A DNA stretch of 64,000 nt from Kitasatospora cheerisanensis KCTC 2395 (lineage in GTDB: Bacteria > Actinomycetota > Actinomycetes > Streptomycetales > Streptomycetaceae). The DNA is taken from positions 5,007,602-5,071,601 of the forward strand of contig NZ_KK853997.1 of the NCBI RefSeq assembly GCF_000696185.1, read 5' to 3'. A program made the translations under genes and the position numbers. The notes below the pieces were generated by a model. It did no database searches and was not told the origin of the DNA. It was given only the letters and a program-made list of their open reading frames with translations. This document shows, one piece after another, positions 1 to 64,000 of this stretch (its first letter is position 1; each line of letters opens with the position of its first letter).

Positions 1-756
1 CGCCGGGTCGCGGAGGTGGTCCGCGGCCGGCTGGCCGGTGCGCCCGCCGCCGAACCCGAGCGGATGGGCGCGGAGGACCAGCGGCTGGTGGCCTCCTGGG
101 ACCGCGACCTGACCGCGCTGCTCGGCGAGTTGGAGCGCTCCCGGCGCACCGTCCGGGAGGTCGAGCTGCCCGCGTCGCTGTCCGCCTCGCAGCTGATGCG
201 GCTGGCCGCCGACCCGGACGGCTTCGCCCGCGACCTCGCCCGCCCGATGCCCCGCCCGCCCGCGCCCGCCGCCCGCCGCGGCACCCGTTTCCACGCCTGG
301 GTGCAGGCCCGCTTCGACCAGCCGCTGCTGCTCGGCCCGGACGCGCTGCCCGGCCTGGAGGCCGACGAGATCGAGGACGAACGCGACCTGGAGCGCCTCA
401 AGGACGCGTTCCTGCGCGGCCCGTACGCCGGCCGCACCCCGTACCGGGTCGAGGCGCCGTTCCAACTGGTGCTGGCGGGACGGGTGGTGCGCGGCCGGAT
501 CGATGCGGTCTACCGGGACGCCGACGGTGGCGCAGGGTCACCGCGCTACGAGGTGGTCGACTGGAAGACCGGCCGGGAGGACAGCGGCGACCCGCTGCAG
601 CTCGCCGTCTACCGGCTCGCCTGGGCCGAGCAGACCGGCGTCCCGGTGGAGCAGGTCACGGCGTCGTTCTGCTACGTGCGCAGCGGCCGGATCGAAACTC
701 CGTCAGGACTTCCCGGCCGAAAAGAGTTGAGCGATCTTCTGATCGGGAATAGATAG
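1..756 (+). CDS. C-terminal part of an AddA/RecB-like ATP-dependent helicase-nuclease (5' end outside window)
   Basis: The reading frame is open from base 1, so the window holds only the last ~250 residues. The visible part is a RecB/AddA-type PD-(D/E)XK nuclease domain: an RGRIDAVYRD segment supplies the metal-binding Asp, and the VVDWKTG strand supplies the D-x-K catalytic pair. A following QLAVYRLAW helix is typical of the QxxxY motif in this family. Such proteins process double-strand DNA ends with an N-terminal UvrD-type helicase, which would lie to the left. The last ~20 codons are richer in A/T than the body of the gene. The exact subfamily cannot be fixed without the helicase part. 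Confidence 0.85.
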   Translation, partial: RRVAEVVRGRLAGAPAAEPERMGAEDQRLVASWDRDLTALLGELERSRRTVREVELPASLSASQLMRLAADPDGFARDLARPMPRPPAPAARRGTRFHAWVQARFDQPLLLGPDALPGLEADEIEDERDLERLKDAFLRGPYAGRTPYRVEAPFQLVLAGRVVRGRIDAVYRDADGGAGSPRYEVVDWKTGREDSGDPLQLAVYRLAWAEQTGVPVEQVTASFCYVRSGRIETPSGLPGRKELSDLLIGNR

Positions 757-828
757 AAAAGAGTCACTCAGAGCATCCAACTCGTCACGAGATCCCGCGA
801 AACCTGTGCGCCCTGCACGTTTCGTGCC

Positions 829-834
829 TATTGT
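829..834 (+). promoter_or_regulatory. candidate -10 element for the SpoIIE-type phosphatase
   Basis: TATTGT in an otherwise G/C-rich 200-base gap. No good -35 hexamer is visible. A small hairpin (GTCAGGG / CCCTGAC, 874-894) follows in the would-be leader. Confidence 0.25.
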
Positions 835-954
835 GGGGTCGGTAACCGGTCATCCCCCCGTACTCCGGCCGCCGTCAGGGCCCCGACCCCTGACCTCCCG
901 TCAGACCCGCAGGTGCCCGAGCAGCACCCGCACCTTCCGCTGGAGAGACCGACG

Positions 955-2142
955 TTGAGCGCGACCGGATGGATCAGGGACGTCCTCCACGGCCCCACCC
1001 CAGGGCCGGTACCCAACACCGTCACCGGCACTTGGCCCAAGACCTCGCACGCCCTGCCGCTGATCGGCATGGCCCTGGTCGTCTCCCTCGACCTGTTCAC
1101 CAACAGCCAGGTCACCGTCGAACCCGCACTGACCGCCGTCCCCGCCCTCGCCGCCGTGGTCTCCCGGCGGACCTGGTACCCGCTGCTGATCGGCGCACTC
1201 GCCGAGCTGTGCGCCTTCGGCATGGCCTGGTACAACGACGTGCTCGGCCAGTCCGTGCACACCGCCACCGTCGCCGCGATCGTGCTGATCGCCGGCATCG
1301 GCCACCTCAGCGCCACGCTGAGGCTGCGTCAGGAACTCGCCCTCGCCGAGGCCCAGCTGGTCGCCGAGATCGCCCGCCGGGTGCTGCTGCGCCCGGTCCC
1401 CGAGCGGGTCGGCCCGGTGCGGGCCGCCGTCCGGTACGCCGCCGCCGCCGCGCACGCCTCGATCGGCGGCGACCTGTACGAGGTGGTCAACACCCGGCAC
1501 GGCGTGCGCGCCGTGATGGGCGACGTGCGCGGCAAGGGCCTGGCCGCGGTGGAGACCGCCGCCGCCGTGCTCGGCGCGTTCCGCGAGGCCGCCCACCAGG
1601 AGCCCGAGCTCGACCGGGTGGCGGGCTGGCTCGCCGTCAGCCTCGACCGGGCCCTGCACGAGAACGACCACCCGGGCGTGGAGGAGGAGTTCGTCACCCT
1701 GGTGCTGGTCGGGGTCCGCCCCGACGGCGCCCTGGAGATCGCCAACTGCGGCCACCCCTCGCCCGTCCTGCTCCGCGGCGAGGACGCGCCGAAGCTGCTG
1801 GCCGCCGACGAGACCGTCCCGCCGCTCGGCGTGCTCGACCCGGCCGACGTCCGCCCGCCGCTGCAGCGGATCGTCACCCTGCCCGGCGACCGCATCCTGC
1901 TCTACACCGACGGCGTCATCGAGGCCCGCGACCACCTCGGCGCGTTCTACCCGCTCACCGACCGGCTGCCGCTGCTCGCCGACAGCGGCCCGGTCGAGGT
2001 CCTGCACCGCCTGCACGACGACGTGGTCCGGCACGTCGGGCACAAGCTCGGCGACGACGCCGCGATGCTGATGCTCCAGTTCGACCCGGTCGTGCTGCCC
2101 GTCCAGCAGCAGGCCGAGGCCCCGGTCGGGCACACCCGCTAG
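955..2142 (+). CDS. membrane-anchored PP2C-type serine phosphatase (SpoIIE/RsbU family)
   Basis: Protein of about 395 residues. The N-terminal ~110 residues carry several hydrophobic membrane helices. A C-terminal PPM/SpoIIE phosphatase domain shows GGDLYEVV, the VMGDVRGKGL metal-binding segment, NCGHPSPVLL and LLYTDGVIEARD. Members dephosphorylate anti-anti-sigma proteins in partner-switching cascades; no kinase or anti-sigma antagonist lies nearby. I chose TTG at 955 because GGAGAG sits 7 bases upstream; a GTG at 913 in the same frame lacks a ribosome site. The stop overlaps the stop of the convergent gene by four bases. Confidence 0.85.
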   Translation: MSATGWIRDVLHGPTPGPVPNTVTGTWPKTSHALPLIGMALVVSLDLFTNSQVTVEPALTAVPALAAVVSRRTWYPLLIGALAELCAFGMAWYNDVLGQSVHTATVAAIVLIAGIGHLSATLRLRQELALAEAQLVAEIARRVLLRPVPERVGPVRAAVRYAAAAAHASIGGDLYEVVNTRHGVRAVMGDVRGKGLAAVETAAAVLGAFREAAHQEPELDRVAGWLAVSLDRALHENDHPGVEEEFVTLVLVGVRPDGALEIANCGHPSPVLLRGEDAPKLLAADETVPPLGVLDPADVRPPLQRIVTLPGDRILLYTDGVIEARDHLGAFYPLTDRLPLLADSGPVEVLHRLHDDVVRHVGHKLGDDAAMLMLQFDPVVLPVQQQAEAPVGHTR

Positions 2143-3050
2143 ACGTCGATCTCCACCACCAGCGGCCGGTGGTCGGACACCCCGGTGCGCGGGGCCGCGA
2201 CCGAGCCGACCGTGCTGCGGGGCACCCCGATGCCCAGGATGTGGTCGAACTGCACGGTCGGCCGGTGCGAGGGGTAGGTGGGGGTGCGGGCCAGGTCGTA
2301 CCAGCCCTGCAGGCGGGTGCGGCGGGCGGTGCGGACCCGGTCGCGGGTCGCGGTGCGCTGGATCGCGTGCGCGGAGCCGAGCACGGTGCGGGGCACCGCG
2401 CCGATCAGGTTGAAGTCGCCGAGCACCAGGTACGGCTGCGGCAGGTCGGCGATCCAGCGGCGGATCGCGGCCAGCTGCGCGACGTTCCAGCCCGGTACGA
2501 AGGACAGGTGCGCGGCGACCACGGTGAACTCCCCGGCCGGCCCGGCCAGCACCGCCGCCAGCGCGGCCCGCGGCTCGTCCGGGACCGCGGTCAGGCCGCG
2601 CCGGCCGGCCACCCGCAGCGGCAGCCCGAACGGCGCGGGGGCGAACCGGCGGGCCCGCCAGTGCAGCACCGGCAGCCGGGTCAGCAGCGCGGTGCCGTAC
2701 GCGGGCCGGTCGGCGCCGTGGTCCGCGTCGGCGGGGCCGTACACCTGCAGGCCGGGGACGGCCGGGTCGGTGACCCAGCCGGCCGACCGGGCGGGCGTGC
2801 CGTGCAGCGCCGCGGCGAAGCGCCAGTCGGCGGCGCCCATCGCCTTGGCGGCGACGGCGGCCTGGTCGGTGCCGCCGGAGCGCTCCTGGTGCCGGTCGAC
2901 CTCCTGGAGGGCGAGCACGTCGGCGTCCAGCGAGGCGACGGCCCCGGCCAGCGCGGCGCCCGGCTCGGCCGGGTAGGGCGCGGGACTGCCGTCGGCGGCC
3001 AGCGGCTGGCCGTGCAGCAGGTTGTACGTGGCGATCCGCAGAGTGGTCAC
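2139..3050 (-). CDS. endonuclease/exonuclease/phosphatase (EEP) family hydrolase
   Basis: 303 residues. It begins with the family's IATYNLLHG strand, then LQEVD (metal-binding Glu), GDFN and a final SDHRPL. These are the conserved Asn, Glu, Asp and His positions of the DNase I / sphingomyelinase / inositol-phosphatase fold. No signal peptide is seen, so it is probably cytosolic; the substrate cannot be told. The GTG at 3050 is set by the start of the conserved first strand. It is divergent from padR across a 78-base gap. Confidence 0.85.
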   Translation of the reverse strand: MTTLRIATYNLLHGQPLAADGSPAPYPAEPGAALAGAVASLDADVLALQEVDRHQERSGGTDQAAVAAKAMGAADWRFAAALHGTPARSAGWVTDPAVPGLQVYGPADADHGADRPAYGTALLTRLPVLHWRARRFAPAPFGLPLRVAGRRGLTAVPDEPRAALAAVLAGPAGEFTVVAAHLSFVPGWNVAQLAAIRRWIADLPQPYLVLGDFNLIGAVPRTVLGSAHAIQRTATRDRVRTARRTRLQGWYDLARTPTYPSHRPTVQFDHILGIGVPRSTVGSVAAPRTGVSDHRPLVVEIDV

Positions 3051-3090
3051 GGAGCCGACCGTACCGGGTGGGTGTGAACGGGGAGGCGGC

Positions 3091-3120
3091 TTGAGCGGCC
3101 CGGGCCATACCGGGTATACA
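3091..3120 (+). promoter_or_regulatory. padR promoter (leaderless transcript predicted)
   Basis: -35 TTGAGC (3091-3096), 18-base spacer, -10 TATACA (3115-3120). Transcription should start around 3127-3129, at or next to the ATG at 3129. No Shine-Dalgarno sequence precedes that ATG. Confidence 0.6.
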
Positions 3121-3132
3121 TACTCAGTATGT
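3118..3132. promoter_or_regulatory. perfect palindromic operator over the -10/start codon of padR
   Basis: ACATACT-C-AGTATGT is a perfect 7-1-7 inverted repeat. It covers the end of the -10 hexamer and the ATG. ATAC/GTAT-type palindromes are usual PadR targets, so autorepression is the natural reading. Confidence 0.6.
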
Positions 3133-3743
3133 CGATCCGTCACGGCCTGCTCGCCCTGCTCGACCAGGGCCCCCGCTACGGCTACCAGCTGCGATCCGAG
3201 TTCGAGGCCCGTACCGGGGCGACCTGGCCGCTGAACGTCGGCCAGGTCTACACCACCCTGGGCCGCCTGGAGCGGGACGGCCTGGTCGAGTCCGCGGGCG
3301 AGGACGACGAGGGCCACCAGTTCTACGCCGTCACCGACGAGGGACGCTCGGAACTGCGCCGCTGGTTCGACACCCCGGTGCCGCGCACCAACCCGCCGCG
3401 CGACGAGCTGGCGATCAAGCTGGCGATGGCGGTGACCGTCCCGGGAGTGGACGTCGCCGCCGTCGTCCAGGGCCAGCGCCGCCACAGCATGAAGGCCCTG
3501 CAGGACTACACCCGGCTCAAGGGCCGGGCGCTGGCCGCCGACACCGGCACCGGCGGGGACCTGGCCTGGCTGCTGGTGCTGGAGCAGCTGATCTTCCAGA
3601 CCGAGGCGGAGATCCGCTGGCTGGACCACTGCGAATCCCGGCTCGGCCAGCACGCCGAGCGACAGGCCGCCGCCGCGGCCGAACCCGTCGCCGCGCCGCC
3701 CGCGCGCCGCGCCGTCAAGAGCCGCGACCGCGGCCGCCTCTGA
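3129..3743 (+). CDS. PadR family transcriptional regulator
   Basis: 204 residues. An N-terminal winged-helix PadR domain (residues ~5-80) has the LLDQGPRYGYQL and GQVYTTLGRLERDGLV helices. A helical dimerisation region follows (Vtr-like, ~95-180), then a basic A/P/R-rich tail. It probably represses itself and the ABC exporter encoded next. The ABC ATPase gene starts 16 bases downstream with a GGGGGAG ribosome site, so the three genes form an operon. The start coincides with a predicted transcription start (leaderless) and lies inside a perfect palindrome. Confidence 0.92.
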   Translation: MSIRHGLLALLDQGPRYGYQLRSEFEARTGATWPLNVGQVYTTLGRLERDGLVESAGEDDEGHQFYAVTDEGRSELRRWFDTPVPRTNPPRDELAIKLAMAVTVPGVDVAAVVQGQRRHSMKALQDYTRLKGRALAADTGTGGDLAWLLVLEQLIFQTEAEIRWLDHCESRLGQHAERQAAAAAEPVAAPPARRAVKSRDRGRL

Positions 3744-3759
3744 AACTCCTGGGGGAGCG

Positions 3760-4524
3760 ATGACCGAAGAACTCAAGCCGGCCAAGCCGGTACTGCACCT
3801 GGACCGGGTGAGCCGGGTGCACGGCCACGGCGCCGCCGAGGTGCACGCGCTGCGCGCCGTCGACCTGAAGGTGTACCCGGGCGAACTGGTCGCGGTGATG
3901 GGCCCGTCCGGCTCCGGCAAGTCCACCCTGCTCACCCTCGCCGGCGGCCTCGACACCCCGAGCGAGGGCCAGGTCCTGGTCGAGGGCATCGCCCTCGGCG
4001 AGCTCGACCGCAAGAAGCTCGCCGCCGTGCGCCGCCGCTCCGTCGGCTACGTCTTCCAGGACTACAACCTGATCCCCGCGCTCACCGCCGCCGAGAACAT
4101 CGCACTGCCCCGCGAACTCGACGGCGTCTCGGCCCGCGCCGCCCGCAAGGAGGCGCTCGCCGCGCTCGAGGAACTCGGCATCGCCGAACTCGCCGACCGC
4201 TTCCCCGACGACATGTCCGGCGGCCAGCAGCAGCGCGTCGCCATCGCCCGCGCCCTGATCGGCCAGCGCCGCCTGGTGCTCGCCGACGAGCCCACCGGCG
4301 CCCTCGACTCCACCACCGGCGAGTCCGTGCTCGCCGTGCTGCGCGCCCGCTGCGACGCCGGCGCCGCCGCCATGATGGTCACCCACGAGGCCCGGCACGC
4401 CGCCTGGGCGGACCGGGTGGTGTTCCTGCGCGACGGCCGGCTGGTCGACGAGACCGCCCGGCAGGACGCCGGCTCCCTGCTGGTCACCGCCGCCGCCAAC
4501 GCCCGGAAGGACGACGACCGGTGA
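3760..4524 (+). CDS. ABC transporter ATP-binding protein (MacB/LolD-type)
   Basis: 254 residues. Walker A GPSGSGKS (~residues 48-55), Q-loop FQDYNLIPALTAAEN, signature SGGQQQR, Walker B LVLADEPTGALDS and switch His in MMVTHEARHAAWADR are all present. The SGGQQQR and LADEPTGALD wording is that of the MacB/LolD/FtsE group, which works with FtsX-fold permeases. It overlaps the permease start by four bases (GTGA). With PadR upstream, a substrate-inducible efflux or antimicrobial-resistance system is likely; the substrate is unknown. Confidence 0.93.
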   Translation: MTEELKPAKPVLHLDRVSRVHGHGAAEVHALRAVDLKVYPGELVAVMGPSGSGKSTLLTLAGGLDTPSEGQVLVEGIALGELDRKKLAAVRRRSVGYVFQDYNLIPALTAAENIALPRELDGVSARAARKEALAALEELGIAELADRFPDDMSGGQQQRVAIARALIGQRRLVLADEPTGALDSTTGESVLAVLRARCDAGAAAMMVTHEARHAAWADRVVFLRDGRLVDETARQDAGSLLVTAAANARKDDDR

Positions 4525-7346
4525 GGCTGACCGCCTGGCGGGCAGCCCTGCGGATCGCCCGCCGCGACGCCATGCGCGCCAAGGGCCGCAGCGCCCTGGT
4601 GGTGGCGATGATCGCACTCCCGATCCTCGGCGTGGCCGGCGTGGACGTGGTCGCCCGCAGCGCCCAGCTCGAACCGCGCGAGGCCGTCTCCCGGGCCATG
4701 GGCACCGCCGACGCCAAGATCGAGATGTCGATGCGCGGCGCCACCGTGCTGCAGGCGCCCAGCCCCAACAACGACAGCTGGATCGACCGGCCCGACGACG
4801 GCCGGGCGAAGACCCCCGAGGAGAAGCGCAGCACCGACACCGAGCCCGCCGACCTGGTGAAGCAGCTGCTGCCGGCCGGCTCCACGCTGGTGCAGCTGCC
4901 CGCCGGCCCGCGCACCACGGCCTCCACCAAGGAGGGCCGGATGACGGTCGGGACCGTCGAGGTCGACCTCGCCGACCCGGTCTGGCACGGCATGCTGAAC
5001 CTGGTCCGCGGCACCGCCCCGACCCAGCCGAACCAGATCGCCGTGACCCAGGAGTTCCTGGACCAGTCCGGCCTGCGGCTCGGCGACGCCACCGCGGTCC
5101 GCGGCCTGGATGCCAAGCCGTACACCATCACCGCGGTCGCCGAGTTCCCCGCCGACCTCAAGCGCACCGAGCTGATCGCCCGCCCCGGCGCGCTGATCGC
5201 CCCGCTCGCGCAGGCCGACCCCGACCGGGGCTCCGACCCGTTCACCCACGACTCCTGGCTGGTCAAGCTGCCCGCGGGCGGCGTCGTCGACTGGCCGAAG
5301 GTCATGGAGCTCAACAAGTACGGCTTCGAGGTCACCTCGAAGGCCGTCCTGCTGGACCCGCCCGCCGACTCCGCGGTCCCGCTGTTCAACCGGCCCGACC
5401 GGATGGGCGGCGGACCCGACAAGGTCGCCGTCGCGATCGCCGCCACCGTGGTCGGCATGGCCCTGCTGGAGATCGTGCTGCTCGCCGGACCGGCCTTCGC
5501 GGTCGGCGCCCGCCGCTCCCGCCGCCAGCTCGGCCTGCTCGCCGCCGGCGGCGGCGACCGCGGGCACGTGCGCGCCGTCGTCCTCGGCGGCGGAGCGGTG
5601 CTCGGCGTGGTCGGCGCGATCACCGGCCTGGTGATCGCCGTGCTGCTGGTCGCGGTGTTCCGCGACAACGCCGAACAGTTCGCCGGCCGCCGCTTCGGCC
5701 ACCTCGACCTCCAGCCGCTCGACCTGCTGGCGATCGCCGCGGTCGGCCTGGTCACCGGCCTGCTCGCGGCCGTGGTCCCCGCCGTCCAGGCCGCCCGGCA
5801 GGACGTGGTGGCGGCGCTCACCGGACGCGGCGGCATCAAGCCCGCCAGCCGGATCGTCGCCCTGATCGGCCTGGTCATGGTCGCCGGCGGCGCCGCCCTG
5901 GCGCTGCTCTGCGCGGCCAGCGGCACCGCCGTGGTGCTCGGCCTGCTCGGCGGCTCGGTGATCGCCGAGATCGGCATGCTGCTGTGCACGCCGATGCTGA
6001 TCGGCCTGTTCGGCCGGCTCGGCCGCTACCTGCCGCTCAGCCCGCGCCTCGCGCTGCGCGACTCGGTGCGCCACCGCGGACGCACCGCCCCCGCGGTGGC
6101 CGCCGTGATGGCGGCCGTGGCCGGCGCCGTCGCCGTGGGCATCTTCACCGCCAGCGGCAACGAGCAGCACCGCCGCGACTACATGCCGCAGGCGCCGGCC
6201 AACACCGTCGCCCTGATGGCCGGCTGGGGCCCGAACGCCGACCAGGGCCGGCTGCCCGTGATGCGCGACGCGATCGAGGGCGCCATCCCCGGCCTCGGCG
6301 GCCGGGCCGACGTCTGGGACCTCACGGCGCCCGGCAAGTGCGCGCCCGGCGGGTCCTGCGGCTGGGTCCAGACCGTGCTGCCGGAGGCCAAGCGCTGCCC
6401 GGCCGACGGGGCCCGCACCCCGGAGGAGTTCGAGCGCCTGCACACCGACCCCAGGTGCAAGGTCAACCACGACCGGCGGGCCTTCCAGAGCACCATGTTC
6501 GGTGACACCGTGGTCGGCGACGCGGCCCTGCTGCACACCCTGTTCGGGGTGCACGACGCGTCCGCCGAGCAGGCCCTCGCGGCCGGCAAGGTGCTGGTCT
6601 TCCGGGCCGGCTACGTCGAGAACGGCAAGGTCAACCTGGAGATGACCGAGCCCTACGACCAGAAGAAGGCGGCCGGCGGCGAGCCGTACGACCCGGCGAA
6701 GCACCTGCTCACCGCCGACGCCGTCGAGGTGCAGTCCCCGACCCCGTTCGGGACCGCCATGATGACCCGGCAGGCCGCCGAAAAGGCCGGCCTGGGCGTC
6801 CGGGAGGCCGGCTCGCTCTGGCTGCCCTCGGCCGAGCCGACCGGCACGTCGGTCCAGAAGGCCACCGGCTCGCTCGCCAAGCTGGACGACAACGCGATCC
6901 TCATGGTCGAGCGCGGCTTCCAGCCGACCACCGACCTGATCACGCTCGGCCTGACGGTGTTCGCCGGACTGGTGGCGCTCGGCGCCGCCGGCATCGCCAC
7001 CGGCCTGGCCGCCGCGGACTCCCAGCAGGACCTGGCCACGCTGGCCGCGGTCGGCGCGAGCGGCGGCATCCGGCGGCGGCTGTCCGGCTTCCAGTGCGGG
7101 GTGATCGCCGCGATGGGATCGGTGCTCGGCCTGTTCTGCGGCGCCGTCCCGTCGATCGCGCTGCGCCTGTTCGACGCGCAGAACCAGGCGCAGTACACGG
7201 CGCCCGGCGAGACCGCCCCCGAGGCGGTGATCGCGATCCCGTGGGGCGACCTCGCGGCGATGGTGATCGGCCTGCCCGCGGTGGCGGTGCTGCTCGCGGC
7301 GCTGCTCACCCGGTCCCGGATCTCGATGGGCCGCCGGGCCGCCTGA
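4521..7346 (+). CDS. FtsX-like ABC permease
   Basis: 941 residues. An N-terminal membrane helix (~20-45) is followed by a large extracytoplasmic region (to ~300), an FtsX domain with three helices (~310-430), a central pair of helices (~440-490, 525-550), a second external domain with several Cys residues (CAPGGSCG, CPADG), and a C-terminal FtsX domain (~800-935). This double-FtsX layout is the common actinobacterial exporter form that works with a MacB-like ATPase. The GTG start overlaps the ATPase stop, indicating translational coupling. Confidence 0.9.
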   Translation: MRLTAWRAALRIARRDAMRAKGRSALVVAMIALPILGVAGVDVVARSAQLEPREAVSRAMGTADAKIEMSMRGATVLQAPSPNNDSWIDRPDDGRAKTPEEKRSTDTEPADLVKQLLPAGSTLVQLPAGPRTTASTKEGRMTVGTVEVDLADPVWHGMLNLVRGTAPTQPNQIAVTQEFLDQSGLRLGDATAVRGLDAKPYTITAVAEFPADLKRTELIARPGALIAPLAQADPDRGSDPFTHDSWLVKLPAGGVVDWPKVMELNKYGFEVTSKAVLLDPPADSAVPLFNRPDRMGGGPDKVAVAIAATVVGMALLEIVLLAGPAFAVGARRSRRQLGLLAAGGGDRGHVRAVVLGGGAVLGVVGAITGLVIAVLLVAVFRDNAEQFAGRRFGHLDLQPLDLLAIAAVGLVTGLLAAVVPAVQAARQDVVAALTGRGGIKPASRIVALIGLVMVAGGAALALLCAASGTAVVLGLLGGSVIAEIGMLLCTPMLIGLFGRLGRYLPLSPRLALRDSVRHRGRTAPAVAAVMAAVAGAVAVGIFTASGNEQHRRDYMPQAPANTVALMAGWGPNADQGRLPVMRDAIEGAIPGLGGRADVWDLTAPGKCAPGGSCGWVQTVLPEAKRCPADGARTPEEFERLHTDPRCKVNHDRRAFQSTMFGDTVVGDAALLHTLFGVHDASAEQALAAGKVLVFRAGYVENGKVNLEMTEPYDQKKAAGGEPYDPAKHLLTADAVEVQSPTPFGTAMMTRQAAEKAGLGVREAGSLWLPSAEPTGTSVQKATGSLAKLDDNAILMVERGFQPTTDLITLGLTVFAGLVALGAAGIATGLAAADSQQDLATLAAVGASGGIRRRLSGFQCGVIAAMGSVLGLFCGAVPSIALRLFDAQNQAQYTAPGETAPEAVIAIPWGDLAAMVIGLPAVAVLLAALLTRSRISMGRRAA

Positions 7347-7424
7347 GGCGGGGGAGGGTGACCGTGCTCACGGCCGGGGGAGGCCGTGGGCACGGACCCC
7401 TTCCGGCGAACTAAAGTCGTCCGT

Positions 7425-8822
7425 ATGACGAAAACCCCGGACAGCGCCGTCCGCTCCTACATCGACCAGCACGAGGACGCCTTCCTGGCCGACCTCGCCG
7501 ACTGGCTGCGCATCCCCTCCGTCTCCGCCGACCCCGGCCGGGCGGGGGAGGTCCGCCGCTCCGCCGAGTGGCTGGCCGACAAGCTGCGCGCGAACGGCTT
7601 CCCGGTCGCCGAGGTGTGGGAGACGGACGGGCTGCCCGCGGTGTTCGCCGAGTGGCCGTCCGGCGAGGAGGGCGCGCCCACCGTGCTGGTCTACGGCCAC
7701 CACGACGTGCAGCCCGCCGCCAAGGAGGACGGCTGGGACACCGAGCCGTTCGAGCCCACCGTGGTCGGCCGCCGGCTGTACGCGCGCGGCGCCGCCGACG
7801 ACAAGGGCCAGGTCTTCTTCCACACCCTCGGCGTCCGCGCCCACCTGGCCGCCACCGGCCGCACCGCGCCCGCCGTCAACCTCAAGCTGCTGATCGAGGG
7901 CGAGGAGGAGTCCGGCTCGCCGAGCTTCGCCGCCCTGGTCCGCCGCGAGGCCGAGCGCCTAGCCGCCGACGTCGTGATCATCTCCGACACCGGCATGTGG
8001 TCCGAGACCACCCCGACCGTGTGCACCGGCATGCGCGGCCTGGCGGACTGCCAGATCGACCTGTCCGGCCCGGACAGCGACATCCACTCCGGCTCGTTCG
8101 GCGGCGCCGTCCCCAACCCGGCCGACGTGGCCGCCGCGCTCGCGGCCGGCCTGCACGACGCGGACCGCAGGGTCGCGATCCCCGGCTTCTACGAGGGCAT
8201 CGTCGAACTCACCGACGAGGAGCGGGCGCTGTTCGCCGAGCTGCCCTTCGACGAGGCGCAGTGGCTGAAGGTCGCCAAGTCGTACGGCACCCAGGGCGAG
8301 GCCGGCTACAGCACCCTGGAGCGGGTCTGGGCCCGGCCGACCGCCGAGGTCAACGGCATCTGGGGCGGCTACACCGGCCCCGGCGGCAAGACCATCGTCC
8401 CGGCCGAGGCGCACCTCAAGCTGTCCTTCCGGCTGGTGGCCGGCATGGAGGTGGAGAAGGTCCGGGAGGCCGTCGCCGCCTGGGTCGCCGCGCAGGTCCC
8501 GGAGGGCATCCGGTACGAGATCGTCTTCCCCGGCGCGACCCGCCCGTGCCTGACGCCGCTCGACCACCCCGCGCTGCAGTCCACCGTCCGGGCGATGGGC
8601 CGGGCGTTCGAGCAGAAGATCCTGTTCACCCGCGAGGGCGGTTCCGGCCCGGCCGCGGACCTGCAGGACGTGCTGGGCGCGCCGGTGCTGTTCCTCGGCA
8701 TCTCGGTGCCCTCGGACGGCTGGCACTCCATCAACGAGAAGGTGGAGCTCGACCTGCTCCGCAAGGGCGTCGAGACCTCCGCGTACCTGTGGGGCGACCT
8801 CGCGGAGAACTTCCGCCCGTGA
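7425..8822 (+). CDS. M20 family dipeptidase
   Basis: 465 residues. Metal-ligand motifs of the M20/ArgE/DapE clan are present: VYGHHDVQPA, GAADDKGQV, EGEEESGSP with the catalytic Glu pair, and ISDTGMW. A dimerisation (lid) domain lies between, and the C-terminal SINEKVE supplies a further Glu. It likely hydrolyses dipeptides in the cytosol. I chose ATG 7425 over an upstream GTG because homology begins there. TAAAGT at 7412-7417, seven bases before the ATG, suggests a leaderless mRNA. Confidence 0.9.
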   Translation: MTKTPDSAVRSYIDQHEDAFLADLADWLRIPSVSADPGRAGEVRRSAEWLADKLRANGFPVAEVWETDGLPAVFAEWPSGEEGAPTVLVYGHHDVQPAAKEDGWDTEPFEPTVVGRRLYARGAADDKGQVFFHTLGVRAHLAATGRTAPAVNLKLLIEGEEESGSPSFAALVRREAERLAADVVIISDTGMWSETTPTVCTGMRGLADCQIDLSGPDSDIHSGSFGGAVPNPADVAAALAAGLHDADRRVAIPGFYEGIVELTDEERALFAELPFDEAQWLKVAKSYGTQGEAGYSTLERVWARPTAEVNGIWGGYTGPGGKTIVPAEAHLKLSFRLVAGMEVEKVREAVAAWVAAQVPEGIRYEIVFPGATRPCLTPLDHPALQSTVRAMGRAFEQKILFTREGGSGPAADLQDVLGAPVLFLGISVPSDGWHSINEKVELDLLRKGVETSAYLWGDLAENFRP

Positions 8823-8871
8823 GCGCGCGTCCCGAACCGACACCGCACCTGCCGTACCGAAGCGAACGGGG

Positions 8872-9813
8872 ATGGACGAGTTGAGCAGCGCCCCTGACAC
8901 CAAGCACCTCGTGCTGGCCCGCGCCGGGGTGGACCGGGCGGCGCACCGCCGGCTCGACGAGCCCTGGCTGGCCGCCGCCTGGAGCCACCCCACCACCAAG
9001 GTGCTGCCGATCGCCGGCGGCGAGGCGTTCGTGGTGGACGCCGGGGGCGGCACCGAACTGGTGCTGCTGCCCTCCTTCGAGGCCCCGGAGAGCGGCTCCC
9101 GCTACTTCCTGGGCACCGACGAGGACGGCGTCCACTACTTCGCGCTGGACTGCGAGTCGCTGCCCGGCCGGCTGGACGGCGACGCCCGCCCGGCCGGCCT
9201 GCGCGAGGTCGGCGGCTCGCTCTCCGACCGGGACGCCGGCCTGCTGGTGCACGCCGTCGCCCTGGAGCACTGGCACCGGCTGCACACCTTCTGCTCGCGC
9301 TGCGGCCACCGCACCGAGAAGGCCGGGGCCGGGCACCTGCGCCGCTGCACCTCCTGCGCGGCCGAGCACTACCCGCGCACCGACCCGGCGGTGATCATGC
9401 TGATCACCGACAGCGAGGACCGCTGCCTGCTGGGCCGCCAGGCGCTGTGGCCGGAGGGCCGCTGGTCGACGCTGGCCGGCTTCGTCGAGCCCGGCGAGTC
9501 GATCGAGCAGGCGGTCGGCCGCGAGGTGCTGGAGGAGGCGGGCGTCCGGGTCGCCGAGGTCGAGTACGTGGCCAGCCAGCCCTGGCCGTTCCCGTCCAGC
9601 CTGATGCTCGGCTTCCTCGGTCGGGCGCACCCCGACGGCACCGGCATCACCGTGGACGGCGAGGAGCTGTCCGAGGCCCGTTGGTTCTCCCGGGAGGAAC
9701 TCCGGGCCGGCATGGAGGCCGGCGAGATCCTGCCGCCGTCCGGCATCTCGATCGCCCGCCACCTGGTGGAACTCTGGTACGGCGAACCGCTGCCGGCGGC
9801 CGCCCGCTGGTAG
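8872..9813 (+). CDS. nudC: NAD(+) diphosphatase NudC
   Basis: About 313 residues. A four-Cys zinc ribbon (CSRCG from residue ~141, then CTSC) precedes a Nudix box (from residue ~203, GFVEPGESIEQA onward with the REVLEE core). The NudC signature SQPWPFP follows the box. The enzyme hydrolyses NAD(H) to NMN(H) and AMP and can remove NAD caps from RNA. The zinc ribbon and the SQPWPFP stretch separate it from other Nudix enzymes. The start could instead be TTG 8881. A GC-rich terminator hairpin follows. Confidence 0.9.
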   Translation: MDELSSAPDTKHLVLARAGVDRAAHRRLDEPWLAAAWSHPTTKVLPIAGGEAFVVDAGGGTELVLLPSFEAPESGSRYFLGTDEDGVHYFALDCESLPGRLDGDARPAGLREVGGSLSDRDAGLLVHAVALEHWHRLHTFCSRCGHRTEKAGAGHLRRCTSCAAEHYPRTDPAVIMLITDSEDRCLLGRQALWPEGRWSTLAGFVEPGESIEQAVGREVLEEAGVRVAEVEYVASQPWPFPSSLMLGFLGRAHPDGTGITVDGEELSEARWFSREELRAGMEAGEILPPSGISIARHLVELWYGEPLPAAARW

Positions 9814-9820
9814 CGGACGC

Positions 9821-9862
9821 CACCGTGGGAGCGTGCGGAGCACTCCGCGCGCCCCCACGGTG
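9821..9862 (+). terminator. terminator after nudC
   Basis: CACCGTGGG (9821-9829) pairs with CCCACGGTG (9854-9862), enclosing an inner GTGCGGAG-type stem. There is no long T tract, as is usual at this GC content. Confidence 0.55.
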
Positions 9863-10005
9863 CTTCCGCCCGACGGGCGGGCCGGCCCGGCCCCGCACCG
9901 CCGACCGGAACCGTTCACGACCCTTCGACCGGATTCGCCGGGGTTTCCCGCACCGGCCCGCGACCGCGCTTCCCGGTTCGGCTGAAATGCCACGAAGGGC
10001 CTGAC

Positions 10006-10011
10006 TACATT
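10006..10011 (+). promoter_or_regulatory. -10 element of a leaderless GntR gene
   Basis: TACATT seven bases before the GTG at 10019, with no ribosome site between. The -35 is unclear (TGAAAT at 9983-9988, 17-base spacing, is the best candidate). Confidence 0.4.
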
Positions 10012-10018
10012 CGCTCGC

Positions 10019-10798
10019 GTGACGATCCCCCGCGCCGACGCGAACCCGCCCAAGTACCAGCGCCTCGCCGCCGACCTGCGCCGCCGCATCGACTCCGGCG
10101 AATGGGAGGACGGCGGCCGGCTCCCGGTCGAGAACGAACTGGAGACGCAGTACGGGGTGGCCCGCAACACCGTCCGCCTCGCCGTCGACGTCCTGGTCAA
10201 CGAGGGCCGGGTGGTGCGCGTCCAGGGCAAGGGCACCTACCTGCGCCGGCGCGCCCGCCACGACCACCGGGTCCACGGCCGGCCGCAGCGCCGCGGCGCC
10301 CTGCCCGCCGGCGGCGAGACCTACGCCGCCGAGGCCCGGGCCGCCGGGGTCGACCTCACCGTCGAGTACGAGGTCTGGGCCGTCCGCGCCCGCCGCGACA
10401 TCGCCGCCTGGCTCGGACTCCAGCCCGAGGACAGCGTCATGATGCGCCGCCAGCTCTGCCGGATCGCCCAGGAGCCCTACGCCATCGAGGACAGCCACTA
10501 CCGGCCCGGACTGGCCGCCGACACCCCGCTGATGCAGGACCTGCCCGCCCCCGGCGGCGACGAACGGACGCTGGCCGCCCTCGGCCGCGTCGAGACCGCC
10601 GCCACCGACCACCTCACCGCCCGGATGCCCGACCCCGCCGAAGCCGCCTGGTTCGGCCTCGGCCCCGGCGTCCCGCTGCTGGTCAACACCCGCGTCACCC
10701 GCGACCGGCGCGGCCCGATCCGGGTGGTCGAGACCCGCTACGCCGCCGACCGGGCCCGCCTGCTCTACGAACTCGGCGACCCGGCCCCGACCGACTGA
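10019..10798 (+). CDS. GntR family regulator (HutC/UTRA-type)
   Basis: 259 residues. An N-terminal GntR winged helix (~10-80) includes LPVENELETQYGVARNTVRL and the RVVRVQGKGTYL wing. The C-terminal half has the UTRA effector fold pattern (IAQEPYAIEDSHYRPGL, then GVPLLVNTRVTRDRRGPIR). The ligand is unknown. It is monocistronic, between a terminator and the convergent mycoredoxin gene. It is not DasR, which is encoded at 56.7 kb. Confidence 0.88.
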   Translation: MTIPRADANPPKYQRLAADLRRRIDSGEWEDGGRLPVENELETQYGVARNTVRLAVDVLVNEGRVVRVQGKGTYLRRRARHDHRVHGRPQRRGALPAGGETYAAEARAAGVDLTVEYEVWAVRARRDIAAWLGLQPEDSVMMRRQLCRIAQEPYAIEDSHYRPGLAADTPLMQDLPAPGGDERTLAALGRVETAATDHLTARMPDPAEAAWFGLGPGVPLLVNTRVTRDRRGPIRVVETRYAADRARLLYELGDPAPTD

Positions 10799-10840
10799 AT
10801 CGGACGGGGCCGGGCCGCCGGCGGAGCACGTACGCCCGGA

Positions 10841-11092
10841 TCAGACCAGCGCGGCCTGGACCTGGCGCAGGCTCGGGTTGGTCATCACGCTCTGCTCGCC
10901 GGACGCGCCGACCACCACGACCGTCGGCACCGTCTGGTTGCCGTCGTTCACCGACTCCACGTAGGACGCCGACGCCGGGTCCTGCTCGATGTTGATCTCG
11001 GTGTACGCGATGCCCTCGCGGTCCAGCTGGCTCTTGAGGCGGTTGCAGTAGCCGCACCAGGTCGTGCTGTACATCGTGACGGTGCCGGACAT
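10841..11092 (-). CDS. mycoredoxin / glutaredoxin-like protein
   Basis: 83 residues with a thioredoxin fold and a C-x-x-C site WCGYC (Cys13, Cys16) right after the first strand. A TVPTVVV cis-Pro loop sits at ~54-60. Mycoredoxin-1 uses this site to reduce mycothiol mixed disulfides, which fits an actinobacterium. AAGGAG precedes the ATG. A SigR-type promoter upstream places it in the thiol-stress regulon. Confidence 0.9.
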   Translation of the reverse strand: MSGTVTMYSTTWCGYCNRLKSQLDREGIAYTEINIEQDPASASYVESVNDGNQTVPTVVVVGASGEQSVMTNPSLRQVQAALV

Positions 11093-11141
11093 GGTGAGGG
11101 ACTCCTTCGGTCGACGGACGGGGCGTACAGCCCACGGATCA

Positions 11142-11167
11142 AACGTCCGACGGGCCGCTCCCATTCC
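11142..11167 (-). promoter_or_regulatory. SigR-type promoter of the mycoredoxin gene
   Basis: On the minus strand GGAAT (11167-11163) is followed after exactly 18 bases by GTT (11144-11142). This matches the SigR consensus GGAAT-N18-GTT. The leader is about 40 bases long. Confidence 0.75.
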
Positions 11168-11209
11168 GGGACGGACAACAGTGGGACGATCCGATCATCC
11201 GGGCCGGGC

Positions 11210-11218
11210 TGTGGACAA
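11210..11218. promoter_or_regulatory. single DnaA-box-like 9-mer
   Basis: TGTGGACAA, the reverse complement of TTGTCCACA, the preferred Streptomyces DnaA box. It lies in the divergent mycoredoxin/uvrD2 gap. Confidence 0.4.
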
Positions 11219-11258
11219 CACCGCGGGAGTGTCCGGCGCGCCTGCGAGGATGGAAGAC

Positions 11259-13544
11259 ATGCAGGATGACCTCCCCGGCCTCGGCGCCCCCAGCCCGCAG
11301 TACGACGACGGCGCCTTCGCCCCCCTCGGGGCGGACGCCGTGCTGGCCGGGCTCGACCCCGAACAGCGCGCCGTCGCCACCGCCCTGCACGGCCCGGTCT
11401 GCGTGCTGGCCGGCGCCGGCACCGGCAAGACCCGCGCCATCACCCACCGGATCGCCTACGGCGTCCGCAGCGGCGTCTACCACCCGGCCCAGGTCCTCGC
11501 CGTCACCTTCACCGCCCGCGCCGCCGGCGAGATGCGCGGCCGGCTCCGCCAGCTCGGCGCCGAGGGCGTCCAGGCCCGCACCTTCCACGCCGCCGCCCTG
11601 CGCCAGCTCCAGTACTTCTGGCCGCGCGCCGTCGGCGGCGACGTCCCCCGCCTGCTGGAGCGCAAGGTCCAGCTGGTCGCCGAGGCGGCCGGCCGCAGCG
11701 GCCTGCGCGTCCAGCGCACCGAACTGCGCGACCTGACCGCCGAGGTCGAGTGGGCCAAGGTCACCCAGGTCGTCCCCGACGACTACCCCGCCGCCGTCGC
11801 CAAGTCCGCCCGCGAGGCCCCGCGCGACCCGGCCGAGATCGCCCGGGTCTACGCCACCTACGAGCGCACCAAGCAGGAGCGCGGCCTGATCGACTTCGAG
11901 GACGTCCTCCTGCTCACCGCCGCCATCCTGGAGGACCGCCCGGAGATCGCCGAACGCGTCCGCTCCCAGTACCGCCACTTCACCGTCGACGAGTACCAGG
12001 ACGTCTCCCCGCTCCAGCAGCGCCTGCTGGACCAGTGGACCGGCGGCGACGGCGGCGCCAGCCTCTGCGTGGTCGGCGACGCCAGCCAGACCATCTACTC
12101 CTTCACCGGCGCCACCCCCGACTACCTGCTGAACTTCCGCCAGCGCCACCCCGACGCGACGCTGGTCAAGCTGGTCCGCGACTACCGCTCCACCCCCCAG
12201 GTGGTGCACCTCGCCAACGGCCTGCTCTCCCAGGCCCGCGGCCAGGCCGCCCAGCACCGCCTGGAACTGGTCTCCCAGCGCGAGGCCGGCCCCGAGCCGG
12301 CCTACCGGGAGTACCCGGACGAGCCCACCGAGGCCGAGTCCACCGCCCGCCTGATCCGCGACCTGCTCGGCACCGGCGTCCGGGCCAGCGAGATCGCCGT
12401 GCTGTTCCGCACCAACAGCCAGTCCGAGGTGTACGAGCAGGCCCTCGCCGACCTCGGCATCTCCTACCAGCTCAAGGGCGCCGAGCGGTTCTTCGAACGT
12501 CCCGAGGTCCGCGAGGCCGGCGTGCTGCTCAAGGGCGCCGCCCGCGCCGCGGACGACCCGCTCACCGCCGGCGCGCCCGACCTCGCCGCCCAGGTCCGCG
12601 CGGTGCTCGCCACCCGCGGCTTCTCCGCCACCGCCCCGGCCGGCTCCGGCGCGGTCCGCGAGCGCTGGGAGTCGCTGAACGCCCTGGTGCGCCTCGCCGA
12701 GGAGTTCGAGACCGCCCGCCGCGCCGCCGGCGAAACCGCCGACCTGGCCGCCTACGTCGCCGAACTCGACGCCCGGGCCGCCGCCCAGCACGCCCCCGCC
12801 GTCGAGGGCGTCACGCTGGCCTCGCTGCACGCCGCCAAGGGTCTGGAGTGGGACGCGGTCTTCCTGGTCGGCCTCACCGAGGGCACGCTGCCGATCATCT
12901 ACGCCAAGACCGACGAGCAGATCGAGGAGGAGCGCCGGCTGCTGTACGTCGGCGTCACCCGGGCCCGGCGCTTCCTCACCCTCTCCTGGTCGCTGTCGCG
13001 CTCCCCGGGCGGCCGCGCCTCCCGCAAGCCCACCCGCTTCCTGGACGGCCTGCGCCCCGGCTCCTCCGGCCCCGGCGCGCGCACCCGCGGCGGGCGCGGC
13101 GGCGTCGAGCCGGGCGCGGAGCGCTCCGCCGCGCGCCGGGTGCGCGGCCCCGTCAAGTGCCGGGTCTGCGACCGCACCCTGACCGACGCCGTCGAGCGCA
13201 AGCTCCGCCGCTGCGAGGGCTGCCCGTCCACCATGGACGAGGCGCTGTACGAGCGGCTGCGCGAGTGGCGCTCGGCCAACGCCAAGGAGCAGGGCGTGCC
13301 GGCCTACGTGGTGTTCACCGACGCCACCCTGACGGCCATCGCGGAGGACGTGCCGGGCAGCCTCGCCGAGCTCTCCCGGATCTCCGGAGTGGGCGCCATG
13401 AAGCTGGACAAGTACGGCTCCGACGTGCTCTTGTTGTGTGCGGGGGAGAGTCCGGAGCTCGTGGGGGAGACCGACGGGGAGCCGGTGCAGGACTCGCCCG
13501 GGGACGAGGCCGGGAACCAGGCCGAGAACTCGCCGGAAAAATAG
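11259..13544 (+). CDS. uvrD2: UvrD2-type superfamily I DNA helicase
   Basis: 761 residues. Walker A is AGAGTGKT (residues 51-58) and motif II is DEYQD (~244-248). YSFTGATPDY and the late SLHAAKGLEWDAVF and YVGVTRAR motifs complete the SF1A helicase. The C-terminus has a C-x2-C / C-x2-C zinc motif starting at Cys634 and an HRDC domain (~665-745). That tail marks UvrD2 of actinobacteria rather than UvrD1/PcrA. It unwinds DNA 3'-5' in repair. Start chosen at ATG 11259 with GAGGA eight bases upstream; ATG 11250 is also possible. The last ~30 codons are acidic and lower in GC. Confidence 0.92.
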   Translation: MQDDLPGLGAPSPQYDDGAFAPLGADAVLAGLDPEQRAVATALHGPVCVLAGAGTGKTRAITHRIAYGVRSGVYHPAQVLAVTFTARAAGEMRGRLRQLGAEGVQARTFHAAALRQLQYFWPRAVGGDVPRLLERKVQLVAEAAGRSGLRVQRTELRDLTAEVEWAKVTQVVPDDYPAAVAKSAREAPRDPAEIARVYATYERTKQERGLIDFEDVLLLTAAILEDRPEIAERVRSQYRHFTVDEYQDVSPLQQRLLDQWTGGDGGASLCVVGDASQTIYSFTGATPDYLLNFRQRHPDATLVKLVRDYRSTPQVVHLANGLLSQARGQAAQHRLELVSQREAGPEPAYREYPDEPTEAESTARLIRDLLGTGVRASEIAVLFRTNSQSEVYEQALADLGISYQLKGAERFFERPEVREAGVLLKGAARAADDPLTAGAPDLAAQVRAVLATRGFSATAPAGSGAVRERWESLNALVRLAEEFETARRAAGETADLAAYVAELDARAAAQHAPAVEGVTLASLHAAKGLEWDAVFLVGLTEGTLPIIYAKTDEQIEEERRLLYVGVTRARRFLTLSWSLSRSPGGRASRKPTRFLDGLRPGSSGPGARTRGGRGGVEPGAERSAARRVRGPVKCRVCDRTLTDAVERKLRRCEGCPSTMDEALYERLREWRSANAKEQGVPAYVVFTDATLTAIAEDVPGSLAELSRISGVGAMKLDKYGSDVLLLCAGESPELVGETDGEPVQDSPGDEAGNQAENSPEK

Positions 13545-13575
13545 TTTGCGCGCCGCATGTACGGCGCAATAGCCT
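13541..13575 (+). promoter_or_regulatory. candidate promoter of the wblC leader transcript
   Basis: An A-rich stretch (GGAAAAATAG, ends 13544) abuts TTGCGC (13546-13551). TAGCCT (13570-13575) follows after 18 bases. An A/T block directly upstream of the -35 is the hallmark of WhiB7-dependent promoters. It overlaps an imperfect inverted repeat (TTGC...GCAA, 13546-13569). Starting here, the mRNA before wblC would be ~800 bases. Confidence 0.4.
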
Positions 13576-13703
13576 GCCGGAGCGGTCAAGGGGACGAGAC
13601 CGCAACGCTCGCAGAGGGCTTGTTTCTGCGTGCGCTGACCATCAACCAGATATCGGAGCCCGGGGGACTGGGCACCGCGAGACGCCGAGAGGAGGCGAGT
13701 TCA

Positions 13704-14123
13704 GTGTCGACGAAGACGATCACCAAAATGACCGACCCGATGTCCACCCTCGCCATGCCCGCGCGCGTCCTCGTGCCGGGTCTGGGTCTCGACGTGGCCG
13801 GCGGCAACGCCGGAGTCCTGCTGGTTGCCGAGCACTGCCTTGTCAGTGGTCGTGGCAATGCTGAGGGCACCCGTGTCGAGGCGGGTTCGTCCCGTGACTG
13901 GGCCATGTTTGTCGACGGCGGTTCGCTGTCCGACGAGCGACCGACCCAGGCACCGAAGGCAGTAGCAGCAGAAGCGGCCCATGGTCGCTATGCGGCGGTC
14001 ATCGGTGCCGGAGTCGAGCAGAAGCAGCAGCAGATCATTCTGGCCACGGCCGCCGTTCGCGGCGCCGATGCCGTCCGGAAGCAGGCTTTCCGCGGGCCTG
14101 GACCCTGGAGCGAACGACCCTGA
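13704..14123 (+). CDS. unrecognised 139-residue protein in the wblC upstream region
   Basis: I do not recognise this protein. GTG 13704 has a good GAGGAGG site ~9 bases upstream. The product has a Gly/Val-rich segment (LVPGLGLDVAGGNAGVLLVA), then polar and Ala-rich stretches, and ends in GPGPWSERP. Third-position GC is lower than in neighbours (many ggt, cgt, gca, gtt codons). It stops just before the hairpins that precede wblC, so its translation could influence them. It may be a genuine small protein or a long leader ORF. Confidence 0.45.
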   Translation: MSTKTITKMTDPMSTLAMPARVLVPGLGLDVAGGNAGVLLVAEHCLVSGRGNAEGTRVEAGSSRDWAMFVDGGSLSDERPTQAPKAVAAEAAHGRYAAVIGAGVEQKQQQIILATAAVRGADAVRKQAFRGPGPWSERP

Positions 14124-14153
14124 CGCAACCCGTCAGTGGCGGTGCCTCCAGGG
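14103..14153 (+). promoter_or_regulatory. alternative (antiterminator-like) stem in the wblC leader
   Basis: CCCTGGAG (14103-14110) can pair with CTCCAGGG (14146-14153), enclosing a CTGACG/CGTCAG hairpin (14120-14136). Its 3' arm shares three bases with the start of the terminator stem, so the two structures compete. The stop codon of the upstream ORF (14123) lies inside it. Confidence 0.45.
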
Positions 14154-14197
14154 CCGCGGAAACCCAGCAACCGGGTTCCGCGGCCCTTCTGTTTTGT
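14151..14197 (+). terminator. intrinsic terminator/attenuator in the wblC leader
   Basis: GGGCCGCGGAAACCC (14151-14165) pairs with GGGTTCCGCGGCCC (14173-14186), with one bulged A. TTCTGTTTTGT follows directly. This is the most T-rich terminator tail in the window and lies ~190 bases before wblC. Ribosome-mediated attenuation in whiB7/wblC leaders is established; this is the likely element here. Confidence 0.8.
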
Positions 14198-14385
14198 CCG
14201 GTACGCAAGACCCACCCAGGCCCCACGGGGCCTCCGGCCGAACTCGAACAACGAGCCCGGCCGGATCCACCAAGAAGACGAGGAAGACGCCCAAAGTGTC
14301 CACGGTCATCACGCCGCCGCCCCTCCCGTCCGTACCCGACAAGACCATCAAGGCCGACCAGGCCGACCCCCCGGAGGTAACACTC

Positions 14386-14661
14386 ATGCAGCTCACCGCC
14401 ATCGACGAGGCCGACTCGCTCGGGCAGGCCATCCCGTGCCGGGCCTTCGACCCGGAGGTCTTCTTCGCGGAGACGCCCGCCGACGTCGAGTACGCCAAGT
14501 CGCTGTGTGGCACCTGCCCCGTCAAGGCCGCCTGCCTCACCGGCGCGCTCGAGCGCCGCGAGCCCTGGGGCGTCTGGGGCGGCGAGCTCTTCGTCCAGGG
14601 CGTCGTCGTCGCCCGCAAGCGCCCCCGTGGCCGTCCGCGCAAGACCGAGGTCATGGCGTGA
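14386..14661 (+). CDS. wblC: WhiB7/WblC antibiotic-response transcription factor
   Basis: 91 residues. Four iron-sulphur Cys residues (18, 41, 44, 50; C-x22-C-x2-C-x5-C) bind a 4Fe-4S cluster. The GVWGG turn is at 62-66 and a C-terminal AT-hook RGRPRK at 81-86. The AT-hook tail with this Cys spacing identifies WhiB7, which binds the principal sigma factor and activates intrinsic resistance genes on ribosome stress. The start is fixed by GGAGGT seven bases before ATG 14386. Position next to uvrD2 agrees with S. coelicolor. The leader has an attenuator. Confidence 0.93.
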   Translation: MQLTAIDEADSLGQAIPCRAFDPEVFFAETPADVEYAKSLCGTCPVKAACLTGALERREPWGVWGGELFVQGVVVARKRPRGRPRKTEVMA

Positions 14662-14821
14662 ACCCCGCAGCCATGTCCCGCACCGCATCCGCAGCCGTCC
14701 GCCGGGGAGAGCAGCCCCGCTGGACACCGCACTGCGCGACTCGGTACGCCTCGCGGCCGCCAAGGCCGACGCCGAACTGTCCCGTCCCTTCCCGACCACG
14801 CACCACGAGCAGGACCACCAC

Positions 14822-15067
14822 ATGAACCCCGCCGGCATCGATCCGACCGTCCGCTCCGAGCAGACCACCGAACTCCAGATCCAGAACAGGACCCTCGAGA
14901 TGAATCTCCTCCAAGAATCCCTGGCACGTGCGCATATGCAGGAACGCCTCCACGAGGCCGAGGAGCAACGCCTCGGCCTGCGGGTGCTGCGCGCGGACCG
15001 CCTGCGCCGCAAGGCCGAACGTGCCTCGATGCGCGCCCGCAAGGCCCTTGCCGTCGCCCTGATGTGA
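14822..15067 (+). CDS. small basic coiled-coil protein, function unknown
   Basis: 81 residues. I recognise no domain. Residues ~15-75 are one long charged helix with many Glu, Gln, Arg and Leu (LQESLARAHMQERLHEAEEQ, then RKAERASMRARKA), a probable coiled coil. AGGA lies six bases before ATG 14822. The frame is open further upstream, so a longer N-terminus cannot be excluded. It sits 160 bases after wblC on the same strand and may be cotranscribed. Confidence 0.6.
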   Translation: MNPAGIDPTVRSEQTTELQIQNRTLEMNLLQESLARAHMQERLHEAEEQRLGLRVLRADRLRRKAERASMRARKALAVALM

Positions 15068-15313
15068 CGGACGCTCCATCCCCGCCGGCCGGCCCCGCGC
15101 CCACGCCGGTGACCACCCCCTGAACGCCGATGGCCGACTCCCCGCCCGGGGAGCCGGCCATCGGCGCACTCCGGCCCGGCCGCCGCCGGGCCGGAGTTCC
15201 ACCGCCGGCCCGGACGTCGTCTGCCCGCCCGCGGCGAATCCATGCACCCGCCCCAACTCCGCCGGGCCGTACTGCCGTTCGGTGCTCGAACGGACCGTGC
15301 GAGGATGACCCGC

Positions 15314-16384
15314 ATGTGGTCCTCCCTCCCGCTCGGCGAGCGGCTGCGCGCAGAACTCGGCCCGCCGCGCAAGGCCCGTCGTCTGGTCAGCAGCCCGCGC
15401 TCCCGGGTCTGGCGGGCCGAACTCTCCGGCCGGCCGGTCGTGGTGAAGCAACTGGTCGACTCGCCCGGGGCCGACGACCGCTTCGCCCGCGAGACCGCCG
15501 CGCTGGCCCTGGCCGGCCTGGCCGGCCGCCCCGGCCGCCGGGTGGTGCCCGCCGTGCTCGGCAGCGACCCCGCCGCGCGCGTGCTGGTGCTCGAACGGCT
15601 GGAGGACCGCACCCCCGGCCCCGGCTGGCAGGTCGACTACGCCACCGCGCTGGCCGGGCTGCACGCCAGCGCCCCCGCCGACCTGGACGACCTCGCCGGA
15701 ACGGCGCCCGGCACCGCCCTGCCCGCCTGGACCGGGCCGACCGGGCGCGACCTCGGCTGCTTCCTCGCACTGGCCCGCACTCTCGACGTGCCCGCCCCAC
15801 CCGGCCTGCGCCCCGAGGCCGAGGCCCTGCTCGCCCGGCTGTCCGCCACCCCCGCCCGGCACGCCCTGCTGCACGGCGACCCCTGCCCCGGCAACGACCT
15901 GCACACCGCGGACGGCGTCCGGTTCGTCGACTTCGAGCAGTCCTCGCTCGGCCCCGGCGCGGCCGAGTTCGCCTACCTGCGGATCGGCTTCCCCACCTGC
16001 TGGTGCTCCACCGCCCCGCCCGCCGAGATCCTGGACGAGGCCGAGGCGGCCTACCGCACCGCCTGGCGCGCCGCCACCGGCACCGAGGCCGCGAGCGCCG
16101 CGGAACTCGCCGACGCCTGCGCCGGCTGGCTGCTGCGCGGCGACGCCCTCGTCCCCAAGGCCGAACGCGGCACCGCGGACCACCTGGCCCGGCTCTCCCA
16201 CGGGGACTGGACCTGGGGCACCGCCACCGCGCGCCGCCGCCTGCTGCACCGCGTCCGCGCCGTCGCCGCGCTCGCCGACGCGGACACCGCCCTCCCGCTG
16301 TTCGGCCGCTTCTGCGCGACCCTCGCCACCCGGATCCGCACCGCCTGGCCCGCCGCGAGCCCCCTCCCGGCCGAGCGCCCCTGA
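15314..16384 (+). CDS. aminoglycoside phosphotransferase-fold protein
   Basis: About 356 residues. It has a bilobal kinase-like fold: VVVKQL (Lys of the N-lobe), LLHGDPCPGNDLH (catalytic loop HGD-x4-N) and VRFVDFEQSS (metal-binding Asp). This is the APH/choline kinase pattern; the small-molecule substrate is unknown, and resistance should not be assumed. GAGGA eight bases upstream favours ATG 15314; ATG 15305 and 15242 are in frame. Confidence 0.82.
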   Translation: MWSSLPLGERLRAELGPPRKARRLVSSPRSRVWRAELSGRPVVVKQLVDSPGADDRFARETAALALAGLAGRPGRRVVPAVLGSDPAARVLVLERLEDRTPGPGWQVDYATALAGLHASAPADLDDLAGTAPGTALPAWTGPTGRDLGCFLALARTLDVPAPPGLRPEAEALLARLSATPARHALLHGDPCPGNDLHTADGVRFVDFEQSSLGPGAAEFAYLRIGFPTCWCSTAPPAEILDEAEAAYRTAWRAATGTEAASAAELADACAGWLLRGDALVPKAERGTADHLARLSHGDWTWGTATARRRLLHRVRAVAALADADTALPLFGRFCATLATRIRTAWPAASPLPAERP

Positions 16385-16439
16385 CGGGCCGTCCGGCCGG
16401 ACCGGGGGCGCCCGGCGGGCGTCGCCCGGGCCGGAGGAG

Positions 16440-17780
16440 CTACTCGGCGCCGTCCTCGGCGAAGCCGGGGAGCCAGCGGAGCAGTTCCTCGTGCAGGCGG
16501 ACGGTGGCGCCGAGCTGGCACAGGACGCCGATGGTCGAGAGCGTGACCCGGTGGATGAGCAGGTAGGAGGGCGGCAGGTTGAGCTGCTTGCCGAGGTTGT
16601 AGGCGGGGGAGCGCGGGTCGGCGATCCGGGCGGCCTGGGTGCGCATCCAGTCGCGGCTGAAGGTGAACTGCTCGGCGCGGGTGGGCTCGATGATCGGCAC
16701 CAGGTAGTCGAGCACCGCGTCCGGGTCGAGCGAGATGGTGGGCCGGACGAAGCCCTCCTGCTTGAGCAGGTCGTAGACGGCGCCGGCGTCGCCCGCCAGG
16801 GCCAGCCGCAGCGAGGTGCCGATCGGGCGCGGCAGACCGCCGGGGAGGCGGTCCACGGTGCCGAAGTCGAGCACGCCGAGCTGCCAGCCGGAGGCGGCGC
16901 GGCCGGTCTTGACGAGGCGGAAGTTGCCGGGGTGCGGGTCGGCGTGCAGCAGGCCGGTGCGGGCCGGGCCGGCGAACAGGAAGCGGGCGAGCAGCTGGCC
17001 GGCCCGGTCGCGCTCCGTCCGGGTGCCGTCCGAGATCACCTGGGAGAGCGGCTTGCCCTCCAGCCACTCGGTGACCAGCACCCGCCCGGATTGGGCGACC
17101 ACCCGGGGCACCAGGATGTCGGCGTCCCCGGCGAACTCCCGGGCGTGCAGCTGCTGGGACTCGGCCTCCAGCTCGTAGTCGAGCTCCTCGGTGACGCGCT
17201 CGCGCAGCTCGGCGATCAGCGGCTTGATGTCCACACCGGGGATCAGCGGGCCCAGCATCCGGGCCAGCCGGGCGAGTTGGCCGAGGTCGCTGAGCAGGGC
17301 GTCGCCCGCGCCCGGGTACTGGATCTTGACCGCGACGTCCCGGCCGTCCTGCCAGACGGCGCGGTGCACCTGGCCGATGGAGGCGGCGGCGGACGGCTGG
17401 TCGGAGAAGGACCGGAAGTTGGCGGCCCAGTCCTCGCCGAGGTCGGCGGCCAGCACCGAGTGCACGGTGCGGGTCGGCATGGCCGGGGCGGAGTCCTGGA
17501 GCTTGGTCAGCGCGGCCCGGTAGGGGCCCGCGACGTCCTCCGGGAGGGCGGACTCGAAGACCGACATGGCCTGCCCGAACTTCATCGCGCCCCCCTTCAA
17601 CTTGCCGAGGGTGGCGAAGAGTTGCTCCGCGGTCTGGGCCTGGAGCTCGGCCGCGACCTCCTCCGCGGGCCGGCCGCCGAGCCGCTTGCCGAGGCCCAGG
17701 GTGGCGCGGCCGGCGAAGCTCAGCGGCAGGGCCGCCAGCCGGGCCGTCCGGGAGACCGCCTTGCGCGGCATCTCAGACAT
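16440..17780 (-). CDS. ABC1/UbiB (AarF) family atypical kinase
   Basis: 446 residues. Family hallmarks are the KxGQ motif (GGAMKFGQAMS) and an A-rich nucleotide loop (SAAASIGQVHRA). VAVKIQYPG, ELDYELEA, a LLHADPHPGNF catalytic loop and GVLDFGTVD follow. Such kinases bind ATP and act in lipid/quinone homeostasis. ATG 17780 has a weak ribosome site and overlaps the stop of a short ORF that carries a copy of its own first codons, so translation is probably coupled. Confidence 0.9.
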   Translation of the reverse strand: MSEMPRKAVSRTARLAALPLSFAGRATLGLGKRLGGRPAEEVAAELQAQTAEQLFATLGKLKGGAMKFGQAMSVFESALPEDVAGPYRAALTKLQDSAPAMPTRTVHSVLAADLGEDWAANFRSFSDQPSAAASIGQVHRAVWQDGRDVAVKIQYPGAGDALLSDLGQLARLARMLGPLIPGVDIKPLIAELRERVTEELDYELEAESQQLHAREFAGDADILVPRVVAQSGRVLVTEWLEGKPLSQVISDGTRTERDRAGQLLARFLFAGPARTGLLHADPHPGNFRLVKTGRAASGWQLGVLDFGTVDRLPGGLPRPIGTSLRLALAGDAGAVYDLLKQEGFVRPTISLDPDAVLDYLVPIIEPTRAEQFTFSRDWMRTQAARIADPRSPAYNLGKQLNLPPSYLLIHRVTLSTIGVLCQLGATVRLHEELLRWLPGFAEDGAE

Positions 17781-17973
17781 CGGCCGCCCCCGTCCGGACC
17801 GGGCCGACGGCAGCCCGGGCGGCAGCGGCCGCTCCGACGACGGCCGGGGCGCCGACGGCGGCCGGGGCCGTCACGCGGTGCGGCGCAGCAGCGCGGTGCG
17901 GCGCCGCCGCGGGGCGCGGGCGGGCGACCGGTCGCGCCGTGCCGGTCACTGCCTTGCGCGGTAGATCGCTCAC
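17773..17973 (-). CDS. 66-residue ORF: duplicated ABC1-kinase N-terminus plus Ala/Pro-rich tail
   Basis: It starts at GTG 17973 behind a strong AGGAGG. Its first residues, MSDLPRKAVTGTAR, closely repeat the start of the next gene, MSEMPRKAVSRTAR. It then runs into a low-complexity tail with a tandem AAPHR repeat and ends at TGA 17775-17773, inside the first codons of the kinase. It looks like a tandem duplication of the kinase gene's ribosome site and first ~14 codons, separated by repetitive DNA, in a different frame. It may act only as a leader for coupled translation. Confidence 0.45.
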   Translation of the reverse strand: MSDLPRKAVTGTARPVARPRPAAAPHRAAAPHRVTAPAAVGAPAVVGAAAAARAAVGPVRTGAADV

Positions 17974-18146
17974 CGGACCTCCTGATCAGCCGGACCACCG
18001 GCGGCCCCCCGCCGGCGGTGGTGTGCGGACTTCCGGGGCCGCCCGGCGGGCCCTCGCCGCCGGGCCCCGCACTCCGGAGGCGGTGCACCGGGCAGGAGCG
18101 TGCGGTGGATCGGCGGGGGTTCGCCGGACGGACCCGAAGGCATGTC

Positions 18147-19256
18147 CTAGGCCATTGTGCCCGCTTGGCCGGGCGTCACGGACTGCCAGAGGCAACCGCA
18201 GTCGGGATGGCTGCGCAGCCGCAGCCGCCGCACCATGCCGTCCGCCGCGGACAGTTCGCACCAGCCGTCCACGCTGGGCGGCAGCACGCCGTCCAGGTAG
18301 AGCTGGACGTGCAGCGCGGCGAGCCCGGCGACGGAGGCGGCGACGGCGCTGTCGCAGGCCGGGACGCGGGGCCGGCCGGGGCCCTCGTCGATCAGCTGGG
18401 CGAGCAGCCGGGGCCAGGCCTCGTCCTGGTCGCGCCGGGCCAGGGTGGCGCAGCTGCCGCAGGCGGAGGCGCCGGGGACGACCAACGGGCCGACCACGCC
18501 GAGGTGTTCGAGCACCCCGGTGTACAGGTGCGGGATGCCGGCGCGCATCAGCTCCTGGGCGTCGACGGCCGCGCCGGTGTACGCGGCGGAGCCGTCCCGC
18601 GGGGCGAGCACCACCAGGGCGGGCGGTGGGGGAGTGGCGGGCGGCCGCCGGTAGCGCTCGCCGACCGGGGCGCCGGTGGCGCGGTGCACCAACTCGCGGG
18701 CGGCGGTGGCGCGCAGCCGCCCGATGTCGCCGGGCGGGAAGCCGCCGGGCGCGCAGTCCCGGGCGGCGACCCGGCCGCGGTCGAGCACCGCGACCTCGCC
18801 GATGCCGCCGGCGGCCAGCGCGGTGCCGACGGCGGCGCCGACCCGGCCGGCGCCGCGCACCTCGACCCGGGCCCGGGCCCGGCTGTGCAGCACGGCGGCG
18901 GCCTCGCCGGGCGCGGGGTGCACCAGGGAGAGCGAGGACAGGTCGGGGCCGAGCAGCTCGCCGCGGGCCGCCGGGTACAGCTTCAGCGCGCCGTGCACGG
19001 CCTCGGCGTCGTCCAGCAGTTCGCTCTGCGCGAGCGAGTCGAGCATGCCCTGGCAGTACTCGGCGCTCAGGCCAAGCCGCTGCCCGGCGCTGACCAGGGC
19101 GGGCCCGTCCCGGCTGCCGTCGATCAGTTCCAGGAACATGGCGAGCCTCCGGTCGACGCCCTCGATCAGCCGGGCGTGCCGTCGGACGGTGCCGAACTGC
19201 AGGGTCTGCTTCTCCCGCCAGAGCCGGGACAGGGCGGGCTTGAGGACGGGGCGCAT
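18147..19256 (-). CDS. ThiF/HesA/MoeB (E1-like) family protein
   Basis: 369 residues. The central Rossmann segment (VRGAGRVGAAVGTALAAGGIGEVAVLDRG) is that of the E1-like adenylyltransferase fold. CGSC and a C-terminal CGC could hold zinc, as in MoeB/ThiF. The first ~110 residues are helical with no recognised domain. The nucleotide-binding glycines are looser than in MoeB, so an adenylating activity is uncertain. ATG 19256 is the likely start. The frame is open far upstream only because of GC-rich DNA and a frameshift in another gene. Confidence 0.8.
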   Translation of the reverse strand: MRPVLKPALSRLWREKQTLQFGTVRRHARLIEGVDRRLAMFLELIDGSRDGPALVSAGQRLGLSAEYCQGMLDSLAQSELLDDAEAVHGALKLYPAARGELLGPDLSSLSLVHPAPGEAAAVLHSRARARVEVRGAGRVGAAVGTALAAGGIGEVAVLDRGRVAARDCAPGGFPPGDIGRLRATAARELVHRATGAPVGERYRRPPATPPPPALVVLAPRDGSAAYTGAAVDAQELMRAGIPHLYTGVLEHLGVVGPLVVPGASACGSCATLARRDQDEAWPRLLAQLIDEGPGRPRVPACDSAVAASVAGLAALHVQLYLDGVLPPSVDGWCELSAADGMVRRLRLRSHPDCGCLWQSVTPGQAGTMA

Positions 19257-19362
19257 GCGGGGCCTCCAAACGTCGGTCTCCGGTGCCCCGGACGAAGCTT
19301 CCGGCCGCAGCAACGGATCAACTGGTGACCGCAGCTTGCCCCCGACCCTCCGTACACGGAAA

Positions 19363-19426
19363 CGCGTTGTCCACAGCCCCGGGGTGATCGTCGGATCATC
19401 ACCGTGCACAGCCTGTGGACAACGCG
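19363..19426. repeat. 14-bp inverted repeat containing two perfect DnaA boxes
   Basis: CGCGTTGTCCACAG (19363-19376) and CTGTGGACAACGCG (19413-19426) are exact reverse complements. Each contains TTGTCCACA, the preferred Streptomyces DnaA box. The arms are 50 bp centre to centre. The spacer holds a shorter palindrome (GGTGAT...ATCACC). It lies in the 243-base divergent gap between the ThiF-like and YgjP-like genes. Confidence 0.6.
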
Positions 19427-19499
19427 GCCGGGTGGTCCCCGGGGCCGCGCCGTCCCGGTACCGGACTTCTGTCGCGGCTACGGGGTAACGTCCTGTGCC

Positions 19500-20159
19500 A
19501 TGGCAGCCGAACGGGACTCCCATCGGTCGGCGTCGCGTCGGCGCGCCCGGGCAGCCTCCGGGTCCACGACCGCGGCGCCCGGCGCGCATGCCAGCACCGA
19601 GGCCGAACGGTCCCGCGGGCCCGAGCGGGGGATCGACCGCAGCAAGGTCGAGGTGCGCCGCAGCGCCCGGCGCAGCCGCACCGTCTCCGCGTACCGCGAG
19701 GGCGACCGCACCGTGGTGCTGATCCCGGCCCGGATGTCGCACGCCGAGGAGCAGCGCTGGGTGGCGCAGATGCTCGACAAGCTGGCCGCGCAGGAGAAGC
19801 GCCGGGTGCTCGGCGACGAGGCGCTGCAGGCCCGGGCCTCCGAGCTGTCCCGGCTGTACCTGGACGGCCGCGCCGAGCCCGAGCACGTCCGCTGGGTGAC
19901 CAACCAGAACTCCCGCTGGGGCTCGTGCACCCCCAGCGAACGCACCATCCGGCTCTCCCACCGCCTCCAGGGCATGCCGGAGTACGTGGTGGACTACGTG
20001 CTGCTGCACGAGCTCGCGCACCTGCTGGTCCCCGACCACGGCCCCCGGTTCTGGGCGCTGCTGGACGCCTACCCGCGCACCGAGCGCGCCCGCGGCTACC
20101 TGGAGGGCGTCGCCTCCGCCGCCCGCCTGCCGCACATCCCGGGCGCCCGGAACACCTGA
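19500..20159 (+). CDS. YgjP-like (M48-related) zinc metallopeptidase
   Basis: 219 residues. The active-site helix is LLHELAHLLVPDHGPRFW (HExxH plus a third His downstream), preceded by NSRWGSCTPS, the signature strand of the YgjP/WLM group. The first ~45 residues are polar and low in complexity. No signal peptide or membrane helix is seen, so it is probably cytosolic; the substrate is unknown. TAACGT about eight bases before ATG 19500 and no ribosome site suggest a leaderless message. Confidence 0.85.
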   Translation: MAAERDSHRSASRRRARAASGSTTAAPGAHASTEAERSRGPERGIDRSKVEVRRSARRSRTVSAYREGDRTVVLIPARMSHAEEQRWVAQMLDKLAAQEKRRVLGDEALQARASELSRLYLDGRAEPEHVRWVTNQNSRWGSCTPSERTIRLSHRLQGMPEYVVDYVLLHELAHLLVPDHGPRFWALLDAYPRTERARGYLEGVASAARLPHIPGARNT

Positions 20160-20198
20160 GCCCGCACCCGGAGCGCCCGGTCCGCTGTCCGGAACGAC

Positions 20199-20236
20199 GC
20201 GACCCCCGCCGGCCCGTCCGGGCCCGCAGGGGTCGC
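20199..20236. terminator. bidirectional terminator between the YgjP-like and Nudix genes
   Basis: GCGACCCC (20199-20206) pairs with GGGGTCGC (20229-20236), with a GC-rich inner loop, in a convergent gap. Confidence 0.5.
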
Positions 20237-20263
20237 AGCAGTCAGGTGCAGCAGCAGGCGTGA

Positions 20264-20827
20264 CTAGACCAGCGCCCGGGCCCGCGCCACCAGGTCGCGC
20301 ACCGAGCGGTCGGTGTCGGCCGGCAGCTCGTCCCAGCCGAACCAGCGCAGGTCCAGCGACTCCTCGCTGATCAGCTCGCGCGCCCCGGCCGGGGCCAGGG
20401 CGACGTACTGCACGTCCAGGTGGACGTTCTCGGGCTTGTCCTTGCCCAGGCAGCGCACGTGGTGCCGGTCCAGCTTCACCGGCGCGGTGCGGCCGTCGAC
20501 GGCGAGCAGCTCCAGGGCGGCGATGCCGGACTCCTCGACGGCCTCGCGCAGGGCCGCCGCGGCCAGCGTCCCGTCGCCGGGCTCGCAGTGGCCGCCCATC
20601 TGCAGCCACCTGCCGACCTTGGGGTGCAGCGTCAGCAGCACCCGCCCCTCGGCCGGGTCGACCACCAGGGCGCTGGCGGTGATGTGGCCGGGCAGGCAGG
20701 CCCGCCACAGGCCGTCGGGGTTGGCCGCCAGGTGCGTCAGGTAGTCGCGGCGGAGCGCCTGCTGGTCGTCGCCGTCGGGCGTCCAGTCGGTCAGCGCGCG
20801 GACGGCGTCGGTGTGCAGGGACGTCAC
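20264..20827 (-). CDS. Nudix hydrolase
   Basis: 187 residues. The Nudix box begins GHCEPGDGTLAAAAL and ends REAVEESGI, preceded by a typical GRWLQMG strand. No zinc ribbon. The substrate cannot be told. The start (ATG 20827) overlaps the stop of the upstream metalloprotease homologue by four bases, so the two are probably cotranscribed. Confidence 0.87.
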   Translation of the reverse strand: MTSLHTDAVRALTDWTPDGDDQQALRRDYLTHLAANPDGLWRACLPGHITASALVVDPAEGRVLLTLHPKVGRWLQMGGHCEPGDGTLAAAALREAVEESGIAALELLAVDGRTAPVKLDRHHVRCLGKDKPENVHLDVQYVALAPAGARELISEESLDLRWFGWDELPADTDRSVRDLVARARALV

Positions 20828-22415
20828 TTGGCGTCGCCCTCCGGGCCGTCCTGGTCGCCGTCCCGGTCCGCGGCGGGTCCGTCGGCGGCGTCCTTGCCGG
20901 TGCCCGGGCCTCGGCGTCGCCCTTGGTCGGGTCGGCCTTGCCGGTGCCCGGCGCGTCGGCGTCGCCCTTGGTCAGGTCGGCCTTGCCGGTGCTGCCGCCG
21001 GCGGCCTCGCCGAGCAGCTTGTTCAGCGCGTCGAAGTCGAAGCCGCCCTCGGTCTCGGCGGAGGTGTCGCGGTGCACGAAGCCGTCCGGGTCGTCCAGGT
21101 CGGCGGCGGTGGGGAGCATGTCGGGGTGGCTCCACAGCGCGTCGCGGCCCTCGACGCCGCGGGCGTCGGCGAGCGAGGCCCACAGCCGGGAGGCGTCGCG
21201 CAGGCGGCGGGGGCGCAGTTCGAGGCCGACCAGGGTGGCGAAGGTCTGCTCGGCGGGGCCGCCGGTGGCGCGGCGGCGGCGGAGCGTCTCGCGCAGCGCG
21301 GCGGCGTGCGGCAGGTGCGGCGCGGCGGCGGCGTGCACGACGGCGTCGACCCAGCCCTCGACGAGGGCGAGCGCGGTCTCCAGCCGGGCCAGCGCGGCCT
21401 TCTGGGCGGGGGTGTCCTCGGGCTGCAGCAGGCCGCCGGCCAGCGCCTCCTGGAGGGCCTCCGGGTTGGTGGGGTCGAGCTGGCCGACCAGCTCCTCCAT
21501 CCGGGAGGTGTCGACCTTGATGCCGCGGGCGTAGGCCTCGACCGCGCCGAACAGGTGCGCCCGCAGCCACGGCACGTGGGCGAACAGGCGCTGGTGGGCG
21601 GCCTCGCGCAGGGCCAGGTAGAGCCGGACCTCCTCGGACGGCACGTTCAGCCCGTCGCCGAACTCGGCGATGTTCTGCGGCAGCAGCGCGGCCTTCCCGG
21701 CGGGCGCCAGCGGCAGGCCGACGTCGGTGGAGCCGAGCACCTCGGCGGCCAGCGCGCCGAGCGCCTGGCCGATCTGGGTGCCGAACATGGCGCCGCCCAT
21801 GGATCGCATCATGCCCATCAGCGGGCCGGCCATGGCCTGCATCTCCTCGGGCAGCACGCCGCCCATGGCGTTGCCGACCCGCTCGGCGACCGGGTCGACC
21901 AGGTCCTTCCAGACCGGCAGGGTGGCCTCGATCCACTCGGCGCGGCTCCACGCCACGGCCGCGGAGGAGGTGGACGGGAACTCGGTCGCCGAGTCCAGCC
22001 ACAGGTCGGCCAGCCGGACCGCCTCGGTGACGGCGGTGCGCTCGGCGGCGCCCACCGAGCGGTCCTTGGTCTTCCCCTCGGGCTGCTCGGCGACGACGGT
22101 CTGCCGGGCGATGTTCTTGGCCAGCTCCCAGTTCACCGGGCCGCCCTCGAACGAGAGCATCTGCCCGAGCTGCTGGAACGCCGCGCCCAGGTCGTTGGGG
22201 TTGAAGCCGCCCATCATCGCGGCGAACGGATTGTCCCCGCCCTGCCCGCCGCCGGGGCCGCCCATGCCGAACAGCGCCCCGAAGGGGTTTCCGGCGCCGA
22301 AGCCGAACGGCTGCTGCGGGGTCGAGTCGCCCTGCTCGCCGTCCTTCTTGCCCTTGTTCTTGCCGTCCTCGGGCTCCTCGGGGGGAACGCCGAATCCGAA
22401 GGGGAGGTCGCTCAC
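20824..22415 (-). CDS. zinc-dependent metalloprotease homologue (DUF2342/TIGR03624), with a frameshift near its 3' end
   Basis: About 530 residues. It starts SDLPFGFGVPPEEPED, followed by a Gly/Phe/Asn-rich region, then a helical domain with LREAAHQRLFAH, the conserved His-bearing helix of this actinobacterial family. GTG 22415 is preferred (GAGGA upstream); an in-frame GTG 22442 has no ribosome site. At ~20904-20912 one base is missing relative to an adjacent repeat unit. In frame the ORF then fails to stop and runs on for hundreds of codons. Restoring the base gives a short acidic tail ending EGDAK and a stop at 20824, overlapping the Nudix start. Confidence 0.8.
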
Positions 22416-22605
22416 GGGGTCCTCGATCTGATCGGCCGTCACGCGGGTGGTGTGGCGGGAAATTCTGCCGCCCGGAGGCTCCGGGCGGTTTCAATGGTCT
22501 CGCGGCCGACCGCGCCGGGTGCACCGCTGGGGCCGAGCCTCGGGCAGGATGGACAGTGCGTGACACTCGTACGTACGCACTTAAGCTAACCGTGGAGGAT
22601 GGCCG

Positions 22606-23754
22606 GTGAGTTCCCCGCCTTCGGACGTTCGCTCTGGGCTGACCGAGGGCGAGGACGCGCCGGCCGACGCCGGTTCGCCGACTCCAGCCTACGGCGGCAA
22701 GCCGCTGACCGTGGCCGTCACCGGCGCGGCGGGCGTGCTCGGCGAGCGCGTCGCCCAGCGCCTGGTGGCCTCCCCGCACGTGCGCCGGGTGCTCGCGGTG
22801 GACGACCGCCGCGGCGAGGTCCCCGGCGTGCAGTGGCGGGTGCTGGACGTGCGCGACCCGGCGGTCGCCGAGCGGCTGTCCGGCGTCGACGTGGTGGTGC
22901 ACCTGGCGATGGACCTCGGCATGGAGTCCGACCCGCGCACCCGCAGCGCCTACAACGTGCGCGGCGCGCAGACCGTGGTCACCGCCGCCGCGGCGGCCGG
23001 CGTGCACCGGGTGGTGCTGTGCACCTCCGCGATGGTCTACGGCGCGCTGGCCGACAACGAGGTCCCGCTGGCCGAGGACTCCGAGCTGCGGGCCACCGAG
23101 GAGGCCTCGCTGGTCGGCGACCTGCTGGAGATCGAACGGCTCGCCCGCCGCGCCCCGCGCGCCCACCCGGGCCTGCAGATCACCGTGCTGCGCCCGGCGG
23201 TGGTGGTCGGCCCCGGCATCGACACCGTGCTCACCCGCCACTTCGAGGCCCCGCGGCTGCTGGTGGTGGCCGGCTCCCGCCCGTGCTGGCAGTTCTGCCA
23301 CCTGGACGACCTGGCCTCGGCGCTGGAGTACGCGGCGCTCGGCCTGGTCGAGGGCGAGGTGACGGTCGGCTGCGACGGCTGGCTGGAGCAGGAGGACGTG
23401 GAGGAGCTGTCCGGGATCCGCCGGATGGAACTGCCCGCCTCGCTGGCGCTGGGCACCGCGGCCCGGCTGCACCGCCTCGGCCTGACCCCGGCCCCGGCCG
23501 GCGACCTCGCCTACACCATGTACCCGTGGGTGGTGTCCGGCAGCCGCCTGCACGAGGCGGGCTGGCGGCCGAAGCACACCAACGAGGAGGTGCTGGCCGA
23601 GCTGCTCGCCCAGGTCGCCGGCAAGCACGCGGTGGCCGGGCGCCGGCTGGGCGGCAAGGAGGCCGCGACCAGCCTGGGCGCGGCCGGCGCGACGGTCGCC
23701 CTGATCGGCACAGCGGCGCTGGTCCGCCGGGCGCGCAAGCACCGCCGGATCTGA
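22606..23754 (+). CDS. SDR/NAD-dependent epimerase-type protein with C-terminal membrane helix
   Basis: 382 residues. The Rossmann start VAVTGAAGVLGERVAQRL (GxxGxxG) is near residues 37-54. The Ser-Tyr region is CTSAMVYG, where the usual YxxxK Lys is not evident; the fold is extended-SDR-like. The C-terminus ends in a hydrophobic helix followed by RRARKHRRI, a likely inner-membrane anchor. GGAGGA eight bases before GTG 22606 fixes the start. Enzymatic function is unknown. Confidence 0.82.
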   Translation: MSSPPSDVRSGLTEGEDAPADAGSPTPAYGGKPLTVAVTGAAGVLGERVAQRLVASPHVRRVLAVDDRRGEVPGVQWRVLDVRDPAVAERLSGVDVVVHLAMDLGMESDPRTRSAYNVRGAQTVVTAAAAAGVHRVVLCTSAMVYGALADNEVPLAEDSELRATEEASLVGDLLEIERLARRAPRAHPGLQITVLRPAVVVGPGIDTVLTRHFEAPRLLVVAGSRPCWQFCHLDDLASALEYAALGLVEGEVTVGCDGWLEQEDVEELSGIRRMELPASLALGTAARLHRLGLTPAPAGDLAYTMYPWVVSGSRLHEAGWRPKHTNEEVLAELLAQVAGKHAVAGRRLGGKEAATSLGAAGATVALIGTAALVRRARKHRRI

Positions 23755-23830
23755 CCGGCGCCGCACGCCGGTCCGACAAGATCCGAAAGAGAGGGCCTGG
23801 CCCCCGGCGGCGATGCGGAATGATGGGGCC

Positions 23831-24271
23831 ATGTCCGAGAACCACGACCCGATCCGGCTGCTCGCGATCCGCGAGACCCCGCTCTCGTTGGACGAGGTGC
23901 ACGCCGCGGTCGGCGACGACGCGGCGGGCGGCACCACGCTGTTCGTCGGCACGGTGCGCGACCACGACGGGGGCAAGCCGGTCGAGGCGCTGGAGTACAG
24001 CGCCCACCCGACCGCGGTGCGGGAGCTGCGCCGGATCGCCGAGAAGATCTGCGCGGACTTCCCGGTCCGGGCGCTGGCGGCGGTGCACCGCACCGGCCGG
24101 CTGGCGATCGGCGACGTCGCGGTGATCGTCGCGGTCTCCTGCCCGCACCGCGGGGAGGCGTTCGAGGCCTCGCGGCGGCTGATCGACGAGCTCAAGCACG
24201 AGGTGCCGATCTGGAAGCACCAGGTGTTCGCGGACGGCGAGGAGGAGTGGGTCGGCGCGGGCTCCTGCTGA
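23831..24271 (+). CDS. moaE: molybdopterin synthase catalytic subunit MoaE
   Basis: 146 residues. It contains FVGTVRDHDGG, LEYSAHPTA, a HRTGRLAIGD segment and the C-terminal KHEVPIWKHQ with the conserved lysines that bind precursor Z and thiocarboxylated MoaD. It makes molybdopterin for molybdenum cofactor. No moaD or other moa gene is adjacent. ATG 23831 is chosen because homology begins there; an in-frame ATG six codons upstream is possible. Confidence 0.9.
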   Translation: MSENHDPIRLLAIRETPLSLDEVHAAVGDDAAGGTTLFVGTVRDHDGGKPVEALEYSAHPTAVRELRRIAEKICADFPVRALAAVHRTGRLAIGDVAVIVAVSCPHRGEAFEASRRLIDELKHEVPIWKHQVFADGEEEWVGAGSC

Positions 24272-24430
24272 CCCGGCGGGTCCGTTCCACGCCCCGCTCG
24301 TTCCCCGTTCGGCCGTACCCCGGGACGGTGAGCGCGCCACGCGTCCCGTAACCCGGACACCGCACGCGCCGTTCCCCCTGCTGGCGGTTAATCTGCTGAT
24401 ACACATGACGAGCCTGTGGGGAGTTCGAAA

Positions 24431-24610
24431 ATGGCTGCGCTCGCCTGGTTGATCATTCCTGTGGTGGCCGGACTGCTGGCCTCGGTGTGGGCGGGGTGGG
24501 CGGCGCGACCGCCGCGATCCATCACCGACCCGTCCTCGCTCGCCGAGCACGAACGGTTCCGCGCCGCGATGGAACGCAACAGCGGCACCCGGCACACCGG
24601 CGGCGAATAG
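24431..24610 (+). CDS. small membrane protein (59 residues), unknown
   Basis: One N-terminal transmembrane helix (residues ~3-24, LAWLIIPVVAGLLASVWAGW) is followed by a polar tail with SLAEHERFRAAMER. GGGGAG lies eight bases before ATG 24431. No function can be assigned. It lies 82 bases before the PDZ protease on the same strand. Confidence 0.7.
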   Translation: MAALAWLIIPVVAGLLASVWAGWAARPPRSITDPSSLAEHERFRAAMERNSGTRHTGGE

Positions 24611-24679
24611 CCCGCCGGCACGCCGGACGAGGGGGAGTGTGCGGGCGCACCGGCTGTACACCGGGCCCCGCACTTCCCG

Positions 24680-24685
24680 TACTGT
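24680..24685 (+). promoter_or_regulatory. -10 element of the leaderless PDZ-protease gene
   Basis: TACTGT six bases before ATG 24692, with no ribosome site. The -35 is not clear. Confidence 0.35.
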
Positions 24686-24691
24686 CGTGCC

Positions 24692-25771
24692 ATGCCACGC
24701 CGATCGGCGACCATGCTCGCCGCCACCCTGCTGCTGATAGGCCTGCTCTGTGCCTCGGTCCTGATGAAGGTGCCGTTCACCGAGATGAGCCCGGGGCCGA
24801 CGTACAACACCCTCGGCGTGCAGGACAAGACGGGCACCCCGGTGATCACCATCACCGGCCGCGAGACCTACCCGACCACCGGTCACCTCAACATGACGAC
24901 GGTCCAGGTCACGGGGGCGAACTACCAGCCCAGCCTGGTCTCCGCGATCGTCGGCTGGATGCGCGGCGACGTGCTGGTGGTGCCGCACGACAACGTGTAC
25001 CCGAAGGGCCAGACCGACCAGGAGGCCCAGCAGCAGAACGCCGAGGAGTTCGCCTCCTCCGAGGACAGCGCGAAGACCGCCGCCCTCAAGCAGCTGGACA
25101 TCCCGGTCACCACCGAGATCATCGTCTCCTCGGTGGTCTCCGGCGGGCCGTCCGAGGGCAAGCTGCACGCGGGCGACCAGATCGTCGCGGTGGACGGGGT
25201 GGCGATCACCAGCCGCGGCCAGGTCGCCGAGCAGGTGATGAAGCACAAGCCCGGCGAGACCGCCGTCTTCACCGTGGTCCCGCACGCCAAGGCCGGTCCG
25301 ACGCCGAACCCGGCGGACGAGGTGCAGGTGCCCATCACCACCGCCAAGGCACCGGACGAGGACCGGGCGATCGTCGGCATCACGCCCGGCGTCGACCACG
25401 TCTACCCGTTCAAGATCGACATCGGCCTGCAGGACGTCGGCGGTCCGAGCGCCGGCCTGATGTTCGCCCTCGGCATCGTCGACAAGCTCACCCCCACCGA
25501 CCTCACCGGCGGCAAGTTCGTGGCGGGCACCGGCACCATCGACGACGACGGCGCGGTCGGGCCGATCGGCGGCATCCAGATGAAGCTGATCGCCGCCCGC
25601 GACAAGGGCGCCGAGTACTTCTTCACCCCCGCGGACAACTGCGCCGAGGCGACGCAGGGCACGCCCTCCGGCCTCACGCTGGTCAAGGTCGACAACCTGG
25701 CGGGGGCGGTCAAGGCGCTCGACTCGATCCGGAGCGGGGACCGGGCGGCGCTGCCCGCCTGCACCAAGTAG
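24692..25771 (+). CDS. membrane-anchored PDZ/Lon-type serine protease (YlbL family)
   Basis: 359 residues. An N-terminal membrane anchor (~7-25) is followed by an extracytoplasmic PDZ domain (~145-215, with VVSGGPSEGKLHAGDQIVAV) and a Lon-type (S16) catalytic domain. The Ser-Lys dyad is Ser253 in GGPSAGLMF and Lys298 in IQMKLIAARDKG. YlbL proteins cleave secreted or membrane substrates; the target here is unknown. It faces the PPA1309 gene across a perfect palindrome terminator. Confidence 0.9.
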   Translation: MPRRSATMLAATLLLIGLLCASVLMKVPFTEMSPGPTYNTLGVQDKTGTPVITITGRETYPTTGHLNMTTVQVTGANYQPSLVSAIVGWMRGDVLVVPHDNVYPKGQTDQEAQQQNAEEFASSEDSAKTAALKQLDIPVTTEIIVSSVVSGGPSEGKLHAGDQIVAVDGVAITSRGQVAEQVMKHKPGETAVFTVVPHAKAGPTPNPADEVQVPITTAKAPDEDRAIVGITPGVDHVYPFKIDIGLQDVGGPSAGLMFALGIVDKLTPTDLTGGKFVAGTGTIDDDGAVGPIGGIQMKLIAARDKGAEYFFTPADNCAEATQGTPSGLTLVKVDNLAGAVKALDSIRSGDRAALPACTK

Positions 25772-25778
25772 CGGAACG

Positions 25779-25822
25779 GCGGCGGGGCCGCGGACGGGAG
25801 CTCCCGTCCGCGGCCCCGCCGC
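25779..25822. terminator. 22-bp perfect palindrome, bidirectional terminator
   Basis: Bases 25779-25800 are exactly complementary to 25801-25822 with no loop (core GACGGGAGCTCCCGTC). TTT follows on the plus strand. It sits between two convergent genes. Confidence 0.75.
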
Positions 25823-25836
25823 TTTCCCCGGTCCGC

Positions 25837-26397
25837 CTACTGGAAGGTGGCGAGCAGGGCCTGGGTCAGGTTGGGGACCAGGTCCGGGCCGGTGAGGACC
25901 TCGCGGGGGCTGTCCTTCTCGCGCAGGCGCAGGGCGATCTCGCGGGCGCCGTCGCGCAGGACCGCGGCGGTGATGCGGACCTCCTGGCGCTGCGGGTGGG
26001 AGGCGACCCAGTCGTTGATCTCCTGCTCGGTGGCGTTCTTCGGGCGGGAGGACTCGGCGCCGGGCGGGAGCATCAGGCGCTCGACCACCAGGGCGCAGCC
26101 GACCACGCCGTCGGGCCAGGCGATGGTGCCGAGGAAGCGGTCGAGCTCGGTGCCCGGGGGGATCTCCTCCTGCTCGACCGGGGTGAGGCCGGTCGGGTTC
26201 TCGTCCAGGCCGAGCTGCGTGGCGAGCCGCGGGTTGGCCTTGCGCATCTGGGCGTTGTCGACCAGGGCGAACAGGCGGGCGGGGAGGTCCCAGCCGAGGG
26301 TGGCGGCGTGCTCGTCGATCTCCAGCGCGGCCCGGGTGAGCGGGGTGGCGGCGGGCATGCCGGCGGCGGCGGAGGTCAGGTCAGGGGAGTCGGACAT
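25837..26397 (-). CDS. PPA1309 family protein
   Basis: 186 residues. It matches the small actinobacterial family named after PPA1309: a LTRAALEIDEHAATLGWD start, PPGTELDRFLGTIAWPDGVVGCAL, and GAREIALRLREKDSPREV. It is cytosolic and its function is unknown. It is usually found, as here, beside the UPF0182 and PDZ-protease genes. It is divergent from the UPF0182 gene. Confidence 0.85.
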   Translation of the reverse strand: MSDSPDLTSAAAGMPAATPLTRAALEIDEHAATLGWDLPARLFALVDNAQMRKANPRLATQLGLDENPTGLTPVEQEEIPPGTELDRFLGTIAWPDGVVGCALVVERLMLPPGAESSRPKNATEQEINDWVASHPQRQEVRITAAVLRDGAREIALRLREKDSPREVLTGPDLVPNLTQALLATFQ

Positions 26398-26554
26398 GGG
26401 GCCATCCTCACATGTCCGGGGGGGCCGTCTCCAACTCCGACGCATTGTCCGGGAACTCCGGTAAAGACTGTTTAAGTTGCACTGGAGACCGGTGCGTGCC
26501 CGTCCACGGCGCGGCATCGTGATCCCCAACGACGACAACAGCTGAGGTGGCATC

Positions 26555-29506
26555 TTGACCTTCCAGATGCCGGATCGAACAGGTCCGGGTTTTCGAGCGA
26601 GAGTCGGGCCGCCGTCCCGCCGGGCGAAGGTGCTGCTGCTGACGGCCGGTGTGCTGGCCGCGCTGTTCCTGCTGTTCGTCATGTTCGCGGGGCTGTGGAC
26701 GGACTGGCTGTGGTTCAGGTCGGTCTCGTACGGCTCGGTGTTCACCTCGCAACTGGGCGCGAAGGCCGGCCTGTTCGCGGTGTTCGGGCTGCTGATGGCA
26801 CTGGTGGTCGGGTTCAACCTGTGGCTGGCGTACCGGCTGCGGCCGCCGCTGGCCGCGATGTCGGTGGAGCAGCAGAGCCTGGACCGCTACCGGATGGGCG
26901 TGGCGCCGTTCCGCAAGTGGCTGCTGATCGGCCTGTCGCTGCTGGTCGGCCTGGCGGCCGGCGCCGCCGCGGGCGCGCAGTGGCGGACCTGGATGCTGTG
27001 GCTCAACGGCACCCCGTTCGGGCAGCAGGACAGCCAGTTCCACCTGGACGTCTCGTTCTACGCCTTCGACCTGCCCTGGTACGAGTTCCTGCTGGGCTTC
27101 GCGTTCAGCGCGGTGATCGTGTCGCTGATCGCGGCGACGGCCGTGCACTACCTGTACGGCGGCCTGCGGCTGCAGGGCCCGGGCCGTCGGGCGAGCGCCG
27201 GGGCGCAGGGTCATCTGGCCGTGCTGCTGGGCGTGTTCGTGCTGCTGAAGGCGGTGGCGTACTGGCTGGACCGGTACGCGCTGGCGGTGAAGAGCGAGGC
27301 GTACAAGGGCGTCGACGGCTGGACGGGCCTGCGGTACGTGGACGCGAACGCGTTCCTGCCGGCCAAGACGATCCTGTTCTTCGTGGCGATCATCTGCGCG
27401 GCGCTGTTCTTCCTGACGCCGATCCGGCGGACCTGGGCGCCGGCGCTGATCGGCTTCGGGCTGATGGCGCTGTCGGCGGTGCTGGTCGGCGGGCTGTACC
27501 CGGCGATCGTGCAGCAGTTCCAGGTCAAGCCGAACGAGCAGGCCAAGGAGACGCCGTACATCCAGAAGAACATCGACGCGACCCGGCAGGCCTACGGCAT
27601 CGCCGACGCCGATGTGACGCAGTACAAGCCGACCGATTCCACCAACCCGGAGAAGCTGAAGCAGGACGCGCAGACCATCTCCGACATCCGCCTGCTGGAC
27701 CCGAACGTGGTCTCGCCGACGTTCCAGCAGAACCAGGCGCTGCGGCAGTACTACGCCTTCCCGAAGACGCTGGACGTCGACCGGTACGGCGACCAGGACA
27801 CCGTGCTGGGTGTCCGTGAGCTGGACCTGACGGGCGTTCAGCAGCGCAACTTCATCAACGACCACTTCAAGTACACCCACGGGTACGGCGTGGTCGCCGC
27901 CAAGGGCAACCAGGTCGACGCCAACGGCAACCCGGTCTACACCCAGCAGTCGCTGCCGACCACCGGCTCGATGGGCGACTACCAGCAGCGGGTGTACTAC
28001 GGCGAGAAGTCCACCACGTACTCGGTGGTCGGCCCCGGCATGGACGAGATCGACTACACCCGCGACTCCGACCCGGACCGGACGTACCAGTACACCGGCG
28101 GCAGCGGCGTCTCGCTGGACAACCCGCTGACCCGGGCCGCGTACGCGGTGAAGTTCGCCGAGCCGCAGCTGCTGTACTCGGGCGCGATCAAGGACGGCGC
28201 GAAGATCCTCTACGACCGCACCCCGAAGGAGCGGGTGGAGAAGGTCGCGCCGTGGCTGTCGATCGACGCCGACCCGTACCCGGTGGTGGAGGACGGCCGG
28301 CTGGTGTGGGTGCTGGACGGCTACACCACCTCCGACGGCTTCCCGTTCTCCTCCAAGACGGTCCTCGGCGACGCCACCAAGGACTCGCTGACCGACCAGC
28401 GCGGCCGCACCCTGACCGCCGTCAACGAGGTCAACTACATCCGCAACTCGGTGAAGGCCACGGTCGACGCGTACACCGGCGAGGTGACGCTCTACCAGTG
28501 GGACGAGGCCGACCCGGTGCTGAAGACCTGGATGAAGGCGTTCCCGGGCTCGGTCCAGCCGAAGGCGGACATCCCGGCGGCGCTGCTGCCGCACCTGCGC
28601 TACCCGCAGGACATGTTCAAGGTGCAGCGCGACCTGCTCGGGATGTACCACATGACGGACGCCACGGCGTTCTTCAACGGCACCGACATCTGGGAGGTGC
28701 CGGTCGACCCGACCGTCAACGCCGACGAGGTGCAGCCGCCGTACTACCTGACGGTGCGGATGCCGGACGCCAAGGAGGCCAGCTTCTCGCTGACCACCTC
28801 GTTCGTGCCCTCCGGCCGGAAGAACCTGGCCGCGTTCATGACCGCGGACGCCGACCCCGGGCCGGACTACGGAAAGCTCCGGATCCTGCGGATGACCTCC
28901 GACTCCGGCGCGCTCGGCCCGGCGCTGACCCAGGCGAAGTTCAACTCCGACACCGACGTCGCCCACCAGCTCACCCTGCTGCGCAACGGCGCCGACTCCG
29001 ACGTGGTCTACGGCAACCTGCTGACCCTGCCGGTCGGCGGCGGCATCCTCAACGTGGAGCCGGTCTACCTGGTGGCGCGCGGCGCGAAGGTGCCGGTGCT
29101 GAAGAAGGTGCTGGCGGTGTACGGCGACCACAACGTGGCGCTGGAGGACACCCTGGACAAGGCGCTGGCGAAGGTGCTCGGAAACGCCGCCGGCGGGGCC
29201 ACCACCCCGACCGCCCCGGCCGACCCGGGCGGCACCACGCCGACCGCGCCCACCACGCCCACCACGCCGACGACGCCCGCACCGGGCGCCAACCCGGCGC
29301 TGGACAAGGCGCTGGCGGACGCCCAGAAGGCGTTCACCGACGGCCAGACCGCGCTGAAGAACGGCGACTGGGCGGCGTACGGGCAGGCCCAGCAGGCGCT
29401 GCAGAAGGCGCTGAACGAGGCGCTGGCGGCCGAGCCGAAGGCCGGGGCCACCCCGGCGCCGTCGGGTCAGCCGTCCGGTTCGCCCGCGCCGTCACCCGGC
29501 GGCTGA
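26555..29506 (+). CDS. UPF0182 family large membrane protein
   Basis: About 983 residues. Seven or so membrane helices lie in the first ~320 residues ([16 protein letters not shown] is the family signature near residue 50). A long extracytoplasmic domain follows, then a Pro/Thr-rich linker and a charged C-terminal helix (~905-983). No biochemical role is established. TTG 26555 has GAGGTGG five bases upstream; ATG 26567 is the alternative. It is followed by the initiator tRNA. Confidence 0.9.
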
Positions 29507-29521
29507 GCTGGGCAAACCGAT

Positions 29522-29552
29522 TTGTTGGTCCACCCCGCGATCGTGCTACAGT
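29522..29552 (+). promoter_or_regulatory. tRNA-fMet promoter
   Basis: TTGTTG (29522-29527) and TACAGT (29547-29552), spacer 19. TTGGTC (29525-29530) with spacer 16 is the alternative. It predicts a start a few bases before the mature 5' end. Confidence 0.55.
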
Positions 29553-29563
29553 GGTTTCACCGA

Positions 29564-29637
29564 CGCGGGGTGGAGCAGCTCGGTAGCTCGCTGGGCTCAT
29601 AACCCAGAGGTCGCAGGTTCAAATCCTGTCCCCGCTA
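29564..29637 (+). tRNA. initiator tRNA-fMet (CAT)
   Basis: A complete cloverleaf: acceptor CGCGGGG / CCCCGCT, anticodon loop with CAT at 29598-29600, T arm GCAGG-TTCAAAT-CCTGT. The absence of a Watson-Crick pair at 1-72 (C-U) and three G-C pairs in the anticodon stem (GGG/CCC) identify an initiator. CCA is not encoded. Confidence 0.95.
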
Positions 29638-29647
29638 CTCAGTAGCG

Positions 29648-29679
29648 AAAGGCCCGGAGGCATCAGCCTCCGGGCCTTT
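29648..29679 (+). terminator. terminator after tRNA-fMet
   Basis: AAAGGCCCGGAGGC (29648-29661), loop ATCA, GCCTCCGGGCCTTT (29666-29679): a perfect 14-bp stem ending in TTT. Confidence 0.85.
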
Positions 29680-29714
29680 GCCGTTCCCGTTCGCCATTCC
29701 TCGGTGCAGACCCG

Positions 29715-29743
29715 TTGACACCCTCACTGGTCCAGTCCAATCT
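29715..29743 (+). promoter_or_regulatory. chitinase promoter with DasR (dre) operator
   Basis: TTGACA (29715-29720) and CAATCT (29738-29743), spacer 17. A dre-like sequence ACTGGTCCAGTCCAAT (29726-29741) fills the spacer and enters the -10. DasR is encoded at 56.7 kb. Confidence 0.75.
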
Positions 29744-29907
29744 GAGTCGTGCCCATGACGAGCGGCCCCCACCGCCCGCCTCGTGGCGCTGCAACACGCA
29801 TGCCAGCAACGGGAATTGATCGTGTTCTGCTTCCGTCTGCCGCTCTCCCCCGACCGGGTGTCGGACGGTGTTCCTGCATCCCCACGTGACAGGAGAGGCA
29901 CATCCGC

Positions 29908-31914
29908 ATGCACCGCAACAACCGAAGGGTCTGGGCCGTCACGGCCGCGGCCGCCACCCTGCTCGCCGGGGCGATGTCGCTGTTGGGCGCCCCCGACGCG
30001 ACCGCCGGACCGGCCAACACCACCGGAGCCCCCGCCACCAGCGGCGGTCTGAAGATCGCCTACTTCGACCAGTGGTCGATCTACCAGAACGCCTACTACC
30101 TGAAGAACGTCGACACCAACGGCATGGCCGGGAAGCTCGACTACCTGCTGTACGACTTCGCCAACATCCACCCCACCGACCTGACCTGCTTCGAGGCCAA
30201 CTCGGCGGCCTCCCAGGACGAGAACAACCCGAACGCCGGCGACGGCGCGGGCGACTACTACGCCGACTACGCGAAGACCTTCGCCAACGGCAACAGCGTC
30301 GACAACACCACCGACACCTGGAACCAGCCGCTGGCCGGCAACTTCCACCAGCTCCAGGAGCTGAAGGCCAAGTACCCGAAGCTGAAGGTGCTGCTGTCGG
30401 TCGGCGGCTGGACGTACTCCAAGTACTTCTCCGACGCGGCGGCCACCGACGCCTCCCGCAAGAAGTTCGTCTCCTCCTGCGTCGACATGTTCATCAAGGG
30501 CAACCTGCCCGCCCAGGGCGGCTACGGCGGCCCCGGCACCGGCAAGGGCATCTTCGACGGCTTCGACATCGACTGGGAGTACCCGGGCGGCGGCGGCCAC
30601 ACCGGCAACCACGCCTCGCCCAACGACAAGCAGAACTTCACCGCGCTGCTCGCCGAGTTCCGCAACCAGCTCAACACCCAGGGCGCCGCCGACGGCAAGA
30701 CCTACGCGCTCAGCGCCGCCCTGCCGGCCGGCCAGGACAAGATCCAGTACATCGAGACCGACAAGATCGCCCAGTACCTGACCTTCGCCGACCCGATGAC
30801 GTACGACATGCACGGCGGCTGGGAGGCGCAGGGCCCGACCAACCACCAGACGCCGATCTACCAGAACCCCAACGACCCGTCGAACAACGTGCCGCCGGGC
30901 AACGCCAAGTACTCCATCGACGAGGCGATCAAGGCGTACACCGTCGGCGACCCCTCGTACGGCATCCCCGGCGGGTTCCCGGCCAACAAGCTGAACATGG
31001 GCGTCCCGCTGTACTACCGCGGCTGGACGGGCGTGGCGGCCGGCGCCAACCACGGGCTGTTCCAGCCGGCCAGCGGGCCCGCGCAGGGTGCGCCGAACTC
31101 CGGCAACGTCGCGGGCGTCCGGATGTACAAGGAACTGCTCGGCGTCGTCGACAACCCCGGCTACACGTACTGGGACCCGGCCTCGCAGGCCTCGTACTTC
31201 TACGACGGCACCACCTTCTGGTCCGGTGAGACCGCCAAGTCCATCCAGGCCAAGATGGACTACGCGCACTGCAACGGCCTCGGCGGCTCGTTCGTGTTCT
31301 CGCTGTACGACGACCCGAACGCGGTGCTGCTCAACTCGCTGGTGACGGCGACCAACGGCTCGGCCGCCAACTGCCCGGCGCCGCCCGCCTCGCCCTCGCC
31401 GAGCGCGAGCAGCAGCACCGGCACCAGCCCGTCCCCGTCCACCTCGACGTCCTCCTCGCCGAGCGGCTCCCCGTCCGGCTCGCCCTCGGGCAGCCCGTCC
31501 TCCTCGCCGTCCGGGCCCGGCGGCGGGATCGTCGCCAACCCCGGCCTGGAGTCCGGCGCGCTCAGCCCGTGGACCTGCGCCGGCAGCGGCGGCAGCGCGG
31601 TCCCCGGCGGCCACACCGGCTCGTACGCCCTGCAGGGCAACGCCGGCGCCGGCGACACCGCGCAGTGCCAGCAGACCGTGACCGTCAAGCCGAACACCAC
31701 GTACACGCTGTCCGCGTGGGTGAAGGGCAACTACACCTACCTCGGCGTCACCGGCTCCGGCGCGGACAGTTCGACCTGGACCCCCGGCGGGAGCGCGTGG
31801 ACGCAGCTGTCCACCAAGTTCACCACCGGCGCCTCGGTCACCTCGGTGACCGTCTGGGTGCACGGCTGGTACGGACAGGGCGCCTACCAGGCGGACGACT
31901 TCACCGTCAGCTGA
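29908..31914 (+). CDS. secreted GH18 chitinase with C-terminal carbohydrate-binding module
   Basis: 668 residues. A signal peptide (~1-33, RR near the start) is followed by a GH18 catalytic domain (~47-480): LLSVGGWTYS and DGFDIDWE (217-224; catalytic Glu224). A Ser/Pro/Gly/Thr linker follows (~490-535), then a beta-rich module (~538-668) resembling CBM4/9/16-type domains. It hydrolyses chitin outside the cell. AGGAG precedes ATG 29908. A dre site in the promoter ties it to DasR. It is flanked by two near-identical terminators. Confidence 0.93.
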   Translation: MHRNNRRVWAVTAAAATLLAGAMSLLGAPDATAGPANTTGAPATSGGLKIAYFDQWSIYQNAYYLKNVDTNGMAGKLDYLLYDFANIHPTDLTCFEANSAASQDENNPNAGDGAGDYYADYAKTFANGNSVDNTTDTWNQPLAGNFHQLQELKAKYPKLKVLLSVGGWTYSKYFSDAAATDASRKKFVSSCVDMFIKGNLPAQGGYGGPGTGKGIFDGFDIDWEYPGGGGHTGNHASPNDKQNFTALLAEFRNQLNTQGAADGKTYALSAALPAGQDKIQYIETDKIAQYLTFADPMTYDMHGGWEAQGPTNHQTPIYQNPNDPSNNVPPGNAKYSIDEAIKAYTVGDPSYGIPGGFPANKLNMGVPLYYRGWTGVAAGANHGLFQPASGPAQGAPNSGNVAGVRMYKELLGVVDNPGYTYWDPASQASYFYDGTTFWSGETAKSIQAKMDYAHCNGLGGSFVFSLYDDPNAVLLNSLVTATNGSAANCPAPPASPSPSASSSTGTSPSPSTSTSSSPSGSPSGSPSGSPSSSPSGPGGGIVANPGLESGALSPWTCAGSGGSAVPGGHTGSYALQGNAGAGDTAQCQQTVTVKPNTTYTLSAWVKGNYTYLGVTGSGADSSTWTPGGSAWTQLSTKFTTGASVTSVTVWVHGWYGQGAYQADDFTVS

Positions 31915-31935
31915 CCGATCGTCACCACTCTTGCA

Positions 31936-31972
31936 GCGAAGGCCCGGAGGGAAACGCCCTCCGGGCCTTCGC
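31936..31972 (+). terminator. terminator after the chitinase
   Basis: GCGAAGGCCCGGAGGG (31936-31951), loop AAACG, CCCTCCGGGCCTTCGC (31957-31972): a perfect 16-bp stem. Confidence 0.8.
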
Positions 31973-32266
31973 CCTTGCGTGCGCGGAGAGTTGATCGACT
32001 CCGGTACGATGCGTGGCCGGGGTTTGTGGCGCCCAGTGTCGGGAAATCGACAAAGCGCTGAAGCAATCTCGCCGGGCTTCGGCCCCGCTCCGCCAAAACG
32101 GACGGAGCAGGTGTACGAGGGTTGCGGGTGATGCGACGATGGACCACGAGGGGGACGCGGCACGGCCATTGACGGGCCGTCCGATCCGGCGTGACCCCTG
32201 GGGGTACCACCCCGGGCCGACGGCCGGGGGCGAATGCCGCGACACTCGGGGGGAGCGGGAGTCGGC
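31973..32266. other. gap upstream of the Sel1-repeat gene
   Basis: About 290 bases after the terminator with no convincing gene. I see a short stem GCTCCG/CGGAGC (32087-32108) and an isolated TACGAT (32005-32010) without a properly spaced -35. A frame starting near 32139 (MDHEGDAARPL) is open into the next gene but has no supporting features. Confidence 0.3.
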
Positions 32267-34189
32267 ATGAAACTCATCGGCAGGAACGGGACAGGAGAAC
32301 GACTGGCGGCCAGCAGCACCACGGACACCGACACCGGTGCCCGACCCACCGCCCAGTCGGGCACCAGCCTGCCCGCACAGCGCACCACCGCCGGCAACGG
32401 CGGCCTCGCCGCGTCCGGCTACGGCCCCGACAGCCTCGTCCACCTGACCGCCGACCAGGTCGTCGCCACCGCCCCCGCCCGCGACCTGCTGGAGAGCGAC
32501 GACGGCGCCGACAGCTTCGAAACCGCCCTCGCCGCCCGCGAACAGGCCGCCCTCGAAGCCCGCCACCGCGGCTCCGCCGACGCCGGCGACCCCGGTGCCG
32601 CCAGCCAGCTCGGTGCCCTCCTGCTGCGCCGCGGCGACCTCCAGGACGCCGAGCCCTACCTGCGCACCGCCGCCGCCGCCGGCCTGCGCGCCGCCGCCAA
32701 CAACCTCGGCGTCCTGCTCCACCAGCAGGGCCACCGCGCCGAAGCCGCCCAGTGGTGGCGGCAGGCCGCCGTCGCCGGCTCCGCGCCCGCCGCCCACGCC
32801 CTCGGCCTGCAACTGCGCGACCAGGGCGAGGAGGAAGCCGCCGAGTACTGGCTGCACTTCGCCGCCGAACAGGGCCACCCGCTCGGCGCGTACGCGCTCG
32901 GCGACCTGATGGAACACCGCCGCGACGTCCGCGCCGAACGCTGGTTCAAGGCCGCCGCCGACTCCGGCCACCGCGAAGCCGCCTACCGCCTCGCCCGGAT
33001 GCGCGAGGCCGCCGGCGACAAGGAGACCGCCGAGACCTGGTACCGCACCGCCGCCGCCCGCAGCCACGCCCGCGCCGCGCTCCGCCTCGGCGTCCTGCTC
33101 GAAGCCCGCGGCGACCTCGACGAAGCCGCCCGCTGGTACCGGCAGTCCGCGCAGAACGGCGAAGCCCGCGCCGCCTGCGCGCTCGGCTTCCTGCTCCGCG
33201 ACGCCGGCGACCCCACCGCCGCCGCCGAATGGTGGCAGGAGGCCGCCGAGGCCGGCGACGGCACCGCCGCCAACGCCCTCGGCGCCCTGCACGCCGGCCG
33301 CGGCGAGAACGCCGTCGCCGAACGCTGGTACCGCGCCGCGCTCGACGCCGGCGACCACAACGGCGCGTTCAACCTCGGCCTGCTGTGCGCCGGCGCCGGC
33401 CGCGACACCCAGGCCGAGCAGTGGTACCGCCGCGCCGCGTACGCCGGACACCGCGAGGCCTGCAACGCGCTCGCCGTCATGCTGCTCCAGCGCGGCGACG
33501 AGTCCGGCGCCGAACCCTGGTTCTCCAAGGCCGCCGAAGCCGGCTCCGTCGACGGCGCGTTCAACCTCGGCGTGCTGCACGCCGGCCGCGGCGAGACCCG
33601 GCAGGCCCAGGAGTGGTACGCCCGCGCCGCCGCCGAGGGCCACGGCGAAGCCGCCCTGCAGCTCGCCGTCGTCCAGGAGCAGCGCGGCAACCTCACCGGT
33701 GCCCTCGACCGCTACCGGCAGGCCGCCGAGGGCGGCTCCGCGGAGGGAGCGTTCCGGCTGGCCTCGCTCCTCGACCGGCGGGGCGACGCCGACGCGGACG
33801 CCGAACACTGGTACGCCGTCGCGGCCGACACCGGGCACCTGCGGGCGCAGGTGCGGATGGGCGTCCGGGCCGCCGAACGGGGAGCGCTGCAGATCGCCGA
33901 GAGCTGGTACCGGCGCGCCGCCGAGGGCGGGAGCCGCAGCGCGGCCTTCAACCTCGGGCTGCTGCTGGCCCGCCAGGACTCCGAGGCCGAGGCGATGCTC
34001 TGGTACACCCGCGCCGCGGACGCCGGCCACGGCCGGGCGGCCCTCCGGCTGGCGCTGCTGGCGCTCCGCCGGGGGGAGGCCGTGCAGGCCGAGAACTGGT
34101 GCCGGCGGGCGGCCGAGTACGGGCCCGCGGAGGTCGCGGAGCGGGCGGGACGGCTGCTGGAAGCGATGACCGCGGAGCTCAGCGCGTAG
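32267..34189 (+). CDS. Sel1/TPR-repeat protein
   Basis: 640 residues. After a low-complexity N-terminus (~1-95) there are about fifteen ~36-residue Sel1-like repeats, each with patterns such as AERWYRAALDAGDHNGAFNL. Such solenoids mediate protein-protein contacts. There is no signal peptide or enzyme domain. The Ser/Thr-rich N-terminus could be regulatory. ATG 32267 has GGGAG upstream; an in-frame ATG 11 codons earlier is less likely. Confidence 0.88.
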   Translation: MKLIGRNGTGERLAASSTTDTDTGARPTAQSGTSLPAQRTTAGNGGLAASGYGPDSLVHLTADQVVATAPARDLLESDDGADSFETALAAREQAALEARHRGSADAGDPGAASQLGALLLRRGDLQDAEPYLRTAAAAGLRAAANNLGVLLHQQGHRAEAAQWWRQAAVAGSAPAAHALGLQLRDQGEEEAAEYWLHFAAEQGHPLGAYALGDLMEHRRDVRAERWFKAAADSGHREAAYRLARMREAAGDKETAETWYRTAAARSHARAALRLGVLLEARGDLDEAARWYRQSAQNGEARAACALGFLLRDAGDPTAAAEWWQEAAEAGDGTAANALGALHAGRGENAVAERWYRAALDAGDHNGAFNLGLLCAGAGRDTQAEQWYRRAAYAGHREACNALAVMLLQRGDESGAEPWFSKAAEAGSVDGAFNLGVLHAGRGETRQAQEWYARAAAEGHGEAALQLAVVQEQRGNLTGALDRYRQAAEGGSAEGAFRLASLLDRRGDADADAEHWYAVAADTGHLRAQVRMGVRAAERGALQIAESWYRRAAEGGSRSAAFNLGLLLARQDSEAEAMLWYTRAADAGHGRAALRLALLALRRGEAVQAENWCRRAAEYGPAEVAERAGRLLEAMTAELSA

Positions 34190-34314
34190 CGGGAGCACAC
34201 GTCGGGGATGCCGCGGCAGGTGCAGGTCGATGTCCTGCGTCGCGGTCCTTCCGACGGGCGCGTTCCCCTTCGCGCGGCTCCCCGCGCCCCGGTCGGTGCG
34301 CTCCCCGGGTCGCG

Positions 34315-35112
34315 CTAGACGCTCAGCGAGCGCAGCGCCGCTTCGTGGAGGATGCCGTTGGTGGCGACCGCGTCCGCGCCGGTGGGGCCGTCGATGCCGT
34401 CGAGGCCGGTGAAGCGGCCGCCGGCCTCCTGGACGACGATGCACGGGGCGGCCATGTCCCAGAGGGAGAGCTCGGGTTCGGCGGCGATGTCGACGGCGCC
34501 CTCGGCGACCATCATGTAGGACCAGAAGTCGCCGTAGGCCCGGGTGCGCCAGCACTTGCGGGTGAGGTCGAGGAAGGCGTCGAGGCGGGCCCGTTCCTCC
34601 CAGCCGCTGAGGGAGGAGAAGGAGAGCGAGGCGTCGGCGAGGCGGGAGACCTTGGAGACGTGGATGCGCTGGGCCTTGGCGAGGCTGCGGCCGGCGAACG
34701 CGCCGAGTCCCTTCGCGGCCCACCAGCGGCGGCTGAGCGCCGGGGCGGAGACGATGCCGACGACGGGCGCGAACTCGCCGTCGGGCTGCTCCTCGAGGAG
34801 GGCGACCAGGGTGGCCCAGACCGGGACGCCGCGGACGTAGTTCTTGGTGCCGTCGATCGGGTCGATGACCCAGCGGCGCGGGCCGGAGCCCTGCAGGCCG
34901 TACTCCTCGCCCATCACCGCGTCGCGCGGGCGGGCTCGTTGCAGGACGGAGCGGACGAGTTCCTCGGCGGCCTTGTCGGCGTCGCTGACCGGCGTCAGGT
35001 CGGGCTTGGTCTCGACCTTCAGGTCGAGCGCCTTGAAGCGTTCCATGGTCACCGAGTCGGCCGAGTCGGCGAGGACGTGGGCGAGTCGGAGGTCGTCGTG
35101 GTAGTCGGCCAT
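34315..35112 (-). CDS. hisN: histidinol-phosphatase HisN (inositol monophosphatase family)
   Basis: 265 residues. The IMPase metal site is complete: GEE (68-70), DPIDGTKNY (from Asp84), and a late LSLWDMAAP Asp. The sequence belongs to the actinobacterial HisN type of histidinol-phosphatase, the penultimate step of histidine synthesis. It lies outside any his operon, as in S. coelicolor. ATG 35112 is the only good start. It is close to the SMR transporter gene on the same strand. Confidence 0.87.
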
Positions 35113-35131
35113 GCCCCGAACCCTAGCGGAC

Positions 35132-35455
35132 TCAGTGACCCGAGCCGCTGAGCTGAAGGCCGATCACACCCGCGATGACCAGGCTGACCGAGACCAGCTT
35201 GAGGGTGGAGGAGGACTCGTCCAGGAAGACGATCCCGTAGAGCGCGGTGCCGGCCGCGCCGATGCCGGTCCACACCGCGTAGGCGCTGCCCACCGGGAGG
35301 GTCTTCAGGGAGAGGGTGAGCAGCCCGAAGGAGCCGAGCGCGAAGAGGCAGAAGCTGATGGTGGGCCAGAGCTTGGTGAAGCCGTGGCTGAGCTTGAGGT
35401 TGACCGCGAATCCCGTTTCCAGCAGACCGGCGAGGATCACCATGGCCCATGCCAT
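35132..35455 (-). CDS. small multidrug resistance (SMR) family transporter
   Basis: 107 residues with four hydrophobic helices and the SMR Glu in helix 1 ([15 protein letters not shown], Glu13). [17 protein letters not shown] is the family's helix-3 signature. [12 protein letters not shown] and the VWTGIGA wording place it near the SugE/Gdx guanidinium exporters rather than EmrE, by inference. No guanidine riboswitch is recognisable upstream. An inverted repeat precedes the gene. Confidence 0.88.
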
Positions 35456-35473
35456 CGGGTTGACTCCCTGTCA

Positions 35474-35498
35474 GATAGGACGGTGTGACCTTCCTATC
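35474..35498. promoter_or_regulatory. inverted repeat upstream of the SMR gene
   Basis: GATAGGA (35474-35480) and TCCTATC (35492-35498), 11 bases apart. On the minus strand a TAACGAT sequence overlaps the outer arm and could be the -10. Possible repressor operator. Confidence 0.4.
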
Positions 35499-35543
35499 GT
35501 TACCCAGTGGGCAGGGCCGGGCGACTCGTCGGCCGATGAACTC

Positions 35544-36598
35544 TCAGTCCCCCTCGTGGGCTTCCTTGGTGGCGAGCAGGCGGCGCAGCGAGTACAGCCG
35601 GGCCGGGTCGGCGTGGCCGTCGGCGACCCAGGCGTCCAGCGCGCAGTCCGGCTCGTCGTGGGAGCAGGCGCGGGGGCAGTCCTCGGTGCCGGGCTCCAGG
35701 TCGGGGAAGGCGTGGATGACCCGGGACGGGTCGATGTGGGACAGGCCGAAGGACCGGAAGCCGGGGGTGTCGATCACCCAGCCCGGGTCGAGGGCCTTAC
35801 GGGACCCGGGCTTCGCACCGGGCGGCGGCGGCAGCCGCAGCGCGAGCGCGGAGACGGTGGTGTGCCGGCCGCGGCCGGTGACGGCGTTGACGTGGCCGGT
35901 GGTCCGCTGCTGGTCCGGGACGAGCGCGTTGACCAGGGTGGTCTTGCCGACGCCGGAGTGCCCGATGAACACGGTGGTCTTCCCGCGCAGGTACTCCCGG
36001 ACGGCCTCCGCGCCGGCGGTGGCCAGCTCGTCGTGCCGGGTCACCACGTAGTCGATGCCGAGCGGCGCGTACGACTCCAGCAGCTCGTCGGCCGGCGCCA
36101 GGTCGGACTTGGTGAGCACCAGCAGCGGCTCCATCCCGGCGTCGTACGCGGCGACCAGGCAGCGGTCGATCAGCCGGGGGCGGGGCTCCGGGTTGGCGAG
36201 CGCGGTGACGATGGCCAGCTGCTCGGCGTTGGCGACGACGATCCGCTCGTACGGGTCGTCGTCGTCCGCGGTGCGGCGCAGCACCGAGGTGCGCTCCTCG
36301 ACCCGGACGATCCGGGCCAGCGTGTCGGGGGCCCCGGAGAGGTCGCCGACCAGGTTGACGACGTCGCCGACGACGACGCCCTTGCGGCCGAGTTCGCGGG
36401 CCTTCATCGCGGTGACCAGGCGTTCGTCCCTGGTACCGCCGTCGACCAGGCAGGTCATCCGGCCCCGGTCCACGGTGAGGACCATCGCCGCGTCGGCGTC
36501 CTCGTGCTTGGGCCGGATGCGGGTGCGGGGCGGGAGCCCCGGCGGCCCGGGCGGCTGCGGATGTCGTCCTCGTCGGCGTCCTTGCCGTAGCGGCGCAT
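35544..36598 (-). CDS. rsgA: ribosome small-subunit-dependent GTPase RsgA, apparent frameshift near the start
   Basis: Circularly permuted GTPase: G4 LTKSD, then G1 GHSGVGKTTLVNAL, then G3 DTPGF, with a zinc-binding CPRACSHDEPDC tail. It matures the 30S subunit. Homologues start MRRYGKDADEDDIR; that start exists here at ATG 36598, 15 bases after aroA, but in another frame. One G/C is missing in the run at ~36527-36531. As sequenced, the only in-frame start is ATG 36485, which would remove ~37 residues before the OB fold. Confidence 0.85.
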
Positions 36599-36613
36599 GC
36601 TCGTGATCCCCCG

Positions 36614-37933
36614 TCAGCCCTGGCCGAGGAGGTCGGCCCACATCTGCGGGAAGTCCGGCAGGGTCTTCGCGGTGGTCGCCACGTTCTCCACCAGGACGCC
36701 GTCCACCACCAGGCCGAGGACGGCGGCGGCGGTGGCCAGCCGGTGGTCCTCGTAGGTGTGGAAGACGCCGCCGTGCAGCGGGCGGGGCCGGATCCGCAGG
36801 CCGTCCTCGGTCTCCGAGACGTCGCCGCCCAGGTCGTTGATCTCCTTGGCGAGCGCGGCCAGCCGGTCCGTCTCGTGCAGGCGCAGGTGGGAGATGCCGT
36901 ACAGGTGGGACTCGGAGTCGGCGAGAGCCGCGACCGCGGCGATCACCGGCGTCAGCTCGCCGACGTCGTGCAGGTCCACCTCGATGCCGTGGATCTTGCC
37001 GGTGCCGGTGAACTCCAGCCCCTCGTCGACGAATTGGCAGGACCCGCCCATCGCGGTGTAGATCTCGCGGAGCTGGTCGCCGGGCTGGTAGGTGTGCTTG
37101 GGCCAGTCCCGGACGACGACCCGGCCGCCGGTGGCGAGGGCCGCGGCGAAGAACGGGGCGGCGTTGGACAGGTCCGGCTCGACGACCAGGTCGCGGCCGA
37201 TCAGCGCGCCCGGGGTGACCCGCCAGACGTCCTTCTCGCCGCCGTCCTCGGGCGCGTCGACCTGGCCGCCGGCCTTGCGGATCATGTCGACGGTCATCCG
37301 GATGTGCGGCAGTGAGGGCACCGTCGCGCCGACGTTCCGGATCTCCACGCCGTTGTTGAAGCGGGCGCCGGAGAGCAGCAGCGCCGAGATGAACTGGGAG
37401 GACGAGGAGGCGTCCACGTCGACCTGGCCGCCGTCCAGCGCGCCGGCGCCGTGCACGGTCAGCGGGAAGCCGCCGCGGCCGCCGTCGTCGATCCGGGCGC
37501 CGAGGGTGCGCAGCGCGTCGATCACGCCGTGCTGCGGGCGCTCGTGGCTGCGCGGGTCGCCGTCGAAGTGCACCGGGCCGTCCGCGAGGGTGGCCAGCGG
37601 GGGCAGGAAGCGCATCACCGTGCCGGCGTTGCCGACGTCCACCTGGGCGGGGCCGCGCAGCTGCTCGGCCGGGATGATCCGCCAGGCCTCGCCGCCGCCG
37701 GTGCCGCCGGACGCGGCGTTGACCGTCTCCTCGACCGTCACGCCCAGGGCGCGCAGGCCGTCCGCCATCAGCTGCGAGTCGCGGCTGCGCAGCGGGCGGC
37801 GCACCCAGCCCGGGCCGTCGGCGAGGGCGGCCAGCACCAGCGCGCGGTTGGTCGCGGACTTCGAGCCGGGGATGGTCACGGTCGCGTCCACGGCGGCGGT
37901 GGCGACGGGAGCGGGCCACAGGGGTTCGGTCAT
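36614..37933 (-). CDS. aroA: 3-phosphoshikimate 1-carboxyvinyltransferase (EPSP synthase)
   Basis: 439 residues. GSKSATNRALVLAALA (~residues 23-38) is the phosphate-binding N-terminal motif. NAGTVMRFLPPLA and LRLHETDRLAAL are the conserved substrate-site segments. It adds enolpyruvate to shikimate-3-phosphate in aromatic amino-acid synthesis. It precedes rsgA on the same strand with a 15-base gap, an arrangement usual in Streptomyces. Confidence 0.95.
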   Translation of the reverse strand: MTEPLWPAPVATAAVDATVTIPGSKSATNRALVLAALADGPGWVRRPLRSRDSQLMADGLRALGVTVEETVNAASGGTGGGEAWRIIPAEQLRGPAQVDVGNAGTVMRFLPPLATLADGPVHFDGDPRSHERPQHGVIDALRTLGARIDDGGRGGFPLTVHGAGALDGGQVDVDASSSSQFISALLLSGARFNNGVEIRNVGATVPSLPHIRMTVDMIRKAGGQVDAPEDGGEKDVWRVTPGALIGRDLVVEPDLSNAAPFFAAALATGGRVVVRDWPKHTYQPGDQLREIYTAMGGSCQFVDEGLEFTGTGKIHGIEVDLHDVGELTPVIAAVAALADSESHLYGISHLRLHETDRLAALAKEINDLGGDVSETEDGLRIRPRPLHGGVFHTYEDHRLATAAAVLGLVVDGVLVENVATTAKTLPDFPQMWADLLGQG

Positions 37934-37961
37934 GCCGCCCAGTCTATGAGGACCGGCCCCG

Positions 37962-38666
37962 CTACCGGGGCAGCAGCCAGGCCGTTCCCAGCCCCAGGCA
38001 GGCCAGCGCCACCACCAGGAACAGCGCCACCCAGGCCGTCGCCGGCACGCCCGTCAGCCGGGCCAGCTGGTCGGCGTCCGAGCCGGGCGCGCCGCCGTAC
38101 CGCCGGGCGGAGAACAGCTCGACGATCGGACGCACCCCCGCCAACAGGAGGAACCACACGCCCAGGTAGGCGAAGGCGCCCTGCCACTCCGGCGTCCCGT
38201 ACCAGGACACCGCGACGAACGCGCCGCCGGTCGCCAGCACCGCGAGCACCCCGAACAGGTTGCGCAGGGTCAGCAGCATCGCCGCCAGCAGCACGATGCC
38301 CACCCACAGCAGGACGGTGATCCGGCCCGCCGCCAGCAGCGCCGCCCCGCCCAGGCCCAGCAGCGGGGGCGCCGGGTAGCCGGCCGCGGCGGTCAGCACC
38401 ATGCCCGGGCCGGTCGCCCGGCCCGAGGACACCGTCAACCCGGAGGTGTCCGAGTGCAGCCGGATCCCGGAGAGCCGCCGGCGGGTCAGCAGCGCCGTCA
38501 CGCCGTGGCCGCCCTCGTGCGCGATGGTCACCACGGTGCGGCTCAGCCGCCACACCGGGCGCAGCGCCACCGCCAGCAGTGCCACCGCCGCGGCGCCCCA
38601 CACCAGCCAGTCCGGCGGGTCGGGCTGCACGGCCGTGATCCGGTCCCACAGTCGCACGAAGTCCAT
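37962..38666 (-). CDS. M50-like membrane metallopeptidase
   Basis: 234 residues with about six membrane helices. HEGGH at residues 50-54 is the zinc site inside the second hydrophobic region, the M50B-like pattern. No PDZ domain is present. Members of this group are uncharacterised membrane proteins. ATG 38666 is chosen as the first Met before the conserved helices. Confidence 0.85.
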   Translation of the reverse strand: MDFVRLWDRITAVQPDPPDWLVWGAAAVALLAVALRPVWRLSRTVVTIAHEGGHGVTALLTRRRLSGIRLHSDTSGLTVSSGRATGPGMVLTAAAGYPAPPLLGLGGAALLAAGRITVLLWVGIVLLAAMLLTLRNLFGVLAVLATGGAFVAVSWYGTPEWQGAFAYLGVWFLLLAGVRPIVELFSARRYGGAPGSDADQLARLTGVPATAWVALFLVVALACLGLGTAWLLPR

Positions 38667-38786
38667 CTCGGCCGGCCTCCGATCACCGTCGCTTCCCGTC
38701 GCCCGGGCGGGCAGCCTCCCACGGAAGGACGGGCGGCCGGTAGCCGCCGGTTCTCCGGCCCGGGCGGTTCTGGCAAGCTGAACGGC

Positions 38787-39524
38787 ATGTGCGGCCGCTT
38801 CGCCTCCTCCACGGACCCCGCCGAACTGGTCCGGCACTTCGGCGTCCGGCAGTGGGACCCGACCGAGACGATCGCCCCGAGCTGGAACGTCGCGCCGACC
38901 GCGCGCGCCTACGCCGTGCTGGACCGGGCGCCGCGCGGCGAGCGCCGGCCGGTGCGTCAACTGCGGGTGCTGCGCTGGGGGTTGGTGCCCGCCTGGGCGA
39001 GCGGCCCGGAGAGCGCGGCGAAGATGGTCAACGCCCGGGCGGAGACCGTCCACGAGAAGCCCGCCTACCGGCAGGCGTTCGCGTCCCGGCGCTGCCTGAT
39101 ACCGGTCGACGGCTACTACGAGTGGCAGACCGCCCCCACCGACGACGTCTCCCGCCCGCCCCGCCGCCCCTACTTCGTCTCGCGCGCCGACGGCGCCCCG
39201 CTCGCGCTGGCCGGCCTGTACGAGTTCTGGCGCAACCGGCAGGTGCCCGGCGACCACCCGGACGCCTGGCTGGTGACCTGCACCGTCGTCACCACCGCCG
39301 CCGAGCCGCTGCTCGCGCCGGTGCACGAGCGGATGCCGCTGTACCTCGGCCCGGACCGCTGGGACGCCTGGCTCGACCCGCACGCCGAGAGCGCCGACCT
39401 CACCCCGCCGCCGCCCGGCGACCTGCGCATCCACGCCGTGCCCGACGAGGTCGGCTCGATCCGCAACAACCATCCGGGCCTGACCCGGCGACTCACCGAG
39501 GACGACCTCACCACGCTGTTCTGA
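38787..39524 (+). CDS. SOS response-associated peptidase / HMCES (YedK) family protein
   Basis: 245 residues. MCGRF starts the protein, so Cys2 becomes the N-terminal catalytic Cys. SWNVAPT, VNARAETV, the PVDGYYEW segment and HERMP (active-site His) follow. HMCES proteins crosslink to abasic sites in single-stranded DNA through Cys2. ATG 38787 is therefore fixed by mechanism. It is divergent from the M50-like gene. Confidence 0.93.
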   Translation: MCGRFASSTDPAELVRHFGVRQWDPTETIAPSWNVAPTARAYAVLDRAPRGERRPVRQLRVLRWGLVPAWASGPESAAKMVNARAETVHEKPAYRQAFASRRCLIPVDGYYEWQTAPTDDVSRPPRRPYFVSRADGAPLALAGLYEFWRNRQVPGDHPDAWLVTCTVVTTAAEPLLAPVHERMPLYLGPDRWDAWLDPHAESADLTPPPPGDLRIHAVPDEVGSIRNNHPGLTRRLTEDDLTTLF

Positions 39525-39536
39525 CGCCGTCCCCTC

Positions 39537-39544
39537 TATACGCT
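39537..39544 (+). promoter_or_regulatory. -10 region of a leaderless hydrolase gene
   Basis: TATACGCT just after the HMCES gene and 7-9 bases before ATG 39552. No ribosome site is present. Confidence 0.4.
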
Positions 39545-39551
39545 CTGCGCC

Positions 39552-40175
39552 ATGCAGCAGTCGATCGTCGCCACCCCCGCCGGGGACGCCCGGCTCCACT
39601 GGTTCCGGGCGCCGGCCCCGCGGGCCGTCCTGCTCCTCGGGCACGGCGCGGGCGGCGGCGTCGAGGCACCCGACCTGCAGGCCCTGGCGGCGGCGCTCCC
39701 GGCGGCCGGCGTCACCGTCGTCCTGGCCGAGCAGCCCTGGCGGGTGGCCGGCCGCAAGCTCGCGCCCGCCCCGAAGACCCTGGACGCCGGCTGGCCCGCG
39801 CAGTTCGCCGCCGCGGCCGCCGAGGGCCTTCCGGTGTACGCGGGCGGCCGCAGCGCCGGGGCCCGGGTCGCCTGCCGCACCTCGGCCGGCCTCGGCGCGG
39901 CGGGCGTGCTGGCGCTGGCGTTCCCGCTGCACCCGCCGGGCCGGCCGGAGAAGAGCCGCGCCGAGGAACTGCTCGGCACCGGCCTGCCCACCCTGGTGGT
40001 GCAGGGCGGCGCGGACGCCTTCGGCACCCCGGAGGAATTCCCGGCGCTGCCGGACACCCACCGGCTGGCCGAGGTGCCGCACGCCTCGCACGCCTTCAAG
40101 GTCCCGAAGAAGGCCCCGCTGGGCCAGGACGAGGCGCTGGCGCTGATCACCGGCGCGGTCGCCGGCTGGCTCTGA
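39552..40175 (+). CDS. alpha/beta hydrolase (dienelactone hydrolase-like)
   Basis: 207 residues. LLLGHGAGGG forms the oxyanion loop, GGRSAGARVA holds the nucleophile Ser, LVVQGGADAFGTPEEF the Asp region and ASHAFKV the His. This is a small KANL3/Tex30-type hydrolase; the substrate is unknown. It is monocistronic ahead of the SigR promoter. Confidence 0.85.
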   Translation: MQQSIVATPAGDARLHWFRAPAPRAVLLLGHGAGGGVEAPDLQALAAALPAAGVTVVLAEQPWRVAGRKLAPAPKTLDAGWPAQFAAAAAEGLPVYAGGRSAGARVACRTSAGLGAAGVLALAFPLHPPGRPEKSRAEELLGTGLPTLVVQGGADAFGTPEEFPALPDTHRLAEVPHASHAFKVPKKAPLGQDEALALITGAVAGWL

Positions 40176-40192
40176 CGGCGCGGCCGGAGCCC

Positions 40193-40219
40193 GGGAATGT
40201 CCGGGCGGCGGGCGGGGTT
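40193..40219 (+). promoter_or_regulatory. SigR-dependent autoregulatory promoter (sigRp2)
   Basis: GGGAAT (40193-40198), exactly 18 bases, GTT (40217-40219): a full match to the SigR consensus. The transcript would begin ~35-40 bases before ATG 40263 and so encode the long SigR form. Confidence 0.88.
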
Positions 40220-40262
40220 GCACGAGTCGTCAGAACATGCCCCCGGTGGAAAGGCAGCGTCC

Positions 40263-41174
40263 ATGGGTTCGATCGCGTGCCCCGAACGGTCCGAGGAGCG
40301 GGCTGCCCAGGCGGCTTCGCTGGTGCCGGACTGGTCGAAGTGGGTTGTCGCGGGCGAGAAGCCGGTCAGCCCTATATCCTCGCTTCCGGGTCGGCCCGTG
40401 GTGGGCCGGACCCTGCTGACCGAGGAGGTGGGTCCGGTCGTCGGGACCGATGACGCGGCCGTGTCTGGTGCTTCGGGCACCGACCAGGGCCGCCCGGAGG
40501 GCGAGCAGCTCACCGGCGACGAACTGGCCGAGGTGATCGGCGAGGACACCTTCCGGGTGTCCGAGAGCGAGAGCGAGGAGGCCAGGCGCGAGCGCTTCGA
40601 GCGGGACGCCCTGGGCTACCTCGACCCGATGTATTCGGCGGCGCTGCGGATGACCCGCAACCCGGCCGACGCGGAGGACCTGCTCCAGGAGGCGTTCGCC
40701 AAGGCGTACGCGTCGTTCCACCAGTTCCGTGAGGGCACCAACCTCAAGGCCTGGCTGTACCGCATCCTCACCAACACGTTCATCAACTCGTACCGCAAGA
40801 AGCAGCGCGAACCCCAGCGCACCGCGGCCGAGGAGATCGAGGACTGGCAGCTGGCGCGCGCCGAGTCGCACATGTCGACGGGGCTGCGCTCCGCCGAGGC
40901 GCAGGCGCTCGACCACCTGCCGGACAGCGATGTGAAGGACGCCCTGCAGGCCATCCCGGAGGAATTCCGGATCGCGGTGTATCTCGCGGACGTCGAGGGC
41001 TTTGCGTACAAGGAGATCGCGGACATCATGGGTACACCCATCGGTACGGTGATGTCCCGACTGCACCGTGGCCGCCGCCAGCTGCGCGGCATGCTGGAGG
41101 ACTACGCCCGCGAGCGGGGGCTGGTCCCGGCCGGTACCGGTGCAGGGCAGGAAGCGAAGGGCGCGGGCTCATGA
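40263..41174 (+). CDS. sigR: ECF sigma factor SigR (long form; short form starts at GTG 40428)
   Basis: Long form 303 residues, short form 248. Region 2 has [23 protein letters not shown] and [15 protein letters not shown]; region 4 has [25 protein letters not shown]. SigR directs the thiol-oxidative-stress regulon. ATG 40263 has GGAAAGG eight bases upstream and adds exactly 55 residues to the GTG 40428 start, matching the known unstable SigR-prime isoform. The gene overlaps rsrA by four bases (ATGA). Confidence 0.95.
40345..40378 (+). promoter_or_regulatory. candidate internal promoter for the short SigR form (sigRp1-like)
   Basis: TATATC (40373-40378) inside the extension, with TTGTCG (40345-40350) upstream at a long 22-base spacing. 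It is the only A/T-rich -10 before GTG 40428. The -35 is doubtful. Confidence 0.35.
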
Positions 41175-41530
41175 GCTGCGGCGATCCGCACGAGACCGAG
41201 TGCGGAGAGGTGCTCGACCACCTCTACGAATTCCTCGACAACGAGATGCCCGAGGGCGACTGCGCCAAGCTGCGGGTGCACTTCGACGAGTGCTCCCCGT
41301 GCCTGGAGAAGTACGGCCTGGAGCAGGCGATCAAGGCGCTGATCAAGCGCTCGTGCGGCTGCGACGACACACCGTCCGACCTCCGGTCGAAGGTGCTGGC
41401 CCGGATCGACTCGATCCGCGCCGGCCAGCGCGCCGGCGACGGCTCGGTGGTCGAAGTGACGGCCGTCGGCGTGGAGATGACGGTGGAGGGCGCGGCCGGT
41501 CACGGCTCCGCCGTCGCCACCGCGGAGTGA
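41171..41530 (+). CDS. rsrA: zinc-binding redox anti-sigma factor RsrA
   Basis: 119 residues. The ZAS motif is intact: Cys11, His37, Cys41 and Cys44 (HFDECSPC), the residues shown in S. coelicolor to bind zinc and form the trigger disulfide. Extra Cys residues occur at 3 and in RSCGCDD. Reduced RsrA holds SigR inactive in the cytosol; oxidation releases it. The start overlaps the sigR stop. Confidence 0.95.
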
Positions 41531-41611
41531 GCGCTCACTCGATCGGGTGAGCTGTCGCTGCTCCGGCTGCGGCAATCCGCGATCGTGCGTCCCGTCCGGG
41601 TGGCCGGGCCC

Positions 41612-41617
41612 TATTCT
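41612..41617 (+). promoter_or_regulatory. candidate -10 for the HD-GYP operon
   Basis: TATTCT in the 184-base gap after rsrA. A GGGGAGG Shine-Dalgarno-like sequence lies at ~41655. Confidence 0.3.
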
Positions 41618-41714
41618 CTGACGAGTCCTCACGTCGGAGGGCCCGGTACGGGCTGGGGAGGCCGAGATCGCCAGCGAACGCGAACGCGAGCGCAGCGCGC
41701 TGACGGGGCGGGCC

Positions 41715-43109
41715 GTGGCCTACCTGACCGCCGTGACGGCGGCGGCGATCGCCGTACTGCTGCCGCTGGCGGCCGTCGCGCCGCACCTCGACTGGCCCCG
41801 GATCGGGCTGCTGGCCCTGCTGCACCTGTGCCTGGAATCGCTCGCCCAGGGCGCCCGCACCCCGTGCGCCCGGGTCTGGCGGTGGCTGCGCGGCCGGCCC
41901 GCGCCGGACGGCCCGGCCGACCCGCGCGGCAGCGGCTTCTTCCCCGTGCTGTTCGCGGGCGTGCTGATGCTGCCGCCCGCCGCCGCGGCCCTGGTCGCCC
42001 TGCCCGGCGCACTGCTCGGACCCGCCGCACCGCCGCGCGCGCTGCGCCGGATCTGGAACGCCGCCCAACTGGCGCTGGCCGCCGCGGCCAGCGCCGAAGT
42101 GTTCCGGCTGCTCGGCGGCAGCCGCCTGCTGCTCGGCACCCGCTTCCCCGACGCGGCGTTCGGCGCGCTCGCCGCGATCCTCACCTTCTGCCTGGCCAAC
42201 GGGCTGCTGGTGGCCGGCATGGTCCGGCTCACCTGCGGGGCGGCCGGGCCCGGCGCGATGCGCAAGCTCCGCCGGGCCGCCCCCGCCGCGCTGCTGCACG
42301 GCGCCGGCGGCCTGATGGTCGCGGTGCTGTGGCAGGGCCCGTACGGCGCGTTCGCGGCCGTGCTCGGACTGCTGCCGCTCACCATCACCGCCTGGCTGTC
42401 CGCCCAGGGCCACCGCGAGCGGTCCGCGCACCGGGCCACCGTGCAGGCCCTGGTGCAGGCCGTCGAGATCAAGGACGCCTACACCCGCGGCCACAGCGAA
42501 CGGGTCGGCCGGGCCTCCGTGCTGATCGCCCGTCAGCTCGGCCTCGCCGAGGACCGGATCCGCACCCTGCACTTCGCCGGCACCCTGCACGACGTCGGCA
42601 AGCTCGCCGTCGCCACCGAACTGCTGCGCCGCAACGGGCCGCTGACCTGTGCGGAACGGCGCGCCGTGGAGGTCCACCCGGTGTTCGGGCACGAGCTGGT
42701 GCGGCAGCTGGACTTCCTCGGCGAAGGACGCGACGGCATCCTGCACCACCACGAGCGGATGGACGGCCGCGGCTACCCGCACGGCCTGACCGGCGACCGG
42801 ATCCCCGAGTTCGCCCGGATCATCTCGGTCGCCGACGCCTTCGACTCGATGACCTCCACCCGCTCCTACCGGCGCGGCCGGCCCGTCCAGGAGGCCGTCA
42901 CCGAACTGGAGCGGTGCGCCGGCAGCCAGTTCGACCCGGTCATGGTGCGGGCCCTGGTCGACGCCGTCGCCGAACACGGCTGGCAGCCCGAACCGCCGCC
43001 GCCCGGCGGCTGGGACGGCGAGGTGCCGGACATCCCGCTCGGCGTGCCCGAACCGGCCCGGCTCCCGCAGCAGAGCGGACAGGGCCTGCCCGCCGGCGGG
43101 GCGACGTGA
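41715..43109 (+). CDS. membrane HD-GYP domain protein
   Basis: About 464 residues. Roughly seven membrane helices occupy residues 1-235. The HD-GYP domain follows: HSERV, LHDVGKLAV (HD), HPVFGHELV, ILHHHERMDGRGYPHGL (HHE and GYP) and ISVADAFDSM. All catalytic residues of a cyclic-di-GMP or related phosphodiesterase are present. GTG 41715 is poorly supported; a GGGGAGG lies ~55 bases upstream but is followed in frame by ATC, not a standard start. It overlaps the next gene by four bases. Confidence 0.87.
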   Translation: MAYLTAVTAAAIAVLLPLAAVAPHLDWPRIGLLALLHLCLESLAQGARTPCARVWRWLRGRPAPDGPADPRGSGFFPVLFAGVLMLPPAAAALVALPGALLGPAAPPRALRRIWNAAQLALAAAASAEVFRLLGGSRLLLGTRFPDAAFGALAAILTFCLANGLLVAGMVRLTCGAAGPGAMRKLRRAAPAALLHGAGGLMVAVLWQGPYGAFAAVLGLLPLTITAWLSAQGHRERSAHRATVQALVQAVEIKDAYTRGHSERVGRASVLIARQLGLAEDRIRTLHFAGTLHDVGKLAVATELLRRNGPLTCAERRAVEVHPVFGHELVRQLDFLGEGRDGILHHHERMDGRGYPHGLTGDRIPEFARIISVADAFDSMTSTRSYRRGRPVQEAVTELERCAGSQFDPVMVRALVDAVAEHGWQPEPPPPGGWDGEVPDIPLGVPEPARLPQQSGQGLPAGGAT

Positions 43110-44425
43110 CCACCCGGCGGCCGGGACCGGCCGACCTGCTGCACGGCGCGGCCGTCCTGCTCGGCGGCGGCGCGGTCGTCCACGTCCTCGCCGCCGACTC
43201 CGACCAGCCCCGGGTGGCCATCGCCTTCGCCGCCCTGATCGCACTCGGCCAGTGCGCGGGCGGCACCCTGCCAGGCGACCGCGAACCCGCGCCGGTGGCC
43301 ACCGCCGTCGCCCTCGCCTACGCGCTGCTCGGCCCGCTGCACGGACTGCCCACCGCGCACGGCGTGCTGCAGGCCGCCGCCGTCACCGCCATCGGCACCG
43401 GCGCCGGCCTCGCCGCACAGCTCGCCGGGCGGGCCGCGCTCGCCGCCGTCCGCCGCCGGCCGCGCACCCCGCTCGGCGGGCTCGACGCCGCCGCCCGCCG
43501 CCTGGTCACCGTCTCCTTCGCGGCCCTGCTGTTCCAGCCGCTGTACGACTCCGGCGCCACCGACCGGCTGTGCGGCCCCGCGTACGGGGCGCTGCTGGCC
43601 GCCGTCGCCGCGCTGGCCGCGCTCGGCGACGCCGTGCTCGCCGCCGCCCAGCAGCGGGCCCGCACCGGCCTCCGCTACAGCGCCGCCCTCGACGACCAGC
43701 TGCGCGCGCTGCTCGGCATCGGCTCCGCGCAGGTCGCCACCGGCCTGCTGCTCAGCCTGCTGGCCGGCGAGGCCGGACTGTGGGCGCTGCCGGTGTTCTG
43801 CGTGCCGCTGCTGCTCGCCCAGGCCTCGTTCCGGCGGGCCGTCGAGGTCCGGGCCACCACCGGGCAGACCATCGAGACGCTCGCCCGGGCCACCGAGATC
43901 GCCGGCTACACCACCCCCGGCCACGCCCGCCGGGTCGCCGACACCGCGTGCGCGCTCGGCCGCGAACTCGGCCTCGGCAGCCGGGAGCTGACGCTGCTGG
44001 AGTACGCCGCGCTGATGCACGACATCGGCCAGCTGTCCCTCGTCGAACCGGTGCCCGGCGGGGCCACCGCGCTGCTGCCCGACGGCGAGCAGCAGCGGAT
44101 CGCCCGGCTCGGCAGCGAGGTGATCCGGCGCACCGGCGTGCCCCGGCAGGTGTGGCAGCAGGTCGCCCGGCTCGCCGACCCGTGCCGGCTCGACGACGGC
44201 CGCCACGACCCCACCCTGCCGCTGGCCTCCCGGATCATCCGGGTCGCCAACGCGCACGACGACCTGCGCACCGCGGCCGCCGACCGGCCCCGGGCCGGCG
44301 CCCTCGACCCGCTCGACCACCTGCGCCTGGACGCCGGCCGCGGCTACGACCCGGTGGTGCTCGACGCGCTCGCCCGGCTCGGCCGCCGCGGGCACCGTGC
44401 CGCCCGCTGCCGCCCCGCGGCCTGA
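43106..44425 (+). CDS. membrane protein with degenerate HD-GYP-like domain
   Basis: 439 residues. N-terminal helices (~1-235) are arranged as in its upstream neighbour. The HD region keeps HARRVADTACALG, LMHDIGQLSL and SRIIRVANAHDDL. The HHE and GYP motifs are lost (replaced near VPRQVWQQVARL). It is therefore probably a sensor or regulator rather than a full phosphodiesterase. GTG 43106 overlaps the preceding stop, so the two are coupled and probably arose by duplication. Confidence 0.82.
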   Translation: MTTRRPGPADLLHGAAVLLGGGAVVHVLAADSDQPRVAIAFAALIALGQCAGGTLPGDREPAPVATAVALAYALLGPLHGLPTAHGVLQAAAVTAIGTGAGLAAQLAGRAALAAVRRRPRTPLGGLDAAARRLVTVSFAALLFQPLYDSGATDRLCGPAYGALLAAVAALAALGDAVLAAAQQRARTGLRYSAALDDQLRALLGIGSAQVATGLLLSLLAGEAGLWALPVFCVPLLLAQASFRRAVEVRATTGQTIETLARATEIAGYTTPGHARRVADTACALGRELGLGSRELTLLEYAALMHDIGQLSLVEPVPGGATALLPDGEQQRIARLGSEVIRRTGVPRQVWQQVARLADPCRLDDGRHDPTLPLASRIIRVANAHDDLRTAAADRPRAGALDPLDHLRLDAGRGYDPVVLDALARLGRRGHRAARCRPAA

Positions 44426-44557
44426 GCGCCGGAGCGGCCCGGCGGACTGAATGGCCGCGCGGGGCGCGCGGCCCGCGGCAGGCGTGGTTGGATGCGGTCG
44501 TGGCGGGAAGACCCGGAGGCGGGGCGACCCGGTGACGACCGACGGCAAGGGACCAAC

Positions 44558-45541
44558 GTGAGGATCTTCCACCGCGCACGGCACCGTCCGTCGGCGACCT
44601 GGCGGCAGACCACCGACCGTGCGTTCACGCTGATCGGCGACGGCCGGTACGAGGACGCCGGGGCGCTGCTGGTGATGGCGGCCGACCTGGAGCCGTGGCT
44701 GTCCGACTCGTGGTTCAACCTGGCCCTGCTGCACAAGTTCCGCCGCGACTGGGAGCAGGCCCGCAGCGCAGGCCTGCGCGCCGTCGCCCTGCTCGACCGC
44801 TCGCACGGCGCCCCGGACTGGTGGAACCTCGGCATCACCGCCACCGCCCTGCAGGACTGGCCGCTGGCCCGCCGCGCCTGGCAGGCGTACGGGCTGCGGC
44901 TGCCCGGCGGGCCGGCCGTCGACGGGCCGATCGAACTGGACCTCGGCACCACCCCGGTGCGGCTGTCCCCGGACGGCGAGTCCGAGGTGGTGTGGGGCCG
45001 GCGCCTCGACCCGGCGCGGATCGAGGTGCTGTCCATCCCGCTGCCGTCCTCCGGCCGCCGCTGGGGCGAAGTGGTGCTGCACGACGGCGCGCCGCACGGC
45101 GAGCGGGTCGCCGACGGCGTCGCCTACCCGGTGTTCGACGAGATCGAGCTGTGGGCGCCCTCCCCGGTGCCGACCTGGGTGGTGCTGCTGCAGGCCGCCA
45201 CCGCCGCCGACCGGGACGCGCTGGAAAAGACCGTCGCCGACGCCGGGTACGCCGCCGAGGACTGGACGTCCTCGGTGCGGCTGCTGTGCCGCACCTGCTC
45301 GGAGAGCCGGATGGCCATCGACGACGGCCACACCGCGCACCACGACCCGCACGACGACGGCGACCCGCTGCACCCCGGCCACCTCAGCCACCTCAGCCAG
45401 GGCTCGGCCGGCGGCCCCTGGCAGATCGAACGCGAATGCGGCATCGCCGCGCCCGCCGGGCTGGTCCGCTCCCTGCTGGAACGCTGGGCGGCGGCCTCCC
45501 CGGCCACCCGCGCCTACCGGGACCTCGAAGAGGTGTGCTGA
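44558..45541 (+). CDS. TPR-like protein of unknown function
   Basis: 327 residues. Residues ~15-115 have tetratricopeptide-like helices ([55 protein letters not shown]). The C-terminal half is an unrecognised mixed fold with a [10 protein letters not shown] Cys pair and an Asp/His-rich stretch (~268-285) that might bind metal. GTG 44558 has AAGGGA upstream. It lies 70 bases before def and may share its transcript. Confidence 0.8.
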
Positions 45542-45612
45542 CCCGGCGCGGGGCCGCGCCCCGTACCCTGGACCGGTACACCAGCCGGACGCGGACGGAG
45601 CGGAAGCAAGCG

Positions 45613-46239
45613 ATGGCCGAGCACCACGACCACGAGCACGACCACGAGCACCAGGACCCGGAGGTCCAGCAGGTGGTCGGCGACCTGCCCGACCTCGGCA
45701 AGGGCACCGCCCGGCCGATCACCGTGGTCGGCAACCCGGTGCTGCACCGCGAGACGCAGACCGTCACCGCCTTCGACGACGAGCTCGCCACGCTGATCGA
45801 CGACATGTTCCAGTCGATGTACGCCGCCGAGGGCGTCGGCCTGGCCGCCAACCAGATCGGCGTCGACCTGAAGGTCTTCGTCTACGACTGCCCCGACGAC
45901 GAGGGCGTCCGGCACGTCGGACACGTCGTCAACCCGGTGCTGGAGGAGCTCCCCGCCGGCCGCCGGATGCTGGACGACGGCCAGGAGGGCTGCCTGTCGG
46001 TGCCCACCGCCTACCAGGAGCTGGCCCGCCCCGGCTGGGCCGCCGTCACCGGCCAGGACAAGCACGGCAACCCGATCCGGGTCGAGGGCACCGGCTTCTT
46101 CGCCCGCTGCCTCCAGCACGAGACCGACCACCTGTACGGCTACCTGTACATCGACCGGCTCTCCAAGCGCGACCGCAAGGACGCCCTGCGGCAGATGGCC
46201 GACGGCACCCCCAAGTACGCCACCGTGCCCAACGACTGA
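45613..46239 (+). CDS. def: peptide deformylase
   Basis: 208 residues. All three motifs are intact: GVGLAANQ (74-81), EGCLS (125-129, zinc Cys127) and QHETDHL (168-174, zinc His169 and His173, catalytic Glu170). It removes the formyl group from nascent proteins. The N-terminus has a His/Asp/Glu-rich extension ([11 protein letters not shown]) not needed for the fold and perhaps metal-binding. ATG 45613 is taken because it starts this extension. Confidence 0.95.
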
Positions 46240-46256
46240 CGGTCCGTCAGCCTGTT

Positions 46257-46292
46257 CGAAGGGGGTCGCGCCCGCGGGTGCGACCCCCTTCG
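46257..46292 (+). terminator. terminator after def
   Basis: CGAAGGGGGTCGC (46257-46269) pairs with GCGACCCCCTTCG (46280-46292). Confidence 0.75.
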
Positions 46293-46390
46293 GCGTGTCC
46301 GGATCCGGCGGGTGTGTCGGGCCCGTCCGGCGGGGGAGCGGCCGCTAGTGTCCGCGAGCACGGGGACCGAACCGGGCGAGGGGCTGGCGG

Positions 46391-47980
46391 ATGCGCAGGC
46401 TGTGGCGGGCGGCGGGACGGATCGGCGCGGTGGCGCTGACCGTGGCGGGAACGGGCGGCTGGACGGCGGCCGCCGACCGGGCCGCGGAGAAGCAGGTGGC
46501 GTACCGGGGCGTGCAGGTCCGGGTGCCCGCCGGGTGGCCGGTGGTCGACCTGGCGGCGGCGCCGCGCACCTGCGTCCGGCTGGACGTCAGCGCCGTGTAC
46601 CTCGGCACGCCCGGCGAGGACCAGGACTGCCCCGCGCACCTCGCGCCCGGCCGGGCGGACGGGCTGCTGATCGAGCCCGCCCGCACCGGACGCGGCGCGG
46701 CCGCCCCGGAGACGGTGACGCCGGGCCGGCGGATCCCGCAGCGGATCGTCGCGGACGCCGCCGCCGGGCACCAGCTGCGGGCCCGGCTCGGCGGCACCGG
46801 CCTGGAGGTCACGGCCGGCTGGGCCACCGACCCCGGCCGGGTGCGGCGGATCCTGGAGACCGCCACCGCCGGCCCCGTCACCGCCGAGGACCCCGCCGCG
46901 GACGCCCCGGCCGGCGGCGCCGCGCCGCGCACCGACGTCGCCGGCTACGCCTTCGACCGGTGCGCCGCCCCGTCGGCCGCCGCGATGCGGGCCTGGGCGG
47001 CGTCCTCCCCGTACCGGGCGGTCGGGGTGTACATCGGCGGGCCCTCGCAGGCCTGCACCGCCCCCGGCGCGGACTGGGTCGCCGCCCGGGCCGCCGAGGA
47101 CTGGGCGTTCATGCCGATCTACGTCGGGCACCAGGCCGCCCGCGGCAACCTGCTGGTCGACGCCGACCCGGCCGTCGCGGGCCGGCAGGGCACGGACGCC
47201 GCCGACGACGCGGTCCGCAAGGCCGAGGGCCTGGGCTTCCGGCCCGGCGCGGTGCTCTACAACGACATGGAGAACTACGACCGGGACCGGTACCGCGACC
47301 GGGTGCTCGCCTACCTGGCCGGCTGGACGCGGCAGCTGCACGCCCGGGGCTACCGCTCCGGCGTCTACACCGGCGGGTCCAGCGGCGTGCCCGACCTGTC
47401 CGCCCGCTGGGGCGACGCGGGCTACCCGGAACCCGACGTGCTGTGGTCCGCCGCCTGGAACTCCCACCACGACGTCACCGACGCGGGCATGGGCCTGCCC
47501 GCCGGCGCCGGCCAGTGGACCGGCGGGCGGCGCGCCCACCAGTACGCGGGCGACGTCACCGAGACCTACGGCGGCGTCGCCCTGGACATCGACGCGAACT
47601 ACCTGGACGTCACCTCGCCGGCCGGCGCCGACGGCCGGCTGCTCCCCGGCCGCCGGCTCACCGCCGGCCGGAGCACCGGCAGCGCCACCGCGACGCTGAC
47701 CGTGCAGCCCGACGGCGAGCTGACCGTCCGGCCGCGCGGCGGCGGCCGGACGCTGTGGTCGGCGGGCACCGGCGGCAACCCGGGCGCGTTCGCGGTCCAG
47801 CAGGACGACGGCAACCTGGTGGTCTACCGCCGCGACGGCGGCCCCGGCGCGGGCGGCGCGCTGTGGTCCACCGGCACCTGGCACAGCCCGGGCGCGTACG
47901 CGGTGCTCCAGGACGACAGCGAGCTGGTGGTGTACGGGCGCGACGGCGGCGCCCTGTGGTCCACCGGCATCCGGGACTGA
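46391..47980 (+). CDS. secreted DUF1906 glycoside-hydrolase-like protein with B-lectin repeats
   Basis: 529 residues. A signal peptide (~1-30, starts MRRLWRAAGR) is followed by an unrecognised region (~35-170) and a DUF1906 domain (~178-415, GYAFDRC, VGVYIGGPS, YNDMENY, WSAAWNS). The last ~110 residues are a bulb-type mannose-binding lectin domain with QQDDGNLVVYRR and VLQDDSELVVYGR. DUF1906 has the fold of glycoside hydrolases (Rv2525c). It may act on the cell wall or an external glycan. Confidence 0.87.
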   Translation: MRRLWRAAGRIGAVALTVAGTGGWTAAADRAAEKQVAYRGVQVRVPAGWPVVDLAAAPRTCVRLDVSAVYLGTPGEDQDCPAHLAPGRADGLLIEPARTGRGAAAPETVTPGRRIPQRIVADAAAGHQLRARLGGTGLEVTAGWATDPGRVRRILETATAGPVTAEDPAADAPAGGAAPRTDVAGYAFDRCAAPSAAAMRAWAASSPYRAVGVYIGGPSQACTAPGADWVAARAAEDWAFMPIYVGHQAARGNLLVDADPAVAGRQGTDAADDAVRKAEGLGFRPGAVLYNDMENYDRDRYRDRVLAYLAGWTRQLHARGYRSGVYTGGSSGVPDLSARWGDAGYPEPDVLWSAAWNSHHDVTDAGMGLPAGAGQWTGGRRAHQYAGDVTETYGGVALDIDANYLDVTSPAGADGRLLPGRRLTAGRSTGSATATLTVQPDGELTVRPRGGGRTLWSAGTGGNPGAFAVQQDDGNLVVYRRDGGPGAGGALWSTGTWHSPGAYAVLQDDSELVVYGRDGGALWSTGIRD

Positions 47981-47996
47981 ACCCCGCCGCACGCCC

Positions 47997-48031
47997 GAGG
48001 GCCGCACCCCGGAACCCGGGGTGCGGCCCTC
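47997..48031. terminator. bidirectional terminator between the DUF1906 gene and nrdB
   Basis: GAGGGCCGCACCCCGG (47997-48012), loop AAC, CCGGGGTGCGGCCCTC (48016-48031): a perfect 16-bp stem in a convergent gap. Confidence 0.8.
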
Positions 48032-48058
48032 AGTTGCCGACGGTCCGTCGGGTGCGGC

Positions 48059-49078
48059 CTAGAAGTCGTCGTCGAAGGAGACCGAACCCTCGACGGCGAC
48101 CTGGTACGCGGAGACCCGGCGCTCGAAGAAGTTGGTCAGCTCCTGGACGTTCTGCAGCTCCATGAACCCGAACGGGTTGGTCGAGCCGTAGCGGATCGGC
48201 AGGCCGAGGCGGGCCAGGCGCTGGTCGGCGACGGCCTCCAGGTACTGGCGCATCGAGGCGGTGTTCATGCCGGGCAGGCCCTCACCGCACAGGTCCTGGG
48301 CGAACTGGAGCTCGGCCTCGACGGCCTCCTCCAGCATCTCGGTGACTTGCTTGGCCATCTCGTCGTCGAAGAGGTCGGGCTCCTCCTCGCGGACGGTGTC
48401 GACCACGGAGAACGCGAAGTCCATGTGCATCGACTCGTCGCGGAACACCCAGTTGGTGCCGGTCGCCAGGCCGTGCAGCAGGCCGCGGCTGCGGAACCAG
48501 TACACGTAGGCGAACGCGCCGTAGAAGAACAGGCCCTCGACGCACGCCGCGAAGCAGATCAGGTTCAGCAGGAAGGCCCGCCGGTCCTCCTTGGTCTGCA
48601 GCGAGTCGATGTGGTCGACGGCGTTCATGTACTTGAAGCAGAACTTGGCCTTCTGCGCGATGGAGGGGATGTTCTCCACCGCGGCGAACGCCGCCGCCCG
48701 GTCGTCCGGGTCGGGCAGGTAGGTGTCCAGCAGCGTCAGGTAGAACTGGACGTGCACGGCCTCCTCGAACAGCTGCCGCGACAGGTAGAGCCGCGCCTCC
48801 GGGGAGTTGATGTGCTTGTAGAGGCTCAGCACCACGTTGTTCGCGACGATCGAGTCACCGGTGGCGAAGAACGCGACCAGCCGGCCGATCATGTGCCGCT
48901 CGCCCTCGGAGAGCTTGGCGAGGTCGGCGACGTCGGAGTGCAGGTCCACCTCCTCCACGGTCCAGGTGTTCTTGATCGCGTCCCGGTACCGGTCGTAGAA
49001 CGACGGGTAGCGCATCGGACGCAGCGTCAGCTCGAAGCCCGGGTCGAGCAGCATCTTCTTCTGGTCTTCGGAGCTCAT
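48059..49078 (-). CDS. nrdB: ribonucleotide reductase class I, beta subunit
   Basis: 339 residues. A ferritin-like four-helix protein with the iron-ligand segments EEAVHVQFY, a VEGLFFYGAF helix and RDESMHMDF. It houses the tyrosyl-radical di-iron centre and pairs with NrdA. The start codon overlaps the nrdA stop by one base (TAATG). The C-terminus SVSFDDDF is the tail that docks to NrdA. Control is through the nrdA leader riboswitch. Confidence 0.95.
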   Translation of the reverse strand: MSSEDQKKMLLDPGFELTLRPMRYPSFYDRYRDAIKNTWTVEEVDLHSDVADLAKLSEGERHMIGRLVAFFATGDSIVANNVVLSLYKHINSPEARLYLSRQLFEEAVHVQFYLTLLDTYLPDPDDRAAAFAAVENIPSIAQKAKFCFKYMNAVDHIDSLQTKEDRRAFLLNLICFAACVEGLFFYGAFAYVYWFRSRGLLHGLATGTNWVFRDESMHMDFAFSVVDTVREEEPDLFDDEMAKQVTEMLEEAVEAELQFAQDLCGEGLPGMNTASMRQYLEAVADQRLARLGLPIRYGSTNPFGFMELQNVQELTNFFERRVSAYQVAVEGSVSFDDDF

Positions 49079-51510
49079 TACTGGCACGCCTCGCAGGACT
49101 CGGGGTTCTCCAGGGAGCAGGCGATGGCGTCCTGCTCGGCCTGGCTGAGGGTCGGGGTCTGCACCGGCACGGGAGCGGCGGTGCGGGCGGCGCCCGACGC
49201 GGCCTGGGCGATCCGGGTCGCCGGGCGGGAGCGCAGGTAGTAGGTGGTCTTCAGACCGACCTTCCACGCGTACGCGTACATCGAGGACAGCTTGCCGATG
49301 GTCGGCGCCGCCATGAACAGGTTCAGCGACTGGCTCTGGTCGATGTACGGCTGCCGGGCGGCGGCCAGGTCGATCAGCGCGCGCTGGGGCAGCTCCCACG
49401 CCGTGCGGTACAGCGAACGGACGCTCTCCGGCAGCCACTTGAAGTCCTGCACGGAGCCGTTGGCGTCGCGCAGCGCGTCCCGGGTCTGCTGGTCCCAGAC
49501 GCCGAGCTCCTTCAGCTCGCGCACCAGGTACGGGTTGACCTGGAGGAACTCGCCGGACAGGGTCTCGCGCTTGAACAGGTTGGACACCTGCGGCTCGATG
49601 CACTCGTAGACGCCGGCGATCGACGCGATGGTCGCGGTCGGGGCGATGGCGAGCAGCAGCGAGTTGCGCAGGCCGGTGTCGGCGATCCGGGCGCGCAGCG
49701 CGTCCCAGCGCTCGGCCCACTGCGGGGCGGCGCTGCCGCTGTGCTCGTCATTGAAGAAATGGTCGATGTGCAGCTGGCCGCGGGCGGCCCGGGTCTCGCC
49801 GTACGCCTCGTGGCGGCCGAACTGCTCGGCCAGGTCCGCGGAGCGCTCGTACGCGGTGAGCATGATGCGCTCGGCGATCAGGGTGGACAGCGCCTTCGCC
49901 TCGGCGGAGTCGAAGTCCAGCCGCAGCTTGAAGAAGACGTCCTGCAGGCCCATCACGCCGAGGCCGACCGGGCGCCAGCGCGAGTTGGACGCGCCGGCCT
50001 CGGTGGTCGGGTAGAAGTTGATGTCGATCACGCGGTCGAGGAAGGTCACCGCGGTGCGGACGGTGGCGTCCAGGCGCTCCCAGTCCATCGCGCCCAGCAG
50101 GTCGTCCGCCGAGGCGCCCGGGGCGACGTGCGCGCCCAGGTTGACCGAGCCCAGGTTGCAGACCGCGGTCTCGGAGTCGTCGGTGACCTCCAGGATCTCG
50201 GTGCACAGGTTCGAGGAGTGCACCGTGCGGCCCGGCAGCGCGGTCTGGTTGGCGGCCCGGTTGGAGGCGTCCTTGAAGGTCATCCAGCCGTTGCCGGTCT
50301 GCGCCAGGGTGCGCATCATCCGGGCGTACAGGGTCTGCGCGGGGATGGTGCGCACGGCCTTGCCGGCCAGCTCGGCCTTGCGGTAGGCCTCGTCGAAGTC
50401 GGCGCCCCACAGGTCGACCAGCTCGGGCACGTCCGCCGGGGAGAACAGCGACCAGTCCTCGTTGGCGTTCACGCGGCGCATGAACTCGTCCGGGATCCAG
50501 TGCGCCAGGTTCAGGTTGTGGGTGCGGCGGGCCTCTTCGCCGGTGTTGTCGCGGAGCTCCAGGAACTCCTCGATGTCGGCGTGCCAGGTCTCCAGGTACA
50601 CGCAGGCCGCACCCTTGCGCCGTCCGCCCTGGTTGACCGCCGCCACGGAGGAGTCCAGGGTGCGCAGGAACGGGACGATGCCGTTCGACTTGCCGTTGGT
50701 GCCGCGGATCAGCGAGCCGCGGGAGCGGATCCGGGAGTAGGACAGGCCGATGCCGCCGGCGTGCTTGGACAGCCGGGCGATCTGCGCGTAGCGGTTGTAG
50801 ATCGAGTCGAGGTTGTCCAGCGGCGAGTCCAGCAGGTAGCAGGAGGACATCTGCGGGTGCCGGGTGCCGGAGTTGAACAGCGTCGGGGAGCTGGTCAGGT
50901 ACTCCAGGCGGCTCATCAGCCGGTACAGCTCGGCGACCTCGCGCACCGACTCCTCGGTGGCGCCGACCGCCAGGCCCGCGGCGACGCGCAGCAGGAAGTG
51001 CTGCGGGGTCTCCACGACCTTGCGGGTGATCGGGTGCCGCAGCAGGTACCGGGACTGCACGGTGCGCAGGCCGAAGTACTCGAAGCGGTCGTCGCCGGAG
51101 GCGTCGATCAGCGAGTCGAACAGGGCGGCGTGGGCGGCGACCAGCTCGGCCGTCGCGTCGCCGATCAGGCCCTCGGCGTGGCCGACGGCGATCGAGTCGG
51201 AGAACGAGGCGACGCCCTGGGTGGCGGCCTCGTCGGCGATCTCCATCGCCAGCAGGCGGGCGGCCAGCTTCGAGTACTGCGGGTCCTCGGCGATCATCGA
51301 CGCGGCGGCCTCCACGGCCAGCCCGCGCAGCTCGGCGAAGTCCGAGCCGGCGTGGCGGCCGCGCAGCGCGGCGGCGGCGACGTGGCCGGGGTCCACCTGG
51401 GGGAGGTCGGTGCTGCGGTCGGTGAGCAGCCGAAGCAGCGCCGCACCGGGGTCGGTGAAGGCGTCGGCGGATCCCTGGGACGGCAGGGTGACTGAGGCGG
51501 CGACGGTCAA
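49078..51510 (-). CDS. nrdA: ribonucleotide reductase class I, alpha subunit
   Basis: 810 residues. The active-site region includes PTLFNSGTRHPQMSSCYLL, the SNLCTEILE radical loop and TATIASIAGVYECIEP, with LNLFMAAPT and MYAYAWKVGLKTTYYLRSRP. The redox-active C-terminal Cys pair is ESCEACQ. The usual N-terminal ATP-cone pattern is not obvious. TTG 51510 has AGGAGAG eight bases upstream. An adenosylcobalamin riboswitch in the leader shuts it off when B12 is present, as a class II enzyme then suffices. Confidence 0.93.
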   Translation of the reverse strand: MTVAASVTLPSQGSADAFTDPGAALLRLLTDRSTDLPQVDPGHVAAAALRGRHAGSDFAELRGLAVEAAASMIAEDPQYSKLAARLLAMEIADEAATQGVASFSDSIAVGHAEGLIGDATAELVAAHAALFDSLIDASGDDRFEYFGLRTVQSRYLLRHPITRKVVETPQHFLLRVAAGLAVGATEESVREVAELYRLMSRLEYLTSSPTLFNSGTRHPQMSSCYLLDSPLDNLDSIYNRYAQIARLSKHAGGIGLSYSRIRSRGSLIRGTNGKSNGIVPFLRTLDSSVAAVNQGGRRKGAACVYLETWHADIEEFLELRDNTGEEARRTHNLNLAHWIPDEFMRRVNANEDWSLFSPADVPELVDLWGADFDEAYRKAELAGKAVRTIPAQTLYARMMRTLAQTGNGWMTFKDASNRAANQTALPGRTVHSSNLCTEILEVTDDSETAVCNLGSVNLGAHVAPGASADDLLGAMDWERLDATVRTAVTFLDRVIDINFYPTTEAGASNSRWRPVGLGVMGLQDVFFKLRLDFDSAEAKALSTLIAERIMLTAYERSADLAEQFGRHEAYGETRAARGQLHIDHFFNDEHSGSAAPQWAERWDALRARIADTGLRNSLLLAIAPTATIASIAGVYECIEPQVSNLFKRETLSGEFLQVNPYLVRELKELGVWDQQTRDALRDANGSVQDFKWLPESVRSLYRTAWELPQRALIDLAAARQPYIDQSQSLNLFMAAPTIGKLSSMYAYAWKVGLKTTYYLRSRPATRIAQAASGAARTAAPVPVQTPTLSQAEQDAIACSLENPESCEACQ

Positions 51511-51659
51511 GGCGCACTCTCTCCTGTGGCGGCGGCGGACGTGGCTCGGGGTGTCCGGGACCGCACGCGGCCAGGGGAGGGCAGCACGAAGGAACGACAA
51601 CGCATTCCGGCGCGCGAAGACCACCCCCGGTCCGCCCGCGAGACCGGACGGCAAAGCAG

Positions 51660-51795
51660 TGCTGCATGGCGTCTGCGGGGATGCCGTGTCGCACACCGTC
51701 GGCAGGTCCTCGGACTGCGCGGGCGTCGCTACAGCCCGCTCACCGTTGCGGGGCAGTCCCGGATTCGCACCGGATTCCCCTGCTTCGACAGCGAG
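51660..51795 (-). promoter_or_regulatory. adenosylcobalamin (B12) riboswitch of nrdAB
   Basis: The minus strand contains the B12-box core in order: GGGAATCCGGTGCGAATCC (ends near 51761), GGGACTGCCCCGCAACGGTG, then AGTCCGAGGACCTGCC (to ~51701). These are the conserved segments of the cobalamin aptamer. About 150 bases separate it from the TTG start, without a clear T-tailed terminator. Limits are approximate. Confidence 0.9.
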
Positions 51796-51799
51796 GTCG

Positions 51800-51846
51800 A
51801 GCATACATGTTGTGGCGGCTGGAGCTGGCGGCCCCAGATGTAGTAG
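51800..51846 (-). promoter_or_regulatory. nrdA promoter region with candidate tandem NrdR boxes
   Basis: On the minus strand CTACATCT (51843-51836) and CAACATGTA (51812-51804) each resemble the core CwAtATnTw of NrdR boxes and are 31 bp apart, the usual NrdR spacing. TATGCT (51805-51800) could be the -10. The match to the consensus is partial. Confidence 0.35.
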
Positions 51847-51902
51847 CGCGTGTCGTGTCGGAGGTGCCGCGCGTAGACAACGGAAACCGTGCCGGAACCG
51901 CC

Positions 51903-52415
51903 TCAGAACCGCATCGAGTAGACCATCAGGTCCACCCCGGGGGCCGCCGACCAGTCCCGCCCGGGGGTGCGGAGGAAGCCCAGAGCATCGTAGATCCGGT
52001 GCGCCGCGGTCATCGTCGGCCGGGTGGAGAACGCCATCCCGGCCAGTCCGAGTTCCCGGCTGCGGGCGATCGCCGCGGACACCAGCGCCCGGCCGACGCC
52101 GCGGCCGCGGGCCGCCGCGCCGACCGCCAGCATCCGGATCTCGCCCTCGTGCGGCAGCGCGACGTCCGCCCACGGGGTGCCGCCCACCGCGAAGGTCACG
52201 CAGCCGAGCACCGGCCCGTCGGCGCCGTCGACGGCGACCAGCAGCTCGGCCTCCCGGTTGCGCCGGGCGGTGTCCCGAAGGAGGTCGACGTAGCCGGAGT
52301 CGGGGCGGGTGTGGCCGTCGCCGACGAAGGCTTCGACGGCGACCTCGCCGGCTCCGGCGAGGTCGCGGTCGAGGGCGCGGCGGACGAGCGGGCGGGGGTC
52401 GGACGGGGAGAGCAT
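51903..52415 (-). CDS. GNAT family N-acetyltransferase
   Basis: 170 residues. Motif A is IRMLAVGAAARGRGVGRALV (acetyl-CoA pyrophosphate loop), followed by AHRIYDALGFLRTP, the classic GNAT motif B. The substrate is unknown. ATG 52415 is set by the start of the fold. It shares the strand with nrdA but ends upstream of the riboswitch promoter. Confidence 0.88.
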   Translation of the reverse strand: MLSPSDPRPLVRRALDRDLAGAGEVAVEAFVGDGHTRPDSGYVDLLRDTARRNREAELLVAVDGADGPVLGCVTFAVGGTPWADVALPHEGEIRMLAVGAAARGRGVGRALVSAAIARSRELGLAGMAFSTRPTMTAAHRIYDALGFLRTPGRDWSAAPGVDLMVYSMRF

Positions 52416-52597
52416 CCGGCCAGTGTGCCGGACCGGCGGCGGCGCGGGTCGGCCAGGTCGGGGTCGAAGGGGTAGCCGGTCGGCCGGTGCCGGTCGGCGC
52501 GGCCGGTCCGGCCGTTGCGGTCCAGGTCGCGGCCGACCAGGACGCCGAGGAGTCCGAAACTGCCGATGAGGCCCAGCAGGGCGAGCGCGGTGGTCAT
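52196..52597 (-). CDS. possible small membrane protein overlapping the GNAT gene
   Basis: From ATG 52597 the frame encodes one hydrophobic helix (MTTALALLGLIGSFGLLGVL) and a polar GRDLDRNGRTGRADRHRP stretch. It then becomes low-complexity P/S/T/R-rich where it overlaps the GNAT gene in another frame. The first ~60 residues look real; the overlap part does not. The true end may be hidden by an indel. Confidence 0.3.
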   Translation of the reverse strand: MTTALALLGLIGSFGLLGVLVGRDLDRNGRTGRADRHRPTGYPFDPDLADPRRRRSGTLAGCSPRPTPARSSAAPSTATSPEPARSPSKPSSATATPAPTPATSTSFGTPPGATGRPSCWSPSTAPTGRCSAA

Positions 52598-52631
52598 GGC
52601 TCCACTGTCCGCGCCGCCGCCCCCCGCCACG

Positions 52632-52670
52632 AGTGGCAGGAACGCAGCATTGCCACGAAATCCTGCCACT
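52632..52670. promoter_or_regulatory. inverted-repeat operator upstream of the GlxA-type regulator
   Basis: AGTGGCAGGA (52632-52641) and TCCTGCCACT (52661-52670) are exact reverse complements 19 bases apart. CCACGA also occurs twice (52627, 52653). It lies just before ATG 52685. Confidence 0.5.
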
Positions 52671-52684
52671 GCCATGCTGGGTGG

Positions 52685-53659
52685 ATGCTGAAGAACGTCG
52701 CGGTGATCGTGCTGGAGGAGATCCACCCCTTCGAGCTGGGCGTGGCCTGCGAGGTGTTCGGCCTGGACCGCAGCGAGGCCGGCCTGCCGGTCTACGAGTT
52801 CGGCCTGGTCGGCGACCGCCCCGGGCCGATGCGCACCCACGCCGGCTTCGACGTCCAGGTGCCGTACGGCCCCGAGCGGCTCGCCGAGGCCGACCTGGTG
52901 ATCGCCACCGCCACCGGCATCCGCGACCGGTACCCGGAGGCGCTGTGCGAGGCGCTGCGGGCCGCCCACGACCGCGGCGCCCACCTGCTGTCGATCTGCT
53001 CCGGCAGCTTCCTGCTCGGCGCCGCCGGCCTGCTCGACGGCCGCCGCAGCACCACCCACTGGCAGTACGCCGACCTGATGGCCGAGCGCTTCCCGCTGAC
53101 CACCGTCGAACCCGACGTGCTGTACGTGGACGACGAGCCGGTGATCACCTCGGCCGGCACCGCCGCCGGCATCGACGCCTGCCTGCACCTGGTGCGCAAG
53201 CTGCAGGGCGCCGAGGTGGCCCGGGCGATCGCCCGCCGGATGGTGGTCGCCCCGCACCGCGACGGCGGGCAGGCCCAGTTCGTCAACCGCCCGCTGCCCG
53301 AGGGCGACGGCGACTCGCTGGCCGGGGTGCTGGAGTGGATGCGCCACCACCTCGACCGGGAGACCAGCGTGGACGACCTCGCCCGGCACGCCCACATGTC
53401 CCCGCGCACCTTCGCCCGGCGCTTCCAGCAGGAGACCGGCACCACCCCGCACCGCTGGCTGACCGGCCAGCGGGTGCTGTTCGCGCAGCGCCTGCTGGAG
53501 TCCACCGACGAGACCGTGGACGCGGTCGCCGCCCGCTGCGGCTTCGGCAACGCCGCCACCCTGCGGCACCACTTCGGCCGCCGCCTCGGCACCACCCCGC
53601 AGGCCTACCGGCGGGCCTTCGGCGGCCCCGGGCGGACCGCCGAGCGGCAGCCCGCCTGA
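52685..53659 (+). CDS. GlxA family transcriptional regulator (DJ-1/PfpI + AraC HTH)
   Basis: 324 residues. N-terminal DJ-1/PfpI-like domain (~1-190) with LSICSGSFLLGAAGLLDGR (nucleophile-elbow Cys) and TSAGTAAGIDACLHLV. C-terminal AraC double helix-turn-helix (~215-320): DLARHAHMSPRTFARRF and VAARCGFGNAATLRHHFGRR. The ligand is unknown. CATGCT six bases before the ATG suggests a leaderless start. An AraC-type regulator (NrdS) belongs to the S. coelicolor nrd operon, but nothing here shows this is NrdS. Confidence 0.9.
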   Translation: MLKNVAVIVLEEIHPFELGVACEVFGLDRSEAGLPVYEFGLVGDRPGPMRTHAGFDVQVPYGPERLAEADLVIATATGIRDRYPEALCEALRAAHDRGAHLLSICSGSFLLGAAGLLDGRRSTTHWQYADLMAERFPLTTVEPDVLYVDDEPVITSAGTAAGIDACLHLVRKLQGAEVARAIARRMVVAPHRDGGQAQFVNRPLPEGDGDSLAGVLEWMRHHLDRETSVDDLARHAHMSPRTFARRFQQETGTTPHRWLTGQRVLFAQRLLESTDETVDAVAARCGFGNAATLRHHFGRRLGTTPQAYRRAFGGPGRTAERQPA

Positions 53660-53666
53660 CGGCCCC

Positions 53667-54413
53667 TCAGGACAGGTGCCCGGTCTGGTTCCAGGACGCC
53701 GGCCGCAGCCGCCCCTCGCGGGCCCGCCACACGCTGGTCGAGCAGTTGGCCACCGGCGCCAGCGCCAGCAGCTCGTCCTCGCCGAGCCGGTCCAGCACGT
53801 GGCGGAGCATCAGCACCGTGCAGTCGTGGGCGACCACCAGCACCGGCCGGCCGGCCTCCTCGTCGTTCAGGTCGCGCAGCAGGCCGCGCACCCGCAGCGC
53901 CACGTCCAGCCAGGACTCGCCGCCGGGCGGCCGGTAGTACAGCTCGCCCATCCGCCGGCGGCGCTCCGCCTCGGCGGGGTGGTCGCGCTCGATGGCGGCC
54001 TTGGTGAGCATCTCCAGCACGCCCAGCTCGCGGTCGCGCAGCCGCTCGTCGTGGCGGACCGCCAGGCCCACCGGGACGGCGCCCAGGCCGGCCGCCTCGG
54101 CGAGGGCGATTCTGGCGGTCTCGGCGGTGCGCACGTACGGGGAGCACCACACCGAGCGGGGCCGGTCGGCCGGCGGCAGGGCGGCCCACCAGCGGCCCAG
54201 GTCGCGGGCCTGGGCCTGGCCGCGCATGGACAGCGGGATGTCGGCGTCCCGGCAGGTGATCGGGACGGACAGCGCGCCGGTGGAGTCGGCGTGCCGGAAC
54301 TCCACGTTGGCGGTGGACTCGCCGTGCCGGGTGGCGATCAGGACCGAGGGCAGCCGCCGCCCGCCGTCGGCCTGCGTGCGGTGCCCGGTGCGTACCGTGG
54401 TGAGGTCGGTCAT
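53667..54413 (-). CDS. histidine phosphatase family protein
   Basis: 248 residues. The RHG motif is IATRHGESTAN (~residues 26-36), with YVRTAETARIAL, RDRELGVLE (acid loop) and VVAHDCTVLML supplying the second His. This is the phosphoglycerate-mutase-like phosphatase branch. The substrate is unknown. GGGGAG lies eight bases before ATG 54413. Confidence 0.88.
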   Translation of the reverse strand: MTDLTTVRTGHRTQADGGRRLPSVLIATRHGESTANVEFRHADSTGALSVPITCRDADIPLSMRGQAQARDLGRWWAALPPADRPRSVWCSPYVRTAETARIALAEAAGLGAVPVGLAVRHDERLRDRELGVLEMLTKAAIERDHPAEAERRRRMGELYYRPPGGESWLDVALRVRGLLRDLNDEEAGRPVLVVAHDCTVLMLRHVLDRLGEDELLALAPVANCSTSVWRAREGRLRPASWNQTGHLS

Positions 54414-54580
54414 TGGCGGTGGCTCCCCGTTGTCGGTGCTGCGAGTGGTGGTGTCCGTCTCTCCCGGTCTCTCCCGAAAAGGGCTGTCATAACAGATGAT
54501 CGCGCCGTCACCCCAGTGTCGATCGAGGCAACGGCGCGACCCAAGGGCGCATGCGGGGGCGGGTTGCGCCCCCGCACGCG

Positions 54581-56200
54581 TCAGTGCGCCAGCGTGGGCT
54601 GCGGGGCCTGCTTCACGGCCTCGTCGCCGGCCTCCGCGGAGTAGTCGGCCCGCGAGGTCTCGTCGGTCCCCTCCGGGGCCTTCAGGGCCCGCAGGACCAG
54701 CGTCAGCACCACCGCGACGAGCACGTTCAGCACGAACCCGGTCAGGCCGATGTAGCCGATCTCCCCGATCACCGGGATCTTCGCCGCCGACCCGCCGAAG
54801 TGCTTGGTCGCCGGCGAGGCCACCCCGTACGCCCGCCAGGTGCCGTAGACCATGCCGACCGCCCAGCCGGCCAGCAGCGCCCAGCGGTGGAACCACCGGG
54901 TGAACAGGCCCGCCACCAGCGCCACCGCGGTCTGCAGGATCCACACGCCGCCCAGCAGCTGCATGTTGATCGCCGCCTGCTTGTCCATCACCAGCACGAA
55001 CGCCAGCGCGCCGACCTTCACCAGCAGCGAGGCGATCTTCGCCACCCGGGTCTCGTCGGCCGGCGTGGCGTCCGGCTTCAGGAACTCCTTGTAGACGTTG
55101 CGGGTGAACAGGTTCGCCGCCGCGATCGACATGATCGCGGCGGGCACCAGCGCGCCCACCCCGATCGCCGCGAACGCCACGCCGGTGAACCAGCTCGGGA
55201 ACATGTCCGCGAACAGCTGCGGCACCGCCAGCTGCGCGTTGAACTTCTTCTCGCCCTTGCCCACCCCGGCCGCGATCGCCATGAAGCCCAGCAGCGCCAG
55301 CAGGCCCAGCATCAGCGAGTACGTCGGCAGGATCGCCATGTTGCGGCGCACCGTGTTCCGGGACTTCGCCGCCAGCACGCCCGTCACCGAGTGCGGGTAC
55401 ATGAACAGCGCCAGCGCCGACCCGAACGCCAGCGTCGCGTACGCCCACTGCCCGGTCGGCCCGGTCACCAGCGACCCCGGGGACTTCCCGGTCGCCGGAT
55501 CGGGGGTGAACTTGTGCGCCGCCGCGTCGAAGATGTGCCCGTAGCCGCCCAGCCGCATCGGAATGTAGATCACCGCGACCAGGATCACGATGTACACCAG
55601 CGCGTCCTTGACGAAGGCGATCAGCGCCGGCGCCCGCAGACCCGACGAGTAGGTGTACGCCGCCAGCACGCCGAACGCCACGAACAGCGGCAGGTCCTGC
55701 AGGAACCAGTTCCCGGTGCCGCCCACGCCCAGCACGTCCAGCACCGCCTGGATGCCGACCAGCTGCAGCGCCACGTACGGCATGGTCGCCAGGATGCCGG
55801 TCAGCGCCACCGCCACCGACAGGCCGCGCGAGCCGTAGCGGCCGCGCACGAAGTCCGCCGGCGTCACGTAGCCGTGCACCCGCGACACCGACCACAGCCG
55901 GGGCAGGAACAGGAACACCAGCGGGTACGCGATGATCGTGTACGGCACCGCGAAGAAGCCCGCCGCACCCGTCCCGTAGACCGCGGCCGGCACCGCGATG
56001 AACGTGTACGCGGTGTACAGGTCGCCGCCCAGCAGGAACCAGGTGATCCAGGTGCCGAAGCTGCGGCCGCCCAGACCCCACTCGTGCAGGTGCTGCGCGT
56101 CGTCCGCGCGGCGCCAGCGGGAGGCCAGGAAGCCCATCACGGTGACCAGGGCGAAGAACAGCAGGAAGACCGTCATGGCGGTCCAGTCCACGTGCTTCAC
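54581..56200 (-). CDS. sodium:solute symporter (monocarboxylate permease MctP-like)
   Basis: 539 residues with about 13 membrane helices. The SSS signature begins GGRSFGTWITWFLLGGDLYTA and continues with FAAIGVGALVPAAIMSIAAANLFTRN. The wording is that of the actinobacterial symporters paired with DUF3311 and often called MctP/MctC (acetate, propionate, pyruvate). It overlaps the DUF3311 gene by four bases. The C-terminal tail is cytosolic and acidic. Confidence 0.88.
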   Translation of the reverse strand: MKHVDWTAMTVFLLFFALVTVMGFLASRWRRADDAQHLHEWGLGGRSFGTWITWFLLGGDLYTAYTFIAVPAAVYGTGAAGFFAVPYTIIAYPLVFLFLPRLWSVSRVHGYVTPADFVRGRYGSRGLSVAVALTGILATMPYVALQLVGIQAVLDVLGVGGTGNWFLQDLPLFVAFGVLAAYTYSSGLRAPALIAFVKDALVYIVILVAVIYIPMRLGGYGHIFDAAAHKFTPDPATGKSPGSLVTGPTGQWAYATLAFGSALALFMYPHSVTGVLAAKSRNTVRRNMAILPTYSLMLGLLALLGFMAIAAGVGKGEKKFNAQLAVPQLFADMFPSWFTGVAFAAIGVGALVPAAIMSIAAANLFTRNVYKEFLKPDATPADETRVAKIASLLVKVGALAFVLVMDKQAAINMQLLGGVWILQTAVALVAGLFTRWFHRWALLAGWAVGMVYGTWRAYGVASPATKHFGGSAAKIPVIGEIGYIGLTGFVLNVLVAVVLTLVLRALKAPEGTDETSRADYSAEAGDEAVKQAPQPTLAH

Positions 56201-56502
56201 GACTGCTCACCCCCGTCCTGCTGCGCCGGGACGGCCACCGTGCCGGCCGCGGCGGCGGCCTTGCGGGCCGCCTCGTCACGGCGCAGCAGCAGGTACGCGG
56301 AGGTGGTGAACACCGCCGACAGCGGCACCCACAACAGCTGGTACCAGTAGAAGAACGGCATGCCGCCGAGCCTCGGCTCGGTCTTGGCGTAGGACGGCAC
56401 CCACAGCACCACCACGATCGGCACCAGCAGGCACAGGCCTGCCAGCACCCGGGCGGGGGAGACCGCGGGCAGTGCGCCCGCGGATGGCGATTGAGACGAC
56501 AC
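56197..56502 (-). CDS. DUF3311 family small membrane protein
   Basis: 101 residues with two membrane helices: VLAGLCLLVPIVVVLWVPSY, then FYWYQLLWVPLSAVFTTSAYLLL with the DUF3311 motif PFFYWYQLLW. It is an accessory subunit of the symporter encoded next, with which it overlaps (ATGA). Confidence 0.88.
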   Translation of the reverse strand: MSSQSPSAGALPAVSPARVLAGLCLLVPIVVVLWVPSYAKTEPRLGGMPFFYWYQLLWVPLSAVFTTSAYLLLRRDEAARKAAAAAGTVAVPAQQDGGEQS

Positions 56503-56696
56503 GAGCGGCTCCCGGATGACGAGGAGTCACCTCACTGGCACCGCACCGCACATCGCCGTTCCGTCGCGCTGTACGTCCGCCGAGCAGCACCTTCGGTGAT
56601 CGAAAGGTCCCCGCGAGAGTAGGGCAGCGGAGTGAGTTGTGTCACTACCCTGTCAACCGCGCGTTTCCTCCGACCGCGGGCGCCCGGCCCCGCCGG

Positions 56697-57482
56697 CTAC
56701 TCGGGCCGCTGGAGCCGGGTGGTGAACTTGTACCGGTCGCCGCGGTAGATCGAGCGCACCCACTCCACCGGCGCGCCGTCCGCGTCGAAGGAGTGCCGGG
56801 ACAGCTGCAGCATCGGCAGGCCCAGGTCGGAGCCGAGCAGGCCGGCCTCGCGCGGGTTGGCGAGGGTGGTCTCGATGGTCTCCTCGGCCTCCGCGACCGT
56901 CACCCCGTAGACCTCGCGCAGCGCGGTGTACAGCGAGTTGTGCTTGGCGAGGTTGCGCCGGAGCGCGGGGAAGCGCTTGGCCGACAGGTGCGCCACCTCG
57001 ATCGCCATCGGATCGCCGTTCGCGAGCCGGAGGCGCTCGATCCGCAGCACGCGCCCGCCGGGCTTGATGTCCAGCAGCGGGGCGAGCCGCTCGTCCGCGG
57101 AGATGTACGCGACCTCGACCAGGCGCGAGGTCGGCTCCATGCCCTGGGCGCGCATGTCCTCGGTGTACGAGGTCAGTTGCAGCGCCTGCGCGACCTTCGG
57201 CTTGGCGACGAAGGTGCCCTTGCCCTGGATGCGCTCCAGCCGGCCCTCGACCACCAGCTCCTGCAGCGCCTGCCGGACGGTGGTGCGCGAGGTGTCGAAC
57301 TGGGCGGCCAGCGCCCGCTCCGGCGGCACCGGGGTGCCGGCCGGCTGGGTCTCGGTCAGCTGCAGCAGGTGCCGCTTCAGGCCGTAGTACTTCGGCACCC
57401 GGGCCGTGGCGGTGGCAGGGCCGGTCTGGGTCGGCACCGTGGAGCCCTCGGCGAGCGCCGCCGCATCCCTGTCGCCACTCAT
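56697..57482 (-). CDS. dasR: DasR, GntR/HutC-family N-acetylglucosamine regulator
   Basis: 261 residues. A disordered start (~1-28) is followed by a winged helix (~30-100) with [20 protein letters not shown] and [20 protein letters not shown], the DasR recognition wording. The UTRA effector domain (~110-255) senses GlcN-6-P/GlcNAc-6-P. It controls chitin and GlcNAc use, development and antibiotic genes through dre sites, three clusters of which lie in this window. ATG 57482 (GAGGAG upstream) is preferred over GTG 57494. It follows the das operon but is separated from it by a terminator. Confidence 0.93.
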
Positions 57483-57510
57483 GGCAGCTCTCACTCCTCG
57501 TTGGAGGCGG

Positions 57511-57532
57511 TCCTTAACGGACCCCTAAGTCC
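57511..57532. repeat. motif CCTTAA-nn-GA-n-CCCTAAG, copy 1 (upstream of dasR)
   Basis: TCCTTAACGGACCCCTAAGT lies ~35 bases before the dasR start. A second copy is at 62991-63010. Both are imperfect CTTA/TAAG palindromes. It is not a dre site. Confidence 0.45.
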
Positions 57533-57600
57533 TATGTAACAGCACATGTTTGCACGCACGGGGAAGCAAGCGGGAGCGCCCGCGGGCAAACCGGTACGCG

Positions 57601-57642
57601 ACGGGCCCGGAACGGAGCGCCTGGCGCCCGCCCCGGGCCCGT
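57601..57642 (-). terminator. terminator of the das operon
   Basis: ACGGGCCCGG (57601-57610) pairs with CCGGGCCCGT (57633-57642), with an inner GGCGC stem, just after the hexosaminidase stop. Confidence 0.6.
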
Positions 57643-57653
57643 ACCCGAGTGTC

Positions 57654-59234
57654 TCAGCCGGCCGTGGCCGCGGTCACCGCGAGCCCGGCCAGCGCCTCCG
57701 CCGCGGCGATCGCGCAGACCCGCGAACCGCCGTACGTGGCAAGGGTGGTGACGCCCAGCGGGGCGAACAGCGCGGCCACTCCGTGGGCGGTGCCGATCTC
57801 CACCACGACGGCGTCCGGGCGGTGCGCCACCAGGGCGAGCGCGGCCCGCCGCATCCAGGAGTGCCGGTGCACGTCGCGCACCACCAGGACCAGCGGACGG
57901 CCCACCGCGGCGCCGAGCAGCGGGGCGGTGTCGATCTCGGCGTCCTCGGCGGCGACCGCCACGTGCAGCAGGCCGGAGCCCTCGGTGACGGTGGCCGGCG
58001 GGGCGACCCGGCTGGAGGTGGTGCCGGGGACCAGCTCGGCCAGCGGACCGGCCACGCCCCACGGGGTGTCGTCGCCGGCCGCGATGTTCGCGCCGGGGGA
58101 GAACTCGACCACGTGCGGCACCCCGCCCAGCGGGCGCAGCTCGCCGGTGATCCGCAGCGCCCGGCGGGCGGCCGCCAGGCCGACCCCGACCTCGCCCTGC
58201 CGGCCCACCAGCGAGGCCCGCAGGTCGGCGGACCAGCGGGCCACCGCCCGGTTGCGCTCGGCGGCCTCGTGCAGCCGCTCGGCCGACAGCCGGCCCTCGC
58301 GGACCGCCCAGACCAGCGCGTCGCGCAGGTACACGAAGGCGTCCTCGTCCTGCAGGCCGCCGCCGACGCAGATGGTGTCGGCGCCGGCCGCGACGGCCCG
58401 CACCGAGCCGGCCGCGACGCCGTGGGTGCCGGAGATGGCGCCCATCTCGATGCCGTCGGTGACGATCAGCCCGTCGAAGCCCAGCTCCTCGCGGAGCAGC
58501 CCGGTGAGGATGCGCTGCGACATGGTGGCCGGCAGCTGGGCGTCGTACGCGTCGAACAGGATGTGCGCGGTCATGATGCTCTTCACGCCGGCCGCGATGG
58601 CCGCCCGGAACGGCAGCAGGTGCTGGCCGAACTGGTCGGCGGCCAGGTCGATCCGGGGCAGTCCGAGGTGCGAGTCGCCGGCCGTGTCGCCGTGGCCGGG
58701 GAAGTGCTTGGCGCAGGCCGCGACGCCGGCGGACTGCAGGCCGCGGACGTACGCGGCGGTGTGCCGGGCCGCCAGGTCGCCGTCGCCGCCGAAGGAGCGG
58801 ACGCCGATCACCGGGTTGTCCGGGTTGGAGTTGACGTCCGCGTCGGGCGCGTAGTTCAGGTTCACGCCGACGGCGGCCAGGTCGAACCCGATCGAGCGGG
58901 CGACCTGCTCGGTGAGGTCGGTGTCGTCGACCTCGCCGAGCGCCAGGTTGCCCGGGTAGGAGGACCCGCTGGTCACTTCGAGGCGGGTGACGTCGCCGCC
59001 CTCCTCGTCGGTGGCGATCAGCAGGTCGCCGTTGAGCGCGTACATCTCCGCGGTCAGCGCGGCGACCTGCTGCGGGGTGCGGATGTTGCGGCCGAACAGG
59101 GCGACGCCGCCGAGTTCGCCGTCGCCCAGTCTGCGGCGCAGCCACTCGGGTGCGGTCAGACCGGCGAAGCCGGGCTGCAGGACCGCTCCGGCGTCGCTCA
59201 GGAGTGAGGCGCTTTCCGTACCGGGCATCGCCAT
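57654..59234 (-). CDS. GH3 beta-N-acetylhexosaminidase (NagZ-like)
   Basis: 526 residues. The NagZ signature KHFPGHGDTAGDSHLG (Lys176-His177, Asp187-His189) supplies the catalytic Asp/His pair. LIVTDGIEMGA holds the nucleophile Asp. A second, smaller domain (~330-526) follows. It cleaves GlcNAc from imported chitobiose or muropeptides. No signal peptide is present, so it acts in the cytosol, matching the importer encoded upstream. ATG 59234 has AAGGA close upstream. Confidence 0.9.
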   Translation of the reverse strand: MAMPGTESASLLSDAGAVLQPGFAGLTAPEWLRRRLGDGELGGVALFGRNIRTPQQVAALTAEMYALNGDLLIATDEEGGDVTRLEVTSGSSYPGNLALGEVDDTDLTEQVARSIGFDLAAVGVNLNYAPDADVNSNPDNPVIGVRSFGGDGDLAARHTAAYVRGLQSAGVAACAKHFPGHGDTAGDSHLGLPRIDLAADQFGQHLLPFRAAIAAGVKSIMTAHILFDAYDAQLPATMSQRILTGLLREELGFDGLIVTDGIEMGAISGTHGVAAGSVRAVAAGADTICVGGGLQDEDAFVYLRDALVWAVREGRLSAERLHEAAERNRAVARWSADLRASLVGRQGEVGVGLAAARRALRITGELRPLGGVPHVVEFSPGANIAAGDDTPWGVAGPLAELVPGTTSSRVAPPATVTEGSGLLHVAVAAEDAEIDTAPLLGAAVGRPLVLVVRDVHRHSWMRRAALALVAHRPDAVVVEIGTAHGVAALFAPLGVTTLATYGGSRVCAIAAAEALAGLAVTAATAG

Positions 59235-59290
59235 GTTTCCTTCCCTGGGGGTGGAGGTGCTTCAGGTGCGACTGGGGTGTGGGAGGGGAC

Positions 59291-60202
59291 TCAGCCCTTG
59301 ACCGCACCGGCGGTGAGACCCGCCGACACCTTCTTCTGGAAGAACACGAACAGGATGATCACGGGCAGCGAGACCAGCAGACCGCCGGCCATCTGCGCGC
59401 CGTAGTCCGCACCCCGGGTGGGGGTGGTGGAGTAGAACGTCAGCCAGATCATCGAGGTCTTCTGGCCGCTGGTGGACATCAGCGTGTTGGCGACGATGAA
59501 CTCGTTCCACGCCTGGATCCAGCTGTAGACGCCGGTGGTGATCAGGCCGGGCAGGGTGAGCGGCAGGATGACGCGGAAGAACGCGCCCCACTGGGTGCAG
59601 CCGTCGACCATGGCGGCCTCGTCCAGCTCCGCCGGGATGTTCACGATGAACGAGCGCAGCGTCCAGATCACGTACGGGACGGTGAAGACCAGGTACGCGA
59701 GGACCACGCCGAAGATCGTGCCGGTCATGCCGGCGCCGTTCATCACCACGAACAGCGGGATGATGATCGCCAGCAGCGGCACCATCTGGACCACCAGCAT
59801 GGTGACGATGAAGAAGTTGCGGCCGCGGAACTTGAACCGGGCCACCGCGACGGCGGCGAGGAAGCCGACCACCAGGCCGAGGACCACGGAGCCCAGGGTC
59901 AGGTAGAGGGTGTTCCACAGCGACGGCAGGAACAGCGAGTCGTCGAAGATCGTCTTGTAGCTCTCGAACGAGAAGGACGAGGGCCAGAAGGTCGGGTCCT
60001 GGGAGATCAGGTCCTTGTTCGTCTTGAACGTGGTGATGATCATCCAGTAGATCGGGAACGCCATGACCACGGCGATGCCGAGGCCGACGATGTTCCAGAA
60101 CCAGGTCATCACCGGGCTGCGGCCGGTCTCCCGGGCCTTCTTGACCTTCTTCGGAGCGCTCGGAGTCACGACCGGCGCGGCCTGCTGGGTGCTGGTGGTC
60201 AT
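59291..60202 (-). CDS. dasC: DasC, chitobiose ABC transporter permease
   Basis: 303 residues with six membrane helices. The EAA loop is DEAAMVDGCTQWGAFFRVIL, which docks the ATPase. Family CUT1 (MalG-like). Its start overlaps the dasB stop by four bases. No ATPase gene is in the operon; in Streptomyces the shared ATPase MsiK is encoded elsewhere. Confidence 0.93.
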   Translation of the reverse strand: MTTSTQQAAPVVTPSAPKKVKKARETGRSPVMTWFWNIVGLGIAVVMAFPIYWMIITTFKTNKDLISQDPTFWPSSFSFESYKTIFDDSLFLPSLWNTLYLTLGSVVLGLVVGFLAAVAVARFKFRGRNFFIVTMLVVQMVPLLAIIIPLFVVMNGAGMTGTIFGVVLAYLVFTVPYVIWTLRSFIVNIPAELDEAAMVDGCTQWGAFFRVILPLTLPGLITTGVYSWIQAWNEFIVANTLMSTSGQKTSMIWLTFYSTTPTRGADYGAQMAGGLLVSLPVIILFVFFQKKVSAGLTAGAVKG

Positions 60203-61188
60203 CGCTCGTTGGCTCCGATCTTGAGCATCTGGCGGATGTAGTACACGAGCACCGCCAGCATCAGAAGGATCATGGCGATCGAGATCACCGCGCTGTCGCT
60301 GTACTTGGAGGCGACCACGCCCTTCTCGTACAGGTAGACGCCGATCGTCCAGTAGTCCGGCTCGGGCGAGGTGTTGCGCAGGGTGAAGATCTGCGTGAAG
60401 ACCTGGAAGTCCCAGATGAAGCTGAGCGCGGCGGAGATCATCAGGAACGGCCGGATGACCGGGATGGTGACGTGCCGGAAGGTCTGGAACGCGTTGGCGC
60501 CGTCCAGCTTGGCGGCCTCGGTCAGCTCCTTCGGGACCTGGGTGAGCGCGGCGTACAGGCCCAGCACCAGGAAGGGCAGCGCGCCCCAGATGATGACCGC
60601 GGCGCCGACCACGTACAGACCGACGGTCGGGTCGGCGAACCAGTCGTAGTGCTTCCACGACTCGTCGCCGGTGACCAGGTAGGCGAGGTAGTCGACCACG
60701 CCGCCGTTGGAGGTGAACAGCCAGCGGAACACCTGGCCGTTGACCAGCGCGGGGATCGCCCAGACGAACATCAGGACGGTGATGATCGTGACCCGGACCC
60801 AGTTCGAGACCCGGTTCAGGAGCAGGGCGATCAGCATGCCCAGCACCATCGAGAGGATGACCAGCTCCGCGGTGAAGTAGATCGAGCGGAGCACGACCTC
60901 CCAGAACTGGCTGTCACCGAGGATCTTGGTGTAGCCGTCGAAGCCGATGTACTTCGACAGCCCCGGGTTCGCCAGGTACGCGTACCGGTTGACGTTCTTG
61001 AACGACAGATTGATCAGGCTGAACAGCGGATACGCCAGAACGCCCACCAGTACGACGACGGCGGGCAGCAGGAGGCTGTAGGGGATGTACTGGCCGGCCG
61101 CGAAGAACCCGCGGCGCTGCGGCTTCTCCACCGGGGCAGGCCCCGACTCTTCGGACCGGTTCACGGTCTCGTTGGTGGTCACACTCAT
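60199..61188 (-). CDS. dasB: DasB, chitobiose ABC transporter permease
   Basis: 329 residues with six membrane helices (MalF-like, CUT1). The EAA loop is TEAAKLDGANAFQTFRHVTI. GGAAGGA lies five bases before ATG 61188. It is separated from dasA by 149 bases holding a strong stem-loop. Confidence 0.93.
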   Translation of the reverse strand: MSVTTNETVNRSEESGPAPVEKPQRRGFFAAGQYIPYSLLLPAVVVLVGVLAYPLFSLINLSFKNVNRYAYLANPGLSKYIGFDGYTKILGDSQFWEVVLRSIYFTAELVILSMVLGMLIALLLNRVSNWVRVTIITVLMFVWAIPALVNGQVFRWLFTSNGGVVDYLAYLVTGDESWKHYDWFADPTVGLYVVGAAVIIWGALPFLVLGLYAALTQVPKELTEAAKLDGANAFQTFRHVTIPVIRPFLMISAALSFIWDFQVFTQIFTLRNTSPEPDYWTIGVYLYEKGVVASKYSDSAVISIAMILLMLAVLVYYIRQMLKIGANER

Positions 61189-61232
61189 CAGGGTCCTTCC
61201 CGGGCCCGCGGTTCTGGTCGGTCCTGGCGCGC

Positions 61233-61268
61233 GGGTGGGCAGTCCGCGCGATCGCGGACTGCCCACCC
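61233..61268 (-). other. 16-bp perfect stem-loop between dasA and dasB
   Basis: GGGTGGGCAGTCCGCG (61233-61248), loop CGAT, CGCGGACTGCCCACCC (61253-61268). Such elements after binding-protein genes protect the upstream message or attenuate read-through, giving excess binding protein over permease. Confidence 0.75.
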
Positions 61269-61337
61269 CTTCTCTCGGCGCTCAGTGCGGTGGTCCGCCC
61301 GGGAACGGGCTCCCGGGCCGACCGCGGATCAGCTGGG

Positions 61338-62651
61338 TCAGCCGTTCAGGTCCTTGACGATGGTGTCCTGGGCCTTCTTGAGCTCGGCGGCCGCGTCGCC
61401 ACCGGCGGCGATCGCACCGAAGGCGTTCTTCAGCGCGGTCTCGTCGGCGCCGGACCACAGCGGCGAGTTCGGGATGAACCAGGTCGCGCCCTCGGCCGCG
61501 TCACCGGTCGCCTTGTTCGCCGGGTCGGCCTGCTTGTAGGTGGCGACCAGGTTCTTGGCGTTCGGGATGGCGTGCTTGGCCAGCGCGGTCTGCTGCTTGG
61601 TGTTGGTGTAGATCTGCAGGAAGGTCGCGCCCAGGCCCGGGTTGGCGGACTTGGACGGGACGGCCAGGTCGGAGCCGCCGAGGAACGCCGGGGTGGTGGA
61701 GCCGGCCGCGGTGCCCGGGAGGGCGATGGTGGCGAGCTTGTCCTTCAGCGCCGGGTCGCCGGTCTTCGGGTCGGCGACGGCGGAGACCTCCCAGCCGTTG
61801 CCGATGATGGCGGCGATGTTGCCCTTGGCCATCAGCGCGTCCTGGGTGGCCTCGTCAGTGGTGGTGCCACCGACCGAGAACTCCTTCTGCAGGTCGTTCC
61901 AGGTCTTGACGCCCTCGACGAACTTCGGGTCGGTCAGGTTGCCGGTCCACTTCTCGCCGTCCTTCTTGGCGATGACACCCTTGACACCGAACGGGCCCGC
62001 GCCGAAGGAGACGGCGGAGTACCAGTTCTGGCCCGGCATGTACAGCGCGGAGAAGCCCGGGACGGCGGCGTTGGCGGCCTTGACCTTGGTCAGGGCGGCC
62101 TTCAGCTCGTCGACGGTGGTCGGCGCGGCGGTGACGCCGGCGGCGTCGAACAGGTCCTTGCGGTAGATCAGGACGCGGGCGCCGGCGTAGTACGGGACGG
62201 CGTAGGTCTTGGAGCCGTCGGCCGACTGGCCGGAGGCGGCCAGCGAGTCCAGCCACTTGTCCGAGTTGTCGAACTGGCTCTTGACCGAGGTCAGGTCGAC
62301 GAAGGAGCCGGCCTCGATGTACTTGGCGGCCTGGGTGTTACCGAGCTCCAGCGCGTCCGGGCCGTTGCCGGAGAGCAGGGCGGTGTCGAGCTTGGTGGTG
62401 TAGTTGGTCCAGGTCTGCCACTGGATGTCGACCTCGGCGCCGGTCTGCTCGGTGAACTCCTTCTTCGCCGCCTCGACGACCTCGGGCCAGCCCTTCTGGG
62501 CGTCGTCCATCAGCCAGACGGTGATCTTCTTGCCCTTGCCGTCCTTGCTCAGGGTGGCCTGGTCGCCGCCGGAGCCGGACGAAGACGAGGAGCAAGCCGA
62601 GGCGACGAGCACGGTGGCAATGGCGGCCACGGCTGCGATCTTGCGGTTCAA
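61338..62651 (-). CDS. dasA: DasA, chitobiose-binding lipoprotein
   Basis: 437 residues. A lipoprotein signal ends at Cys20 (VLVASAC), followed by a Ser/Gly-rich tether and a two-lobed CUT1 solute-binding fold (VWLMDDAQKGWPEVV, LELGNTQAAKYIEAG, AVPYYAGARVLIYRKDLF). It captures chitobiose at the membrane for DasBC. TTG 62651 is chosen because GGAGG lies five bases upstream and the signal peptide starts there. The promoter carries overlapping dre sites. Confidence 0.9.
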   Translation of the reverse strand: MNRKIAAVAAIATVLVASACSSSSSGSGGDQATLSKDGKGKKITVWLMDDAQKGWPEVVEAAKKEFTEQTGAEVDIQWQTWTNYTTKLDTALLSGNGPDALELGNTQAAKYIEAGSFVDLTSVKSQFDNSDKWLDSLAASGQSADGSKTYAVPYYAGARVLIYRKDLFDAAGVTAAPTTVDELKAALTKVKAANAAVPGFSALYMPGQNWYSAVSFGAGPFGVKGVIAKKDGEKWTGNLTDPKFVEGVKTWNDLQKEFSVGGTTTDEATQDALMAKGNIAAIIGNGWEVSAVADPKTGDPALKDKLATIALPGTAAGSTTPAFLGGSDLAVPSKSANPGLGATFLQIYTNTKQQTALAKHAIPNAKNLVATYKQADPANKATGDAAEGATWFIPNSPLWSGADETALKNAFGAIAAGGDAAAELKKAQDTIVKDLNG

Positions 62652-62801
62652 ACCATCCTCCAGAGGGATGAGCAAGGTAGGGCACCGGGCTGCCGGGCCA
62701 CTGGGCCCTGAAGCTGCGTCGTGCCGTAGGGGGAACGTCACCGGGTGACACGGACACGAACTGCCGGGGCAGGCGGGCCGATCCGTGAGGTGGAGTAGAC
62801 C

Positions 62802-62853
62802 ATTGGTTTAGACCAACGCCTGGAGATTGGCATGGACCAATGACGAGCGTCAA
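62802..62853 (-). promoter_or_regulatory. dasA promoter with two dre sites
   Basis: On the minus strand TTGACG (62853-62848), 18-base spacer, CAATCT (62829-62824). A dre-like ATTGGTCCATGCCAAT (62841-62826) covers the spacer/-10. A near-consensus dre, ATTGGTTTAGACCAAC on the plus strand (62802-62817), sits at the predicted start point. Confidence 0.75.
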
Positions 62854-62904
62854 GGGATCGAAGAGCGTCTGCACAAGCCGTTATCAACGCTTGACTCGGC
62901 CGTG

Positions 62905-62918
62905 TTGGACTGGACCAA
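62905..62918. promoter_or_regulatory. third dre-like site in the dasA/SBP2 gap
   Basis: TTGGACTGGACCAA differs from TTGGTCTAGACCAA at two central positions. It lies ~52 bp upstream of the dasA -35. Confidence 0.55.
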
Positions 62919-62990
62919 GTCGGGGGCGGATCCGGATATGGCGGGACGAATCGACCACCCGCGGTGGTAGCTCAACGTGGCCTGAAGGGA

Positions 62991-63010
62991 ACCTTAAGTG
63001 AGCCCTAAGG
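62991..63010. repeat. motif CCTTAA-nn-GA-n-CCCTAAG, copy 2
   Basis: ACCTTAAGTGAGCCCTAAGG, matching the dasR-upstream copy at most positions. It lies ~85 bp upstream of the SBP2 -35. Confidence 0.45.
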
Positions 63011-63094
63011 GGCATACCCGTGCCGGTATTGACGTGACCGGGGCGGAACCGGCAACGGATCGGCAACAAGCGGGACTTGTAATCATCACGCGCG

Positions 63095-63145
63095 TTGACG
63101 CTGCAAATGGTCTAGGCCAGGATCCGGAAAAGCTGGTCTGTACCA
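63095..63145 (+). promoter_or_regulatory. promoter of the second SBP gene with two dre-like sites
   Basis: TTGACG (63095-63100), 17-base spacer, CAGGAT (63118-63123). TGGTCTAGGCCA (63108-63119) fills the spacer and TGGTCTGTACCA (63134-63145) lies just after the predicted start. Confidence 0.6.
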
Positions 63146-63182
63146 CCGCGCAGACCTCCCCGCACCTAATTCGGAGGATTGC

Positions 63183-64000
63183 GTGAAGCGTCAGGTTCTG
63201 GCCGCGATCAGCACCGCCGCTCTGCTGGCCACCGTCGCCGGCTGCTCGTCCGACGGGAAGTCGGCCGCGCCGTCGACCACCCCCGACCCGAAGAACGCCA
63301 CCGGGACCGTGACGGTGTGGCTCATGGACGACGCGCAGAAGAGCTGGCCCGAGCTGGTCCAGCAGGTCAACGACCAGTTCGCCGCCAAGTACCCCAAGGT
63401 CGAGCTCAAGCTCAGCTACCACACCTGGGCGAACAAGATCGCCGAGCTGGACGCCGCCATCAAGGCCAACCAGGCGCCCGACGTGGTCGAGCTCGGCAAC
63501 ACCGAGACCATGAAGTACATGGTGAACGGCTCCCTGCTGGGCCTGGACCGCACCGGATTCGACAACTCCGACAACTGGATCAAGGGTCTCGCCGACACCT
63601 GCACGTACAACCAGAAGCTTTTCTGCGTCCCCTATTACGCGGGCGCCCGGGTCGGCGTCTACAACGCGAAGATGTTCCAGGACGCCACCGGTTCCGCGGA
63701 CCTTCCGCAGACCGAGGACGAACTCACCGCCGCCCTCGACAAGGTGGCCCAGCGCTACAAGGGCAACCCCGGATTCTCCGCGCTCTACCTGCCCGGCCCC
63801 TACTGGTACGCCGCGATGTCCTACGTCACCGCGTACGGCGGCTCGATCGCCAAGTTCGACTCCAGCGGCAACTGGCACGGCACCCTGCACGACCCCAAGT
63901 CGCAGCAGGGCCTCCAGCACTTCGTCAACCTGGTCAAGACGTACAACAAGAGCGGCGACCTCAAGGTCAACGAGGCCAAGCAGGCCGGCGTGCTCGGCCA
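63183..64000 (+). CDS. DasA-like sugar-binding lipoprotein, 3' end outside window
   Basis: At least 272 residues; truncated by the window. Lipobox VAGC (Cys21), then VWLMDDAQKSWPELVQQ, VVELGNTETMKYMVNGS and CVPYYAGARVGVYNAKMF. It is clearly a paralogue of DasA, divergent from it. GGAGG lies about five bases before GTG 63183. The dre-like operators predict DasR control. Its ligand may be chitobiose or another aminosugar. Confidence 0.9.
   Translation, partial: MKRQVLAAISTAALLATVAGCSSDGKSAAPSTTPDPKNATGTVTVWLMDDAQKSWPELVQQVNDQFAAKYPKVELKLSYHTWANKIAELDAAIKANQAPDVVELGNTETMKYMVNGSLLGLDRTGFDNSDNWIKGLADTCTYNQKLFCVPYYAGARVGVYNAKMFQDATGSADLPQTEDELTAALDKVAQRYKGNPGFSALYLPGPYWYAAMSYVTAYGGSIAKFDSSGNWHGTLHDPKSQQGLQHFVNLVKTYNKSGDLKVNEAKQAGVLG

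What the first reader, a model, noticed from the sequence alone, without database searches (positions are those of the whole stretch)
57511..57532. Undescribed repeated motif (CCTTAA-nn-GA-n-CCCTAAG) at dasR and in the dasA/SBP2 gap
A ~20-base A/T-containing imperfect palindrome occurs ~35 bases before the dasR start and again at 62991-63010. It is unlike a dre site. Its presence at both control regions of the locus suggests a second regulator (or DasR autoregulation through a non-classical site).
Basis: seen in the sequence. Interest (0 to 1): 0.55.

Follow-up and report, generated by a model that had tools for sequence, protein, structure and literature searches.

The report
Predicted switch site for chitin genes
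The repeated DNA motif is real and is best read as the docking site of a so far undescribed signal-sensing protein pair that seems to switch on chitin-digesting genes in Kitasatospora and Streptomyces, with extra copies in the chitin-sugar uptake genes of this strain.

Summary
Both reported sites exist as stated, but the motif is a direct repeat (CCTTAA-n5-CCNTAA, 11-bp period; three units at 62981-63009), not a palindrome. The das-gap array belongs to SBP2: it precedes SBP2 in all 18 loci (of 80 fetched) that carry SBP2, whichever gene lies on the other side. The dasR copy is clade-specific (12 of 70 Kitasatospora genomes). The same box stands at fixed spacing before -35 plus dre in GH18 chitinase promoters (66 of 70 Kitasatospora genomes, reversed control 0), before LPMO genes, and, across Streptomycetaceae, between an OmpR-type two-component pair and an exochitinase-like gene: present at <=1 mismatch in 23 of 25 loci with that chitinase, 0 of 12 without; 66 bp from a -10-like TAGCGT in 20 of 21 measured promoters. 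Of 22 genomes lacking the response regulator 19 have no exact box. Best explanation: operator of this chitinase-linked OmpR-type regulator, a second input beside DasR. Binding, signal and direction of control are inferred. The pair does not fit ChiS/ChiR as tabulated (NarL type, HK-RR order). The papers searched listed no description of it.

The parts
62981..63009 (+). Array of three box units CCTGAA / CCTTAA / CCCTAA (starts 62981, 62992, 63003; 11-bp period), predicted response-regulator operator upstream of SBP2, in the dasA/SBP2 gap
   Evidence: array in 19 of the 21 loci with DasR >=87% identical, upstream of SBP2 in 18 of these
57512..57529 (-). Box at dasR, CTTAGGG-n4-GTTAAGG on the dasR coding strand (orientation opposite to the chitinase boxes), 30-47 bp before ATG 57482
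   Evidence: same 18-mer in 12 of 70 Kitasatospora genomes
57532..57555 (-). Block GTGCAAACATGTGCTGTTACATAG upstream of the dasR box; its GTGCnAC(C/G)ATGTG part recurs upstream of many dasR genes; possible dasR promoter element
   Evidence: by eye
56697..57482 (-). dasR (GntR/HutC-type regulator; a GTG start at 57494 is also possible)
61338..62741 (-). dasA, substrate-binding protein ORF (true start probably downstream of 62741)
63183..64000 (+). SBP2, second solute-binding protein (SBP_bac_1), runs past the window end
63095..63119 (+). SBP2 promoter: TTGACG (-35-like) followed by dre TGGTCTAGGCCA (63108-63119)
62834..62853 (-). dasA promoter-like TTGACG followed by dre-like TGGTCC
62804..62815 (.). 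dre TGGTTTAGACCA between dasA and its promoter-like element

Best explanation
The motif is the operator ('box', CCTTAA-n5-CC[CGT]TAAG, direct repeat, 11-bp period) of an OmpR/PhoB-type response regulator whose gene lies with its HAMP/HisKA sensor kinase directly upstream of an exochitinase-like (CBM2 plus GH18-like) gene in many Streptomycetaceae. On a chitin-related signal the phosphorylated regulator would bind side by side on the repeats upstream of the -35 element and activate chitinases and an LPMO, while DasR represses many of the same promoters through dre at the -10/+1 region: a signal-gated activator plus a repressor lifted by amino sugar. In Kitasatospora the array also stands before SBP2 of the das region, and in one clade a box stands at dasR. 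Shown here: conservation, spacing, gene context, co-occurrence. Inferred: binding, phosphorylation, signal, activation; most uncertain is the dasR copy, where the reversed orientation and the position downstream of the possible promoter would fit repression of dasR.
For: Two own GH18 chitinases carry the box, TTGACG and dre in the same order. That architecture is in 66 of 70 Kitasatospora genomes with 0 control matches and in 2 of the 324 other family genomes searched, both genus g12; all rows listed span 55 or 56 nt although the pattern allowed 43-70. Of 29 dre places in the own genome (<=1 mismatch) only 3 have a CTTAAGG pair at <=3 mismatches within 150 bp. The array precedes SBP2 in 18 of 18 loci that carry SBP2 (>=64% identical): 6 with divergent dasA behind it, 12 with the 3' end of a dasD-like gene behind it, at a nearly constant distance to the SBP2 promoter. 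Between kinase and exochitinase, or overlapping the kinase's last codons, the box is present at <=1 mismatch in 23 of 25 loci with the chitinase and 0 of 12 without (Fisher p 5e-8); L314 (truncated), L332 and L333 (repeats of the same genomes) were dropped. Box to TAGCGT is 66 bp in 20 of 21 promoters measured, 67 in one (repeats dropped; 4 of the 25 did not fit the measuring pattern). LPMO_10 genes follow boxes in Kitasatospora (L248; by N-terminus L250, L252, L258) and other genera (L353, L354, L359). The regulator is OmpR-type (PF00072+PF00486), and the segment DQTIDVHLSWLRRKLGE, where the recognition helix should lie, is identical in the 10 orthologues aligned. Genomes without the regulator: 3 of 22 have a box, against 266 of 372. 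OmpR-type regulators PmrA and CiaR bind TTTAAG-n5-TTTAAG, nearly the same half-site and the same spacing.
Against: No binding or expression data. Genomes are related, so p-values overstate. 106 of 372 genomes with the regulator have no exact box. A second site class in Streptomyces (CCTTAAGGCAACCTTAAG and relatives) precedes an HATPase-domain gene next to an enoyl-CoA hydratase, not a chitin gene. 8 of 30 Kitasatospora boxes classed had no assigned target. The array lies 85 bp upstream of the SBP2 -35, much farther than at the chitinases and, by my hand count, not in the same helical phase. In L023 the array is kept although SBP2 is absent. Three genomes have boxes but no regulator found (G043, G047, G179; 640, 1290 and 400 contigs). 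Beside the own pair the exochitinase is missing.
Confidence: 0.72

Rival explanations
1. Another OmpR-type regulator with the same half-site (for example the 56-64% identical paralogue) or a global regulator binds the box; the adjacent pair is only a neighbour.
For: The own genome has 36 PF00486 matches; a paralogous pair in G007 has CCCTAAAGAACCCCTAAG beside its kinase; HATPase-class sites in Streptomyces.
Against: Box absence parallels absence of this regulator (3 of 22 against 266 of 372 with a box), and the box lies by this kinase, before the chitinase, in all 25 loci with the chitinase at <=2 mismatches (2 of 12 without).
Confidence: 0.17
2. The motif is a non-classical DasR site used for dasR autoregulation.
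For: It sits at dasR and beside das genes; a study announces 'non-canonical' DasR targets in S. coelicolor (PMC4398421: title and cut abstract, passages).
Against: Unlike dre, separate dre sites stand beside it, absent at dasR in 77 of 80 loci, and 26 of 29 own dre places have no such motif within 150 bp.
Confidence: 0.04
3. The SBP2 and dasR copies are evolutionary by-products without function in this strain, though the chitinase boxes work.
For: The dasR copy is limited to one clade and lies downstream of the possible promoter; beside the own pair the exochitinase is missing, and no LPMO was found at the own box near C1:3063223.
Against: The array is kept before SBP2 in 18 of 18 loci with SBP2, in two different gene orders, mostly at the same distance from its promoter. 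This last fact came out on re-checking and made me lower this rival from 0.2 to 0.15.
Confidence: 0.15

Closest known systems
PmrA and CiaR operators (TTTAAG-N5-TTTAAG)
   Same: Direct repeat of a TTAAG-containing hexamer, 5-bp gap, 11-bp period, bound by OmpR-type response regulators (passages seen, PMC10927774 and PMC3091779)
   Different: Other organisms and targets; here the half-site is CCTTAA/CC[CGT]TAAG in chitin-gene promoters
ChiS/ChiR (SCO5378/SCO5377) of Streptomyces coelicolor and Chi65S/Chi65R
   Same: Two-component pair next to a chitinase gene; chitin or allosamidin response (passages, PMC9739842 and PMC6269690)
   Different: Tabulated as NarL type in HK-RR order (PMC9739842, table section read), for chiC; the pair here is OmpR type in RR-HK order beside an exochitinase-like gene
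DasR and dre
   Same: Many of the same promoters and the same pathway
   Different: dre is A(G/C)TGGTCTAGACCA(G/C)T (PMC6097792, passage), a palindrome; the box is a direct repeat and lies apart from it
CutR of Streptomyces
   Same: OmpR-type regulator, RR-HK gene order (PMC9739842 table)
   Different: Binds TAWATAAA (PMC12802291, passage)

Membership tests
OmpR/PhoB-type direct-repeat operator | Two or more half-sites in the same orientation at about one helical turn | tested here: met
   11-bp units, three to four in tandem before SBP2
OmpR/PhoB-type direct-repeat operator | Fixed position upstream of the promoter | tested here: met
   66 bp to TAGCGT in 20 of 21 measured; 55-56 nt span in all rows listed; before SBP2 the distance is nearly constant but much larger
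OmpR/PhoB-type direct-repeat operator | Bound by the cognate regulator | not testable with these tools
   Needs EMSA or footprinting
ChiS/ChiR system | NarL-type effector domain | tested here: not met
   PF00486 Trans_reg_C against 'NarL' in the table of PMC9739842
ChiS/ChiR system | HK-RR gene order | tested here: not met
   RR, then HK, then chitinase where present
ChiS/ChiR system | Sequence identity with SCO5377/SCO5378 | not tested
   No named S. coelicolor sequence was compared
DasR-responsive element (dre) | TGGTCTAGACCA-like palindrome | tested here: not met
   Compared by eye; dre sites are separate from the box
CutR site | TAWATAAA | tested here: not met
   Published site compared by eye with the box

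The most novel reading that the evidence does not exclude
An undescribed chitin-sensing OmpR-type two-component system controls chitinolysis across Streptomycetaceae, and Kitasatospora rewired it onto a das-region solute-binding protein and, in one clade, onto dasR itself, so that one sensor both activates chitin genes and lowers their repressor.
Probability: 0.4. Interest if true: 0.75.

Novelty: new member of a known kind. Interest (0 to 1): 0.6.

Why it matters
Chitin and GlcNAc control in these antibiotic producers is usually told through DasR. A review notes that ChiR binding to the chiC promoter could not be shown (PMC10345050, passage). This work gives a defined 18-bp sequence, a candidate gene pair and a target list (exochitinase, GH18 chitinases, LPMO, SBP2 of the das region, dasR) that can be tested by one binding assay and one deletion.

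Tried and rejected
Palindrome reading: dropped, since tandem units keep one orientation. Iron-box, PhoP and AfsQ1/GlnR sites were compared from memory only and did not fit. CutR: excluded by its published site. A regulator gene with CTGAAG repeats in its promoter (L199) was looked at and not followed. ChiS/ChiR: first assumed in my notebook (searches use that name), dropped after reading the table. Genome-wide enrichment of the motif: not found, so not used. 'dasA/SBP2 gap' as the conserved place: corrected on re-check; in 12 of 19 array loci the neighbour behind is a dasD-like gene, and in L023 SBP2 is absent. A search for CCTTAAG in papers gave hits that look unrelated by title in the 15 of 18 listed. 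Searches for the regulator listed no description of this pair by title or abstract start (15 of 29 papers listed; 37: 10 of 249; 48: 6 of 7; 58: 4 of 4; 68: 8 of 3,160; 75: 3 of 3; 85: 10 of 20); subscription papers are mostly not held, and the 2002 Folia Microbiologica paper on ChiR was not seen, only cited by others.

Full report
Observation. The window is G000:C1:5007602-5071601; the genus, Kitasatospora, is inferred from the closest das loci. Both sites are exactly where reported, and a third unit overlaps the second. Raw counts in the genome are not above reversed controls, so I tested conservation and location.

Form and place. At most 5 mismatches to a three-unit CTTAAGG consensus are found in 19 of the 21 loci L017-L037 and in none of the 59 loci L038-L096 (some loci are short). 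The first two units are nearly invariant at TTAAGG, the third is mostly TTGAGG. Gene content: in L017-L022 the array lies between divergent dasA and SBP2, as in the window; in 12 loci (L024-L028, L030-L036) it lies between the 3' end of a dasD-like gene and SBP2 on the same strand; in L023 SBP2 is absent and the gap is dasA/SIS; L037 has neither SBP2 nor array; L029 ends before the region. So the array goes with SBP2 (18 of 18 loci with SBP2), not with dasA. Its distance to the SBP2 promoter (TTGAC followed by dre) is 114-115 in 14 of 20 rows, 124-126 in three, 103-104 in two, and not measurable in L023; the dasA side, where present, varies. The space between also holds a conserved CAAC-repeat block, so constant spacing need not be due to the box alone.

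dasR copy. Of the 80 loci only L017, L018 and L019 have the box at dasR; the identical 18-mer is in 12 of 70 Kitasatospora genomes, and for four of these the place between dasD and dasR was checked. Orientation relative to dasR is opposite to that at chitinases and SBP2.

Chitinase promoters. Two further own-genome hits (L003, L007) precede GH18 chitinases (PDB matches to chitinases), each with box, TTGACG and dre. The architecture recurs in 66 of 70 Kitasatospora genomes and, of 324 other family genomes, in two of genus g12, control 0. Of the four Kitasatospora without it, G029, G038 and G049 still have exact boxes; G015 has none and also lacks the regulator.

Regulator. Boxes in 31 Kitasatospora genomes (80 matches against 53 for the reversed control) led to loci fetched. 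Six of the 17 sites read lie beside an OmpR-type regulator/kinase pair and before a secreted-looking protein; its example L247 has CBM2 and a catalytic part that matches exochitinase 1 in the PDB (Pfam GH18 is below its cut-off). Others precede LPMO_10 genes. Thirty Kitasatospora box loci were classed: 22 assigned (8 GH18, 5 before SBP2, 4 dasR, 3 LPMO, 1 exochitinase, 1 beside a paralogous kinase), 8 not.

Family-wide test. The regulator is in 372 of 394 family genomes at E 1e-70. All 38 non-Kitasatospora genomes with a match were fetched; one is truncated. In the other 37 the box (<=1 mismatch) is present in 23 of 25 loci with the exochitinase-like gene and 0 of 12 without (p 5e-8); at <=2 mismatches 25 of 25 and 2 of 12. 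Box to TAGCGT is 66 bp in 20 of the 21 promoters that fitted the measuring pattern and 67 in L316 (repeats dropped). Exact boxes occur in 3 of 22 genomes without the regulator and 266 of 372 with it (p 7e-8, not corrected for relatedness). G021 first looked like an exception, but its regulator gene is split over two frames. G171 and G083, counted as having it, have only a 56-60% identical relative and no box.

Mechanism. The half-site and spacing are of the kind bound by OmpR-type regulators PmrA and CiaR, and the segment that should hold the recognition helix is identical in the 10 orthologues aligned (helix placed by analogy). I infer activation by tandem binding upstream of -35, with DasR as the repressor of many of the same promoters. 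Signal, phosphorylation and binding are not shown.

Known systems. ChiS/ChiR is tabulated as NarL, HK-RR, so this pair is not filed as ChiS/ChiR; a mistaken table entry cannot be excluded. That ChiR binding to chiC could not be shown is from a passage of PMC10345050.

Noticed in passing
window 63049-63066 and the rows: A second conserved block CAACRGGTCTGCAACG (CAAC repeated at 11 bp) between the array and the SBP2 promoter in many rows; possible site of another regulator.
   Followed up: no
L335, L338, L340, L343 and other Streptomyces loci: CCTTAAGG-type repeats, some with three units, between an enoyl-CoA hydratase gene and an HATPase_c_2 gene.
   Followed up: partly
L017-L036: Two different das gene orders: dasA-B-C-D-dasR in one direction (as in the window) and a divergent, 37-41% identical dasA-type operon; SBP2 with its array occurs with both.
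   Followed up: partly
G000:C1:3063223-3063251 (L147): The own genome keeps a three-unit box at the place where other Kitasatospora have an LPMO gene, but no LPMO was found in the 10 kb around; a short secreted-looking ORF follows.
   Followed up: partly
G000:C1:3113563-3113580 (L114, L246): The own genome keeps the regulator and kinase genes and a decayed box, but the exochitinase is missing beside them.
   Followed up: partly
window 57532-57555: GTGCnAC(C/G)ATGTG block upstream of dasR recurs in many Streptomycetaceae dasR loci (by eye).
   Followed up: no
window 62891-62917: A further TTGACT plus dre-like TGGACTGGACCA on the + strand between the dasA promoter and the array; role unclear.
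   Followed up: no
L262 (G007:C1:2504315): A paralogous regulator/kinase pair (55% identical regulator) has CCCTAAAGAACCCCTAAG beside its kinase gene.
   Followed up: no
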